Below, one piece after another: positions 1 through 42,262 of a DNA stretch of 42,262 nt. The position numbers and the translations under genes are program-made. A model generated the notes under the pieces. It did no database searches. It saw only the letters and a program-made list of their open reading frames with translations, and was not told the DNA's origin. Numbering within the stretch: position 1 is the stretch's first letter; each line of letters starts with the position of its first letter. The DNA lies in the NCBI GenBank assembly GCA_017651245.1, contig JAGCDQ010000011.1, forward strand, positions 1 through 42,262, given 5' to 3'. Origin of the DNA: Bacteroidaceae bacterium (GTDB lineage Bacteria; Bacteroidota; Bacteroidia; Bacteroidales; Bacteroidaceae).

Positions 1-1
1 C

Positions 2-181
2 GAAGGCATGGACATTGCAGGCCGCACCTATACAGGCTTCTACTTCACGACAAAAAACTCCATTGGCTATTGCCTCATCACCGACCTTGACAAAGGAACC
101 CCGATCTACGTAACGGTTGAAAACATCGCCATCGACGATGCCGACGTTCAGTCTGTGTTTGCAAGCATCAAGGAGAAGTAA
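2..181 (+). CDS. 3' end of an unidentified gene
   Basis: An open frame enters from the left edge and stops with TAA at 179-181, giving the last 59 residues of a protein. The visible part contains GRTYTGFYFTTKN and TPIYVTVENIAIDD and ends in a charged tail (SIKEK). It looks like a soluble beta-rich domain end. No membrane segment or motif is recognisable and the start lies outside the window. Codon use is ordinary for the neighbourhood and a hairpin follows 32 bases after the stop. I do not recognise the family. Confidence 0.7.
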   Translation, partial: EGMDIAGRTYTGFYFTTKNSIGYCLITDLDKGTPIYVTVENIAIDDADVQSVFASIKEK

Positions 182-212
182 AAGCATCTTTGAGATCAAA
201 AGAGATAAAATA

Positions 213-238
213 AGAGCCTGTGCGATTGCACGGGCTCT
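213..238 (+). terminator. Hairpin after the left-edge gene
   Basis: An 11-bp inverted repeat (AGAGCCTGTGC / GCACGGGCTCT, one G-U pair) with a 4-base loop sits just after the left-edge gene. No clear T run follows, so it is a probable rather than certain terminator. A related but weaker sequence follows the riboflavin synthase gene at about 39875. Confidence 0.55.
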
Positions 239-285
239 CGTGTTGTAAGAAGATGATTGAGAAAATGAAATCAATATTCAATATC

Positions 286-411
286 TCAATATTCGATGGT
301 GCGTTGGCTCACCGACAAAGTCTCCGACATTTGTTTGCCAGTGATTGTCGGAGATTCTTTGATGAGATTGAGGATTTTCTGCTGACGCTCAGTGAGTTTC
401 GTCTCCGACAT
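286..411 (-). pseudogene. Winged-helix C-terminal remnant
   Basis: The minus strand encodes 41 residues from an ATG at 409-411 to a TGA at 286-288: MSETKLTERQQKILNLI, then SPTITGKQMSETLSVSQRTI. This reads as a DeoR/MarR-like helix-turn-helix. It resembles the C-terminal tail of Bacteroidota AlbA_2-domain ATP-binding regulators, where runs of VGD or MSET precede the same helix-turn-helix. Upstream in the same frame, VGD and GD units continue until a stop at the end of the neighbouring nuclease gene. The catalytic part is missing and the end is premature (the usual text continues past RTIER). I read it as a decayed gene end left at a recombination junction. A real 41-aa gene is possible but less likely. 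Confidence 0.5.
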
Positions 412-449
412 GTCTCCGTCATGGTCTCCGACATTGGGGGTGTCGTTGG

Positions 450-1619
450 TTATTTGTTACCCTTTAATCTATTATGTCGTATGCAAAGCATCTGCCCATT
501 TTCCAAATCGGTTGGTCCACCTTTACTCCATGCTTTAATATGGTCTGCTTCCATATCTTTAATATCCCATATGCGAGACTTATTAGTTTTGCCTTCCAAT
601 ACACAATCAGGACAATTACTAATGCCTTTCCGTTTTGCCTCAATAGTTTGTCGCTCATATAGCAACGTCTTTTGAGTCTTATCAAACACTCGAATATTCA
701 ATAAGGTATCATCTTCGCATCCGCCTAAAACGTATTCATAGATATTCTTTCGATTCGTCACGCGTTCGTCTGCAAAGAGTTGGTCAATCTTCGCATTAAT
801 GACAGGTTTATTATATATTTCTGGACGATCTTTATATTGCTTATACAGTCTTCCCCATTCTAACCCTCTCATTTCATTTCTAACTGAATCAAAGAGTTTG
901 TCAATCCAATCTATTACTTCTTCAAAGTGAGTTTTTAGCTCATCAATATTCTTATCAGATCTGTGGCGAAGCATATACTCATCAATATGTCCATCACTTA
1001 CCCAATCAAGTGCTCGTTCTAGAAAATCTTGGCGATTGGCAACCCCTTTGATATAGTTGCTCCACATCTGAATGTTGGAATTCTGCGAGTTACTAAACTC
1101 CTTTTTTGCTGCATTTACAAACGGACCAGAATTATAGGCATTGCGACGTTCTTGTGCATTAATTTCAACTCCAGGCATATTGACCACCTCAAACCATTGA
1201 CGCAATTCTTCACTTGATTCAGGTTCACACTCATAGCAAAGCAACTTAGTTTCAAGTATCAATTGTTTCTTCTCTTCCATATCCACAAAGTATTTCGGAA
1301 TTTGGCTGCCGTCGAAGAATACACCAAAATCGCCAGTAACAAAACGGCCAAGACTTGTGATTCGCTGCTGACCATCGAGAACTTCCAAACGTCCGTCTGA
1401 CAACTTGTTGAAGTAGAGTAACCCAAGGGGATACCCCTTTACTACCGATTTTATAACCTCTGCATCTTTTTTCCCGTCGGCATAAATATAGTTACGTTGA
1501 AACTCGGGTTGAATAGTCAGACGGCCATTAAGTCCAAACAAACCTTTTCCTTCTTTACGACTATATATGAAGCCTTCGCATATTTGTGCGACAGTATAGT
1601 GGACAAGTTCTTTTTTCAT
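450..1619 (-). CDS. DUF262 and HNH endonuclease-like protein
   Basis: The 389-aa protein has an N-terminal DUF262 (ParB/GmrS-like) domain. QPEFQRNYIY lies near residues 37-46 and DGQQRITSL near 82-90; these mark the NTP-binding/hydrolysing fold of GmrSD-type enzymes. The C-terminus has an HNH nuclease signature: CPDC, then ADHIKAWSKGG and LCIRHNRLKG. Family knowledge: such proteins cut DNA, often modified DNA, in restriction systems. The ATG overlaps the stop of the upstream methylase as ATGA (1616-1619), so the two are probably translated together as methylase then nuclease. Replacement of an EcoRI-type nuclease by a DUF262-HNH protein is inferred from this pairing. Its target specificity cannot be read from the sequence. 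Confidence 0.85.
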   Translation of the reverse strand: MKKELVHYTVAQICEGFIYSRKEGKGLFGLNGRLTIQPEFQRNYIYADGKKDAEVIKSVVKGYPLGLLYFNKLSDGRLEVLDGQQRITSLGRFVTGDFGVFFDGSQIPKYFVDMEEKKQLILETKLLCYECEPESSEELRQWFEVVNMPGVEINAQERRNAYNSGPFVNAAKKEFSNSQNSNIQMWSNYIKGVANRQDFLERALDWVSDGHIDEYMLRHRSDKNIDELKTHFEEVIDWIDKLFDSVRNEMRGLEWGRLYKQYKDRPEIYNKPVINAKIDQLFADERVTNRKNIYEYVLGGCEDDTLLNIRVFDKTQKTLLYERQTIEAKRKGISNCPDCVLEGKTNKSRIWDIKDMEADHIKAWSKGGPTDLENGQMLCIRHNRLKGNK

Positions 1620-2713
1620 AATATATTTTGTCTTTTCTGAATAAGTATTCTTTCGTATAACCTTATTAGTTCCCCATTTTGTTCTATATAGAAACGAGGA
1701 CCGCCATCAAGTTTGCCTAACTTTTCTCTGATAATATCCATATCAGCAAGTTCAAGTCCAATACCAATTATTTCAAATTGATCTGGGCAATACTTTTCAA
1801 TGAATGAAATAGGAACCCCCATGATTCCATTATAATCTTCTGGAATGGCATCTGTATAAGGAACTTCTATTGCATCATAATTTACATATTTATCATATTC
1901 ATTTTTTCCTCGGATTTCTTTATGTTTGCTATGTTTCAAGTTACGTTCCATCGTCATCAACTTCAAAGGCTCATGGTGGCGCTCATGATCCATATTTGTT
2001 AGCCAAATGGCTGGTATGTTCTTCATGTTAACTCCATCCACCACTTCGTCTACATCATCAGGATTTTTTGTTTCAAACCACATTCCACCACTCCAAAGCC
2101 GATGTCCAGCCCATATCTTGTCTGCTTTTATATATGGGAAAACCTCTTTATAGGTGATACAATTTTTATTGGCAATCATCAAGAATTGCTTACCACTTTC
2201 CATCAGCCATGCAAAATACTCTCTGAAAATAGAAAAGGGCGGATTTGTAACAATAATGTCGGCTTCATCACGCAGAGCTTTTACTTCGTCACTACGGAAA
2301 TCACCATCACCTTCAAGGTAAGACCAATGAAGGTCATTGATGTTAAAACGACCATCGTTATTTATATCTTCATCAAGAATAAATATTTTGCCATTAGTAC
2401 GGCTTTTGTCAGCATCATAATAAGGGCTTTCTGTTTCAAAAAGCGTCGGTTCCCATTCGTTGATTTTTTTTGACTCTACAGCATAACTGGTAGAGATAAG
2501 TTTTTTTAATCCGAACTTCTCAAAGTTTTGTGCAAAGAACTTGGTAAAATTACTCCACTCTGGATCATCGCAAGGTAAAAGAATTGTTTTTCCACGGAAT
2601 ATATCATGATTGTAATCAAAATATTCCTTCACCTCATTTTCTATATCATAATATTGAGTGTAGAATTCATCATTCTTCGCCTGTTTTGCATTATATAATT
2701 TATCGTTAGCCAT
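1616..2713 (-). CDS. EcoRI-type adenine-specific DNA methyltransferase
   Basis: The 365-aa protein belongs to the EcoRI methylase family (N6-adenine, S-adenosylmethionine-dependent). Signs are AKNDEFYTQY near the N-terminus, ILLPCDDPEWSNF, and the amino-methyltransferase motif IV NPPF at residues 157-160 (VTNPPFSIFREYF). The frame stays open upstream to a GTG at 2761. I chose the ATG at 2713 because the family usually begins shortly before the AKNDEFYTQ block, and because 2718-2751 is a 10-bp hairpin that is unlikely to be coding. The role is to protect host DNA from the DUF262-HNH partner, whose start it overlaps by 4 bases. The long structured leader upstream may control it. Confidence 0.88.
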   Translation of the reverse strand: MANDKLYNAKQAKNDEFYTQYYDIENEVKEYFDYNHDIFRGKTILLPCDDPEWSNFTKFFAQNFEKFGLKKLISTSYAVESKKINEWEPTLFETESPYYDADKSRTNGKIFILDEDINNDGRFNINDLHWSYLEGDGDFRSDEVKALRDEADIIVTNPPFSIFREYFAWLMESGKQFLMIANKNCITYKEVFPYIKADKIWAGHRLWSGGMWFETKNPDDVDEVVDGVNMKNIPAIWLTNMDHERHHEPLKLMTMERNLKHSKHKEIRGKNEYDKYVNYDAIEVPYTDAIPEDYNGIMGVPISFIEKYCPDQFEIIGIGLELADMDIIREKLGKLDGGPRFYIEQNGELIRLYERILIQKRQNIL

Positions 2714-2717
2714 AAAA

Positions 2718-2751
2718 GATTGATAGTTTAGGTTAGCATCGACTATCAATC
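2718..2751 (-). promoter_or_regulatory. Perfect inverted repeat at methylase start
   Basis: GATTGATAGT (2718-2727) and its exact complement ACTATCAATC (2742-2751) are separated by 14 bases. They end 4 bases before the methylase ATG (2711-2713, minus strand). It could be an operator for autoregulation, as in many restriction-modification operons, or an RNA hairpin that limits ribosome access. Confidence 0.5.
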
Positions 2752-2761
2752 GCTGACGCAC

Positions 2762-2844
2762 AAAAAAACGTGATGCTTCTTATGCGTTAAGCTGGGGTAT
2801 GCCTAGGAACTTGGGCCCCATCCTACCTTTAAGAATGCATCACG
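2762..2844 (-). terminator. Intrinsic terminator of the structured RNA
   Basis: On the minus strand, CGTGATGCATTCTT (2844-2831) pairs with AAGAAGCATCACG (2781-2769), 13 bp with one bulged A. Seven T residues follow directly (2768-2762). The 49-base loop holds the 3' arms of the larger fold, so terminator and full fold cannot form together. Confidence 0.65.
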
Positions 2845-3016
2845 CCTATGGCGAGAATGCATTGCTATAAACAGGTAGGAATGGGAATGCATATTCCTGC
2901 ACCCCAAATCTCTATTACTTCAGAGCGTTTCTTATCCCAATTTGTTTCCTAGGCATATTGGCTTAACGCGAAATAATAGCGAATACTTTCATTATAGTCC
3001 GGATTTCTCCCCGAAC
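2762..3016 (-). ncRNA. Structured RNA, 6S-like or attenuator leader
   Basis: Read on the minus strand, the element is closed by GCGTTAAGC (2969-2961) with GCTTAACGC (2792-2784), then by a perfect 12-bp stem (TATGCCTAGGAA, 2958-2947 with 2809-2798). Inside are a small hairpin (GGAAT/ATTCC, about 2884-2897), a stem CATTCCTACCT with AGGTAGGATG, and an apical hairpin made of ATGCAT copies around GCC/GGC. The core is 186 nt: a long closing stem, an asymmetric central bubble and an apical stem. That outline resembles 6S RNA, but I cannot confirm homology. It has its own promoter (3023-3053) and terminator. Because the methylase gene follows directly, it could instead be an attenuator leader. The start near 3016 is inferred from the promoter. 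Confidence 0.55.
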
Positions 3017-3022
3017 CGATGG

Positions 3023-3053
3023 CAAAGGTAGAGAAAACTTTGGGAACCACAAA
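3023..3053 (-). promoter_or_regulatory. Bacteroidota promoter for structured RNA/methylase
   Basis: On the minus strand TTTG (3053-3050), a 19-base spacer and TACCTTTG (3030-3023) match the Bacteroidota primary sigma factor consensus TTTG-N19-TAnnTTTG. Predicted initiation is near 3016. Confidence 0.65.
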
Positions 3054-3130
3054 GCATTTTCTCATTAAATCTCAAAAAAGTTGTTTATATTTAAAAATAC
3101 GGTGATTTTTTCACGAATTCTTTAATTAAA

Positions 3131-3162
3131 TTTGCGAAATCTTATTTCTTGTTGTATATTTG
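3131..3162 (+). promoter_or_regulatory. Promoter of the RloA-RloB-Argonaute operon
   Basis: TTTG (3131-3134), a 20-base spacer and TATATTTG (3155-3162) fit the Bacteroidota consensus. The ATG follows at 3196, giving a leader of about 27 bases. It is divergent from the minus-strand promoter, with about 80 bases between the two. Confidence 0.7.
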
Positions 3163-3195
3163 CACTCAAAATTCGATTATTTAAATAGTACGACC

Positions 3196-4491
3196 ATGAT
3201 ACAGGAGTTTCAAGTACAGAATTTCTATAGCATCAGGGAGCGGCAAACTATTAGTTTTGTGCCGACCAACGATGGTAATATGCGTGGACAATACGTACAC
3301 GAAGTGGCTGAGGGAGTGGAACTCCTGAAGATTGGCATCGTGTACGGTAGTAATGCCAGTGGTAAGACCACCTTGCTCCAAGCCCTGTCGTTTTTCCGTA
3401 GCGTTATGCTCAACAAGCCCGAATCAAAGAATGAGGGCATGGGGTACTTCCCGTTCCTGCTCGACAAACACAGCAGGGATGAGCATTCGCAGATGCAGAT
3501 GACGTTCTGGCTGAACGGAGAGAAGTATGTCCTGAACCTGGAATTCGATAGCAAGCGAATCTACGAAGAATCGCTGATGGTATATACCAGCGCTCGTCCG
3601 ACCTCTCTTTACAAACGTGTCTATCAATCGGAGTCCGACCATACGGAGGTGATTTTTGGCAATAAGGCTGGCATTGACAAGGCCACTCAGCGTGCTATTG
3701 AAGGCAACACTACCAATAATTGCACGGTGATGGCTGCCTTCGGGCAATCGAATGCTCACGTTTCAAAACTGAACGATGTGTTTGATTTCTTCTTTGCTGG
3801 TTTACAGAACATCTTGACTCCAAAGGACTATCTGTCGTATGATGTTAAAAACGAACTCCGTAACGATAAAGATGGCAAGAAAAAGCGCTTCCTGCTCCAG
3901 TTGCTAAAGGCCAGCGACTTTAATATCGTTGACATGACACTCGACGAGCGCGAAGAGCCCATCACGCCTGAAATGGAGAAGACCATCAAGAGTGCTCCGA
4001 TATCCGAGGAAGCCAAGATAGAGATGCTTAAGCGTGGCACCATCAAGTTTGATGATATTATGTTCAGACATACTGGTGAGGATGGCGAATACGATTTGTA
4101 CGAGCATCTGGAGTCGGCTGGTACGCATCGGTTCCTGGGCATGTCGATCGTGTTGTACTACGTATTGCACGAGAACAATTTCATCCCCATCGACGAGATT
4201 GAGACCAGCATCCACTATGAACTGCTTGCCTATTTCATCAAACTGTTCCTGGCCAACAGCGAGGGTTCGTCACAGTTGCTGATGACCACCCACGACATCA
4301 ATCTACTGAACGAGGACTTTATTCGCAGGGACATAGTGTGGTTTACCGATAAGAGTAGCCAGGGTGCTACGCAGCTGAAGCGACTCTCTTCACTCGGCCT
4401 GCACAAGACGATGAATCCATACAACGCCTACAAGCAGGGCAAGTTGGTGGACCTGCCATTCCTTGGAAGTATTTACCTTGAAACAGAGTAG
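3196..4491 (+). CDS. RloA-like AAA/ABC-class ATPase
   Basis: The 431-aa ATPase has an SMC/ABC-type layout. Walker A is GSNASGKT (residues 51-58), the signature-like ESAGTHRF lies in the second half, Walker B is PIDEIE (331-336) and an H-loop TTHD follows. It matches the AAA_21-type ATPases paired with RloB, and is related in organisation to AriA of PARIS and to OLD-family ATPases. I start at the ATG at 3196. An in-frame upstream TTG at 3160 lies inside the promoter -7 box and is rejected. The stop is 3 bases before RloB, so the two are probably made and act together. Family knowledge suggests a sensor or regulatory ATPase in anti-phage defence; the trigger is unknown. Confidence 0.85.
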   Translation: MIQEFQVQNFYSIRERQTISFVPTNDGNMRGQYVHEVAEGVELLKIGIVYGSNASGKTTLLQALSFFRSVMLNKPESKNEGMGYFPFLLDKHSRDEHSQMQMTFWLNGEKYVLNLEFDSKRIYEESLMVYTSARPTSLYKRVYQSESDHTEVIFGNKAGIDKATQRAIEGNTTNNCTVMAAFGQSNAHVSKLNDVFDFFFAGLQNILTPKDYLSYDVKNELRNDKDGKKKRFLLQLLKASDFNIVDMTLDEREEPITPEMEKTIKSAPISEEAKIEMLKRGTIKFDDIMFRHTGEDGEYDLYEHLESAGTHRFLGMSIVLYYVLHENNFIPIDEIETSIHYELLAYFIKLFLANSEGSSQLLMTTHDINLLNEDFIRRDIVWFTDKSSQGATQLKRLSSLGLHKTMNPYNAYKQGKLVDLPFLGSIYLETE

Positions 4492-4494
4492 CAC

Positions 4495-5322
4495 ATGGCA
4501 GTCAAGAAGAGTATAGCAATCATTGGCGAAGGTGAGACGGAGTGGTGGTACTTCGACACGCTCCGCATCGCATGTCGCTATAAGTTCAAGGTGGCGCCTG
4601 ACTTTCCTCAGCATTCGGACATTCCCCACATGGCGAAGCTGGCAGAGGAATACGTCAAGCGCGATACTGACTACGTGGTATGCCTTGTGGATATGGATCG
4701 CCTGCTGAGGGTGCCTGCAGAAATGGCTACCTATCAGCATTTGAAGAAGAAAAGCCCGCATAACGTTATTTGGATTGAGACCAATCCGTGCACGGAGTTC
4801 TGGTTTCTGCTCCATTTCCTGCCACAGCTTACCTCCAAGCATTACGAAACTTACGAGGATGTGCTGCCCGACTTGCAGCATTATATGCCTGGGTACGAGA
4901 AGACGGCACGCTATTTCAAGAAGAACAATCTGTACAAGTACCTGACGGAGAATGGTGACCTACAACGGGCCATCAGCTATGCCGAGGAACTAACCCGGCT
5001 GAGCGAAGCATCGCCCGACGATAAAATAGCATACAGCCAGATGCATTTGGTGTTTAATCTGATTGCATCGATGGATGAAGAGGAGGCTGATAAAAATGAG
5101 CAAAAAACGGGAAATCAAAATCGAAATAAGGAAAATCGGCGACAAATTATCGATTTTATCGCCGATAGGAATATTTCAGATGCAAAATCCGTTTCAAAAG
5201 CCATCGGTCTCAAACCCTCAAGAACCCGCGACTACCTCAAACAACTCGTGGAGGAAGGTGTTCTTGAGATAGAGGGTGAGTATAAAAATCGGAAGTATAA
5301 GATAAAGAAGGTTAATAGTTAG
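4495..5322 (+). CDS. rloB: RloB-family TOPRIM protein with winged-helix tail
   Basis: The 275-aa protein has an RloB/TOPRIM domain: GEGETE (residues 11-16), acidic pair in VDMDR (65-69), and NPCTEFWFLLHF (97-108), a block typical of RloB and DUF4435 proteins. These acidic residues normally bind a divalent metal for nucleic acid cleavage. After about residue 195 a Lys/Asn/Glu-rich linker leads to a winged-helix domain: NRRQIIDFIADRN, then KSVSKAIGLKPSRTRDYLKQ and a basic wing KNRKYKIKK. This tail is not part of the RloB family as I know it. The gene lies 3 bases after the ATPase and 1 base before the Argonaute. Likely role: the nuclease effector, or DNA-binding adaptor, of the system. Confidence 0.82.
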   Translation: MAVKKSIAIIGEGETEWWYFDTLRIACRYKFKVAPDFPQHSDIPHMAKLAEEYVKRDTDYVVCLVDMDRLLRVPAEMATYQHLKKKSPHNVIWIETNPCTEFWFLLHFLPQLTSKHYETYEDVLPDLQHYMPGYEKTARYFKKNNLYKYLTENGDLQRAISYAEELTRLSEASPDDKIAYSQMHLVFNLIASMDEEEADKNEQKTGNQNRNKENRRQIIDFIADRNISDAKSVSKAIGLKPSRTRDYLKQLVEEGVLEIEGEYKNRKYKIKKVNS

Positions 5323-5323
5323 C

Positions 5324-7618
5324 ATGACAGAAGAAAAATTATTTCTCAACACGCTCACATTCGAGTATCCGAAGAAACCCGTGAAGTTCTTCTTCTCTGA
5401 GAAGGATGATGCCGAGCGCAAGAGCACTCGACTCAAATCTCCCGTGCTCGTTCCAAAAGAGGTTAAACAAACTCAAAAATACATTGACTTATTTGCAGGT
5501 TGCGGTGGATTGACTTTGTACACAACTTTCGATTTGCCGACAGAAGAATTTGATGCAATTCATATAGATTTTAACGAGCCCGAAAACGAATACTTGGTTA
5601 AGAAATACTACAACCACAAATTAGAGAAGTATTTCAGATTTTATGATGATGTTGTAGTAACAAAGTCGGACATAACCGATGACATACAAGTATGGATTCT
5701 CAGCAATGGGGAAAAGAAGCAGTTCACCCATAATGGCAAGCAATATGAACTTATGGAGATGGACAGATTCACTTTGAGGGTGAAATTTGACCGCTTCAAC
5801 AACAGACCTTACCTTTTGGTTGCCAATGATAGGCCGGCACAATTACTCAATGTTCCTCTTGCAAAACTCTTTAGCGAATGCCCTAGCGATCCTTTCATGG
5901 TTCAGGCTGGAATAACACCAAGCATGATTAATTATGTCATGACTCGCGAGGTGCGTAAGAACAAAGACGATAAAAACTATGTTGTTCGCAAGATTGACAG
6001 GTATGAATATCTGCAAAGCCACAACATGTATTGTCCGCCTGAAACAACTCGTCCCATTCTAGGCGGAGAACTGAAAAGATACTTTGGGTTGGATAGACAT
6101 GAGGAGCCACGTTCTTTCGAAAGCAAATACATCAAATACAGGGAGAAGATTGAAGCATTCCGCAAGAGATTCCTAAACACAGAGGACATAGAGAAGATAT
6201 TCCACCATCTTGCATACAACTTCACCGAGGTTAATCCGTTGCAGATCGGACAGACAAGCAGTTCCAAGCGTATGCTCAAATTTGGCAAGGATGAAAATGG
6301 TAATGCTTTCAAAAATCCTCGTCAACAGATGGGAGTGAATTTTGGCCCCAACATAAAGTGTCCACACACCGATGTACGGATGATTTTCATCTTTCCCAAA
6401 AGCAGCCTTGCTGAAGCACGTGGCTTAATCCAACACATGCACGATGGTGGATATAAAGGTCAAAGCAAGCCACTCTCGAATTACATCGGAAGTAATGTGA
6501 GTTATGCTGACAGCTCATTCCACATTCAGTTCAAAGACGAAACAAATCCTGTTCCAGAAATAGAAAAAGCACTTCAAGGTGATTGCTATAGGAACAAAGA
6601 CGAACGTATCAAATATGTTGGTATCTATATTTCTCCTATCCATAAATATGCATCGTCCCGCGACACTAAAGAGTGTTACTACAAGATTAAAGAACTGCTC
6701 TTGAAATACGACATCCCCACACAATGTATTGACAGGGAGAAGATGAACACTATGATTGACAAGGACAATCGAACCAACAAAGCTAATTTCGTATATACCC
6801 TTCAAAACATGAGTGTGGCTATTTGTGCAAAGTTAGGTGGCTCGCCTTGGTTACTTGATGAAACAGAGAAGAAAGAACTAATTATTGGCATTGGCGCATT
6901 CCGAAGCGATAATCAGCAATATATTGGTGCGGCTTTCTCATTTGATAACACAGGTGTTTTCAACGATTACAGCTACTTTCAGAAGTCTGAACTGGACGAG
7001 TTGGTTGGTGCAATCAAGATGGCTATCATGCATTATTCTGCTGTCAACAATCCGCCGGAGCGTATCATCATCCATTATTACAAGAAGATAAGTCGTAAAA
7101 GAGAGTTCAAAAAGGTAGAAGACATGCTTCACAGCCTTAACCTTGATGTGCCTGTCTATGTCGTAACCATCAACAAAACGGAGTCTGAAGATATTGTGTT
7201 GTTCGATGAAGAAAGCGCTTACTCATCTTACAATTATCAGACACGACAGAACGAGTCAATAAAAAGCCTTATGCCTTATAGTGGTAAGTGGATTAACCTC
7301 GGTCCCTCAAAAGATGGACATCGATACCTCCTTTGCAATAACACGCGATACGAGAACGAACGATTCAACGCAATGGATGGATTCCCCTTCCCAGTCAAAC
7401 TGACTATAGCCTGCCCTAATCGAAATGATGAAATTGAGACACCTGTGATTCAGCAATTGATTGACCAGGTATATCAGTTCAGCCGCATTTATTGGAAATC
7501 GGTGAAGCAGCAAGGATTGCCTGTTACCATCAAATACCCAGAGATGATAGCTGAGATTATGCCTCATTTCAACGACAAGACGGTTTATACCGAGAGTAAC
7601 TGTTTGTGGTTTTTGTAA
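5324..7618 (+). CDS. ago: Long prokaryotic Argonaute with inactive PIWI domain
   Basis: The 764-aa protein has full-length Argonaute layout. The N-terminal part contains TLTFEYPKKP and LYTTFD. The MID region around residues 445-475 has ECYYKIK and PTQCID, matching the Y-K...Q pattern that holds a guide 5' end. The PIWI domain spans about residues 500-764 (AKLGGSPWLLD, ELIIGIGAF, IIIHYYKK, C-terminal LWFL). The catalytic Asp positions appear lost: Gly524 in IGIGA where GxD is expected, and HYY at 584-586 where an Asp usually follows. It probably binds guide and target but does not cut, like long-B Argonautes that signal to a partner. Residues 53-63 carry YIDLFAGCGGL, an exact cytosine-methyltransferase motif I. 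It starts 1 base after RloB, and a 336-aa gene follows after 12 bases. Confidence 0.85.
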   Translation: MTEEKLFLNTLTFEYPKKPVKFFFSEKDDAERKSTRLKSPVLVPKEVKQTQKYIDLFAGCGGLTLYTTFDLPTEEFDAIHIDFNEPENEYLVKKYYNHKLEKYFRFYDDVVVTKSDITDDIQVWILSNGEKKQFTHNGKQYELMEMDRFTLRVKFDRFNNRPYLLVANDRPAQLLNVPLAKLFSECPSDPFMVQAGITPSMINYVMTREVRKNKDDKNYVVRKIDRYEYLQSHNMYCPPETTRPILGGELKRYFGLDRHEEPRSFESKYIKYREKIEAFRKRFLNTEDIEKIFHHLAYNFTEVNPLQIGQTSSSKRMLKFGKDENGNAFKNPRQQMGVNFGPNIKCPHTDVRMIFIFPKSSLAEARGLIQHMHDGGYKGQSKPLSNYIGSNVSYADSSFHIQFKDETNPVPEIEKALQGDCYRNKDERIKYVGIYISPIHKYASSRDTKECYYKIKELLLKYDIPTQCIDREKMNTMIDKDNRTNKANFVYTLQNMSVAICAKLGGSPWLLDETEKKELIIGIGAFRSDNQQYIGAAFSFDNTGVFNDYSYFQKSELDELVGAIKMAIMHYSAVNNPPERIIIHYYKKISRKREFKKVEDMLHSLNLDVPVYVVTINKTESEDIVLFDEESAYSSYNYQTRQNESIKSLMPYSGKWINLGPSKDGHRYLLCNNTRYENERFNAMDGFPFPVKLTIACPNRNDEIETPVIQQLIDQVYQFSRIYWKSVKQQGLPVTIKYPEMIAEIMPHFNDKTVYTESNCLWFL

Positions 7619-7630
7619 TCTGGATGTCCT

Positions 7631-8641
7631 ATGAACAGCTTTGATCTGAAGAAAGTGCATGACCTGATTATGTTTCGAGATGTCTGCACGACTGATAATG
7701 CCTATATGACAGAGGCCAGTAGTTTGCCTCGCATAGAATTGGAAACGGAAGCGTTGTATGTGCTAACGCCCAAAATGTCTGTGCTCTTTACGCCAAAGCT
7801 GCGATATTATAGACTCGTTGTCGAAAACGAAATCAATCGCCACATTAATGCTGCAACAGAGTTGCTGGAGGCAGATGGAACAGAAGAACTGACAAAGTTT
7901 GTCTTAAAGAAGACACGCGAAGCAGTTGCCACCTTGATGAACGAAGCTAAGCGACTGACAATATTAAATAATGGAGATAAGAATTGGGAAAACATTATCT
8001 CAGAAAAGCCGTCTATTCCAAGACACCTGAAAGCGGCTACTGAACTTGCCGTGTATAGTCATTATGTAATTGCGGAGTTGGCTCGTTGCTGGCTTGAGTT
8101 GCAAGACAGATACGCTTATGTTATCGGTGAAGCAGGTTGTTACGACGTATCTCTGTTCTATACTTCAATCGTTGGGCTCAATCCTGACAAAGAGTTTGAA
8201 TTGAAGCGGTCGGAAAAGTACGAAGAAGAAGCAAAAGGATTTAGGAAGGTTCGGATGGACTGCTGTTTCCTCTACGACAACGAAGAATACTTTGCCATTG
8301 CCATACAGGAGTTCACGAATAAGTTACATGCTCACCATCTTATACCTGAAGATTTAGATTTAAAGCAAATGGAGAGTTTGTTCCGTGGGCATTCGTGTAG
8401 GACAAAGTATAAATGGTTGGGCCCCAACCATGTACTCACCCACATTATCAAAGGCTTAACCAAGGATGACAATCCTGTTATCACTTCATGGCCAGAAGGT
8501 ACTTCAAAATGGGAAGTTGTGTCTTGCCGATTTGTGGATAAAGATAACAATCCCATACCAAACATCCGTCAGGAAAAGGCCAGAAAGGGTTCCAAAACGG
8601 TGGTCAAGGAGGTCGTTGAAACTCTTGCTGGGTATCTCTAA
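7631..8641 (+). CDS. Unknown protein in the Argonaute operon
   Basis: This 336-aa protein starts 12 bases after the Argonaute stop and is the last gene of the operon. I do not recognise its family. It is soluble with no signal or membrane segment. Residues about 70-130 are helical and charged (ENEINRHINAATELLEA, FVLKKTREAVATLMNEAKR). The middle has a conserved-looking ELAVYSHYVIAELARCW. The C-terminal third carries FRGHSCRTKYKWLGPNHV and a basic stretch ending in ETLAGYL. The KYKWLGPNHVLTHII segment is faintly like the W-x-G region of RteC-type regulators, but that is too weak to name it. No nuclease, TIR, SIR2 or membrane effector motif is visible. By position it is a candidate effector or accessory of the Argonaute. 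Confidence 0.75.
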   Translation: MNSFDLKKVHDLIMFRDVCTTDNAYMTEASSLPRIELETEALYVLTPKMSVLFTPKLRYYRLVVENEINRHINAATELLEADGTEELTKFVLKKTREAVATLMNEAKRLTILNNGDKNWENIISEKPSIPRHLKAATELAVYSHYVIAELARCWLELQDRYAYVIGEAGCYDVSLFYTSIVGLNPDKEFELKRSEKYEEEAKGFRKVRMDCCFLYDNEEYFAIAIQEFTNKLHAHHLIPEDLDLKQMESLFRGHSCRTKYKWLGPNHVLTHIIKGLTKDDNPVITSWPEGTSKWEVVSCRFVDKDNNPIPNIRQEKARKGSKTVVKEVVETLAGYL

Positions 8642-8651
8642 CAAAATATAC

Positions 8652-8687
8652 ACTTACGACGCAATCTACTCGTCGTAAGTTTTTCTT
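8652..8687 (+). terminator. Terminator of the Argonaute operon
   Basis: ACTTACGACG (8652-8661) and its exact complement CGTCGTAAGT (8671-8680) are separated by 9 bases and followed by TTTTCTTTT. It lies 11 bases after the stop of the last operon gene. Confidence 0.85.
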
Positions 8688-8713
8688 TTGCAATTTCTAA
8701 AAATTTTTCATAG

Positions 8714-8751
8714 CCCATATCTTGCTTGTAATTAGCAAGGTATGGGTTTCT
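8714..8751 (+). terminator. Second strong hairpin after the operon
   Basis: CCCATATCTTGCT (8714-8726) pairs with AGCAAGGTATGGG (8734-8746), 13 bp with one G-U pair and a 7-base loop, followed by TTTCTTG. It stands 34 bases after the first terminator. It could terminate read-through in both directions or mark an old module end. Confidence 0.65.
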
Positions 8752-8861
8752 TGTTTGTTGCTACTACGATTTACTACGGCATTTTTTTGAGGGTGTCGTA
8801 GATGCGCTTCTTGGGATATTGCCGATGGTCAGCAGAACTCAATCTGTCTGGCCGAAGCAAT

Positions 8862-9368
8862 ATGAAAAATAGTAAAAGAACTCGCGTTGGGTCTGAAGCA
8901 CAGTATGGCCCACGCCTCGCAGGAGAAATCCTGCACAACTATCTTGAGAACAGCAACGAACCTTTAGCAGTTGCTTATCGTGAACACACATCCGATGCAG
9001 AGGCAGAGGATGAAACCGATGGACTCTTCAAGGACTTCTTTCCTGACACACATCTAGATGTCGACCTGAAACTGCTGACTCGAAAGCCTTGCCATCTGCC
9101 TGTTGGAGCGATGCTTGATGGTGCTATAACACGTGATGGCGTAGATCATTTCTGCTTCATTCAGAACACCTTTGAGAAAAAGAAGGTGGATAGTCGTAAT
9201 TCTCATGTTTACAAAGGTTTGTATATTAACGTAAACAAAAGTAAAGATGGTAAGCTTTATCCAACTTTCAGAAGTCCTCATTATACTAAGGTATTCACTT
9301 TCCCTAACTTTTGCAGAAAAGCTGCCGAGGAGTTGTTGGCGATTGCTGGCTTTTTAGAAGAGAATTAA
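8862..9368 (+). CDS. Conserved hypothetical protein before replication module
   Basis: From the ATG at 8862 the product is 168 aa. The frame is open from 8802, but the first 20 codons there (MRFLGYCRW...) have no supporting context, and the MKNSKR start looks natural. Recognisable blocks are EAQYGPRLAGEI, NEPLAVAYREH, FKDFFPDTHLDVDLKL, DHFCFIQN and HVYKGLYINV, ending GFLEEN. I have seen similar proteins next to VirE/DUF3987 genes in Bacteroidales, but no function is known to me. It is soluble with no catalytic motif. Its position just before the repeat-flanked AT-rich region suggests a link with the replication-like module. Confidence 0.65.
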   Translation: MKNSKRTRVGSEAQYGPRLAGEILHNYLENSNEPLAVAYREHTSDAEAEDETDGLFKDFFPDTHLDVDLKLLTRKPCHLPVGAMLDGAITRDGVDHFCFIQNTFEKKKVDSRNSHVYKGLYINVNKSKDGKLYPTFRSPHYTKVFTFPNFCRKAAEELLAIAGFLEEN

Positions 9369-9388
9369 CCACGAAGAGGAAATGACTT

Positions 9389-9559
9389 AACTTCAGTTAC
9401 TTCAGTTCTTCAGTTCCATTTTAAGGGGTGCGCATTCTCTTTTTTCTATTTATTAATATTTATAAATACTTAATAATCAATATATTATATATAGATATAT
9501 AGTAGAATAAGGGGGTTGTGATACCCTCGAAAAACAACTGAAGTAACTGAAGAACTGAA
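9389..9559 (+). other. Inverted AACTGAAG repeats around AT-rich core (possible origin)
   Basis: Three CTTCAGTT-type units stand at 9391-9415 and three AACTGAAG units in opposite orientation at 9535-9559. The 15-base CTTCAGTTACTTCAG (9391-9405) is the exact complement of 9538-9552. The enclosed stretch 9440-9510 is almost pure A/T. It lies just before a DUF3987 gene and a primase. Repeats plus an AT-rich unwinding region next to replication genes suggest an origin or the operator of the module; neither is proven. Confidence 0.45.
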
Positions 9560-9572
9560 GAAACCAAAAAAA

Positions 9573-10919
9573 ATGTCTTACACTAAAAAGAAAAAGAAAA
9601 TGATTTACGATATCACAAAATCCACATGTCCAGTCGAGATGCCACATCTCGGTCGTGGACTTGAGGCACTAAGCCTCTTGCTTTCCCCTACAAGCAAAGA
9701 CATGCATCCTGTGCTTTTCCCTATGGAGTTTCCCATCTGGGGCGCCCACATCAGCGATGCTGAATTCCAGTACCCCAGCGGGCAATGGCTCGAACTGTGC
9801 GGACAGCAGGCCGTGCAGGTGGCTGCAAGTGCCGACAACAAGGGGCAGCTGGGACTGATGGTGGAAGGAGCCAACCGCGATTACCGTGCGGAAGATGAGG
9901 CGGAGATGAAGAAGTATAACCAGTATGCACGCAACTACAAGAAACGCTCTCAGACGAAAGACCGTCCTGACGAGGTGTTCCCCTTGCTGCATATCCTTCC
10001 TGCCAACACGACACTCCCAGGATTTCTGAGGGCTCAGATGAAGGCTCAGGAGAATGGTGGAATCACCACATTCATCGACGTGAAGGAGATAGAGCAGCTT
10101 GATGCCCTGTGCGGCTCCCATAAGAAAGTGTCTGAGATGTGCCGCTTGATTTACGACCGTGAGATTTACTCTGCCCTTCGAGCAACGGTTGATGGGGTCA
10201 GTGGTATTTGTCTGCTCAGAACCAACATCACGGCGTCGGCAACTCCCGGACGTGCAAGAAATTTTTTTAAGAATAACTTGCACGACGGCACCTTGGGCAG
10301 AATGGTGTTCAGCTACAAGCCTCGCAGCAGCCGCTCTGGTCGGATTCCTCGCTTGGGCAACAAGCTCGATGAGGATTTCTACGAGCAGATGGATAAGTAT
10401 TTGTCGCGTCTCGACAGCTGCAAGGGACGCTATGTAATCAAACCCTTGAACAAACTCATACAAAGCATCTCTGATGATTTGGCTGAGTTTGCCGACCTGA
10501 CGGACAACGACACCTTGTGGAGCTATGGCAAGAGAAGCTTGATTTCTGCATGGAAAGCAGGTTGCATCATGTGGGCTCTCAATGAGCAAAGCTGGAGTCG
10601 TGGAATGGCTGACGCCGTGGAATACTTGGTTTGGCATGACCTTTGGTCTAAATGGCAGGTGATGGGAGACTTGCTGAAGGAAGGCGACACCAGTACCAAA
10701 GAGGTTGCCAAGAGTGGACCTGCCAACATGCTGGACGCTCTGGTGGGACCAACCTTCAACGAACAGCAGCTGGACGCACTCCGAGAGAAACTTGGTAAGC
10801 CCATTGGAGCTGCAACCAAGAAGCAGTTAAGCGTTTGGACTGCCAGAGGTCTCATTGAATACTCGAACCAAACGGGACTCTATTCTAAGACGGAAAAGTA
10901 TCTGAAAGGAAAACAGTAA
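9573..10919 (+). CDS. DUF3987 (VirE-type) replication-associated protein
   Basis: The 448-aa protein matches the DUF3987 pattern: GQWLELCGQQAVQVAAS, NKGQLGLMVEGANRDYR, then PLLHILPANTTLPGF and a core with LRTNITASATPGRARNFF and GTLGRMVFSY. DUF3987 proteins are ATPase/helicase-like factors found with primases on plasmids, prophages and integrated elements. The usual glycine-rich Walker A is degenerate here (AASADNKGQL), and the protein is at the short end for the family, lacking a VirE_N domain. An ATG at 9600 (MIYDITK) is an alternative start. The primase follows after 3 bases, so they form an operon. Confidence 0.7.
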   Translation: MSYTKKKKKMIYDITKSTCPVEMPHLGRGLEALSLLLSPTSKDMHPVLFPMEFPIWGAHISDAEFQYPSGQWLELCGQQAVQVAASADNKGQLGLMVEGANRDYRAEDEAEMKKYNQYARNYKKRSQTKDRPDEVFPLLHILPANTTLPGFLRAQMKAQENGGITTFIDVKEIEQLDALCGSHKKVSEMCRLIYDREIYSALRATVDGVSGICLLRTNITASATPGRARNFFKNNLHDGTLGRMVFSYKPRSSRSGRIPRLGNKLDEDFYEQMDKYLSRLDSCKGRYVIKPLNKLIQSISDDLAEFADLTDNDTLWSYGKRSLISAWKAGCIMWALNEQSWSRGMADAVEYLVWHDLWSKWQVMGDLLKEGDTSTKEVAKSGPANMLDALVGPTFNEQQLDALREKLGKPIGAATKKQLSVWTARGLIEYSNQTGLYSKTEKYLKGKQ

Positions 10920-10922
10920 GCT

Positions 10923-11885
10923 ATGGATAAGTTTGAATTGCAAAAGCTCCGCGACCTCCCGATAGAGGGGGTCGCAGAGCGACTTGGACTCGAAGTGAAG
11001 ATGCACATGGCACTGTGCCCGTTCCATGACGACCACCATGCAAGCCTGTCGTTCAAGGTGAGCCGGAACACGTTCCGATGCTTCGTCTGTGGAGAGTCGG
11101 GTGGGACGATTGACTTGGTGAAGGGAGTGCTCCATAAGGATTTCTTGGATGCTTGCCGTTGGCTGGCTGATGAAAACAATGTGATAGTTCAAGAGTTCAA
11201 GGTTCAAAGTTCAAGGATTCAAGAGAAACCGTTCGACGCCAGTCGGTACGAACGTTTCTTTGAACGTCCGTGGTTGTCTATAGAAGCCCGCAAGTTTCTC
11301 TTTGAGGAAAGGAAGTTGGATGAGCGGGTGGTGCGTTGGTGCCGCTTGACTTCGTGGCAAGACAAGAAGGGCGTGAACTGGTTGCAGATTCCTTACTATA
11401 ATCAGGAAGGAAAGTTGGTGGGAATACAGAACAGGAACTTAGGGTTCAAAAAGTTCAAGGTTCAAGAGGTTCAAGGTTCAATTTCCAACTGTCAATTGTC
11501 AACTGTCAACTGTCAACTGGTTCCTCGTTTCCGTTTTCCGCAGGGTTCGCAATGCAGCATCTACAATCTGCCTATCCTGAAACTGCTACAACCCGGTGAA
11601 GATCTCTACATCACGGAAGGATGCTCTGACTGTTGGGCAATGCTCTCGGCAGGGCACAAGGCAATCGCCATTCCGTCAGCGACTTTGCTGAAACCGAAGG
11701 ATGTGGAACTGCTCTCAATTGTCAACTGTCAACTGTCAACTCGCTTCCACATGTTTCCCGACCGCGACGAGCCAGGCGAACGCCTCTTCCTCCAACTCAA
11801 GGAGCTGCTGCCCAATCTGGAACACCACCAGCTGCCTTTGGGTTGCAAGGACTACAGTGAATACTATTTGAGGTTGGAGATTTGA
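10923..11885 (+). CDS. CHC2 zinc-finger and TOPRIM primase
   Basis: The 320-aa protein is a small DnaG-like primase. The CHC2 zinc finger is Cys32, His35, Cys53, Cys56 (CPFHDD ... CFVCGES). A TOPRIM domain follows, with YITEGCSD and metal-binding FPDRDEPGE. It would make RNA primers for replication of an integrated element. Three short repeat arrays are inserted in frame: near residues 88-100 (KVQSSRIQE), 177-200 (VQEVQG then NCQLSTVNCQL) and 265-274 (IVNCQLSTR). These match interspersed repeats seen elsewhere in the window and look like late insertions that kept the frame. The last one falls just before the TOPRIM DRDE motif. Confidence 0.82.
   Translation: MDKFELQKLRDLPIEGVAERLGLEVKMHMALCPFHDDHHASLSFKVSRNTFRCFVCGESGGTIDLVKGVLHKDFLDACRWLADENNVIVQEFKVQSSRIQEKPFDASRYERFFERPWLSIEARKFLFEERKLDERVVRWCRLTSWQDKKGVNWLQIPYYNQEGKLVGIQNRNLGFKKFKVQEVQGSISNCQLSTVNCQLVPRFRFPQGSQCSIYNLPILKLLQPGEDLYITEGCSDCWAMLSAGHKAIAIPSATLLKPKDVELLSIVNCQLSTRFHMFPDRDEPGERLFLQLKELLPNLEHHQLPLGCKDYSEYYLRLEI
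11185..11222 (+). repeat. GTTCAA repeat inside primase
   Basis: Variants of GTTCAAG/GTTCAAA occur about five times in tandem within the primase reading frame, encoding the unusual Gln/Val/Lys text VQEFKVQSSRIQ. Confidence 0.7.
11445..11521 (+). repeat. GTTCAAG and GTCAACT repeats inside primase
   Basis: A GTTCAAG array (11445-11480) is followed by CAATTGTCAACTGTCAACT-type units (11488-11520). Both keep the primase frame open. Confidence 0.7.
11715..11743 (+). repeat. GTCAACT repeat inside primase TOPRIM region
   Basis: CAATTGTCAACTGTCAACTG-type text repeats the unit seen 220 bases earlier and encodes SIVNCQLST just before the DRDE metal motif. Confidence 0.7.
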
Positions 11886-11906
11886 GATTTGAGGTTTGAG
11901 ATTTTG
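11872..11906 (+). repeat. GAGGTTTGAGATT interspersed repeat
   Basis: Degenerate heptamer-like units (GAGGTTG, GAGATTT, GAGGTTT) cover the primase stop and the gap before the DUF4248 gene. The same family recurs at 12143, 13003, 14212 and 32031. Confidence 0.7.
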
Positions 11907-11920
11907 TAAAGGTTAAAGAT

Positions 11921-12139
11921 ATGGAAGAGTTTGTGATTCGTACCTATACGAAGAAGGAGCTGGCGCTGATGTACTTCCCCGACAGCAGTCCGCGCACGGC
12001 AGTCAAGCACCTGATGGCGTGGGTGAAGCATTGCACCCAGTTATGGCAGCAGCTGCAGGCAATGGGATACAGCAACACCTGCAAGACATTCACGCCTCGC
12101 GAAGTGAGGACGATTGTGGAGCATCTGGGAGAACCGTGA
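11921..12139 (+). CDS. DUF4248 small protein
   Basis: The 72-aa protein fits DUF4248, a small Bacteroidales family: FVIRTYTKKELALMYFP at the N-terminus, AVKHLMAWVKHC in the middle and FTPREVRTIVEHLGEP at the end. The final block is the family's most typical part. The function is unknown. It recurs with DUF3987, primase and HU-like genes in related genomes and here stands 35 bases after the primase, so it probably belongs to the same module. The helical tail ending in a turn suggests a small DNA- or protein-binding factor, which is inference only. Confidence 0.8.
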   Translation: MEEFVIRTYTKKELALMYFPDSSPRTAVKHLMAWVKHCTQLWQQLQAMGYSNTCKTFTPREVRTIVEHLGEP

Positions 12140-12142
12140 AAA

Positions 12143-12183
12143 GAGGTTTGAGGTTGGAGATTTGAGATTTGAGGTTTGAGATT
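12143..12183 (+). repeat. GAGGTTTGAGATT interspersed repeat
   Basis: About six degenerate 7-base units (GAGGTTT, GAGGTTG, GAGATTT) directly follow the DUF4248 gene, as at 11872-11906. Confidence 0.7.
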
Positions 12184-12206
12184 TTTTTCAAAGAAAAAGT
12201 TCCCCA

Positions 12207-12263
12207 ATCGTCCGCTATCGTCCGCTATCGTCCGAGTGGCGGGTGGGGGATGTCGTAACTTTG
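12207..12263 (+). promoter_or_regulatory. ATCGTCCGCT direct repeats and -7 box before HU-like gene
   Basis: ATCGTCCGCT occurs in tandem at 12207-12216 and 12217-12226, with a partial third copy to 12234. A Bacteroidota -7 box, TAACTTTG (12256-12263), follows 21 bases later without a clear TTTG at -33. The repeats sit where a -33 element would be, so they may be an activator or repressor site. The 160-base leader to 12423 also has ACACGTGCAG twice (12318, 12341) and a long inverted pair ATTTGCA/TGCAAAT. Confidence 0.5.
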
Positions 12264-12423
12264 CATCGTCTTAGAAAAACAGGAATGCGCACCTGCATTT
12301 GCACCCTCCCCGAGGCAACACGTGCAGACTCCCGGGCACTACACGTGCAGGCTCCCGAGGCTGCAAATCGAGACGAAACAAATTGAGAATTGTAAAATTA
12401 AAAAATTAAAAAATTAAGGAACT

Positions 12424-13002
12424 ATGATTCAGATTAAAGCAAAACAGCAGAACGTATCGTTCGAGAAGAACGTGGAGAAGCTCGCCTTCGTGCTCTCCGC
12501 ACATCTCTACAACACCCTCGACTCCGACAAGGTGATCGAGGAGGCAGCCAAGCGCTCCGGCATCAGCGAAGGCGTCATCAAGGCGGCATGGGACGCAGCC
12601 GGCGAAGTGATCCGCACCTGGGCGACCGAAGGCCACAACGTGCCCCTGCCAGGACTCGGCTCCATGCGCTTCGGCGTCCGCTCCAAGAGCGTGCAGAGCG
12701 TGGAGGATGTGAAGACCTCGCTCATCACCGCGCGCCGCGTCATCTTCACCCCCTCGAAGGAAGTGAAGGACGAGCTGCAGTCCACCAAGATCGCCATCAC
12801 CTGCTACGACAAGGACGGCAACATCGTCAAGCGCGTCACCAGCACCGACACCAACGATGTGGAAGACCCTGAAGGTGGCGACAACAATGGCGGTAGCACC
12901 AACACTGGTGGCGGCACCAACACTGGCGGCAACTCCGGTGGCGACAACAACGGAGGCAACGGTGGAAGTGGTGGATTTGACACGGGAGACGGAACGTTCT
13001 AA
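12424..13002 (+). CDS. HU-like (HIG family) DNA-binding protein
   Basis: The 192-aa protein has an HU/IHF-type fold over about residues 1-125: FEKNVEKLAFVLSAHL, then GVIKAAWDAAGEVIRTWAT, the VPLPGLGSMRFGVRSK turn and RRVIFTPSKEVKDEL. It belongs to the Bacteroidales HU-HIG group, which carries a C-terminal extension. Here the last 40 residues are almost only Gly, Asn, Asp, Ser and Thr, a flexible tail. The gene is markedly GC-rich against very AT-rich flanks, suggesting a different origin or strong codon bias. Nearby DUF4248 and smalltalk genes are its usual company. Likely role: non-specific DNA bending or compaction. Confidence 0.82.
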   Translation: MIQIKAKQQNVSFEKNVEKLAFVLSAHLYNTLDSDKVIEEAAKRSGISEGVIKAAWDAAGEVIRTWATEGHNVPLPGLGSMRFGVRSKSVQSVEDVKTSLITARRVIFTPSKEVKDELQSTKIAITCYDKDGNIVKRVTSTDTNDVEDPEGGDNNGGSTNTGGGTNTGGNSGGDNNGGNGGSGGFDTGDGTF

Positions 13003-13053
13003 GGGTTTGAGGTTTGAGGCTAATTGAAAATTGAAAGTTGAAAATTGAAAATT
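13003..13053 (+). repeat. GGTTTGAG and AATTGAAA repeat tract
   Basis: Two GGTTTGAG units are followed by four AATTGAAA/GTTGAAA units just after the HU-like stop. Beyond it, CCGAAAGAAAAA (about 13068) and its complement TTTTTTCTTCGG (about 13140) frame a T-rich region before the smalltalk gene. Confidence 0.6.
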
Positions 13054-13184
13054 ATTGCGGCAGGCCGCCGAAAGAAAAATAGGTAAAAACAGGGAAAATA
13101 AATAAAAATAGTTTTATATCTTTACTTGTTTTTTTATATTTTTTCTTCGGCGCCACCGGCGCAACTAAGTTAAGGTTAAAGACC

Positions 13185-13298
13185 ATGGAAAAGAAACGTT
13201 GGATTGAGTTAGCGGTGAAGATTGTAGTAGCCGCACTCACAGCATTCCTCACAGCGTTGGGAACAACCTCGTGCTTAGGATTGAGATTTGAGTTTTGA
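13185..13298 (+). CDS. Smalltalk-type micro-protein
   Basis: A 37-codon frame starts at ATG 13185 and ends at TGA 13296-13298: MEKKRWIELAVKIVVAALTA, then FLTALGTTSCLG. It is one hydrophobic helix with a basic N-terminus and a TTSC end, the pattern of the Bacteroidales smalltalk proteins of about 30 aa that follow HU-like genes. The last residues (LRFEF) are read through an adjoining GAGATTTGAG repeat, so the natural end was probably at SC plus one or two residues. The function is unknown; a membrane peptide is likely. The amidase gene that commonly follows this pair is absent. Confidence 0.7.
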   Translation: MEKKRWIELAVKIVVAALTAFLTALGTTSCLGLRFEF

Positions 13299-13357
13299 GG
13301 TTAAAGAACCATGCGGGATGTTCGCTAAACGATAACCGCTAACCGCTAAACGAAAAA

Positions 13358-13387
13358 GGGGAGGCTCCGGAAATCGGATGCCTCTCC
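13358..13387. terminator. Hairpin between smalltalk and prmA
   Basis: GGGGAGGC-T-CCG and CGG-AT-GCCTCTCC form a stem of about 10 bp around GAAAT between the convergent smalltalk and prmA genes. On the minus strand it follows prmA and is preceded by A/T-rich text, so it can serve both directions. Confidence 0.6.
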
Positions 13388-13418
13388 TTGTGTTTATATT
13401 TGCCATTTGTGGCGATGG

Positions 13419-14210
13419 TTATTCTTTTGTGAATGTCATCACAGCCCAGTCGTTCTTGTTGAAGGTCTTTTCGAGGGACAGCAGTTGTTGACCGGCTGCC
13501 TGCTCCATCTCTGGCACATCGTCGATGAAGAAACCTGAAAGGATAAGACGACCTCCGAGGGCAAGGTGCTGCACGTAGGTGGACATATCAGCTTTGAGGA
13601 TGTTTTTGTGGATATTGGCGACGATGGTGTCGAACTCTCCCTCGATGGCTGATGCATCACCTTGCAGGACTCTCACATTATTTATATTATTAAGGACAAA
13701 GTTTTCTTGGGCGTTCTCCACGCTGAATGGGTCGATGTCGATGGCAACCACTTGGTCAGCACCACGCATGGCCATCGCGATGCCGAGCACGCCGGTGCCT
13801 GTGCCCATGTCGAGCACGCGCTGGTGGGTGAAGTCCTGACTGAGCAGGAAGGAGGTGATCTGGTAGGTGGTCTCGTGGGAACCTGAGCCGAATGCCATGC
13901 GGGGGTTGAGACGGATGCCGAACTCGCGTTCGAGGATGGGGTCGAAGCTGTTCTGCTCCCACTCGGCGTTCCAGTCTTTGTTCTCGAGGGTGTGGAGGGT
14001 GTAGGTGGTGGTGACGTCGGGGATGAAGAGGTCGGCGAGGGTGTCTCGGAGGCTCTGTTCGTCGAACTGCTCTTCAGGAATGTATGCCTTGATGCCTGTG
14101 TCGGTCACTTCGAAGGAGTCGAAGCCTATCTCACCCAAGAGGGCTGTGAGCACATCGCAGGTGGCTTCGGAGTAGGGAGTGACGGTGATGTCGGTGTAGA
14201 GGTAGTTCAT
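13419..14210 (-). CDS. prmA: Ribosomal protein L11 methyltransferase
   Basis: From ATG 14210 the product is 263 aa and begins MNYLYTDITV. It has the PrmA layout: an N-terminal substrate-recognition domain, then a class I methyltransferase with motif I LDMGTGTGVLGIAMA, acidic loop VVAIDIDP and IVANIHKNIL (the NI-type catalytic region). FGSGSHETT before motif I is typical of PrmA. It trimethylates lysines and the N-terminus of ribosomal protein L11 using S-adenosylmethionine. The frame runs open upstream to 14450 through repeat DNA (residues such as RRRQSRRHRRRRG), which I reject as coding. It is 122 bases after the GH25 gene. Confidence 0.92.
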   Translation of the reverse strand: MNYLYTDITVTPYSEATCDVLTALLGEIGFDSFEVTDTGIKAYIPEEQFDEQSLRDTLADLFIPDVTTTYTLHTLENKDWNAEWEQNSFDPILEREFGIRLNPRMAFGSGSHETTYQITSFLLSQDFTHQRVLDMGTGTGVLGIAMAMRGADQVVAIDIDPFSVENAQENFVLNNINNVRVLQGDASAIEGEFDTIVANIHKNILKADMSTYVQHLALGGRLILSGFFIDDVPEMEQAAGQQLLSLEKTFNKNDWAVMTFTKE

Positions 14211-14211
14211 A

Positions 14212-14332
14212 GGGTTTGAGGTTTGAGGTTTGAGATTTGGCCATGCGGGGTGGGGGTTTGAGATTTCTTGGCGAGCCAAGCGTGCTAAAGATACGATAAG
14301 AGGTTGGAGGTTAGAGATTTGAGATTTAGGGT
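14212..14332 (-). repeat. GAGGTTTGAG repeat clusters between prmA and GH25 gene
   Basis: Two clusters (14212-14238 and 14300-14331) plus a short one near 14246 consist of GAGGTTTGAG, GAGATTT and GAGGTTGG units. They fill most of the 122-base gap and belong to the same family as 11872 and 32031. Confidence 0.7.
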
Positions 14333-15145
14333 TTATTCTTGGATGGTGAGGTCCATGAGGTCTTGGTAGTCGCCTTTGAAGACGTTGATGTCCACGTCGC
14401 CTTCGATGCCGTCGACTTTGCCGACGTCGGTGTGCTGCCAGAAGGTCCATTCACCTTGGTACTGGAGGGTGTCGACGTAGTAGTGGGCTATCCAGTAGGG
14501 GTAGCGATCGAACTCGGGGGTGTTGAGGTAGGAGGTGCGGAACTTGTAGCCGGTGTAGAGGATGGGGGTGACGTCGTAGTGCTTCTCTATGTAATCCATC
14601 CACTGGAGCACCTCACGCCGCAGTTGGGAGGGGGTGCTGTTGCCGAGTTCCTCCACATCGAGCACAGGGGGCAGGTCGTGCTCGTCGAGTTGCACCACCT
14701 TGCAGAAGTGTTTGGCTTGTGCCTTGCCTGAGGAGGAGGGACTGAAATAGTGGTAGGCGCCACGCACGATGTCGTTCTTCTTGGCGTTGTGGAAGTTCTG
14801 GTTGAAGTTTTCGTCCCAGATGCTGGTGCCTTCGGTCGCCTTGACGAAGACGAAGGAGACGGGTGCGCCTTGTATCTGTGCATTGCGGAGCTTGTCCCAG
14901 TCGATGTCGCCCTGATAGTGGGAGATGTCGAGTCCGCGCACCTTGCCGTCGGGGTAGGTGACGTGTCCGTAGAGTGCTTTCCAACGAAAAGAGTAGGGTC
15001 CGACGAAGGTCTTGTAGAAGAAGGCGATGTAGGCAACGATGATGATGCCGAGGGCTGTCCAGAGAACATAAGAAGGCACACGGCGAAGTGGATTTCGTCG
15101 TGTGCCTTTCTTCTTTCGTTTTGTTGTCTTACGTTTCGTGGGCAT
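14333..15145 (-). CDS. GH25 lysozyme-like muramidase, membrane-anchored
   Basis: The 270-aa protein starts at ATG 15145 with a very basic tail (MPTKRKTTKRKKKGTRR), then one membrane helix (SYVLWTALGIIIVAYIAFF). The GH25 domain begins at GLDISHYQGDIDW with the first catalytic Asp, and continues FVKATEGTS, GAYHYF and VLDVEEL with the catalytic D-x-E. GH25 enzymes cut the MurNAc-GlcNAc bond of peptidoglycan. The arrangement suggests an inner-membrane-anchored muramidase facing the periplasm. The ATG is 2 bases after the pfp stop, so translation is probably coupled to that gene although the roles appear unrelated. The upstream open frame to 15253 overlaps pfp and is rejected. Confidence 0.9.
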   Translation of the reverse strand: MPTKRKTTKRKKKGTRRNPLRRVPSYVLWTALGIIIVAYIAFFYKTFVGPYSFRWKALYGHVTYPDGKVRGLDISHYQGDIDWDKLRNAQIQGAPVSFVFVKATEGTSIWDENFNQNFHNAKKNDIVRGAYHYFSPSSSGKAQAKHFCKVVQLDEHDLPPVLDVEELGNSTPSQLRREVLQWMDYIEKHYDVTPILYTGYKFRTSYLNTPEFDRYPYWIAHYYVDTLQYQGEWTFWQHTDVGKVDGIEGDVDINVFKGDYQDLMDLTIQE

Positions 15146-15147
15146 TT

Positions 15148-16785
15148 TTAAGCCTTTTCCAACTGAAGTGTCTTTGTGGGCTGGTCGCACACCTCTGATG
15201 GTCCCCAGTACTGGATAGGACCTGGATAGACGTATGCAGTCTCCTTTGCCCACTCGTCGCGATGTGCAGCGAAGTACTTGAATGGAGCGCCGTCGAGCTC
15301 AACGAGTGCCTTGCGGATGACGGGCTTCATCTTGCCGTTGCGCTTCTCGAGGTTCATCATCATGGTGATTGGCACACCACCTGCAATCCACTCAGCAGCA
15401 GGCTTGGTGGTGTTCTTGATGATGGACATATAACCTGTCTTGCCGTTGGCAATGAGGCGAGATGCGTTGTAGCCGAGTGAGTAGCAGTAGTCAGCGTCGT
15501 AGTTAGATGGCGCAGCGCAACGACCTTCGTAGCCGAAGAAGTGGTGCTGAGTGCCAAACTTGCCGACATACTTGCCCTGGTGCTTCCAGATGGCGAGCTT
15601 GGCAGCCACCATGCGAGAGAGCAACTTCTCTGTCTCGATGAGTGACACTTGCACGTTTCCGTGTGGGTCGCGGTCGAGTGCCAACTGTGCTGCCACGTCG
15701 GTAGGAAGTGACTGGAACACGGCGAGGTTCTCGCGAGAGATGTGCTGCTTCACGAACTCAATCTGCTCGTTGGCGCTGGTGATGGTCTGAGCCTCTGGCA
15801 ATGCGAGCACGTCGTTCAACTCAGCGATGAGCTTCTTGATGGCAGGGATGAACTCGATGATACCCTCTGGGATGATGACGGTACCGAAGTTGTTGCCTTC
15901 CTCAGCACGCTTAGCCACAGCGGTGGCGATGTAAGTCACCACGTCGTCGAGTGACATCGCCTTAGCCTCAACCTCCTCAGATACGAGGCAAATGTTTGGC
16001 TGGCACTGGAGTGCACACTCGAGAGCGATGTGAGAAGCTGAACGGCCCATCACCTTGATGAAGTGCCAGTACTTGCGAGCAGAGTTACAGTCGCGCTGGA
16101 TGTTACCAATCAGCTCAGAGTAAGTCTTGCAGGCTGTGTCGAAACCGAATGAAGTCTCAATCTGCTCGTTCTTCAAGTCGCCGTCGATGGTCTTAGGACA
16201 ACCGATGACCTGAACGCCATACTTTTTGGCAGCATAGTACTCAGCGAGTACGCAAGCGTTGGTGTTGGAGTCGTCGCCACCGATGATGACGAGTGCCTTG
16301 ATGTCCAACTCGCGGAGAATCTGGATACCCTTCTCGAACTGGTCAACCTCTTCGAGCTTGGTACGACCAGAACCGATGATGTCGAAACCACCTGTGTTGC
16401 GATACTGATCCATCAACTCAGGAGTGATCTCCATGTAGTTGTGATCCACCAGACCGCCAGGACCGAGGATGAAACCATAGAGCTTGTTGGCTGGGTTGAG
16501 TGACTTCACACCGTCGAAAAGACCTGAGATGACGTTGTGACCACCAGGAGCCTGACCACCTGAAAGGATGATACCTACGTTGAATGGAGGAAGCTCAACA
16601 GGTTCGCCAGCCTCGAAAGTGATGACGGGCATACCGTAAGTGTTGGGGAAGAGTTCCTTGATTTCAGCCTGATTGCCTACAGACTGAGTAGCTGCACCTT
16701 CAACAGCCTTCACTGGACCTTGAAGTGCCTTTGGAAGCTTGGGCTGGTAAGCCGCACGAGCTTTCTGAAGATTTGAAATTGCCAT
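15148..16785 (-). CDS. pfp: PPi-dependent 6-phosphofructokinase
   Basis: The 545-aa protein is the long form of diphosphate-fructose-6-phosphate 1-phosphotransferase: [18 protein letters not shown] at the N-side phosphate loop, [29 protein letters not shown] (the catalytic TIDxD with PPi-specific Lys) and [13 protein letters not shown]. It makes fructose 1,6-bisphosphate from fructose 6-phosphate with pyrophosphate, reversibly, in glycolysis. The GGDD and CPKTIDGD text in place of ATP-type GGDG supports pyrophosphate use. It lies 29 bases after eda and 2 bases before the GH25 gene, so it may be transcribed with the uronate genes. Confidence 0.93.
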
Positions 16786-16814
16786 AACGTTTATGTTTTA
16801 ATGTTATTATTGTA

Positions 16815-17513
16815 TTATTTCCTATAGCCAAAATAATAGGGGATGGATTCGCGGGCAGCCTCGATGTAGGTGAGGGCTTCCTTGCACTTGTCGGTGATGT
16901 ACTGCCAGTCGCCTTCCTTCACCTTGTCGCTTGGGAAGAGCTTGGAGCCCATGCCCACGCAGAATGCACCAGCCTTGAACCATCCAGCGAGGTTCTCCTC
17001 TGTAGGAGCCACGCCACCTGTGACCATGATCTTTGTCCAAGGCATCGGAGCCTTGAGGTCCTTAACCATAGCAGGACCATAGACGTCGCCAGGGAAGAGC
17101 TTGGTGAGGTCGCATCCCATTTCCTGTGCCTTGCCCACCTCGCTGATAGAACCACAGCCTGGGCAATAAGGAATGAGACGACGATTGCAGACAGGAGCAA
17201 TCTCAGGATTGAAGAGTGGACCTACCACGAAGCAGGCACCCAACTGGATGTAGAGTGCAGCGGTGGGAGCATCGACCACAGAGCCAACGCCCAATGCCAA
17301 CTCAGGACATTCCACATCAGCAAACTTCACACACTCAGCAAACACCTCATGAGCAAAGTCGCCACGGTTTGTGAACTCAAAAGCACGAACGCCACCATCG
17401 TAACAAGCCTTGATGACTTTCTTTGCCACTTCTGCATCCTTGTGGTAGAAGACGGGCACCATACCTGTCTCACCAATTTTTGCCATGACGGCAAGTTTAT
17501 CAAATTTTGCCAT
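16815..17513 (-). CDS. eda: KDPG/KHG aldolase
   Basis: The 232-aa class I aldolase cleaves 2-dehydro-3-deoxy-6-phosphogluconate to pyruvate and glyceraldehyde 3-phosphate. Visible signs: [13 protein letters not shown], the catalytic Glu in FEFTNRGD, the Schiff-base Lys in TKLFPGD, and [11 protein letters not shown] for phosphate binding. It lies 58 bases after kdgK, matching the pathway order (kinase, then aldolase). The protein is a little longer than E. coli Eda, with a C-terminal helix ending PYYFGYRK as in Bacteroidota homologues. Confidence 0.92.
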
Positions 17514-17571
17514 ATACTTAATGTAAACCTTAACCTTTTATTTCTATATCTCTCAACGCTGAGCCATCGCC

Positions 17572-18594
17572 TTATCTCTGAACGCGACCATTGGCGTTAC
17601 CACCTGCCAACGCTTCCACTTCCTCGATGGAAACGTGGTTAAAGTCGCCTGGGATGGTGTGCTTCAACGCTGAAGCAGCCACAGCGAACTCGAGGGCTTC
17701 ACCCTGAGTAGGCTTGGTCAGCAATCCATGAATGAGACCACCTGAGAAGGAGTCGCCACCACCCACACGGTCGATGATGGGGTTGATGTCGTAACGCTTG
17801 CTCTGGTAGAATTCCTTGCCGTCGTAGATGAGTGCCTTCCAGCCGTTGTGAGTGGCAGAGAAGCTTTCACGAAGAGTAGAAACCACATACTTGAAACCGA
17901 ACTCCTTTGCCATTGCCTTGAAGATGCCTTCGTAACCAGCAGCGTCAGTCACACCTGCCTCCACGTCTGCATCTGGCTTGAAGCCCAGACAAAGTTCTGC
18001 GTCTTCCTCGTTGCCGATGCACACATCCACATACTGCATGAGAGGACGCATGATGGAAATAGCTTTCTCGCTGGTCCAAAGTTTCTTGCGGAAGTTGAGG
18101 TCGCAAGACACCGTCACGCCATGCTTCTTGGCTGCGATACAAGCCTGACGAAGACATTCAGCAGAAGCGTCGCTGATGGCAGGCGTGATGCCAGACCAGT
18201 GGAACCAGTCGGCTCCCTCAAAAATTTTGTCGAAATCGAAGTCTTCAGGCTTAGCCTCTGCGATGGCAGAGTTGGCACGGTCGTAAATCACCTTGGACGG
18301 ACGCATGCTGGCACCTGTCTCCGCATAATAAAGACCGATGCGGTTGCCACCGCGAGCAATGAAGTCGGTGTTGACGCCATACTTGCGGAGGGCATTGACA
18401 GCAATCTGACCGATTTCGTGCTTGGGCAGCTTGCTCACAAACACGCTTTCATGTCCGAAGTTTGCCAAGCTGATACCCACGTTGGCCTCACCACCACCTG
18501 GTATAATGTTGAACTTTTCTGCCTGAACAAAACGGTAGTTTCCTTCAGGGGAAAGGCGAAGCATGATTTCGCCCATTGTTACGATTTTAGCCAT
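17572..18594 (-). CDS. kdgK: 2-dehydro-3-deoxygluconokinase
   Basis: The 340-aa PfkB-family sugar kinase starts MAKIVTMGEIMLRLSP. PGGGEANVGISLANFG is the sugar-binding block, and GGGDSFSGGLIHGLL holds the catalytic Asp and the anion hole. MGEIMLRL with GEANV is typical of KDG kinases. It phosphorylates 2-keto-3-deoxygluconate at C6, feeding the aldolase encoded next. It is first in the minus-strand operon and divergent from a LacI-family regulator. The C-terminus (GGNANGRVQR) is unremarkable. Confidence 0.92.
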   Translation of the reverse strand: MAKIVTMGEIMLRLSPEGNYRFVQAEKFNIIPGGGEANVGISLANFGHESVFVSKLPKHEIGQIAVNALRKYGVNTDFIARGGNRIGLYYAETGASMRPSKVIYDRANSAIAEAKPEDFDFDKIFEGADWFHWSGITPAISDASAECLRQACIAAKKHGVTVSCDLNFRKKLWTSEKAISIMRPLMQYVDVCIGNEEDAELCLGFKPDADVEAGVTDAAGYEGIFKAMAKEFGFKYVVSTLRESFSATHNGWKALIYDGKEFYQSKRYDINPIIDRVGGGDSFSGGLIHGLLTKPTQGEALEFAVAASALKHTIPGDFNHVSIEEVEALAGGNANGRVQR

Positions 18595-18645
18595 ATAATT
18601 AGAGTGTTTTTTACAAAGTGTCTATAAATGTCTTATTTTAGCGTG

Positions 18646-18653
18646 CAAATTTA
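18646..18653 (-). promoter_or_regulatory. -7 box upstream of kdgK
   Basis: TAAATTTG on the minus strand fits the Bacteroidota -7 consensus and is followed by GC, a common extension. No convincing TTTG is found 19-20 bases upstream. It lies 52 bases before the kdgK ATG. Confidence 0.45.
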
Positions 18654-18748
18654 ATTCTTTTTTGCGAGAAATACGTGCTTTGTTCTGCAAAAATTCTCTG
18701 CGAGGCGAAATTTTGTTCGATTTAGATTTTTATATGATTAAAAAGTGT

Positions 18749-18780
18749 TAACTTTGCACAGTTTTTCCGAAGATTCGGAA
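18749..18780 (+). promoter_or_regulatory. -7 box and 7+2+7 palindrome before lacI-type gene
   Basis: TAACTTTG (18749-18756) is a good -7 box. TTCCGAA-GA-TTCGGAA (18765-18780) is a perfect palindrome covering the predicted start of transcription. That position suits an operator for autoregulation by the LacI-family protein encoded at 18830. It could also be a short 5' hairpin. Confidence 0.5.
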
Positions 18781-18829
18781 TCTCTTATACAAAGATGTAG
18801 GATTCAACTAAAGATAGTGAGATTTAATT

Positions 18830-19900
18830 ATGGAGATTACGTCCAAGATTCGTATTAAGGACATTGCAGAAAGGGCAGGGGTGTCGGTTGGCACGGTCGA
18901 CCGTATCATTCATGGTCGTGGCAACGTATCGCCTATCAGCATGGAACGTGTGCAGAAGGTGTTGGACGAAATCAACTACACCCCCAATCATTATGCATCA
19001 GCATTGGCTTCGCACAGCGTGCATCAGTTTGCAGCCATCCTGCCCATGCACGAAGTGGACAGCTATTGGGCGCGTGTGGAGAACGGCTTGACCGATGGTG
19101 TGAGACGTTTCAACGACTTCAAAATCTCCTTCAAAATCTTCCGCTACGACCCCTTCAACACAGAATCCTTCAAGATAGAATGCCAAAGCCTCTTGGACTC
19201 CAATCCTGACACGGTCATCATTGGTCCCATCTTCAATTATAACATCATGGCGAAGTTCACGTCCCAGCTGGATCAACGTGAAATCCCCTACGCTTTGCTG
19301 GACTCCAACTGGCCTGAGTTCAACCACCGTATCTTCTACGGACAGGACTCTTTGCAGAGTGGTGCCTTTTCAGGTCGCATCATGTCGTTGGCAACGGATT
19401 CGAAGACCAAGAAGATTGCGTTGTTCAAGGTGCTGGGAGAGGGACGAGTGGCGAGCCGTCAGCAGATGAACCGTGAGGTGGGATTCAGGGATTACATGAA
19501 GGAACACAAGCCTGAGATAGAAATCGTGGATGTGAACTTGTATGTGTATGACAAGCAGGGCATGCGTGAAATCATGCGTGACTTCTTCACGGAGAACCCA
19601 GAGATACGACATGCGTTGTGCTTCAACTCATCCATCCATATCATTGCCGACTTCCTGCGCACGGAGATGCCCAAGCATCCTCATGTCACGCTGCTCGGTT
19701 ATGATGCCGTCGATGCCAATGTGGAGTGCATCAAGAATGGCTCTGCAGACTTCCTGATTGCACAGCACCCACAGTCGCAGGGATTGGATTGTTTCCGTTC
19801 CATGTTCAACTCTTGTGTGCTCAAGATGAACATCAAACGAGACCACTACATGGCGATTGAATTGCTGACCAGAGAAAACATCGACTACTATAAGGATTAG
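18830..19900 (+). CDS. LacI-family regulator, probably of uronate use
   Basis: The 356-aa protein has a LacI helix-turn-helix at residues 6-30 (IRIKDIAERAGVSVGTVDR), a hinge helix region (MERVQKVLDEINYTPN) and a periplasmic-binding-protein-like ligand domain (FAAILPM, DTVIIGPIFN, LLGYDAVDAN). The N-terminus lacks the TVSR text of classical members (TVDRIIHGRG instead), as is usual in Bacteroidota. It is divergent from kdgK and 80 bases upstream of the CE15 esterase. Control of uronate genes by KDG or glucuronate is inferred from this position. Confidence 0.88.
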   Translation: MEITSKIRIKDIAERAGVSVGTVDRIIHGRGNVSPISMERVQKVLDEINYTPNHYASALASHSVHQFAAILPMHEVDSYWARVENGLTDGVRRFNDFKISFKIFRYDPFNTESFKIECQSLLDSNPDTVIIGPIFNYNIMAKFTSQLDQREIPYALLDSNWPEFNHRIFYGQDSLQSGAFSGRIMSLATDSKTKKIALFKVLGEGRVASRQQMNREVGFRDYMKEHKPEIEIVDVNLYVYDKQGMREIMRDFFTENPEIRHALCFNSSIHIIADFLRTEMPKHPHVTLLGYDAVDANVECIKNGSADFLIAQHPQSQGLDCFRSMFNSCVLKMNIKRDHYMAIELLTRENIDYYKD

Positions 19901-19980
19901 TTGCAGTAAGACTTTTCAATCATAAGGAGATCAATAAAATATCAAAACCAAAAACAAACAATTTCTAACCTATCACTTTT

Positions 19981-21246
19981 ATGAGAAAAACTTTGACCAG
20001 CTCCCTTTTGTTGGGATGCTTCTCCCTGCTGGGAGTCATGTGCTCGCAACCCGTTCAAGCACAAAAGAATCAGATGCCACTCGTCTTTTCGGTAGAAAAC
20101 ACAGGGGCTAAGTTTGCAGAGCCTAAGTATGGCACAGCTGACCAGATGCCGGACATCACCACGCTGCCGAATCCATTTATCTTCGCAGGTGGCAAGAAAG
20201 AGGCAAAGAACCTGCAACAATGGCAACAGCGCCGTTCTGAGATTGCCCATCAGATTCAGCACTATGAGATTGGTACGAAACCCACCGTTTCGATGGATGA
20301 CATTGATGCACGTATGTCGGGCGACACCCTGATTGTTGATGTGCACGTCAACGGACAAGTGCTGACACTTTCCACTCCTATTTTCTATCCGAAAGAGGGA
20401 ACGGCTCCTTATCCATTGATTATTGGTGCCAGCAACAATGCGCTTCCTCGCAAGTTGTTCACAGACCGCAACATCGCCATGATGACCTACTATGAGCGTC
20501 AGGTCAACAGCTATTCTCAGATGGGACGTGGAGCAGGCGCACAACGTGGTGATTATCCTTTCGACAAGCTCTATCCTGAATTGAAGGAGAATGGTGCATA
20601 CAGCGAATGGGCATGGGGCTTCAGCCGCTTGCTGGATGGTTTGCAGAAACTGGGTCCTGAAGTGACCAAGATTGATATGGCACACATTGGTGTGACAGGT
20701 TGCTCATACGCTGGTAAGATGGCACTCTTCTGTGGCGCTTTCGACGAGCGTGTTGCCCTGACCATCGCTCAGGAACCAGGAGGTGGTGGTGCTGCTTCAT
20801 GGCGTTTCTCACGCACACTCGGCAATGTGGAGAATCTTGACAAGACGGACTATCATTGGTTCAAGGAGAGCCTGAAGGAAAACTTTGGCGAAGAGAAGGT
20901 GAACAGACTGCCTCACGACCGTCACGAATTGGTGGCTATGTGCTGCCCACGTGCCGTGCTGTTGCTGGGTAATCCTGATTACGAATGGCTTGCCGATCCT
21001 TCCATGTATGTGTCTGCCAATGCAGCCATCAAGGTGTGGGAACGCTTCGGCATTGCTGACCGTATCGGCTATTCCATCGTGGCAGGACACGGACATTGCC
21101 AACTCCCAGAAGTGCAGTATCCAGAGGTGGAGGCATTCCTCGACAAGTTCCTCTTGGGCAAGGATGCCAAGACAGAGGTACGTATTGCCCCAGAGGATTA
21201 TCCTACCCGTTACGATTATCGTCCTTGGATGCCTTGGGCAAAATAA
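19981..21246 (+). CDS. CE15 glucuronoyl esterase
   Basis: The 421-aa secreted alpha/beta hydrolase starts with a signal peptide (LTSSLLLGCFSLLGVMCS, a Cys that could be a lipobox, then PVQAQ). CE15 signs are the nucleophile motif VTGCSYAGKMALF, the acidic residue in AQEPGGGG, and the catalytic His in VAGHGHCQLPE. CE15 enzymes cleave ester bonds between 4-O-methyl-glucuronic acid of xylan and lignin alcohols. The released glucuronate would feed the KdgK-Eda route encoded across the regulator. A strong terminator follows the stop. Confidence 0.88.
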   Translation: MRKTLTSSLLLGCFSLLGVMCSQPVQAQKNQMPLVFSVENTGAKFAEPKYGTADQMPDITTLPNPFIFAGGKKEAKNLQQWQQRRSEIAHQIQHYEIGTKPTVSMDDIDARMSGDTLIVDVHVNGQVLTLSTPIFYPKEGTAPYPLIIGASNNALPRKLFTDRNIAMMTYYERQVNSYSQMGRGAGAQRGDYPFDKLYPELKENGAYSEWAWGFSRLLDGLQKLGPEVTKIDMAHIGVTGCSYAGKMALFCGAFDERVALTIAQEPGGGGAASWRFSRTLGNVENLDKTDYHWFKESLKENFGEEKVNRLPHDRHELVAMCCPRAVLLLGNPDYEWLADPSMYVSANAAIKVWERFGIADRIGYSIVAGHGHCQLPEVQYPEVEAFLDKFLLGKDAKTEVRIAPEDYPTRYDYRPWMPWAK

Positions 21247-21271
21247 TGGAATAAAATTATAATGAAATAAA

Positions 21272-21308
21272 CAGGGGAGTATGCTCAACACATACTCCCC
21301 TGATTTTT
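21272..21308. terminator. Bidirectional terminator between CE15 gene and secA
   Basis: CAGGGGAGTATG (21272-21283) and CATACTCCCCTG (21291-21302) form a perfect 12-bp stem with a 7-base loop, followed by ATTTTT. On the other strand it is preceded by AAAAAT and followed by TTTATTTC-like text, so it serves both convergent genes. Confidence 0.88.
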
Positions 21309-21328
21309 ATATTGATATTCAATCGATT

Positions 21329-24300
21329 TTACGACATTTTCCCGTGACAATTCTTATATTTCTTGCCACTTCCACAAGGACAAGGATCATTGCGTCCAAT
21401 CTTGGGTCCATTGTTCACAATCGGTGTGATGGGCTGACGGGCACGAGTGTCGGTCTGTGCAGCTTGTGCCTGCTGACGCTGAGTCTCTGACAACTCATCA
21501 AGGTTCTGATGGGTCTCGGTCAGATGCTGATGGTTGGGCTCTTCCATAGAAGAAGCTGGAGCCTGGTGCACGTCACGCTCTTCAGCAATAGGAATAGAGC
21601 AACGCATGAGCACAGAGATGGTGCCGTCGTTGATTTCGTTGACCATCGTGTCGAACAAATTGACAGACTCCAATTTGAAGATGAGGAGTGGGTCTTTCTG
21701 CTCATAAGATGCATTCTGAACGGACTGCTTCAGTTCGTCGAGCGCACGAAGGTTCTCTTTCCATGCATCGTCAATTGTGTGCAGGAGAATTGCTTTCTCG
21801 AATGCCACGAGGATGGAATTACCCTGTGTCTCGTATGCTTCCTTCAATGGAATGCTGATTTGATATACACGACGACCATCGGTGATAGGCACGAGGATAT
21901 TCTCGTACATGCTGCCCTTGTCTTCGTAAACTTGCTTGATGACAGGGAATGCCACAGATGCCAGACGTGCGCTACGCTTCTTGAAGGAGTCGATGACAAC
22001 CTCAAATGCCTGGTCTTCCAATTTCTCACGGCTCTCGTTTTCGAACGTCTCCATGTCGAATGGAATCTCCATTGCGAAGATACGGAGGAAGTCTTCCTTG
22101 CAACTATCATAGTCACCATTGCTGAGAATATGTACCACGCGATCCCAAATCATGTTGGCGATGTCCATACCGATACGCTCACCCATGAGGGCATGGCGGC
22201 GACGCTCGTAGATGACCTTACGCTGCTTGTTCATCACGTCGTCATATTCGAGCAGACGCTTACGAATACCGAAGTTGTTCTCCTCGACTTTCTTCTGGGC
22301 ACGTTCGATACTCTGGTTGATCATCTTGTGCTCAATCATCTCACCATCTTCGAAACCAAGTCTGTCCATCACCTTTGAGATGCGGTCGCTGGCAAAGAGG
22401 CGCATGAGTTTGTCTTCCAAAGACACATAGAACACAGAAGAACCAGGGTCTCCCTGACGACCAGAACGACCACGCAACTGTCTGTCCACACGACGGCTCT
22501 CATGACGCTCTGTACCGATGATAGCAAGACCACCTGCCTCCTTCACTTCATCGGAAAGCTTGATGTCGGTACCACGACCTGCCATATTGGTGGCGATGGT
22601 CACAGCACCCAACATCTTCTCTTCCTTGGTGCCATCTTCGTTGATGACTTCGCCCAATGTGCTTTGACCTGCCAATGCCACGATGTCGGCTTCCTTCTGG
22701 TGAAGCTTGGCGTTGAGCACTTGGTGTGGTATCTTGCGCATGGAGAGCATGCGGGAGAGCAACTCGGAGATCTCGACGGATGTAGTACCCACGAGGGTTG
22801 GACGTCCGCTGTTGCGCATCTTCACAATCTCTTCAATGACTGCATTATATTTCTCGCGGTTGGTCTTATAAACGCGGTCATTCATGTCATGACGAGCAAT
22901 AGGACGGTTGGTCGGAATCTCTACCACATCAAGCTTGTAGATGTCCCAGAATTCACCAGCCTCCGTGATGGCTGTACCCGTCATACCTGAGAGTTTGTGG
23001 TACATACGGAAGTAGTTCTGCAATGTGATGGTGGCGAAAGTCTGGGTGGCAGCCTCCACTTTCACACGTTCCTTTGCTTCGACTGCCTGATGGAGTCCAT
23101 CGCTCCAACGACGTCCTTCCATGATACGACCTGTCTGCTCATCGACAATCTTCACCTCACCATCCATGATGACGTAATCATCGTCCTTTACAAACATCGT
23201 GTATGCCTTGAGCAACTGCTGGATTGTATGCACACGCTCAGCCTTGAGGGCATAGTCCTGCATGAGGGCGTCCTTCTTTGCCAGTCTGTCATCCTCGCTG
23301 TCGAATTTCTCGTTTTCGAGTTCTGAGAGTTGTGTGGTGATGTCGGGCAACACGAAGAAGGTGTCATCCTTCACAATGTTTGCGATGAGTTGGTTACCCT
23401 TATCCGTCATCTCCACAGACTTCAACTTCTCGTCCACGACGAAGAACAATGGTTCAATGGCCTCAGGCATACGACGGTTGTTGTTCTCCATATAGATTTC
23501 CTCGGTCTGAAGAAGTCCTGTCTTGATACCGGGCTGAGAGAGGTATTTAATGAGTGCATTGTTCTTGGGAAGACTCTTGTAAGCACGGAAGAGGGAGAGG
23601 AAACCTGCCGTCACATCGTCCTTGTTGTCTGAGTCAATGAGTTTTTTTGCCTCAGAGAGATAGTTCTGTGCCAAACGACGCTGTGCCTCCACCAACTGCT
23701 CAACGATGGGGCAGTATTCTTCGAACATCTGCACATCGCCCTTTGGAATGGGACCAGAGATGATGAGTGGTGTTCGTGCATCGTCAATGAGCACAGAGTC
23801 CACCTCATCGACAATGGCGTAGTTGTGGATGCGCTGCACGAGATCCTTTGGCGCCATCGCCATGTTGTCACGCAAATAGTCGAAGCCAAATTCGTTGTTC
23901 GTTCCAAAAGTGATATCTGCCTGATAAGCCTTACGACGAGCCTCTGAATTGGGCTGGTGCTTGTCAATGCAATCTACACTCAGACCATGGAACATGTAGA
24001 GAGGACCCATCCACTCGGAGTCACGTTTTGCCAGGTAATCGTTGACTGTGACGACGTGAACACCATTGCGTGAGAGGGCATTGAGGAACACAGGCAAAGT
24101 AGCCACGAGGGTCTTACCTTCACCCGTCGCCATTTCGGCAATCTTGCCTTGATGCAGAACGATACCACCAAACAACTGCACGTTGTAGTGAATCATGTTC
24201 CAAGTCATCTCGTTACCGCCTGCCACCCAATGATTGTGCCAGATCGCTTTGTCGCCTTCAATATCTACAAAGTCATGCTCGGCAGCGAGGTCACGGTCAA

Positions 24301-24712
24301 ACTCTGTGGCAGTCACAATGATGTCACCATTCTCTGCCTGAGCAAAACGACGAGCTGTGTCCTTGACGATGGCATAAACAGTAGGGAGCACTTCGGTAAG
24401 TCCCTCTTCGAAGAGGTCAAGCACTTCTGTCTCTTTCTTGTCAATAGCCTCGAAGATAGGCTGACGCTGGTCGATTTCTGTCTCCTGAATCTTATCTTTC
24501 AAAGCGGCAATTTCTGCTCGCTTATCCTTCACCTTGTCTTGCAGTTGTGCCTTGATGTCATCAACCTTGGCACGCAGTTCGTCGTTGGTGAGCTTTTGAA
24601 TCTCTGGTTCTATAGCAAGCACCTGTTCAACAATTGGGCGAATCTCCTTGATGTCGCGTGCCGCTTTGTTGCCAAACAACGTGCTCAAAAGCTTGTTTAA
24701 TGAAAATCCCAT
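21329..24712 (-). CDS. secA: Preprotein translocase ATPase SecA
   Basis: The 1127-aa SecA is the motor that pushes unfolded secretory proteins through SecYEG. Visible parts: the Walker A region [34 protein letters not shown] (DEAD-type motif II), [12 protein letters not shown], and [13 protein letters not shown] of motif VI. The C-terminus ends in a zinc-binding SEC-C motif ([15 protein letters not shown]). It is longer than E. coli SecA (about 900 aa) because of extra coiled-coil text near residues 60-115 and insertions in the nucleotide domains, as is usual in Bacteroidota. It is probably monocistronic and ends at a bidirectional terminator. Confidence 0.97.
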
Positions 24713-24768
24713 ATTTTAATTTACGATTTGACGATTATATAAATGATTATGCTTGAATGTTTCAATTT

Positions 24769-26328
24769 TTAGAAGAGTGGGGAAGAGGAACAGGCGTTCG
24801 GTGCCCTGATGCGAATGTGGTGTGCAACAGTTGGTGCGATGCAGTCAACGGTGACTGGCGTGGCAACCTTTTCACTCTTAATAGTATATCCGTAGAAAAT
24901 CAGCGGGAACTCAAAAAACGAGTCTCGTTGCATCTTCTTTGTTCCTCTGTCTTCATCAACAATGTTCCAGCCTGGTGACACCTGTACGATGATGTCGCCA
25001 GAACATTTAGGATTGAACCCGTTGCGGATAGTGCTGATGCCTGGCGTCCATGCTCCTTGCGTGATGCGATGGGAAGTGAACACATCTCGTACACCGCTGA
25101 ATTGGAACAGAAAATCTTCGCAATGCTCCAGCACTTCTGCCAGCTTCAGCTGCTTTTGTTCCAGAAGCTTGTGGTTCAGATAGAACTGATTGCCAAAATA
25201 ACTCTCCACATACTGACCATTGCCGTACATGACACAAAGGTACATATTCAGCAAAGTGGCGCAACGGTTGATGTTGAAATCTCCTGTCGGAATGCGGTAT
25301 TGGGAAAGGTCTTCCGTGTTCTCCACTTCATCATAGCCAGTGGAGGTGATGAAGACGAGCGTCTTATCCAATCCCACCAACTGATCAATCTTTTTCAGCA
25401 GGGTGGTCAGTTCCGCATCCAGACGGATATAAGTGTCTTGTAATTCTGTGGTCGTGGAGACATTGCTGTCATCATGGAAATCACCAGCATAATAGCATAC
25501 CGAAAGGAAGTCGGTCACTTCATCCATGCCCACATTCCCATTCTCCATACATTGCCGCGCAGCCTTTGTCACCTCCTCGTTCACCAATCCAGAAGTCTTG
25601 AATACTCTGAAACGGCTGTCGTCCGTGAAGTGATGAGAGAAGGGTTTCTGGGCAGTCATCAGGTGGTAGTTGTATGAACCTGCGGTCTCGTTCGTGGGCT
25701 TCCAAGTCAGCGATGACACTTTGTCTGCCACAGATGAGTCCAAATAACGGAACCATGATGGTGCTTCTCCATAATAGGTGGTTCCCACCCATTTACCGCT
25801 TGGGTTGTCAATCCACATTGCCCAATCAGCGGCATGTCCTGCAGCCAATACGGCAGCCTCACGGTAGGGCGCCACACTATAGACGAGTGCTTTCCCCTTG
25901 GTGGCGACTTTCAGTTCATCGCCAATGGTGCTCACCAGCAAATTCTTGGGGGAAGTGCCTTCGGTAGTTCCAACACCCTTATGAGTACGGTCTTCCACAC
26001 AGAAATTTGTGTGGAGCTCTGTACGGTTCATCCATTCCTCTGCAATGATGCCATGATTGTAGGGGACAGTACCCGTCACTATGGAAGCAATCGCAGAGGC
26101 ACGGTCAATGGGTGCATGCTGATATTGCACGTTTGAATAGACCTGGCCCTTCTCCAGCAACAGTTTGAAGCCTCCTTCGCCATAGAGTGGCATGAAGGCG
26201 TTCAGGTAGTCAGAACGTAGTTGGTCAATCGTGATACCTACAACCAAACGAGGCACAGAGGTTGTCTGTGCCATCGAGCCTGCCACAGCAATGGAGGCAA
26301 AGAAGGTGGTAAGTATCTGTTTCTTCAT
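24769..26328 (-). CDS. Secreted alkaline-phosphatase-fold protein, probably inactive
   Basis: The 519-aa protein has a signal peptide (MKKQILTTFFASIAVAGSMAQ) and the phosphodiesterase/alkaline phosphatase fold start VVGITIDQLRSDYLNAF, with Asp35 in the first metal position. The nucleophile region reads APIDRASAIASIVTGT, where active PafA or NPP enzymes have a Thr followed by xPxH. The later DHG metal motif is replaced by STGYDEVE, and no late His pair is evident. It may therefore be a pseudoenzyme or have an unusual chemistry. Its ATG overlaps the stop of the DUF4105 gene (ATGA, 26325-26328), so the two are probably made together. It stops about 56 bases before secA starts. Confidence 0.75.
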   Translation of the reverse strand: MKKQILTTFFASIAVAGSMAQTTSVPRLVVGITIDQLRSDYLNAFMPLYGEGGFKLLLEKGQVYSNVQYQHAPIDRASAIASIVTGTVPYNHGIIAEEWMNRTELHTNFCVEDRTHKGVGTTEGTSPKNLLVSTIGDELKVATKGKALVYSVAPYREAAVLAAGHAADWAMWIDNPSGKWVGTTYYGEAPSWFRYLDSSVADKVSSLTWKPTNETAGSYNYHLMTAQKPFSHHFTDDSRFRVFKTSGLVNEEVTKAARQCMENGNVGMDEVTDFLSVCYYAGDFHDDSNVSTTTELQDTYIRLDAELTTLLKKIDQLVGLDKTLVFITSTGYDEVENTEDLSQYRIPTGDFNINRCATLLNMYLCVMYGNGQYVESYFGNQFYLNHKLLEQKQLKLAEVLEHCEDFLFQFSGVRDVFTSHRITQGAWTPGISTIRNGFNPKCSGDIIVQVSPGWNIVDEDRGTKKMQRDSFFEFPLIFYGYTIKSEKVATPVTVDCIAPTVAHHIRIRAPNACSSSPLF

Positions 26329-27575
26329 CGTTGTATGATCCGATTGTTATGATTTGTTCCGTGGTAGGTAAAGTGCGCTTGCGACATTGCTCTTACCAAC
26401 AAAGTAAGTACCACCAGCCACATGGCGATGTTGAAGGATTGCGGACATACTGCCATTACGACCAGAAATCCTGCTGTTGCTGCCAGATTGACATAAGAGA
26501 GTAAATTTCTTTTTCCCTGCTTCTGACAATATAGCAGCCATCCTGCATAGAAGAGTGGGAGAGGATTGAATAGGATGACCAGCCAGTTGCTGTCCACGGC
26601 AGGATGTTCTGAGAGGAAGAAAAGGAATGCCACCAGCAATCCTGCAATTCCCTGAATTGTGTGCAGCGTCACATCCAACCAAGCCGTATATCTGTTCTTC
26701 TTGAACTCTTTCAGCGACAATCCTATTGCACACAGCAACAGCAATGAGAACACGAAAAGAGGGGAGCCTAACACGTATGCCTCGTCGGGACCATTCGTGT
26801 CTTCCAACACGGTGGCTCTTCCCGCAACATATTCAACTCGTTCTCCATTGCTCTTCACAATATAGGCACTATCCGATTCCATCCTGAACACATCTGGAAG
26901 GAACATCATGACGCGCTTGTCTGCCTTACTGTCTATCTCGTCACCCAGAATCATGTCAATGCCGAAAGCCACCCAAGGTGATTTCTCCAGACATTTGTGC
27001 AACATGTCTCGTACCGTCATCTCTTCATCCACCACACCTGCATATTCAATCTTTCCATCGACGGCTTTCTCAATCACATCGCGGGCACGTTCGGTGCAGT
27101 TGTCATACAGCCAGTTGTAACGGTATTCCTGGTTCTCAGGACGTAAGTTCTCCAACAACAAGGCAAGCAAACGGTTGGCTTCCTCCTGACTCAGATTCAC
27201 CATTTGTTCCGACACGCCATTGCCCAGCATTCCATAACGGTATTTCAAGAAGTCAAACTCTTCAGCATCCAGCAAATAATCGGTTTGTCCCAAAAGGAAC
27301 TTCAATACGAAATTAGTGGCATTGTAGTCGAAGCATCCATAATTGAACACCACATCCCGATGAACGGTGTAATCCCTCACTCGCAATGCCGTATGTCCAA
27401 ACTTCGCATACATATCCTTGCCAGGCGTACAAGTCAAAATGGAAATCTCGATGGAATCCAACTGGGGTATGACTGTTGTGGAATCCTCAACAGCCACATT
27501 CTCTTGTGCCGATATGGGCAAGCATGCCAGCACAAAGAAAATCAATAAAAAGATATGTCTTACGAGCGTTACCAT
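26325..27575 (-). CDS. DUF4105 periplasmic domain with C-terminal membrane helices
   Basis: The 416-aa protein has a signal sequence (LVRHIFLLIFFVLACLPISAQ) and then a DUF4105 domain of about 230 residues with TPGKDMYAKFGHTALRV (His in the NlpC-like position) and WLYDNCTERARD (Cys). Five hydrophobic helices follow (SPLFVFSLLLLCAIGLSL onward), ending in a basic tail NHNNRIIQR. DUF4105 resembles papain-like periplasmic domains; the order of His and Cys hints at a permuted peptidase fold, but activity is not shown. It forms a two-gene operon with the phosphatase-like gene. Confidence 0.8.
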   Translation of the reverse strand: MVTLVRHIFLLIFFVLACLPISAQENVAVEDSTTVIPQLDSIEISILTCTPGKDMYAKFGHTALRVRDYTVHRDVVFNYGCFDYNATNFVLKFLLGQTDYLLDAEEFDFLKYRYGMLGNGVSEQMVNLSQEEANRLLALLLENLRPENQEYRYNWLYDNCTERARDVIEKAVDGKIEYAGVVDEEMTVRDMLHKCLEKSPWVAFGIDMILGDEIDSKADKRVMMFLPDVFRMESDSAYIVKSNGERVEYVAGRATVLEDTNGPDEAYVLGSPLFVFSLLLLCAIGLSLKEFKKNRYTAWLDVTLHTIQGIAGLLVAFLFFLSEHPAVDSNWLVILFNPLPLFYAGWLLYCQKQGKRNLLSYVNLAATAGFLVVMAVCPQSFNIAMWLVVLTLLVRAMSQAHFTYHGTNHNNRIIQR

Positions 27576-27586
27576 TTTTGCGGATG

Positions 27587-27594
27587 CAAAGATA
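27587..27594 (-). promoter_or_regulatory. -7 box of DUF4105 operon
   Basis: TATCTTTG followed by CA on the minus strand is a near-ideal -7 box, only 12 bases before the ATG. The start of transcription would be within a few bases of the start codon, so the mRNA may be nearly leaderless. No clear -33 TTTG is visible. Confidence 0.5.
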
Positions 27595-27795
27595 CGAATA
27601 ATATTCCGAATTATATGCTAATCTCGTCATGAATATATTACTTTTAGTCTCAAACTCATTCCATAACAGAAAGAAGTGCGCATATCATGTGCTAAAGTGT
27701 ACGATTATTTATAAAAAATAACTTTTCTTGAGTAAAAGAGTAAACTTTTTAAGAAATTGTATGTCAAATATGTCAATGGGATTATTTTTTATTCC

Positions 27796-27803
27796 TATAT
27801 TTG
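27796..27803 (+). promoter_or_regulatory. -7 box upstream of GH43 gene
   Basis: TATATTTG followed by CAC matches the -7 consensus 54 bases before the ATG at 27858. A -33 TTTG at proper spacing is lacking, which often means an activator is required. The rest of the 282-base gap (27576-27857) is AT-rich without other visible structure. Confidence 0.5.
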
Positions 27804-27857
27804 CACAAGATTTAGAAAACTTATCAAACAATTTATCAATAACTTTATTACTAGCCA

Positions 27858-29987
27858 ATGAAACACTTAATTGCAGTGTTACTGATGGGTGTGCCGCTTG
27901 CGCTAACGGCACAGAACCCTGTCATCCGTAATCAATTCACGGCTGACCCTACCGCGCGCGTATTTAACAATAAGGTGTACCTCTACCCGTCGCACGACAT
28001 TAAGCCCCCAGTGGGACAGCGTCAGGATTGGTTCTGCATGGAGGATTATCACGTGTTTTCTTCTGAGAACCTGACCGACTGGACAGACCATGGTATGATC
28101 GTTACCCAGAACAAAGTGCCTTGGGTGAGACCTAACTCTTATTCCATGTGGGCACCAGACTGCGTTTACAGGAATGGAAAGTACTATTTCTATTTTCCGT
28201 CTTCTCCTAATGCAGGTGGTGGTTTTGCTGTGGGTGTAGCCATTGCTGACAGCCCAGAGGGTCCATTCATTCCTGAGCCAGAGCCAATCAAGGGTATCAA
28301 TGGTATTGACCCATGCGTGCTCCTTGCATCCGATGGCAATGCCTACATTTTCTGGGGCAATGGACGTTGTGCTAAGCTCAAGGACAACATGAAGGAGTTG
28401 GCAGATGACAATCCAAAGTCAACAGTCAAGTTTGGTAATCGTGAGATGGAGATGATTGGTGTCAACTGTCTCGAAGGTCTGCCAAACCGTCAGGCTGAAG
28501 GTCCATTCGCATTCGAGTACAACGGCAACTACTATCTGACGTATCCATACGTGAGACAGAACACAGAAGTTCTCGGTTATGCGATGAGTAAGAACCCAAT
28601 GGGTCCATACGAGTACAAAGGACTTATCATGGCTGAGCATGCTAATGGTTGTTGGACCAACCACCACAGCATCATCAACTACAAGGGTCAGTGGTATCTG
28701 TTCTACCATCACAATGACTTCTCTCCAAGTGACGACAAGCGTCGTTCTGTATGCATTGACAAGTTGACTTTCAATGCTGACGGCACGATTCAGGAGGTGA
28801 AGCCAACCATGCGTGGCGTCGGTATTAACAAGGCTACTGAAAAGATTGAGATTGACCGCTATAGTGAGGCAAGCAGCGATGTGACAACAGAACTCATTGA
28901 CACTGTCAACACCTTCCGTAGCTATCAGGCAGCTCTTCCCAAGAAGGGTAGCTGGATTCGCTACAATGACATTGATTTCGATTGCATCAACAACGACGCC
29001 TACATGATCATCAGCGTCAAGGCTGCTGGCAACACTTCGTTCGCTATTCGTGAGAAGTCTGCTACAGGCAAGGTGCTTGCAAAGATTACACTCGACAACA
29101 TCGTTCCCCCAGAGACTCCTAATGCACCCGCTGGTGGCATGGGTGGTGGCATGATGGGCAGATTCCGTCGTGATATGAGAGGACAGTGGCTCACTCAGAC
29201 TGCTGCTCTGGACTATGTGCCAAAGGGTGTGACTGACCTCGTGATCACCAACGAGGGTGATGCTGAAATCGCTGTGGACTATGTGCTCTTCAAGAACCGT
29301 CCAAAGTACTTCACTCCATCTACTGCTGCTCCTATCGCTCCTGATGCTGAAGGTTTCATTCACCGTTGGTTGCTCCTGGAGCCTATCAACAAGCCTAACA
29401 GCGGCAATACTGTCTTCACCGACAGCTATCTGCGTGAGCACTTCAACAGAGAGTATTTCAAGGGTCAGCAGACAATTCTGCCAAAGGATGGCCAGAAGGT
29501 TCAGGCTGTCTTCAAGCAGGAACAGGCTCCTGCAGGCTTCGGTCGTGGCATGGGCGGTCAGCAGGTACCCGCTCAGCCAGAGGTGAAGACTGTGAAGCAG
29601 ACACTCACTTGGCATGCACTCGACAGCGAGAACATGAACGTGAAGCTCTTCCGCTTTGCTGAGAAGTGGGGTGAGCAGGTATATGGCGTGCTCTTCTGGG
29701 CTGTCACCATCATCGACTGTCCTGAGGAAATCAAGGACGTTCGTCTGGCAGTTGGTTCCAACTCTGCATCCATGTGGTGGCTCAATGGCGAAGAGGCTTT
29801 GTTGCTCTCTGGCGACCGCCGTATGGTGAAGGACGACGCAATGTCTTCACGTATTACTTTGAAGAAGGGACGTAACGTGTTGCGTGGTGCCATTATCAAT
29901 GGTCCAGGTATGAGCGACTTCTGTGTACGCTTCCTCGATGAGAAAGGCAATCCTGTTACTAACTATTCAATCATAAACAACAAATAA
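27858..29987 (+). CDS. Secreted GH43 glycosidase with C-terminal beta domains
   Basis: The 709-aa protein has a signal peptide (MKHLIAVLLMGVPLALTAQ) and a five-bladed GH43 propeller over about residues 20-320. Catalytic residues appear as Asp in FTADPTARVF (base), Asp in GIDPCVLL (pKa modulator) and Glu in QAEGPFAFEY (acid). A CBM6-like beta domain follows (residues about 340-480), holding a Gly/Met-rich insert (GGMGGGMMGRFRRDMRG), and then a further beta-rich domain with another Gly/Gln insert (GFGRGMGGQQ). Members act as arabinofuranosidases or beta-xylosidases on arabinoxylan; the exact specificity is not readable. The next GH43 gene starts 4 bases after the stop. Confidence 0.87.
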   Translation: MKHLIAVLLMGVPLALTAQNPVIRNQFTADPTARVFNNKVYLYPSHDIKPPVGQRQDWFCMEDYHVFSSENLTDWTDHGMIVTQNKVPWVRPNSYSMWAPDCVYRNGKYYFYFPSSPNAGGGFAVGVAIADSPEGPFIPEPEPIKGINGIDPCVLLASDGNAYIFWGNGRCAKLKDNMKELADDNPKSTVKFGNREMEMIGVNCLEGLPNRQAEGPFAFEYNGNYYLTYPYVRQNTEVLGYAMSKNPMGPYEYKGLIMAEHANGCWTNHHSIINYKGQWYLFYHHNDFSPSDDKRRSVCIDKLTFNADGTIQEVKPTMRGVGINKATEKIEIDRYSEASSDVTTELIDTVNTFRSYQAALPKKGSWIRYNDIDFDCINNDAYMIISVKAAGNTSFAIREKSATGKVLAKITLDNIVPPETPNAPAGGMGGGMMGRFRRDMRGQWLTQTAALDYVPKGVTDLVITNEGDAEIAVDYVLFKNRPKYFTPSTAAPIAPDAEGFIHRWLLLEPINKPNSGNTVFTDSYLREHFNREYFKGQQTILPKDGQKVQAVFKQEQAPAGFGRGMGGQQVPAQPEVKTVKQTLTWHALDSENMNVKLFRFAEKWGEQVYGVLFWAVTIIDCPEEIKDVRLAVGSNSASMWWLNGEEALLLSGDRRMVKDDAMSSRITLKKGRNVLRGAIINGPGMSDFCVRFLDEKGNPVTNYSIINNK

Positions 29988-29991
29988 GAGC

Positions 29992-31464
29992 ATGAAAATA
30001 CTTCGAAATATATTCGCTGCCAGTGCATTGTTTGTGGCAGCAACAGCATCAGCACAATCAGGACAACCATTCATCCACGACCCCTCCACACTCGCCGAGT
30101 GTGATGGTAAGTGGTACACATTCGGAACAGGTGGTGGTGGTATCATCACCGATGACGGATGGAACTGGCACAGTGGTGCTGAGCGCCCTGGTGGTGGTGC
30201 AGCTCCCGATATGATTAAGATTGGTGACCGTTACCTCTGCATCTATGGTGCTACAGGTGGTGGTCTGGGTGGTGGTCACGCTGGCCGCATCCTCACCATG
30301 TGGAACAAGACCCTCGATCCCAAGTCTCCCGACTTCAAGTGGTCAGAGGCTGTTGAGGTGTGCTATTCCGACGGTATGGAAGATCAGGATGCCATCGACC
30401 CAGGTATTATGCTTGACCCAACCACAGGTCGTCTGTGGGTGAGCTACGGTACTTACTTCGGCACCATCCGTCTCATCGAGCTGGATCCTGCAACCGGTTT
30501 CCGCAAGAGTGGCAACAAGGAGAAGGACATCGCCATCGACTGCGAGGCTTCTGACCTCATCTATCGCGATGGCTGGTACTATCTCCTCGGTACTCATGGC
30601 ACTTGCTGCGACGGTGTGAACTCCACTTATAATATTGTTGTGGGTCGTTCCAAGAGTCCAGAAGGTCCATACATTGACAACGTAGGTCGTGACATGTATC
30701 ATGGTGGCGGTAAGATGGTCATCGCTGCTGGTGACCGCAAGACGGGTGCCGGACACTTCGGACGCACCATCATCGACGAAGGTGTTGAGGTGATGTCTTT
30801 CCACTGGGAGGCAGACTTCGACATGGGTGGCCGTTCAACTTTGGCAGTACGTCCTCTCCTCTGGAAGAATGGTTGGCCAGTAGGTGGCGACCAGCTTAAG
30901 GAAGGTACTTACGAGATTGAGTCTGAGCGTCGTGGCTATGCCCTCGAACTCGCTGTTGATTTCGTTCGCATGAACGTGGCACGTGCAGGTGGTTTCGGTG
31001 GCTTCGGTGGTGGTCAGCAGGCTAATGCTGCTCCTCCACAGCCTGTGGCAGAACAGAAACTGGAGGATGTCATCAGCACATGGCCTTCTGGCAATATCCC
31101 TGCTCGTATCGGTGATTACATGTTCCGTCCTCATCAGAAGTGGACTATCACTGCTGTTCCTGAGGCAGGTGGTTACCTGAGCAGCCCATATTTCAAGATC
31201 ACCATCGCTGGAACTGACCGTGCGCTTGCTGCCACAGAAGATGTGGAAGTGACCACCGTTCCTTCCTTCACAGGTGCTCCTGAACAGCTCTGGCGCATTG
31301 AACAGCTCACCGACGGAACTTTCCGTATCATGCCTAAGCAGATTCCTGGCAAGGATGGCGTCAACACCAAGTACGTGCTTTACTCAGCAGGTGACAGCAC
31401 ACCCACGCTGGCAGAGTATGACTTCAACAGCGACAACTCCAAGTGGAACCTGCGTCAGCATTAA
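29992..31464 (+). CDS. GH43 endo-arabinanase-like glycosidase
   Basis: The 490-aa protein has a signal peptide (ILRNIFAASALFVAATASAQ) and a GH43 domain beginning FIHDPSTLAECDGKWYTF (catalytic Asp). AIDPGIMLDP supplies the second Asp and CEASDLIYRDGWYYLL the Glu; the text resembles arabinan endo-1,5-alpha-L-arabinosidases. After about residue 325 a Gly/Phe/Gln-rich linker (GGFGGFGGGQQ, then PPQPVAEQ) leads to a C-terminal beta-trefoil-like domain (KWTITAVPEAGGYLSSPYF). It is translationally linked to the preceding GH43 gene and ends at a strong terminator. Confidence 0.86.
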   Translation: MKILRNIFAASALFVAATASAQSGQPFIHDPSTLAECDGKWYTFGTGGGGIITDDGWNWHSGAERPGGGAAPDMIKIGDRYLCIYGATGGGLGGGHAGRILTMWNKTLDPKSPDFKWSEAVEVCYSDGMEDQDAIDPGIMLDPTTGRLWVSYGTYFGTIRLIELDPATGFRKSGNKEKDIAIDCEASDLIYRDGWYYLLGTHGTCCDGVNSTYNIVVGRSKSPEGPYIDNVGRDMYHGGGKMVIAAGDRKTGAGHFGRTIIDEGVEVMSFHWEADFDMGGRSTLAVRPLLWKNGWPVGGDQLKEGTYEIESERRGYALELAVDFVRMNVARAGGFGGFGGGQQANAAPPQPVAEQKLEDVISTWPSGNIPARIGDYMFRPHQKWTITAVPEAGGYLSSPYFKITIAGTDRALAATEDVEVTTVPSFTGAPEQLWRIEQLTDGTFRIMPKQIPGKDGVNTKYVLYSAGDSTPTLAEYDFNSDNSKWNLRQH

Positions 31465-31501
31465 TTCGGCGTTTGGATACGTACTTTATACAAGTAATGA
31501 T

Positions 31502-31540
31502 GAGAGGCATCGGAATCACATTCCGGTGCCTCTCTTTTTT
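31502..31540 (+). terminator. Strong intrinsic terminator of GH43 operon
   Basis: GAGAGGCATCGGAAT (31502-31516) and ATTCCGGTGCCTCTC (31520-31534) form a 15-bp stem with one mismatch-type G-T pair, a 3-base loop and TTTTTT. Confidence 0.92.
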
Positions 31541-31579
31541 GTTGTCTCACCACGTTGCAGGGGCTCTTGTGGTATATAC

Positions 31580-33061
31580 CTATTTCTTGTGGATTCTTTT
31601 TGACAAGCCGATGGCTCCCGTGGGGCAGACCAGTCGGCAGAGGTGGCAACCCACGCATTTTGTACCGACGATGCGAGGCTGACGGGTTTCTGTGTCGAAA
31701 ACAATCGCCTGATGACCACCGTCCCTGCATGACATCTCACAACGGCCACAGCCTACACACTTATCGCGGTTGATCATCGGATAGATGATGGTGTCGCGGT
31801 CCAGATGGTCGGGATTCATAAACGAGGGCAACGACTCACCCACGAGTGTCTGAAGTTCGCTGATGCCACGCTTTGCCAGATAGCGCTGGAGTCCCAATAT
31901 TAGGTCGTCTATGATGCGATAGCCATACTGCATCACAGCAGTGCACACCTGCACATTGCTACAGCCCAGCTGGATAAACTCCAAGGCGTCGCGCCAAGTC
32001 TCAATACCACCGATACCGCTTAAGTCATACTTTGAGGTTGGAGATTGGAGGTTTGAGGTTTCACGCATTTGGGCGAGTTCCAAGATGTGCCGCAGGGCGA
32101 TGGGACGGACGGCGCGACCTGAATAACCTGACACGGTGCGCTGTCCAGCCACTTCGGCATCCACATCCATCGTCACCGATTTGATGGTGTTGATGGCAGA
32201 GATGGCATCGGCGCCTGCCTCAATACAAGCCCCTGCAGGTTCGGTGATATGGGTGATGTTGGGCGTCATCTTTGGAATGACTGGAATCCCCACGTTCTGT
32301 TTTACACAGGCGGTGAACATCTTCACCAGTTCAGGACTTTGACCTACATCGCTGCCCATGCCCTTGTGTTTCATCTGCGGACATGAGAAATTCAGTTCCA
32401 CGGCATCACACCCAGCCGCTTCAGCCATCTCCGCCAGCTTGATCCACTCCTCCTCGACCTGTCCCATGATAGACGCCACCACCACTTTCGTGGGATAGTC
32501 CTGCTTCAACCTACGCAGAATGTCAAAGTCCATCTCCACAGGGTTCTCGCTCAACTGCTCCATGTTTCGGAAACCATAGAAGTCACCGTGTTTGCCGTTG
32601 TTGTGCTTGGCATCGAAACGTGGCGACACCTCCTTGATTTCCTGCATGCAGATGGTCTTGTAGAACACACCTGCCCAGCCCGCATCGAATGCCCTTGCCA
32701 CCATCTCGTAGTTGGTGCAGACGGCAGACGAAGCCAAGAAGAACGGATTCTCGCATCGGATGCCACAGAACGTAAGTGCGAGCGAAGGATACAGGCGCTC
32801 GTCTACCTCATCCTTGCTGATACTGTGCACGATTTCCTTGATGCGGATGGGCCAGTTGTAATGGATACAAGCTTGCTCAGCCCGTTCCAGGTCCTCATCG
32901 CTACAGTCCATCACCCAGCGCATGGCGGGTTTGTGATTATCGAAACGAATGGCGCGGATGGCGCGTGCCAGGTCACCAGTCTTGCAGGCCTTAATGCAGG
33001 GGGCATCTTGGCACAGCAAACAACGGCTGGCTTCCTCATAGATGTTGATACGCTTGTTCAT
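31580..33061 (-). CDS. preA: PreA-like dihydropyrimidine dehydrogenase with N-terminal Fe-S domain
   Basis: The 493-aa protein (ATG 33061, MNKRINIYEEASRCLLCQ) has three parts. The N-terminal cysteine-rich domain (CLLCQDAPCIKACKTGD) resembles the Fe-S domain of PreT/GltD-type subunits. A dihydroorotate-dehydrogenase-like FMN barrel follows (ELNFSCPQMKHKGMGSDVG). The C-terminus has two 4Fe-4S motifs (CVGCGRCEMSC and CVGCHLCRLVCP). It probably reduces uracil or thymine, or the reverse, with NAD(P)H supplied through a partner. No PreT gene is adjacent. A GAGGTTTGAG-type repeat is inserted in frame (32031-32060), giving ETSNLQSPTSKYDLSG. The open frame upstream to 33271 is not used. Confidence 0.85.
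   Translation of the reverse strand: MNKRINIYEEASRCLLCQDAPCIKACKTGDLARAIRAIRFDNHKPAMRWVMDCSDEDLERAEQACIHYNWPIRIKEIVHSISKDEVDERLYPSLALTFCGIRCENPFFLASSAVCTNYEMVARAFDAGWAGVFYKTICMQEIKEVSPRFDAKHNNGKHGDFYGFRNMEQLSENPVEMDFDILRRLKQDYPTKVVVASIMGQVEEEWIKLAEMAEAAGCDAVELNFSCPQMKHKGMGSDVGQSPELVKMFTACVKQNVGIPVIPKMTPNITHITEPAGACIEAGADAISAINTIKSVTMDVDAEVAGQRTVSGYSGRAVRPIALRHILELAQMRETSNLQSPTSKYDLSGIGGIETWRDALEFIQLGCSNVQVCTAVMQYGYRIIDDLILGLQRYLAKRGISELQTLVGESLPSFMNPDHLDRDTIIYPMINRDKCVGCGRCEMSCRDGGHQAIVFDTETRQPRIVGTKCVGCHLCRLVCPTGAIGLSKRIHKK
32031..32060 (-). repeat. GAGGTTTGAG repeat inside preA
   Basis: TTTGAGGTTGGAGATTGGAG and GTTTGAGGTT units continue the preA frame and add about ten residues (SNLQSPTSK) in a loop of the barrel. 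The same repeat fills gaps near 11872, 12143 and 14212. Confidence 0.7.
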
Positions 33062-33112
33062 CGTTTTATTTTGTTTCAGTTCTATATAGGTTCTATGGGC
33101 ATCAGGTGCTTG

Positions 33113-33120
33113 CAAAGATA
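33113..33120 (-). promoter_or_regulatory. -7 box of preA
   Basis: TATCTTTG followed by CA on the minus strand, 51 bases before the preA ATG. A TTTG on the same strand is only 12 bases upstream, too close for a normal -33. Confidence 0.5.
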
Positions 33121-33236
33121 TGTATAATTTCACAAATAATTCCCCTCCGAGTGCCCAATAAATACAATATATGTGGATTTTGAAACCATTCTTGCAGATC
33201 TTGTCAGTCCGAGGGGCGGTTTTTTTCAGAAAATTA

Positions 33237-33268
33237 TTTGGAGGAGTTGGGGAAATGATGTAATTCTG
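33237..33268 (+). promoter_or_regulatory. Promoter of the decayed antitoxin-like gene
   Basis: TTTG (33237-33240), 20 bases and TAATTCTG (33261-33268) fit the consensus with one mismatch. The stretch from the preceding AAAATTATTTGGAGGA onward resembles the promoter of the BspA-type gene at 39929. Confidence 0.45.
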
Positions 33269-33297
33269 CATCTGAAATAAAATGAATAATGTTATGA

Positions 33298-33417
33298 CTG
33301 CGATACACGCTTTTCACCAAGGAAAATTTCTTTGCTCGTATAGATGAAGCGAGGAAGCAATCTGATAAAGGCTTTGCTAATGTTGACGAGCTTGATCAAT
33401 ATATCCGCAACATATGA
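33298..33417 (+). pseudogene. Antitoxin-like remnant with frameshift
   Basis: The frame ending at TGA 33415-33417 reads YTLFTKENFFARIDEARKQ and then KGFANVDELDQYIRNI, which looks like the C-terminus of a small Bacteroidota antitoxin. It has no start codon: an in-frame stop precedes it at 33295, while an ATG at 33294 is in a neighbouring frame, so a frameshift has probably broken it. A promoter stands 26 bases upstream. No toxin gene follows. The rest of 33062-33712 (651 bases between preA and GH8) holds only this, the inverted repeat at 33507 and the terminator at 33635. Confidence 0.4.
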
Positions 33418-33506
33418 CCTCAATTTCTTTTTCACTTAATTTTACCAAATACATGATGGGTTGGAGGCAGTTGGCATGACAAGTGTTATAGACTTAAAAA
33501 CTAACT

Positions 33507-33557
33507 GTTTTTGAGTTACTCACTAACTACAAAGTAGTTACGCACTAACTCAAAAAC
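33507..33557. repeat. Combined inverted and direct repeats
   Basis: GTTTTTGAGTT (33507-33517) and AACTCAAAAAC (33547-33557) are exact complements, with AACTAC/GTAGTT nested inside. GTTACTCACTAACT (33515) and GTTACGCACTAACT (33537) are direct copies with one mismatch, 22 bases apart. It may be a binding site for a dimeric protein, a recombination site or a bidirectional terminator. No gene is adjacent on the left. Confidence 0.5.
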
Positions 33558-33634
33558 CCCCTCCACGGAGACCTTTCGGGAAATGATTCAGAGTGTGAAT
33601 TAAAAACTTTAGGAATTATGGTATGGATAAAAGG

Positions 33635-33670
33635 AAAGCATCCAGTCGTGGAAATCGGCTGGATGCTTTT
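33635..33670 (-). terminator. Terminator of GH8 gene
   Basis: AAAGCATCCAG (33635-33645) and CTGGATGCTTT (33659-33669) form an 11-bp stem with a 13-base loop 43 bases beyond the GH8 stop. The same stem occurs at 37460-37496. Confidence 0.75.
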
Positions 33671-33712
33671 ATGGTTTTGATGCCTGCCGCTGGGGGCAGG
33701 GGAGTGGAACGC

Positions 33713-35083
33713 TTATTTCTTGGGGAAGATAATTTGGTAGTTACCGCTCAGGTGCATGAAGGCGAAGAGACGGAGCAGACCGTCATAGTAGGCATCGAAG
33801 TAACCATCTTCGAAAGGCACGTGCTTGGCATTCCAAAGAGCATCCACAAACTCCTTGCTCTTGTCGTGGCTGCACAGCATGGATGCGGCTGCCGTGGTGG
33901 CAACAAGGCCGATGGAATGGCGCAATTTGCGGAAACCGCCTGCTTGAAGAATCTCTCCCTCCTCAGGAAGCGTGCCGTCGGTACGGTACTGATCCACGAA
34001 GTCGTTGATGCCCTGAGAGTAGAAGAAGTTCTGAATCTTCTCGCCATACTGCTGCTGCCACTCCATATCGGCACAACTCCACTCGTAGTCGAGCGTGATG
34101 TTCATGGGCACGCGCCAAGAGTCGTAGCGGAAGTTGTTGCTGCTGTTACGGCGACCTCCCCAACCCTGCATCTCGCTGCCGTCGAATTGGCACATGTCAG
34201 GGTTAAGACCCGTCTTCTCGTTGATGCACTTGTGGAGGAACTCGCGGCTCTTCTGTGCACATTCTTTCCAATAGTCGGCACGACCATCATCTGCCCACTT
34301 TGCCCACACCTCATAGAAGGCTGGGATGTGATAAGAGGGGTCGGTGTAGGACTGTCCACCGCCATCAGGCGTGAAGGTGATGAGCTTGCTGTCTGGGTTG
34401 ATCAAGAACATCTTTGCCTTCTGAGGAGCTGCATCGGCTGGCTGCTGCTGAGCCTGTCCACCGCCAAAACCGCCGAATCCACCGAAGCCTCCGAATCCTC
34501 CACGCTGTGGGGCATCGTATTCCTTCGGCATCGTGCAGTTGAGGATGCGCTGAGCCTCAGCTTTGTAGTTGATACCCGTGTCGTCACCCCAACGGTTGGA
34601 AGCGAAGATGAGCGCCGTGATGAAATAAAGCTCGCCGTCAGAAGCTGCACCTGGCGAGTTCTGGGTGCCGTCGGTGCGGCAACTCCAAGCGAAGTAGCCC
34701 TCACGGATGCCGTCTTGATGCTGCATGTACTTCTTGCTCCAGCGCCACAGACGATCGAAAATGTCCTTCTTGTCGAACTGCACGGCAATCATCAAGCCGT
34801 AGGACATGCCTTCCGTGCGGGCGTCATGGTTCTTGATGTCAGACACATAACCCATCGAGTCGCCTACCTCGAAATAGACCTTGTTGGGTCCATAGAAGCA
34901 GTCGTTGAACACTTCCTGCAACTTGGCATCCACATCTTTCTTCGAATAGCCCATCTCCACGAAGAGGTTTCGGTACTTCTTTGTCTCAAATGCCCCCTTC
35001 TTCCATGGAGCTGCAGCAAAAGCCGCCTGTCCCGCCATCAACAGACATGCTGCCAGCGTGATCTTGGTCAATAACTTTACCAT
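33713..35083 (-). CDS. GH8 oligoxylanase-like enzyme, secreted
   Basis: The 456-aa protein has a signal peptide (LLTKITLAACLLMAGQAAFA) and a GH8 alpha/alpha barrel. The catalytic acid Glu lies in DARTEGMSYGLMIAV. FAWSCRTDGT, ASDGELYFITALIFA and HIPAFYEVWAKWADD continue the fold. These are typical of reducing-end xylose-releasing exo-oligoxylanases. In the middle there is an insertion of GGF repeats followed by Gln/Pro (RGGFGGFGGFGGF, then QAQQQPADAAP), like the linker of the GH43 protein at 29992. The gene is divergent from the fasciclin lipoprotein gene and ends at a terminator. Confidence 0.9.
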   Translation of the reverse strand: MVKLLTKITLAACLLMAGQAAFAAAPWKKGAFETKKYRNLFVEMGYSKKDVDAKLQEVFNDCFYGPNKVYFEVGDSMGYVSDIKNHDARTEGMSYGLMIAVQFDKKDIFDRLWRWSKKYMQHQDGIREGYFAWSCRTDGTQNSPGAASDGELYFITALIFASNRWGDDTGINYKAEAQRILNCTMPKEYDAPQRGGFGGFGGFGGFGGGQAQQQPADAAPQKAKMFLINPDSKLITFTPDGGGQSYTDPSYHIPAFYEVWAKWADDGRADYWKECAQKSREFLHKCINEKTGLNPDMCQFDGSEMQGWGGRRNSSNNFRYDSWRVPMNITLDYEWSCADMEWQQQYGEKIQNFFYSQGINDFVDQYRTDGTLPEEGEILQAGGFRKLRHSIGLVATTAAASMLCSHDKSKEFVDALWNAKHVPFEDGYFDAYYDGLLRLFAFMHLSGNYQIIFPKK

Positions 35084-35126
35084 TTTACTTTTGTTTGTCG
35101 GTTAGATTTGAATAAAAAATAATTTG

Positions 35127-35134
35127 CAAATTTA
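35127..35134 (-). promoter_or_regulatory. -7 box of GH8 gene
   Basis: TAAATTTG followed by CA on the minus strand, 43 bases before the GH8 ATG, with no clear -33 TTTG. Confidence 0.45.
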
Positions 35135-35226
35135 CATTATTAAAGACAATATTTGCTCTCGAAAGTTTAAATCCACCCTATATTTATTCTTTATGTGTTA
35201 AATTTTGGATAAAAGAACACAAATTG

Positions 35227-35258
35227 TTTGTTTAGTCCTTAATTTATCTTTAATTTTG
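35227..35258 (+). promoter_or_regulatory. Promoter of fasciclin lipoprotein gene
   Basis: TTTG (35227-35230), a 20-base spacer and TAATTTTG (35251-35258) match the Bacteroidota consensus. The ATG is at 35323, leaving a leader of about 58 bases. Confidence 0.65.
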
Positions 35259-35322
35259 CCACGTAATTCTATTGCAACCAATATACATGTAGAGAATACA
35301 AACTAAAACCTATACTGTTTTT

Positions 35323-37431
35323 ATGAAATTGGCAAAAATGAAAATTTGGGCTTTTGCCCTATGCGCGGCCTCGGCCATGCAAATTGCTGTAGTGAGTTGT
35401 TCCGACGACCCAGGGGTGGAAAACTATTACACCCAGACGAAGGAATATGCGTCCAGCTACTTGCAGAACCGTGAACAATTTTCAGAATACCTAAAGATTC
35501 TGGAAAAGGCGAGGGGAGAGTACAACTTGCATCTCGTTGACATGTTGGGCACTTATGGTTCCTACACCGTGTTTGCCCCCACGAACGAGGCTGTTGGGAA
35601 GTATCTGGCAGAACGTGGACTTTCCTCTGTGGAAGAGCTTTCCGTGGCTGACTGCGACACCATCGCCCTCAACTCCATCATCGAGACTGCTTATTTCACG
35701 ACCGACGTGAATGCTGGACCTTATCCGAGATCGAACATGCTTGAACACATCCTCAGCATCAAGTCCGAACAAGAATGGGATGCACAGAAGAATGACTCCG
35801 TCCTGACCATGTACATCAACACGGCTTCACAAGTCATTCACGCAGACGACTCTGTGGCAAATGGCGTGGTTCACACGGTAAGCACCATCGTAGGTTCGCC
35901 TAACGACCTCATCGGTGCCGTTATCCTGCAAGATTCCATTTGTTCGCTCTACGCCAAGGCACTCCAGGTGACAGGCATCATGGACACATTGCAAGACCAC
36001 TATGTGGATGATACCTATGGATGGGCAAAGGATCAGGATCGCTTAGACTCTTGTACATGGAAAGAAGACAAGATGCTGGTCATGACAGCTGATGGTAACG
36101 AGTATGACAACGTGGCTTATCCAGCCAAGCGTTATTTCAACTACACCGTGTTCCTCTGTCCTGACTCTATCCTGAAACAGAAATATGGCATTGAAACGCT
36201 GGATGACTTGCGTGCCAAAGCGCATGAACTCTACGACGAAGTCTATCCCGAGGATGCAAATATCACCGATGAGACAGACCGCCGCAACGCCCTCAACCGT
36301 TTCATCTCTTACCATGTGCTCGACCGCTATGGCGACTACTATAGCCTCACATGTATGGACAACGACAAGATGCAGTTTGAGTTCAACCGCTTAAAGTACG
36401 ACATCTGCGACTGGTACGGCACCCTGATGCCACATTCCACGATGAAGCTGTCCTTCCCATCGGGTACACAGCCTGGTTTGTATGTCAATCGTCGTGGTGT
36501 ACGTCACCATGCCGATGAACGTGGAGGTTATTATCGTGGCGCCAAGGTTTCACGTCCACAAGAGTACGCAAAAATCAACACAGCTCTGAATGGTATCTAT
36601 CACCACATCGACGACATCGCTGCATATGATAAAACTATGCAGGAAGTGGTCATGAACGACTGTATCCGACTGGATTGCACCACTTTGTCGCCCGACTTCA
36701 TGACGAAGCTGGCAGGTGATGGTAGTGTGGCTCGTGGCCATCCTGGTGACGATGGTAATAAATATCCAGGCGGTTCCAACAACCAATCAGCAGCCAACAA
36801 CCCAGGTCGCAATGTCGGTTTCAAACCAGGCTATGCCCGCAACTTCACGTATGGAAAGGAAACTCACATGCATGTGAGATGCCGTTCACTCTGGTACGGT
36901 TGCTACGAAGCTGATGAGGTGCTCTTCAAGGGACGTTACGACTTCACCCTGACATTGCCATCTGTACCTGAAGGCACATACGAGGTTCGTATGTTCACCA
37001 ATGCAGGATACACCACTCGAGGCATTATTCAGGTCTATATCGACGGCGAGCCACAAGGCATCCCATTCGATATGCGCAAGAATGGTAAGGAACTATTCAA
37101 CTGGACATCCGACACAGACCTTGGCGATGATGACGCAATTGCAGCATTTGACAAAGCTATCCACAACTTGGGCTGGATGAAGGGACCGAAGTGCTATCAC
37201 CCACAGCCACGAGATAGTTTCGATGCATCAACAAGCAACCTCCGTAACGGTGACTCCAACGGACGACAGATCCGAAAGATTTTCGGTACCTTCACCACCG
37301 ACGGAAAGTCTGACCACTATCTGCGCATCCAGCAGAAGATGGAGGAAGGCGGAGAGCTGCCATTCGACTTCATCGAAATCTGTCCAAGCTCAGTTTACAA
37401 TAACGAATATTTGTCAGAGCCAGTTTGGTAA
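35323..37431 (+). CDS. Fasciclin-domain surface lipoprotein
   Basis: The 702-aa protein has a lipoprotein signal (IAVVSCSDD, Cys26, followed by Ser-Asp-Asp, compatible with surface export). Fasciclin-like domains follow: YTVFAPTNEAVGKYL with FAPTNEA near residue 80, GVVHTVSTIVGSP near 175, and a second region around residues 260-420 (FNYTVFLCPDSIL, FISYHVLDRYGDYY). The last 200 residues form a beta-rich, possibly carbohydrate-binding domain (YDFTLTLPSVPEGTYEVRMF). Such proteins are common beside xylan utilisation loci and may aid adhesion or glycan capture. The neighbouring GH8 and CE2 genes support that. ATG 35338 is an alternative start. Confidence 0.82.
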   Translation: MKLAKMKIWAFALCAASAMQIAVVSCSDDPGVENYYTQTKEYASSYLQNREQFSEYLKILEKARGEYNLHLVDMLGTYGSYTVFAPTNEAVGKYLAERGLSSVEELSVADCDTIALNSIIETAYFTTDVNAGPYPRSNMLEHILSIKSEQEWDAQKNDSVLTMYINTASQVIHADDSVANGVVHTVSTIVGSPNDLIGAVILQDSICSLYAKALQVTGIMDTLQDHYVDDTYGWAKDQDRLDSCTWKEDKMLVMTADGNEYDNVAYPAKRYFNYTVFLCPDSILKQKYGIETLDDLRAKAHELYDEVYPEDANITDETDRRNALNRFISYHVLDRYGDYYSLTCMDNDKMQFEFNRLKYDICDWYGTLMPHSTMKLSFPSGTQPGLYVNRRGVRHHADERGGYYRGAKVSRPQEYAKINTALNGIYHHIDDIAAYDKTMQEVVMNDCIRLDCTTLSPDFMTKLAGDGSVARGHPGDDGNKYPGGSNNQSAANNPGRNVGFKPGYARNFTYGKETHMHVRCRSLWYGCYEADEVLFKGRYDFTLTLPSVPEGTYEVRMFTNAGYTTRGIIQVYIDGEPQGIPFDMRKNGKELFNWTSDTDLGDDDAIAAFDKAIHNLGWMKGPKCYHPQPRDSFDASTSNLRNGDSNGRQIRKIFGTFTTDGKSDHYLRIQQKMEEGGELPFDFIEICPSSVYNNEYLSEPVW

Positions 37432-37459
37432 AACGAAAGCTTTGGAATTAAGAATTAAA

Positions 37460-37503
37460 AAAGCATCCAGTCGTATGAATATCGGCTGGATGCTTTTATT
37501 TTT
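37460..37503. terminator. Terminator between fasciclin and CE2 genes
   Basis: AAAGCATCCAG (37460-37470) and CTGGATGCTTT (37486-37496), with flanking A and T runs (TTTTATTTTTATT after it), make a bidirectional terminator between convergent genes. The stem is identical to the one at 33635. Confidence 0.88.
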
Positions 37504-37517
37504 ATTATGTTCTGGTT

Positions 37518-38627
37518 TCACCAGTTCATCAGTTTTTTCAAATAAGGTGTAAGCTCGTTTGCCATCTTCTCATGTTGACGCATGGAGGGATGCCAGTCAG
37601 CACCATACCCCAAGGAACCATCATGAGGGGTGAAATCGAAACGATACACTTCCTTGTCACCTTGCTGATGAGCATAGGCGACGGTGGTGTCGAGGGCTTG
37701 CTGGGCAGAACGGAGTTGGTCGCCTGACATCATGCAGCCACAAAGGAGCACAATCTTTGCGTTTGGATAGTGAGAGCGCACTTGGCGATAGAGCTGCTTG
37801 AAACCATTGACCAGCAGCGTGGAGTCAGCACCTTGCGTGGAAGTGTCGTTGGTGCCCAGATTGATGCAGACGAGGTCGGGTGTGTAGCGTGAAAAGTCCC
37901 ACTCATACTTGTTATTATATAATAATGTATAGGGGTACTCTGTGTTCATGTTCACCTTGTCACCCGTCTTGGGGCCGTTATAGCTGCGATACACCCCGAT
38001 GCCACTACGGGCCACCACAACAGCCTGCGCATCGAGGTTCCGAGCGGTGCGGGCAGCGTAGGTGTAGTAGAAGTTCGCGGTCTCGTCCTCGTAGTGGTCA
38101 GCCTCAGAGTTTGCCTCGATGCCGTAGCCACAGGTGATGCTGTTGCCAATGAACTCAATCTTGCGTGAGGGCAGGGGAGCGGCAGGAGCGAGTGTCTTGC
38201 CCTTGTCCACAAAGAAACCATGAAACTCGGGCACATTCTCATAGCCTTCACCGATGTAGGTGACGATGGCTTGATGGGTGCCGTCTTTGAGGTTGCGTGC
38301 CAGATTCACGACGGTGTTGCCGAGGAATGAAATCTTGAAGGGCTCACCACCATCAATCTCTGCCATGAAGTATCCGCTGCGAAGCTTGCACATCATTTCG
38401 AGTCTGGTGCCTGTGAAGCCTGTTCGTATCTGCACGCCAGGATAGGTGAACTTGATGAAGTTCGGGTCGGAATCCTCGATGCGTCCGATGTACTGGATGT
38501 TCGTGTCTGTCGGATGGAAGAGGTCTGTGTTGGTGCTTTTTCCTGAGGTTTTCACTTGAGAATGAGCACACTGGGTGGTGAATAGCGACAGCATGGCAAG
38601 GAGGATGATTGAGAAAAATTGTTTCAT
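37518..38627 (-). CDS. CE2-type SGNH acetyl esterase
   Basis: The 369-aa protein starts with a lipoprotein-like signal (SIILLAMLSLFTTQCAHS). A beta-jelly-roll domain (about residues 35-140) is followed by an SGNH hydrolase domain: GNSITCGYG holds the catalytic Ser, LGTNDTS the Asn block, and GADWHPSMRQH the Asp-His pair. This two-domain layout is that of CE2 esterases, which remove acetyl groups from xylan or glucomannan. It would open acetylated xylan for the GH8 and GH43 enzymes. It follows a small lipoprotein gene by 15 bases on the same strand. Confidence 0.87.
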   Translation of the reverse strand: MKQFFSIILLAMLSLFTTQCAHSQVKTSGKSTNTDLFHPTDTNIQYIGRIEDSDPNFIKFTYPGVQIRTGFTGTRLEMMCKLRSGYFMAEIDGGEPFKISFLGNTVVNLARNLKDGTHQAIVTYIGEGYENVPEFHGFFVDKGKTLAPAAPLPSRKIEFIGNSITCGYGIEANSEADHYEDETANFYYTYAARTARNLDAQAVVVARSGIGVYRSYNGPKTGDKVNMNTEYPYTLLYNNKYEWDFSRYTPDLVCINLGTNDTSTQGADSTLLVNGFKQLYRQVRSHYPNAKIVLLCGCMMSGDQLRSAQQALDTTVAYAHQQGDKEVYRFDFTPHDGSLGYGADWHPSMRQHEKMANELTPYLKKLMNW

Positions 38628-38642
38628 GGGGAAGTGGGTGTT

Positions 38643-39149
38643 TTATTCTTCTACTGCTTGTTCTTCAGCTGGTTCTTCTTCTTGTTCTTCTGTTTCTTCT
38701 TCAGCAACGGTGAACGACACTCTGTTATTCTCGAGGGTGGCGCTTCCGAATGGGCTACCATTCTGGAATAGGCTGGAAGCCTCCACAATCAATGATGAAA
38801 TGGTGAGATAGTAACGTCCTGCTGGTGCTGTTTTTGGCACATCAATAGTAAGCTGGGGCTCCTTCATCCCCACAGAGGAGGTGTCTCCCTTGACAGAATA
38901 AATGGGGTCAAGGTCGTAGTTGGCAAGTGTCCAGCTATATTTGATTTTATACCATGATTTACCCATCGAGGTTGCTTTTATCGTGGCGGTGATAGGATCT
39001 CCTGCATGCACCGTCTTGGGACTGATGACAACCTCCTTGAATGAAGGTGGCACAGCATCCATGGTGGGGTCGTTACTGCAATTCGTGAAAAAAAGGATAG
39101 GGCTTGCCATCAACAGGGGCAATGCCCATAAAAGAATGTTGCGTTTCAT
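38643..39149 (-). CDS. Small lipoprotein with Glu-rich tail
   Basis: The 168-aa protein has a lipoprotein signal (LLMASPILFFTNCSNDP, Cys24) and an immunoglobulin-like beta domain (VVISPKTVHAGDPITATIKA, ISSLIVEASSLFQNG). Its last 20 residues are almost all Glu, Gln, Ala and Val (EEETEEQEEEPAEEQ). I do not recognise a family. It is likely envelope-bound. It is first in a two-gene operon with the CE2 esterase, so it may bind the same glycan; that is inference. Confidence 0.75.
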   Translation of the reverse strand: MKRNILLWALPLLMASPILFFTNCSNDPTMDAVPPSFKEVVISPKTVHAGDPITATIKATSMGKSWYKIKYSWTLANYDLDPIYSVKGDTSSVGMKEPQLTIDVPKTAPAGRYYLTISSLIVEASSLFQNGSPFGSATLENNRVSFTVAEEETEEQEEEPAEEQAVEE

Positions 39150-39192
39150 TGTTTGTCTTGAGATTTGTCTTTATTATTATTTATTTTCGTTG

Positions 39193-39200
39193 CAAAGGTA
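39193..39200 (-). promoter_or_regulatory. -7 box of lipoprotein-CE2 operon
   Basis: TACCTTTG followed by CA on the minus strand, 44 bases before the lipoprotein ATG. It is back to back with the ribE -7 box, 22 bases away. Confidence 0.55.
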
Positions 39201-39222
39201 AGGAAAATTGAAGAATATTTCC

Positions 39223-39230
39223 TATCTTTG
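39223..39230 (+). promoter_or_regulatory. -7 box of riboflavin synthase gene
   Basis: TATCTTTG followed by CACG is an ideal -7 box 28 bases before the ATG. The -33 position overlaps the divergent -7 box at 39193-39200 and lacks TTTG. Confidence 0.55.
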
Positions 39231-39258
39231 CACGCATATTTAATATAATTTAGAAGTT

Positions 39259-39864
39259 ATGTTTAGCGGAATCGTAGAAGAATTTGCCACCGTCGTGGCG
39301 ATTGAGAAGGAACAGGAGAACGTGCATTTCACCCTCACATGCTCGTTTGTCGATGAGTTGAAGATTGACCAGAGCGTGGCACACAATGGCGTGTGTCTCA
39401 CCGTGGTGAAGCTCTTTGATGGCAAGTATGTGGTGACTGCCATGAAGGAGACGCTCGACAGGAGTAACTTGGGACTTCTGAAGGTGGGCGACAAGGTGAA
39501 TGTGGAACGTTCCATGATGATGAACGGACGGCTGGACGGTCACATCGTGCAGGGTCATGTGGACCAGACCGCTGAGTGTGTGGCGAAGATTGACCAGCAG
39601 GGCAGCTACACATTCCGTTTCCAGTATGCCCTCGACCGTGCGATGGCGAAGAAAGGCTACATGACGGTCGATAAGGGAAGTGTCACCGTCAATGGCGTCA
39701 GCCTCACCGTCTGCAACTCACAAGACGATTCCTTCGAGGTGAACATCATTCCTTACACCTACGAACACACCAACTTCCACCAAATCGAGGTCGGCACCCG
39801 CGTCAACCTCGAGTTCGACATCATCGGCAAGTATCTGGCAAGGATGATGCACTTTGCAGAATAA
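39259..39864 (+). CDS. ribE: Riboflavin synthase alpha chain
   Basis: The 201-aa protein has two lumazine-binding barrels. The first begins MFSGIVEEFATVVAI, with NGVCLTVVKLFDG; GHIVQGHVDQTAE starts the second, with VNGVSLTVCNSQDD. The enzyme dismutates two 6,7-dimethyl-8-ribityllumazine molecules to riboflavin and the pyrimidine by-product in the cytosol. The usual MFTG start is MFSG here. It stands alone, divergent from the lipoprotein-CE2 operon. No FMN riboswitch is visible in the short leader. Confidence 0.93.
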   Translation: MFSGIVEEFATVVAIEKEQENVHFTLTCSFVDELKIDQSVAHNGVCLTVVKLFDGKYVVTAMKETLDRSNLGLLKVGDKVNVERSMMMNGRLDGHIVQGHVDQTAECVAKIDQQGSYTFRFQYALDRAMAKKGYMTVDKGSVTVNGVSLTVCNSQDDSFEVNIIPYTYEHTNFHQIEVGTRVNLEFDIIGKYLARMMHFAE

Positions 39865-39874
39865 TAGATAAAGA

Positions 39875-39896
39875 AAGAGCCTGTGCATGGGCTTTT
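39875..39896 (+). terminator. Weak terminator after ribE
   Basis: AAGAGCC and GGCTTTT form a 7-bp stem (one G-T pair) with an 8-base loop 10 bases after the ribE stop. The text AAGAGCCTGTGC is shared with the hairpin at 213. Confidence 0.5.
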
Positions 39897-39928
39897 GTGG
39901 TGTAAGACGACATTTTTTCCTGAAAATA

Positions 39929-39960
39929 TTTGGTGGAGTGAGTGACTTGACTTATCTTTG
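39929..39960 (+). promoter_or_regulatory. Promoter of BspA-type gene
   Basis: TTTG (39929-39932), a 20-base spacer and TATCTTTG (39953-39960) followed by CAAC form a complete Bacteroidota promoter. The leader to the ATG at 40124 is about 157 bases. Confidence 0.68.
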
Positions 39961-40035
39961 CAACTGAAAACTAAACTGTTACTATAAAGATGGGTAGGCA
40001 AGGCTCCCTGAATTCTGTAAAAAGAGCATGATTGT

Positions 40036-40067
40036 ATCCTGTCACCGGCTTCGGACGGTGGTGGGAT
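40036..40067 (+). promoter_or_regulatory. Hairpin in leader of BspA-type gene
   Basis: ATCC-TGT-CACCG and CGGTG-GTG-GGAT pair around an 8-base loop (GCTTCGGA) in the long untranslated leader. It may stabilise the mRNA or mark a regulatory element. Confidence 0.4.
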
Positions 40068-40123
40068 GTTGTAGTGTTGCATGAAAAGATATCATATTAT
40101 AAACTCCCCAAAACACTTAGATT

Positions 40124-42223
40124 ATGAAAAGAAATCTACTATCAATTCTCGCATTCTTCTGCTTTGCGGTATGTAGTACGTGGGCGCAGGGACCAACCAG
40201 CGGCAACTGCGGCAAAGATGGTCAAGAATCAGATGTCACGTGGACACTGACCAGCGACGGCACTCTCACCATTAGCGGAACGGGTGACATGCGGAATTAT
40301 TCTGGTGAAGACAAGCCAGGATGGCAAGACGCTCTCATCTCGAGAATAGTCATTCGGGATGGTGTGACCCGAGTCGGCAATCGTGCCTTCTATCAATGCA
40401 ATCTCGACAACTCGGCGACAGTCACCATCGGTAAAGATGTAACGCACATTGGCGTTGAGGCCTTCTATGGATGCAGTACCCTGAGCACGGTCATTCTCGG
40501 TGCCGGCGTGACGGACATCCAAGGTGGTGCCTTCGCTAAATGCTCCAGTCTGACATGGTTCTCCATTCCCGCCAGTGTGACATTCATTGGCACAGGTGCT
40601 TTCCAAAGTTGTACGAGTCTGGCGGATGTATATTGCTACGCTCACCCCGACCCCGACCCCTTAAAATTTTACTGGGATTTGAGTGGTTCTGACAACTTTA
40701 TTGTGTCTCCTAAAAAGGCAACGAAGTTCCATGTGTTTGATGCTGATGAATGGGGCAGTTTTGCTGATATCAACGTGACTTTCGTGGACGACTTGACTAC
40801 CACTCCCGCCGTTGTTGCCAGTGGTGACTGCAGCAGGGATGATGGTATTTCAAGTGTGAAATGGACACTGACCACTGACGGCGTACTGACCATTAGCGGC
40901 ACGGGTAAGATGGCGAATTATTCTGGTAATGATCATGGCTGGGAGTCGTCCAAAGGTTTTATCATGGGCATTGTCATTGAGAATGGCGTAACGATCATCG
41001 GCACGGATGCTTTCCAAGGATGCCGTAGCCTGAGTTCGGTCACCATTGGTACTGGTGTGACGGACATCAATGGTAGTGCCTTCCAAAACTGCTCCAATCT
41101 GACAACGCTCACCATTCCCGCCAACGTGACATTCATTGGCGCAGATGCTTTCAGAGGCTGCACGAGTCTGGCGGATGTATATTGCTACGCCTACCCAGAC
41201 CCCGACCCCTTGAAATTTTACTGGCGTGATGATACTTCTGACGACTTCATCGTATCCCCTAAGAAGGCAACGAAGTTCCATGTCTTTGATGTTGATGCAT
41301 GGAGTGATTATGCTGATATCAACGTGACTTTCGTGGGCGACTTGACTCCCATGATCACCGTTGTTGACAAGGGTAACTGTGGAACAACTGGTAATGAATC
41401 AGATGTGACATGGACACTGACCGACGACGGCGTGATGACCATCAGCGGCACGGGTGAAATAGCGGATTACATCTCTCCCGATGAAACTCCTTGGTACTCC
41501 CATGAGGACGATATCAAGAGCGTAGTCATTGAGGATGGCGTGACCTACATCGGTGACTATGCATTCTATGCTTGCCATCTTGCGACGGCCACCCTAAACA
41601 GCAACCCGTATATCGGTGGTGCAGCTTTCCCTGACGCCACAACGGTGACGATGAACCTGCCGGCGAACGAGGCAGACGGTGCCAAGTGGATGACATTCTG
41701 CAATAACTACGCCAACTTCCAAGCTGACGACAACACGCAGGTGTTCCAGGCAGAACTTGTCGGCACAACATTGACGCTGCGCGAGATCGATGACAAGATT
41801 GTGAACGCAGGCGAAGCCGTCATCCTGAAATCTACGGGCGATCCCGTCATGACCATGACGACGACGGACAGCAGCGACGATTACGGCTACAACAGTCTGA
41901 TTGGCGTGTCGGATCGTGTTGGAAGGGAATCTAACGGAGATCTTTACGTGCTTAACAACGGCGCAAATGGCGTGGGCTTCTACAGATTGGCTGCTGGCAA
42001 GACGCTTGGCTATGGAAAGGCATGTCTGTATTATGATGATGCTTCTCTCGCTCCTCTCCGCGACTACTTCGAGTTCCTCCAGGACGAGGATGCCACGGGC
42101 ATCCAGCAGATGGAGACTGAAGCAGAGGACTACGGCACCGTCTATGACCTGCAGGGTCGCCCCGTGACGAACCCAGCCCCAGGCATCTACATCGTGAACG
42201 GAAAGAAGGTATTCATCAAGTAA
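40124..42223 (+). CDS. BspA-type leucine-rich-repeat secreted protein
   Basis: The 699-aa protein has a signal peptide (LLSILAFFCFAVCSTWAQ) and LRR_5 (Treponema/BspA) repeats of the form FYGCSTLSTVILGAGVTDIQ. The unit SDVTWTLTSDGTLTISGTG recurs three times (near residues 37, 250 and 428). The block from the first to the second copy is nearly identical at DNA level, with a period of 549 bases, so it is a recent duplication. The C-terminus ends in YDLQGRPVTNPAPGIYIVNG plus KKVFIK, the sorting-type tail common in Prevotella secreted proteins. BspA-type proteins are cell-surface adhesins binding host or bacterial ligands; the target is not readable here. Confidence 0.87.
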   Translation: MKRNLLSILAFFCFAVCSTWAQGPTSGNCGKDGQESDVTWTLTSDGTLTISGTGDMRNYSGEDKPGWQDALISRIVIRDGVTRVGNRAFYQCNLDNSATVTIGKDVTHIGVEAFYGCSTLSTVILGAGVTDIQGGAFAKCSSLTWFSIPASVTFIGTGAFQSCTSLADVYCYAHPDPDPLKFYWDLSGSDNFIVSPKKATKFHVFDADEWGSFADINVTFVDDLTTTPAVVASGDCSRDDGISSVKWTLTTDGVLTISGTGKMANYSGNDHGWESSKGFIMGIVIENGVTIIGTDAFQGCRSLSSVTIGTGVTDINGSAFQNCSNLTTLTIPANVTFIGADAFRGCTSLADVYCYAYPDPDPLKFYWRDDTSDDFIVSPKKATKFHVFDVDAWSDYADINVTFVGDLTPMITVVDKGNCGTTGNESDVTWTLTDDGVMTISGTGEIADYISPDETPWYSHEDDIKSVVIEDGVTYIGDYAFYACHLATATLNSNPYIGGAAFPDATTVTMNLPANEADGAKWMTFCNNYANFQADDNTQVFQAELVGTTLTLREIDDKIVNAGEAVILKSTGDPVMTMTTTDSSDDYGYNSLIGVSDRVGRESNGDLYVLNNGANGVGFYRLAAGKTLGYGKACLYYDDASLAPLRDYFEFLQDEDATGIQQMETEAEDYGTVYDLQGRPVTNPAPGIYIVNGKKVFIK

Positions 42224-42243
42224 AAGACATGGAGGACACGAAT

Positions 42244-42262
42244 ATGAAAAAGAAGACATACA
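42244..42262 (+). CDS. Start of a further gene, cut by window end
   Basis: ATG at 42244 opens MKKKTY, the typical beginning of a signal peptide, 20 bases after the BspA-type stop. An ATG 15 bases earlier (42229, MEDTN) is in the same frame and could be the start. Nothing more can be said. Confidence 0.4.

Follow-up and report, generated by a model that had tools for sequence, protein, structure and literature searches.

Long-B pAgos have been described in the two-gene systems BPAN, BPAS and BPAM, in which the partner of the Argonaute is a nuclease, a SIR2 protein and a membrane protein, respectively, as set out in the sections of Song et al. 2023 (PMC10620215) that are drawn on here. These systems were found via the gene next to the Argonaute. 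The same sections mention a VirE-N (og_54) gene that lies upstream of long-B Argonautes and whose role still needs explaining. All long-B Argonautes lack the catalytic tetrad and nearly all belong to the YK type, according to the portion of Ryazansky et al. 2018 that is used here. The other described systems closest to the present locus are AbiL (RloAB) and PARIS (AriA-AriB), both of which involve an ATPase. Here we describe a locus in which an RloA-RloB pair directly precedes a long-B Argonaute gene and a fourth gene, referred to below as D. We consider it rather probable that this locus is a composite one, in which the functional unit consists of Argonaute and D, a pair carried on Bacteroidota integrative islands, and in which RloAB is independent.

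The window, that is, the whole stretch of 42,262 nucleotides that was analysed, is an entire contig, one of 77 in a Bacteroidales genome assembly that is 86% complete. The four genes lie on its forward strand. A preliminary description of the locus had reported gaps of 3, 1 and 12 bases, a single promoter ahead of rloA, hairpins behind the fourth gene and the identities of the gene products, and in all of these respects it was borne out. The promoter, of the form TTTG-N20-TATATTTG, which we take to be the Bacteroidota consensus, is found at 3131..3162 and is the sole strict match within 2801-9000. The first gene, rloA (3196..4491), encodes an abiLi-like ATPase of 431 aa whose start is probably the ATG at 3196, in register with homologues; it matches AAA_21 in Pfam and AbiLi in PADLOC (227.8 bits), and AriA models also match. 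Its stop codon (4489-4491) is followed after 3 bases by the ATG of rloB at 4495. This second gene, encoding an abiLii-like TOPRIM-type protein (RloB PF13707, 94 bits in Pfam; AbiLii, 76.6 bits in PADLOC; no AriB model of the DUF4435 type matched in either), is made up of a body that matches free-standing RloB of about 200 aa (4495..5082) and a C-terminal winged-helix tail fused to it (5083..5322), possibly a DNA-binding addition to the TOPRIM-type nuclease. A single base separates the RloB stop codon (5320-5322) from the ATG of the Argonaute gene (5324..7618, Piwi in Pfam), and the Argonaute stop codon (7616-7618) is followed after 12 bases by D (7631..8641), for which no Pfam family lies above cut-off. 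The hairpins stand 3' of D, and the 192 nt after D fold with z = -4.8. It is possible that in this one genome the four genes are transcribed jointly.

Two further gene groups adjoin the locus. On the minus strand, at 450-2761, an EcoRI-type adenine methyltransferase gene adjoins a GmrSD_N/HNH nuclease gene, probably as a restriction-modification pair. At 8802-11885, 3' of D, there are a 188-aa gene, a DUF3987-like gene and a gene resembling CHC2-zinc-finger primases; this module recurs after D in two related loci (L058, L059), and in a third (L061) it is inverted and located before Argonaute.

The third gene encodes a full-length long-B Argonaute (764 aa) with MID and PIWI domains, as seen from PADLOC, Pfam and alignment to RsAgo, EcAgo and AfPiwi. 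The PADLOC full-length pAgo model PDLC02385 spans residues 4-764 (645.9 bits), and Piwi (PF02171) covers residues 447-746. The segments 519-526 (IIGIGAFR) and 582-588 (IIHYYKK), in which the catalytic DEDX positions are presumably located, contain no acidic residue in an alignment made to inactive Argonautes only, and the protein is, from its sequence, probably catalytically inactive. The 5'-phosphate pocket is kept: residues Y452, K456, Q467 and K503, which are invariant in eight sequences, correspond in a profile alignment to Y123, K127, Q137 and K163 of AfPiwi, the residues that we take to bind the guide 5'-phosphate. The window Argonaute also carries the YK-type MID motif in the form given in the part of PMC6299218 consulted. 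Relatives of the Argonaute were detected in 5 of the 399 family genomes and in 32 of the 393 from the order; for the scan of contigs, the best 80 of 228 matches were kept. Two observations concern the region upstream of Argonaute in other loci. A sigma-54-like promoter pattern, TTGGCAT-N4-TTTG[AC], precedes Argonaute in L061 (39 nt), L066 (48 nt) and L065 (28 nt), that is, in 3 of 90 loci versus 2 of 9600 control windows, the pattern having been picked after the sequences were viewed. In L045, L046, L049 and L110, a gene fusing cytidine-deaminase to HATPase_c_4 (RecG-like) lies upstream, at a distance of roughly 2 kb from the midpoint of Argonaute, and its Pfam domains were seen for L046 and L049.

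D has a helical N-terminal half and a variable C-terminal half. Nothing in Pfam, PADLOC, NCBIfam or PHROG matches it above cut-off, and no 19-residue window has a mean hydropathy above 1.6, so that it contains no hydrophobic span. Its structure is predicted with confidence (pLDDT 87.1, pTM 0.58) but gave no informative structural match, and D has no recognisable enzymatic domain. By profile search, on which the link rests, D is a distant homologue of DUF6617 (PF20322), a family that is matched by 13 of the 26 members of the D alignment and not directly by the window protein. Among Argonautes of at least 51% identity, D is directly downstream in 11 out of 11, with a spacing of 12 nt in six of them as counted from longest-frame starts. 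These 11 Argonautes form one clade (a quick tree of 95 gives it support 100), and the loci with D downstream are one clade in both the D tree and the Argonaute tree. Of 399 family genomes, four contain a full-length match to the window D, each together with the Argonaute, and a fifth match covers the C-terminal part only. Between the window and L058, dN/dS is about 0.04 for Argonaute and about 0.09 for D, with dS near saturation, which points to purifying selection on both genes. The members of the pair can nevertheless recombine apart, as the window D (7631-8641) and that of L059 (12308-13315) are 96% identical and the Argonautes 83%.

Behind D there are inverted boxes (8653..8803, forward strand), namely CTTACGACG at 8653-8661, CGTCGTAAG at 8671-8679, TTTACTACG at 8770-8778 and GTCGTAGAT at 8795-8803, which flank a hairpin at 8712-8748. 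They were recognised only through comparison with L058 and L059 and are not significant within the window by themselves, their count being reached by 58 of 58 control windows. A similar layout of boxes and hairpin, alike in geometry and different in sequence, follows D in L059, L062, L063, L064 and L065, and the boxes may be binding sites of D.

The association of D with Argonaute extends to loci in which the two genes are far apart. Searched with profiles built from D, 27 further loci proved to carry a homologue (330-340 aa) on the upstream side of Argonaute, the island order being integrase, DUF6617, HTH_17, BT4734-like, DUF3987/PriCT_2, cargo and Argonaute. Primase-type genes are present in all 27 and an integrase in 23 (the remaining ones end at the flank or the contig), and mnmE precedes the integrase in 16, the islands being inserted directly behind mnmE, for example in L135, L090 and L133. 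On these other Bacteroidota islands DUF6617 thus stands behind the integrase, and Argonaute follows 4-21 kb further on. Islands with BT4734-like genes upstream of Argonaute probably correspond to the VirE-N (og_54) set mentioned above. Whole-genome searches of 26 genomes whose loci are without D within 10 kb of Argonaute found D in 22. In 18 of the 22 it is on the contig of Argonaute (contigs were paired by their lengths, which for L087 disagree slightly), on the same strand and 10.1-21.1 kb upstream, in every case with integrase, HTH, BT4734 and DUF3987 genes beside it; in the other four it is on another contig (L085, L114) or has no placement (L073, L075). No D was found in four of the 26 (L071, L077, L078, L111), nor near more divergent Argonautes such as that of L009. 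Across the order, 15 of 247 genomes match the D profile, eight of them without such an Argonaute. Five of the seven strong matches (E < 1e-30) are accompanied by the Argonaute, one of these being a fragment (p 6.5e-5 against the prevalence of 32/393), and two genomes (G500, G626) have strong D matches and no such Argonaute.

Distance matrices of 54 Argonaute-D pairs have a correlation of 0.90. In the 37 islands where all six genes are present, the Argonaute-D correlation is 0.91, close to that of the primase partners BT4734 and DUF3987 (0.93), and Argonaute correlates at 0.40 with integrase, 0.56 with HTH, 0.70 with BT4734 and 0.67 with DUF3987. D correlates at 0.50 with HTH and at only 0.39 with integrase, although the latter is adjacent. 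Given the four other island genes, the partial Argonaute-D correlation is 0.83 (reached by 0 of 1000 permutations); after thinning at 85% Argonaute identity, the remaining 23 islands give 0.85 and a partial value of 0.79, and the window clade gives 0.85 over 10 loci. Among 159 island pairs whose integrases are more than 80% identical, 53 are alike in both Argonaute and D, 83 differ in both and 23 are discordant. Together with the correlations, these counts indicate that Argonaute and D tend to be swapped together despite the genes between them. The suggestion that the last gene works with Argonaute is therefore supported far beyond the window, by the 11 of 11 adjacent cases, the 22 of 26 genomes and the correlation over 37 islands. 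It is important to note that co-inheritance is not proof of contact; on balance, we lean towards Argonaute and D being a functional pair.

The RloA-RloB genes have a distribution of their own. Of 251 family genomes, 53 contain RloB relatives. In all 13 RloAB loci that were fetched, comprising 12 stretches from 11 of the 53 RloB genomes (mostly best matches) and one plasmid, RloA is directly upstream of RloB, and no Argonaute or D was detected in any of them (E 1e-4). On the Phocaeicola vulgatus plasmid (L155, NZ_CP096966.1, 4689-9194), RloAB stands directly before TIR, SIR2 and TIR genes, which by content are Thoeris-like. RloA and RloB profiles were also run against 104 Argonaute stretches, of which 96 are distinct and 85 of these 96 extend 2 kb or more upstream. 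RloAB abuts Argonaute only in the window, with no adjoining pair in the other 95 distinct loci, and the sole match outside the window is in Natronoflexus pectinivorans (L119), with RloAB roughly 3.7 kb downstream of Argonaute, behind a helicase gene. In one genome (G047), Argonaute-D is on contig 5 and two RloAB pairs are on contigs 57 and 60. RloA-RloB is better read as a free-standing, independent AbiL-type abortive-infection pair that has been placed in front of Argonaute-D.

The junction between the two pairs bears traces of such a placement. DNA homology to the 10 close loci begins at 5324-5334 in six of them (L058-L061, L063 and L064, the last from Parabacteroides distasonis An897), that is, at most 10 bases from the Argonaute ATG; it begins later in three (L062, which is cut by its contig end, L065 and L067), L066 has no DNA alignment with the window, and none of the alignments reaches the RloAB genes. 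The window RloB has 275 aa, and its winged-helix tail is absent from the 13 fetched RloBs, which have 195-210 aa except for one of 248 aa with an extra part at its front; the comparison covers these 13. Across rloA and the body of rloB, GC3 runs at 0.63-0.65 (0.65 in the latter); it drops to 0.38 in the tail and is 0.47 in Argonaute and 0.46 in D. The best composition change point, at 5020, falls inside rloB (reached by 0 of 300 shuffles). The start of homology at the Argonaute ATG and the different composition of the RloB tail make the RloAB-Argonaute join look secondary. RloAB may have become fused, in frame, to what was left of an earlier gene in front of Argonaute.

These results bear on the proposal of the preliminary description that the four genes form a single system, in which guide-loaded Argonaute frees RloB, the nuclease, from the ATPase RloA. 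In favour of it, a single promoter is followed by genes spaced 3, 1 and 12 bases apart, and no strict promoter of the Bacteroidota type precedes Argonaute, which makes co-expression with RloAB plausible in the window. But a single adjacent case among the 96 distinct Argonaute loci, 13 RloAB loci without Argonaute or D, pairs on different contigs in G047, the plasmid pair in front of TIR and SIR2 genes, and the composition shift within rloB all count against a four-component system, which we regard as very improbable. The preliminary description had itself named the constant occurrence of RloAB and the Argonaute pair in separate loci elsewhere as an observation that would overturn it; this is nearly what is seen.

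A different account holds that D is a core island gene for replication, regulation or excision, and that Argonaute is a passenger whose correlation with D reflects shared island descent. The position of D in the islands, right behind the integrase and before the primase module, agrees with this, as do the boxes after D and the primase-like genes that are still 3' of D in several close-clade loci. Yet D follows the distant Argonaute (4-21 kb) far more closely than the adjacent integrase, also after correction for the other island genes. Moreover, the slot behind the integrase often contains other genes. Related integrases turned up in 21 of 119 genomes; in the best 12 of these, D comes next in three, two of which have Argonaute, and another gene occupies the slot in nine, one of them with an 88%-identical integrase. 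One genome (G884) has a D-like gene and no Argonaute, and in another (G875), whose slot is taken by a different gene, Argonaute is weakly matched elsewhere. None of the 11 stretches of the window clade yielded a related integrase, and D is still kept with Argonaute there. We thus hold a core-gene role to be unlikely. Less likely still is that D is an antitoxin-like or transcriptional regulator of Argonaute that acts on the boxes and has no direct part in immunity: the recurrence of boxes of similar geometry and the variability of the C-terminal half of D fit such a role, but the boxes follow D even where Argonaute is kilobases away, and their number in the window does not exceed that of the controls.

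We return to Argonaute and D as the functional unit. Most likely, D is an adaptor or effector of Argonaute. In this proposal, Argonaute would be the sensor, binding 5'-phosphorylated small guides in a pocket that appears intact by alignment; the guides would be RNA, by extension from the long-B EcAgo, and would lead it to complementary DNA on an invader, be it a plasmid, a phage or a rival island. Being presumably unable to cut, Argonaute would act through D, the obligate partner, which would carry or recruit the response; co-inheritance of the two is observed, and physical contact between them is inferred. The helical half of D may contact Argonaute, and the variable half may act on or choose nucleic acid. 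Each of these steps is less certain than that the two form a functional pair. More speculatively, D might also bind DNA at the boxes, either to control its own gene or in island replication.

A literature search, which mostly covered sources other than subscription papers and preprints, returned no paper on Argonaute with RloB and none on DUF6617; for Argonaute with AbiL, none on such a system was seen, judging by titles or the beginnings of abstracts. A two-component long-B Argonaute-DUF6617 system is thus absent from the literature searched. The chances seem to us evenly balanced that it is a new immune system, with its genes far apart on many islands and in one operon in Bacteroidales, and with DUF6617 as a new class of effector or adaptor that has a swappable nucleic-acid-recognition half. 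DUF6617 would then be a named partner for long-B Argonautes left unexplained in Song et al. 2023. As this likely partner is mostly 4-21 kb away, surveys based on neighbouring genes would have missed it. The window also illustrates that tight packing can mislead, with two unrelated defence pairs joined across a 1-base gap.

Compared with BPAN, BPAS and BPAM, the locus has in common a probably inactive long Argonaute with the 5'-phosphate pocket kept and, in the window clade, a partner gene directly downstream; it differs in that the window D has no Pfam family above cut-off and no hydrophobic span. Half of the aligned D members match DUF6617, whereas the window D is linked to it indirectly. The first two genes have the adjacent AAA_21 ATPase and RloB that characterise AbiL in the part of PMC10440598 relied on here, but the window RloB has an additional winged-helix tail. 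With PARIS the pair shares the logic of an ATPase and a TOPRIM-type nuclease as well as the AriA matches of gene 1, but gene 2 is RloB/AbiLii and not AriB. Finally, the islands resemble trmE/mnmE-targeting islands such as SGI1, as these are described, in having an integrase that adjoins mnmE; SGI1 belongs to another phylum and has a different gene content.
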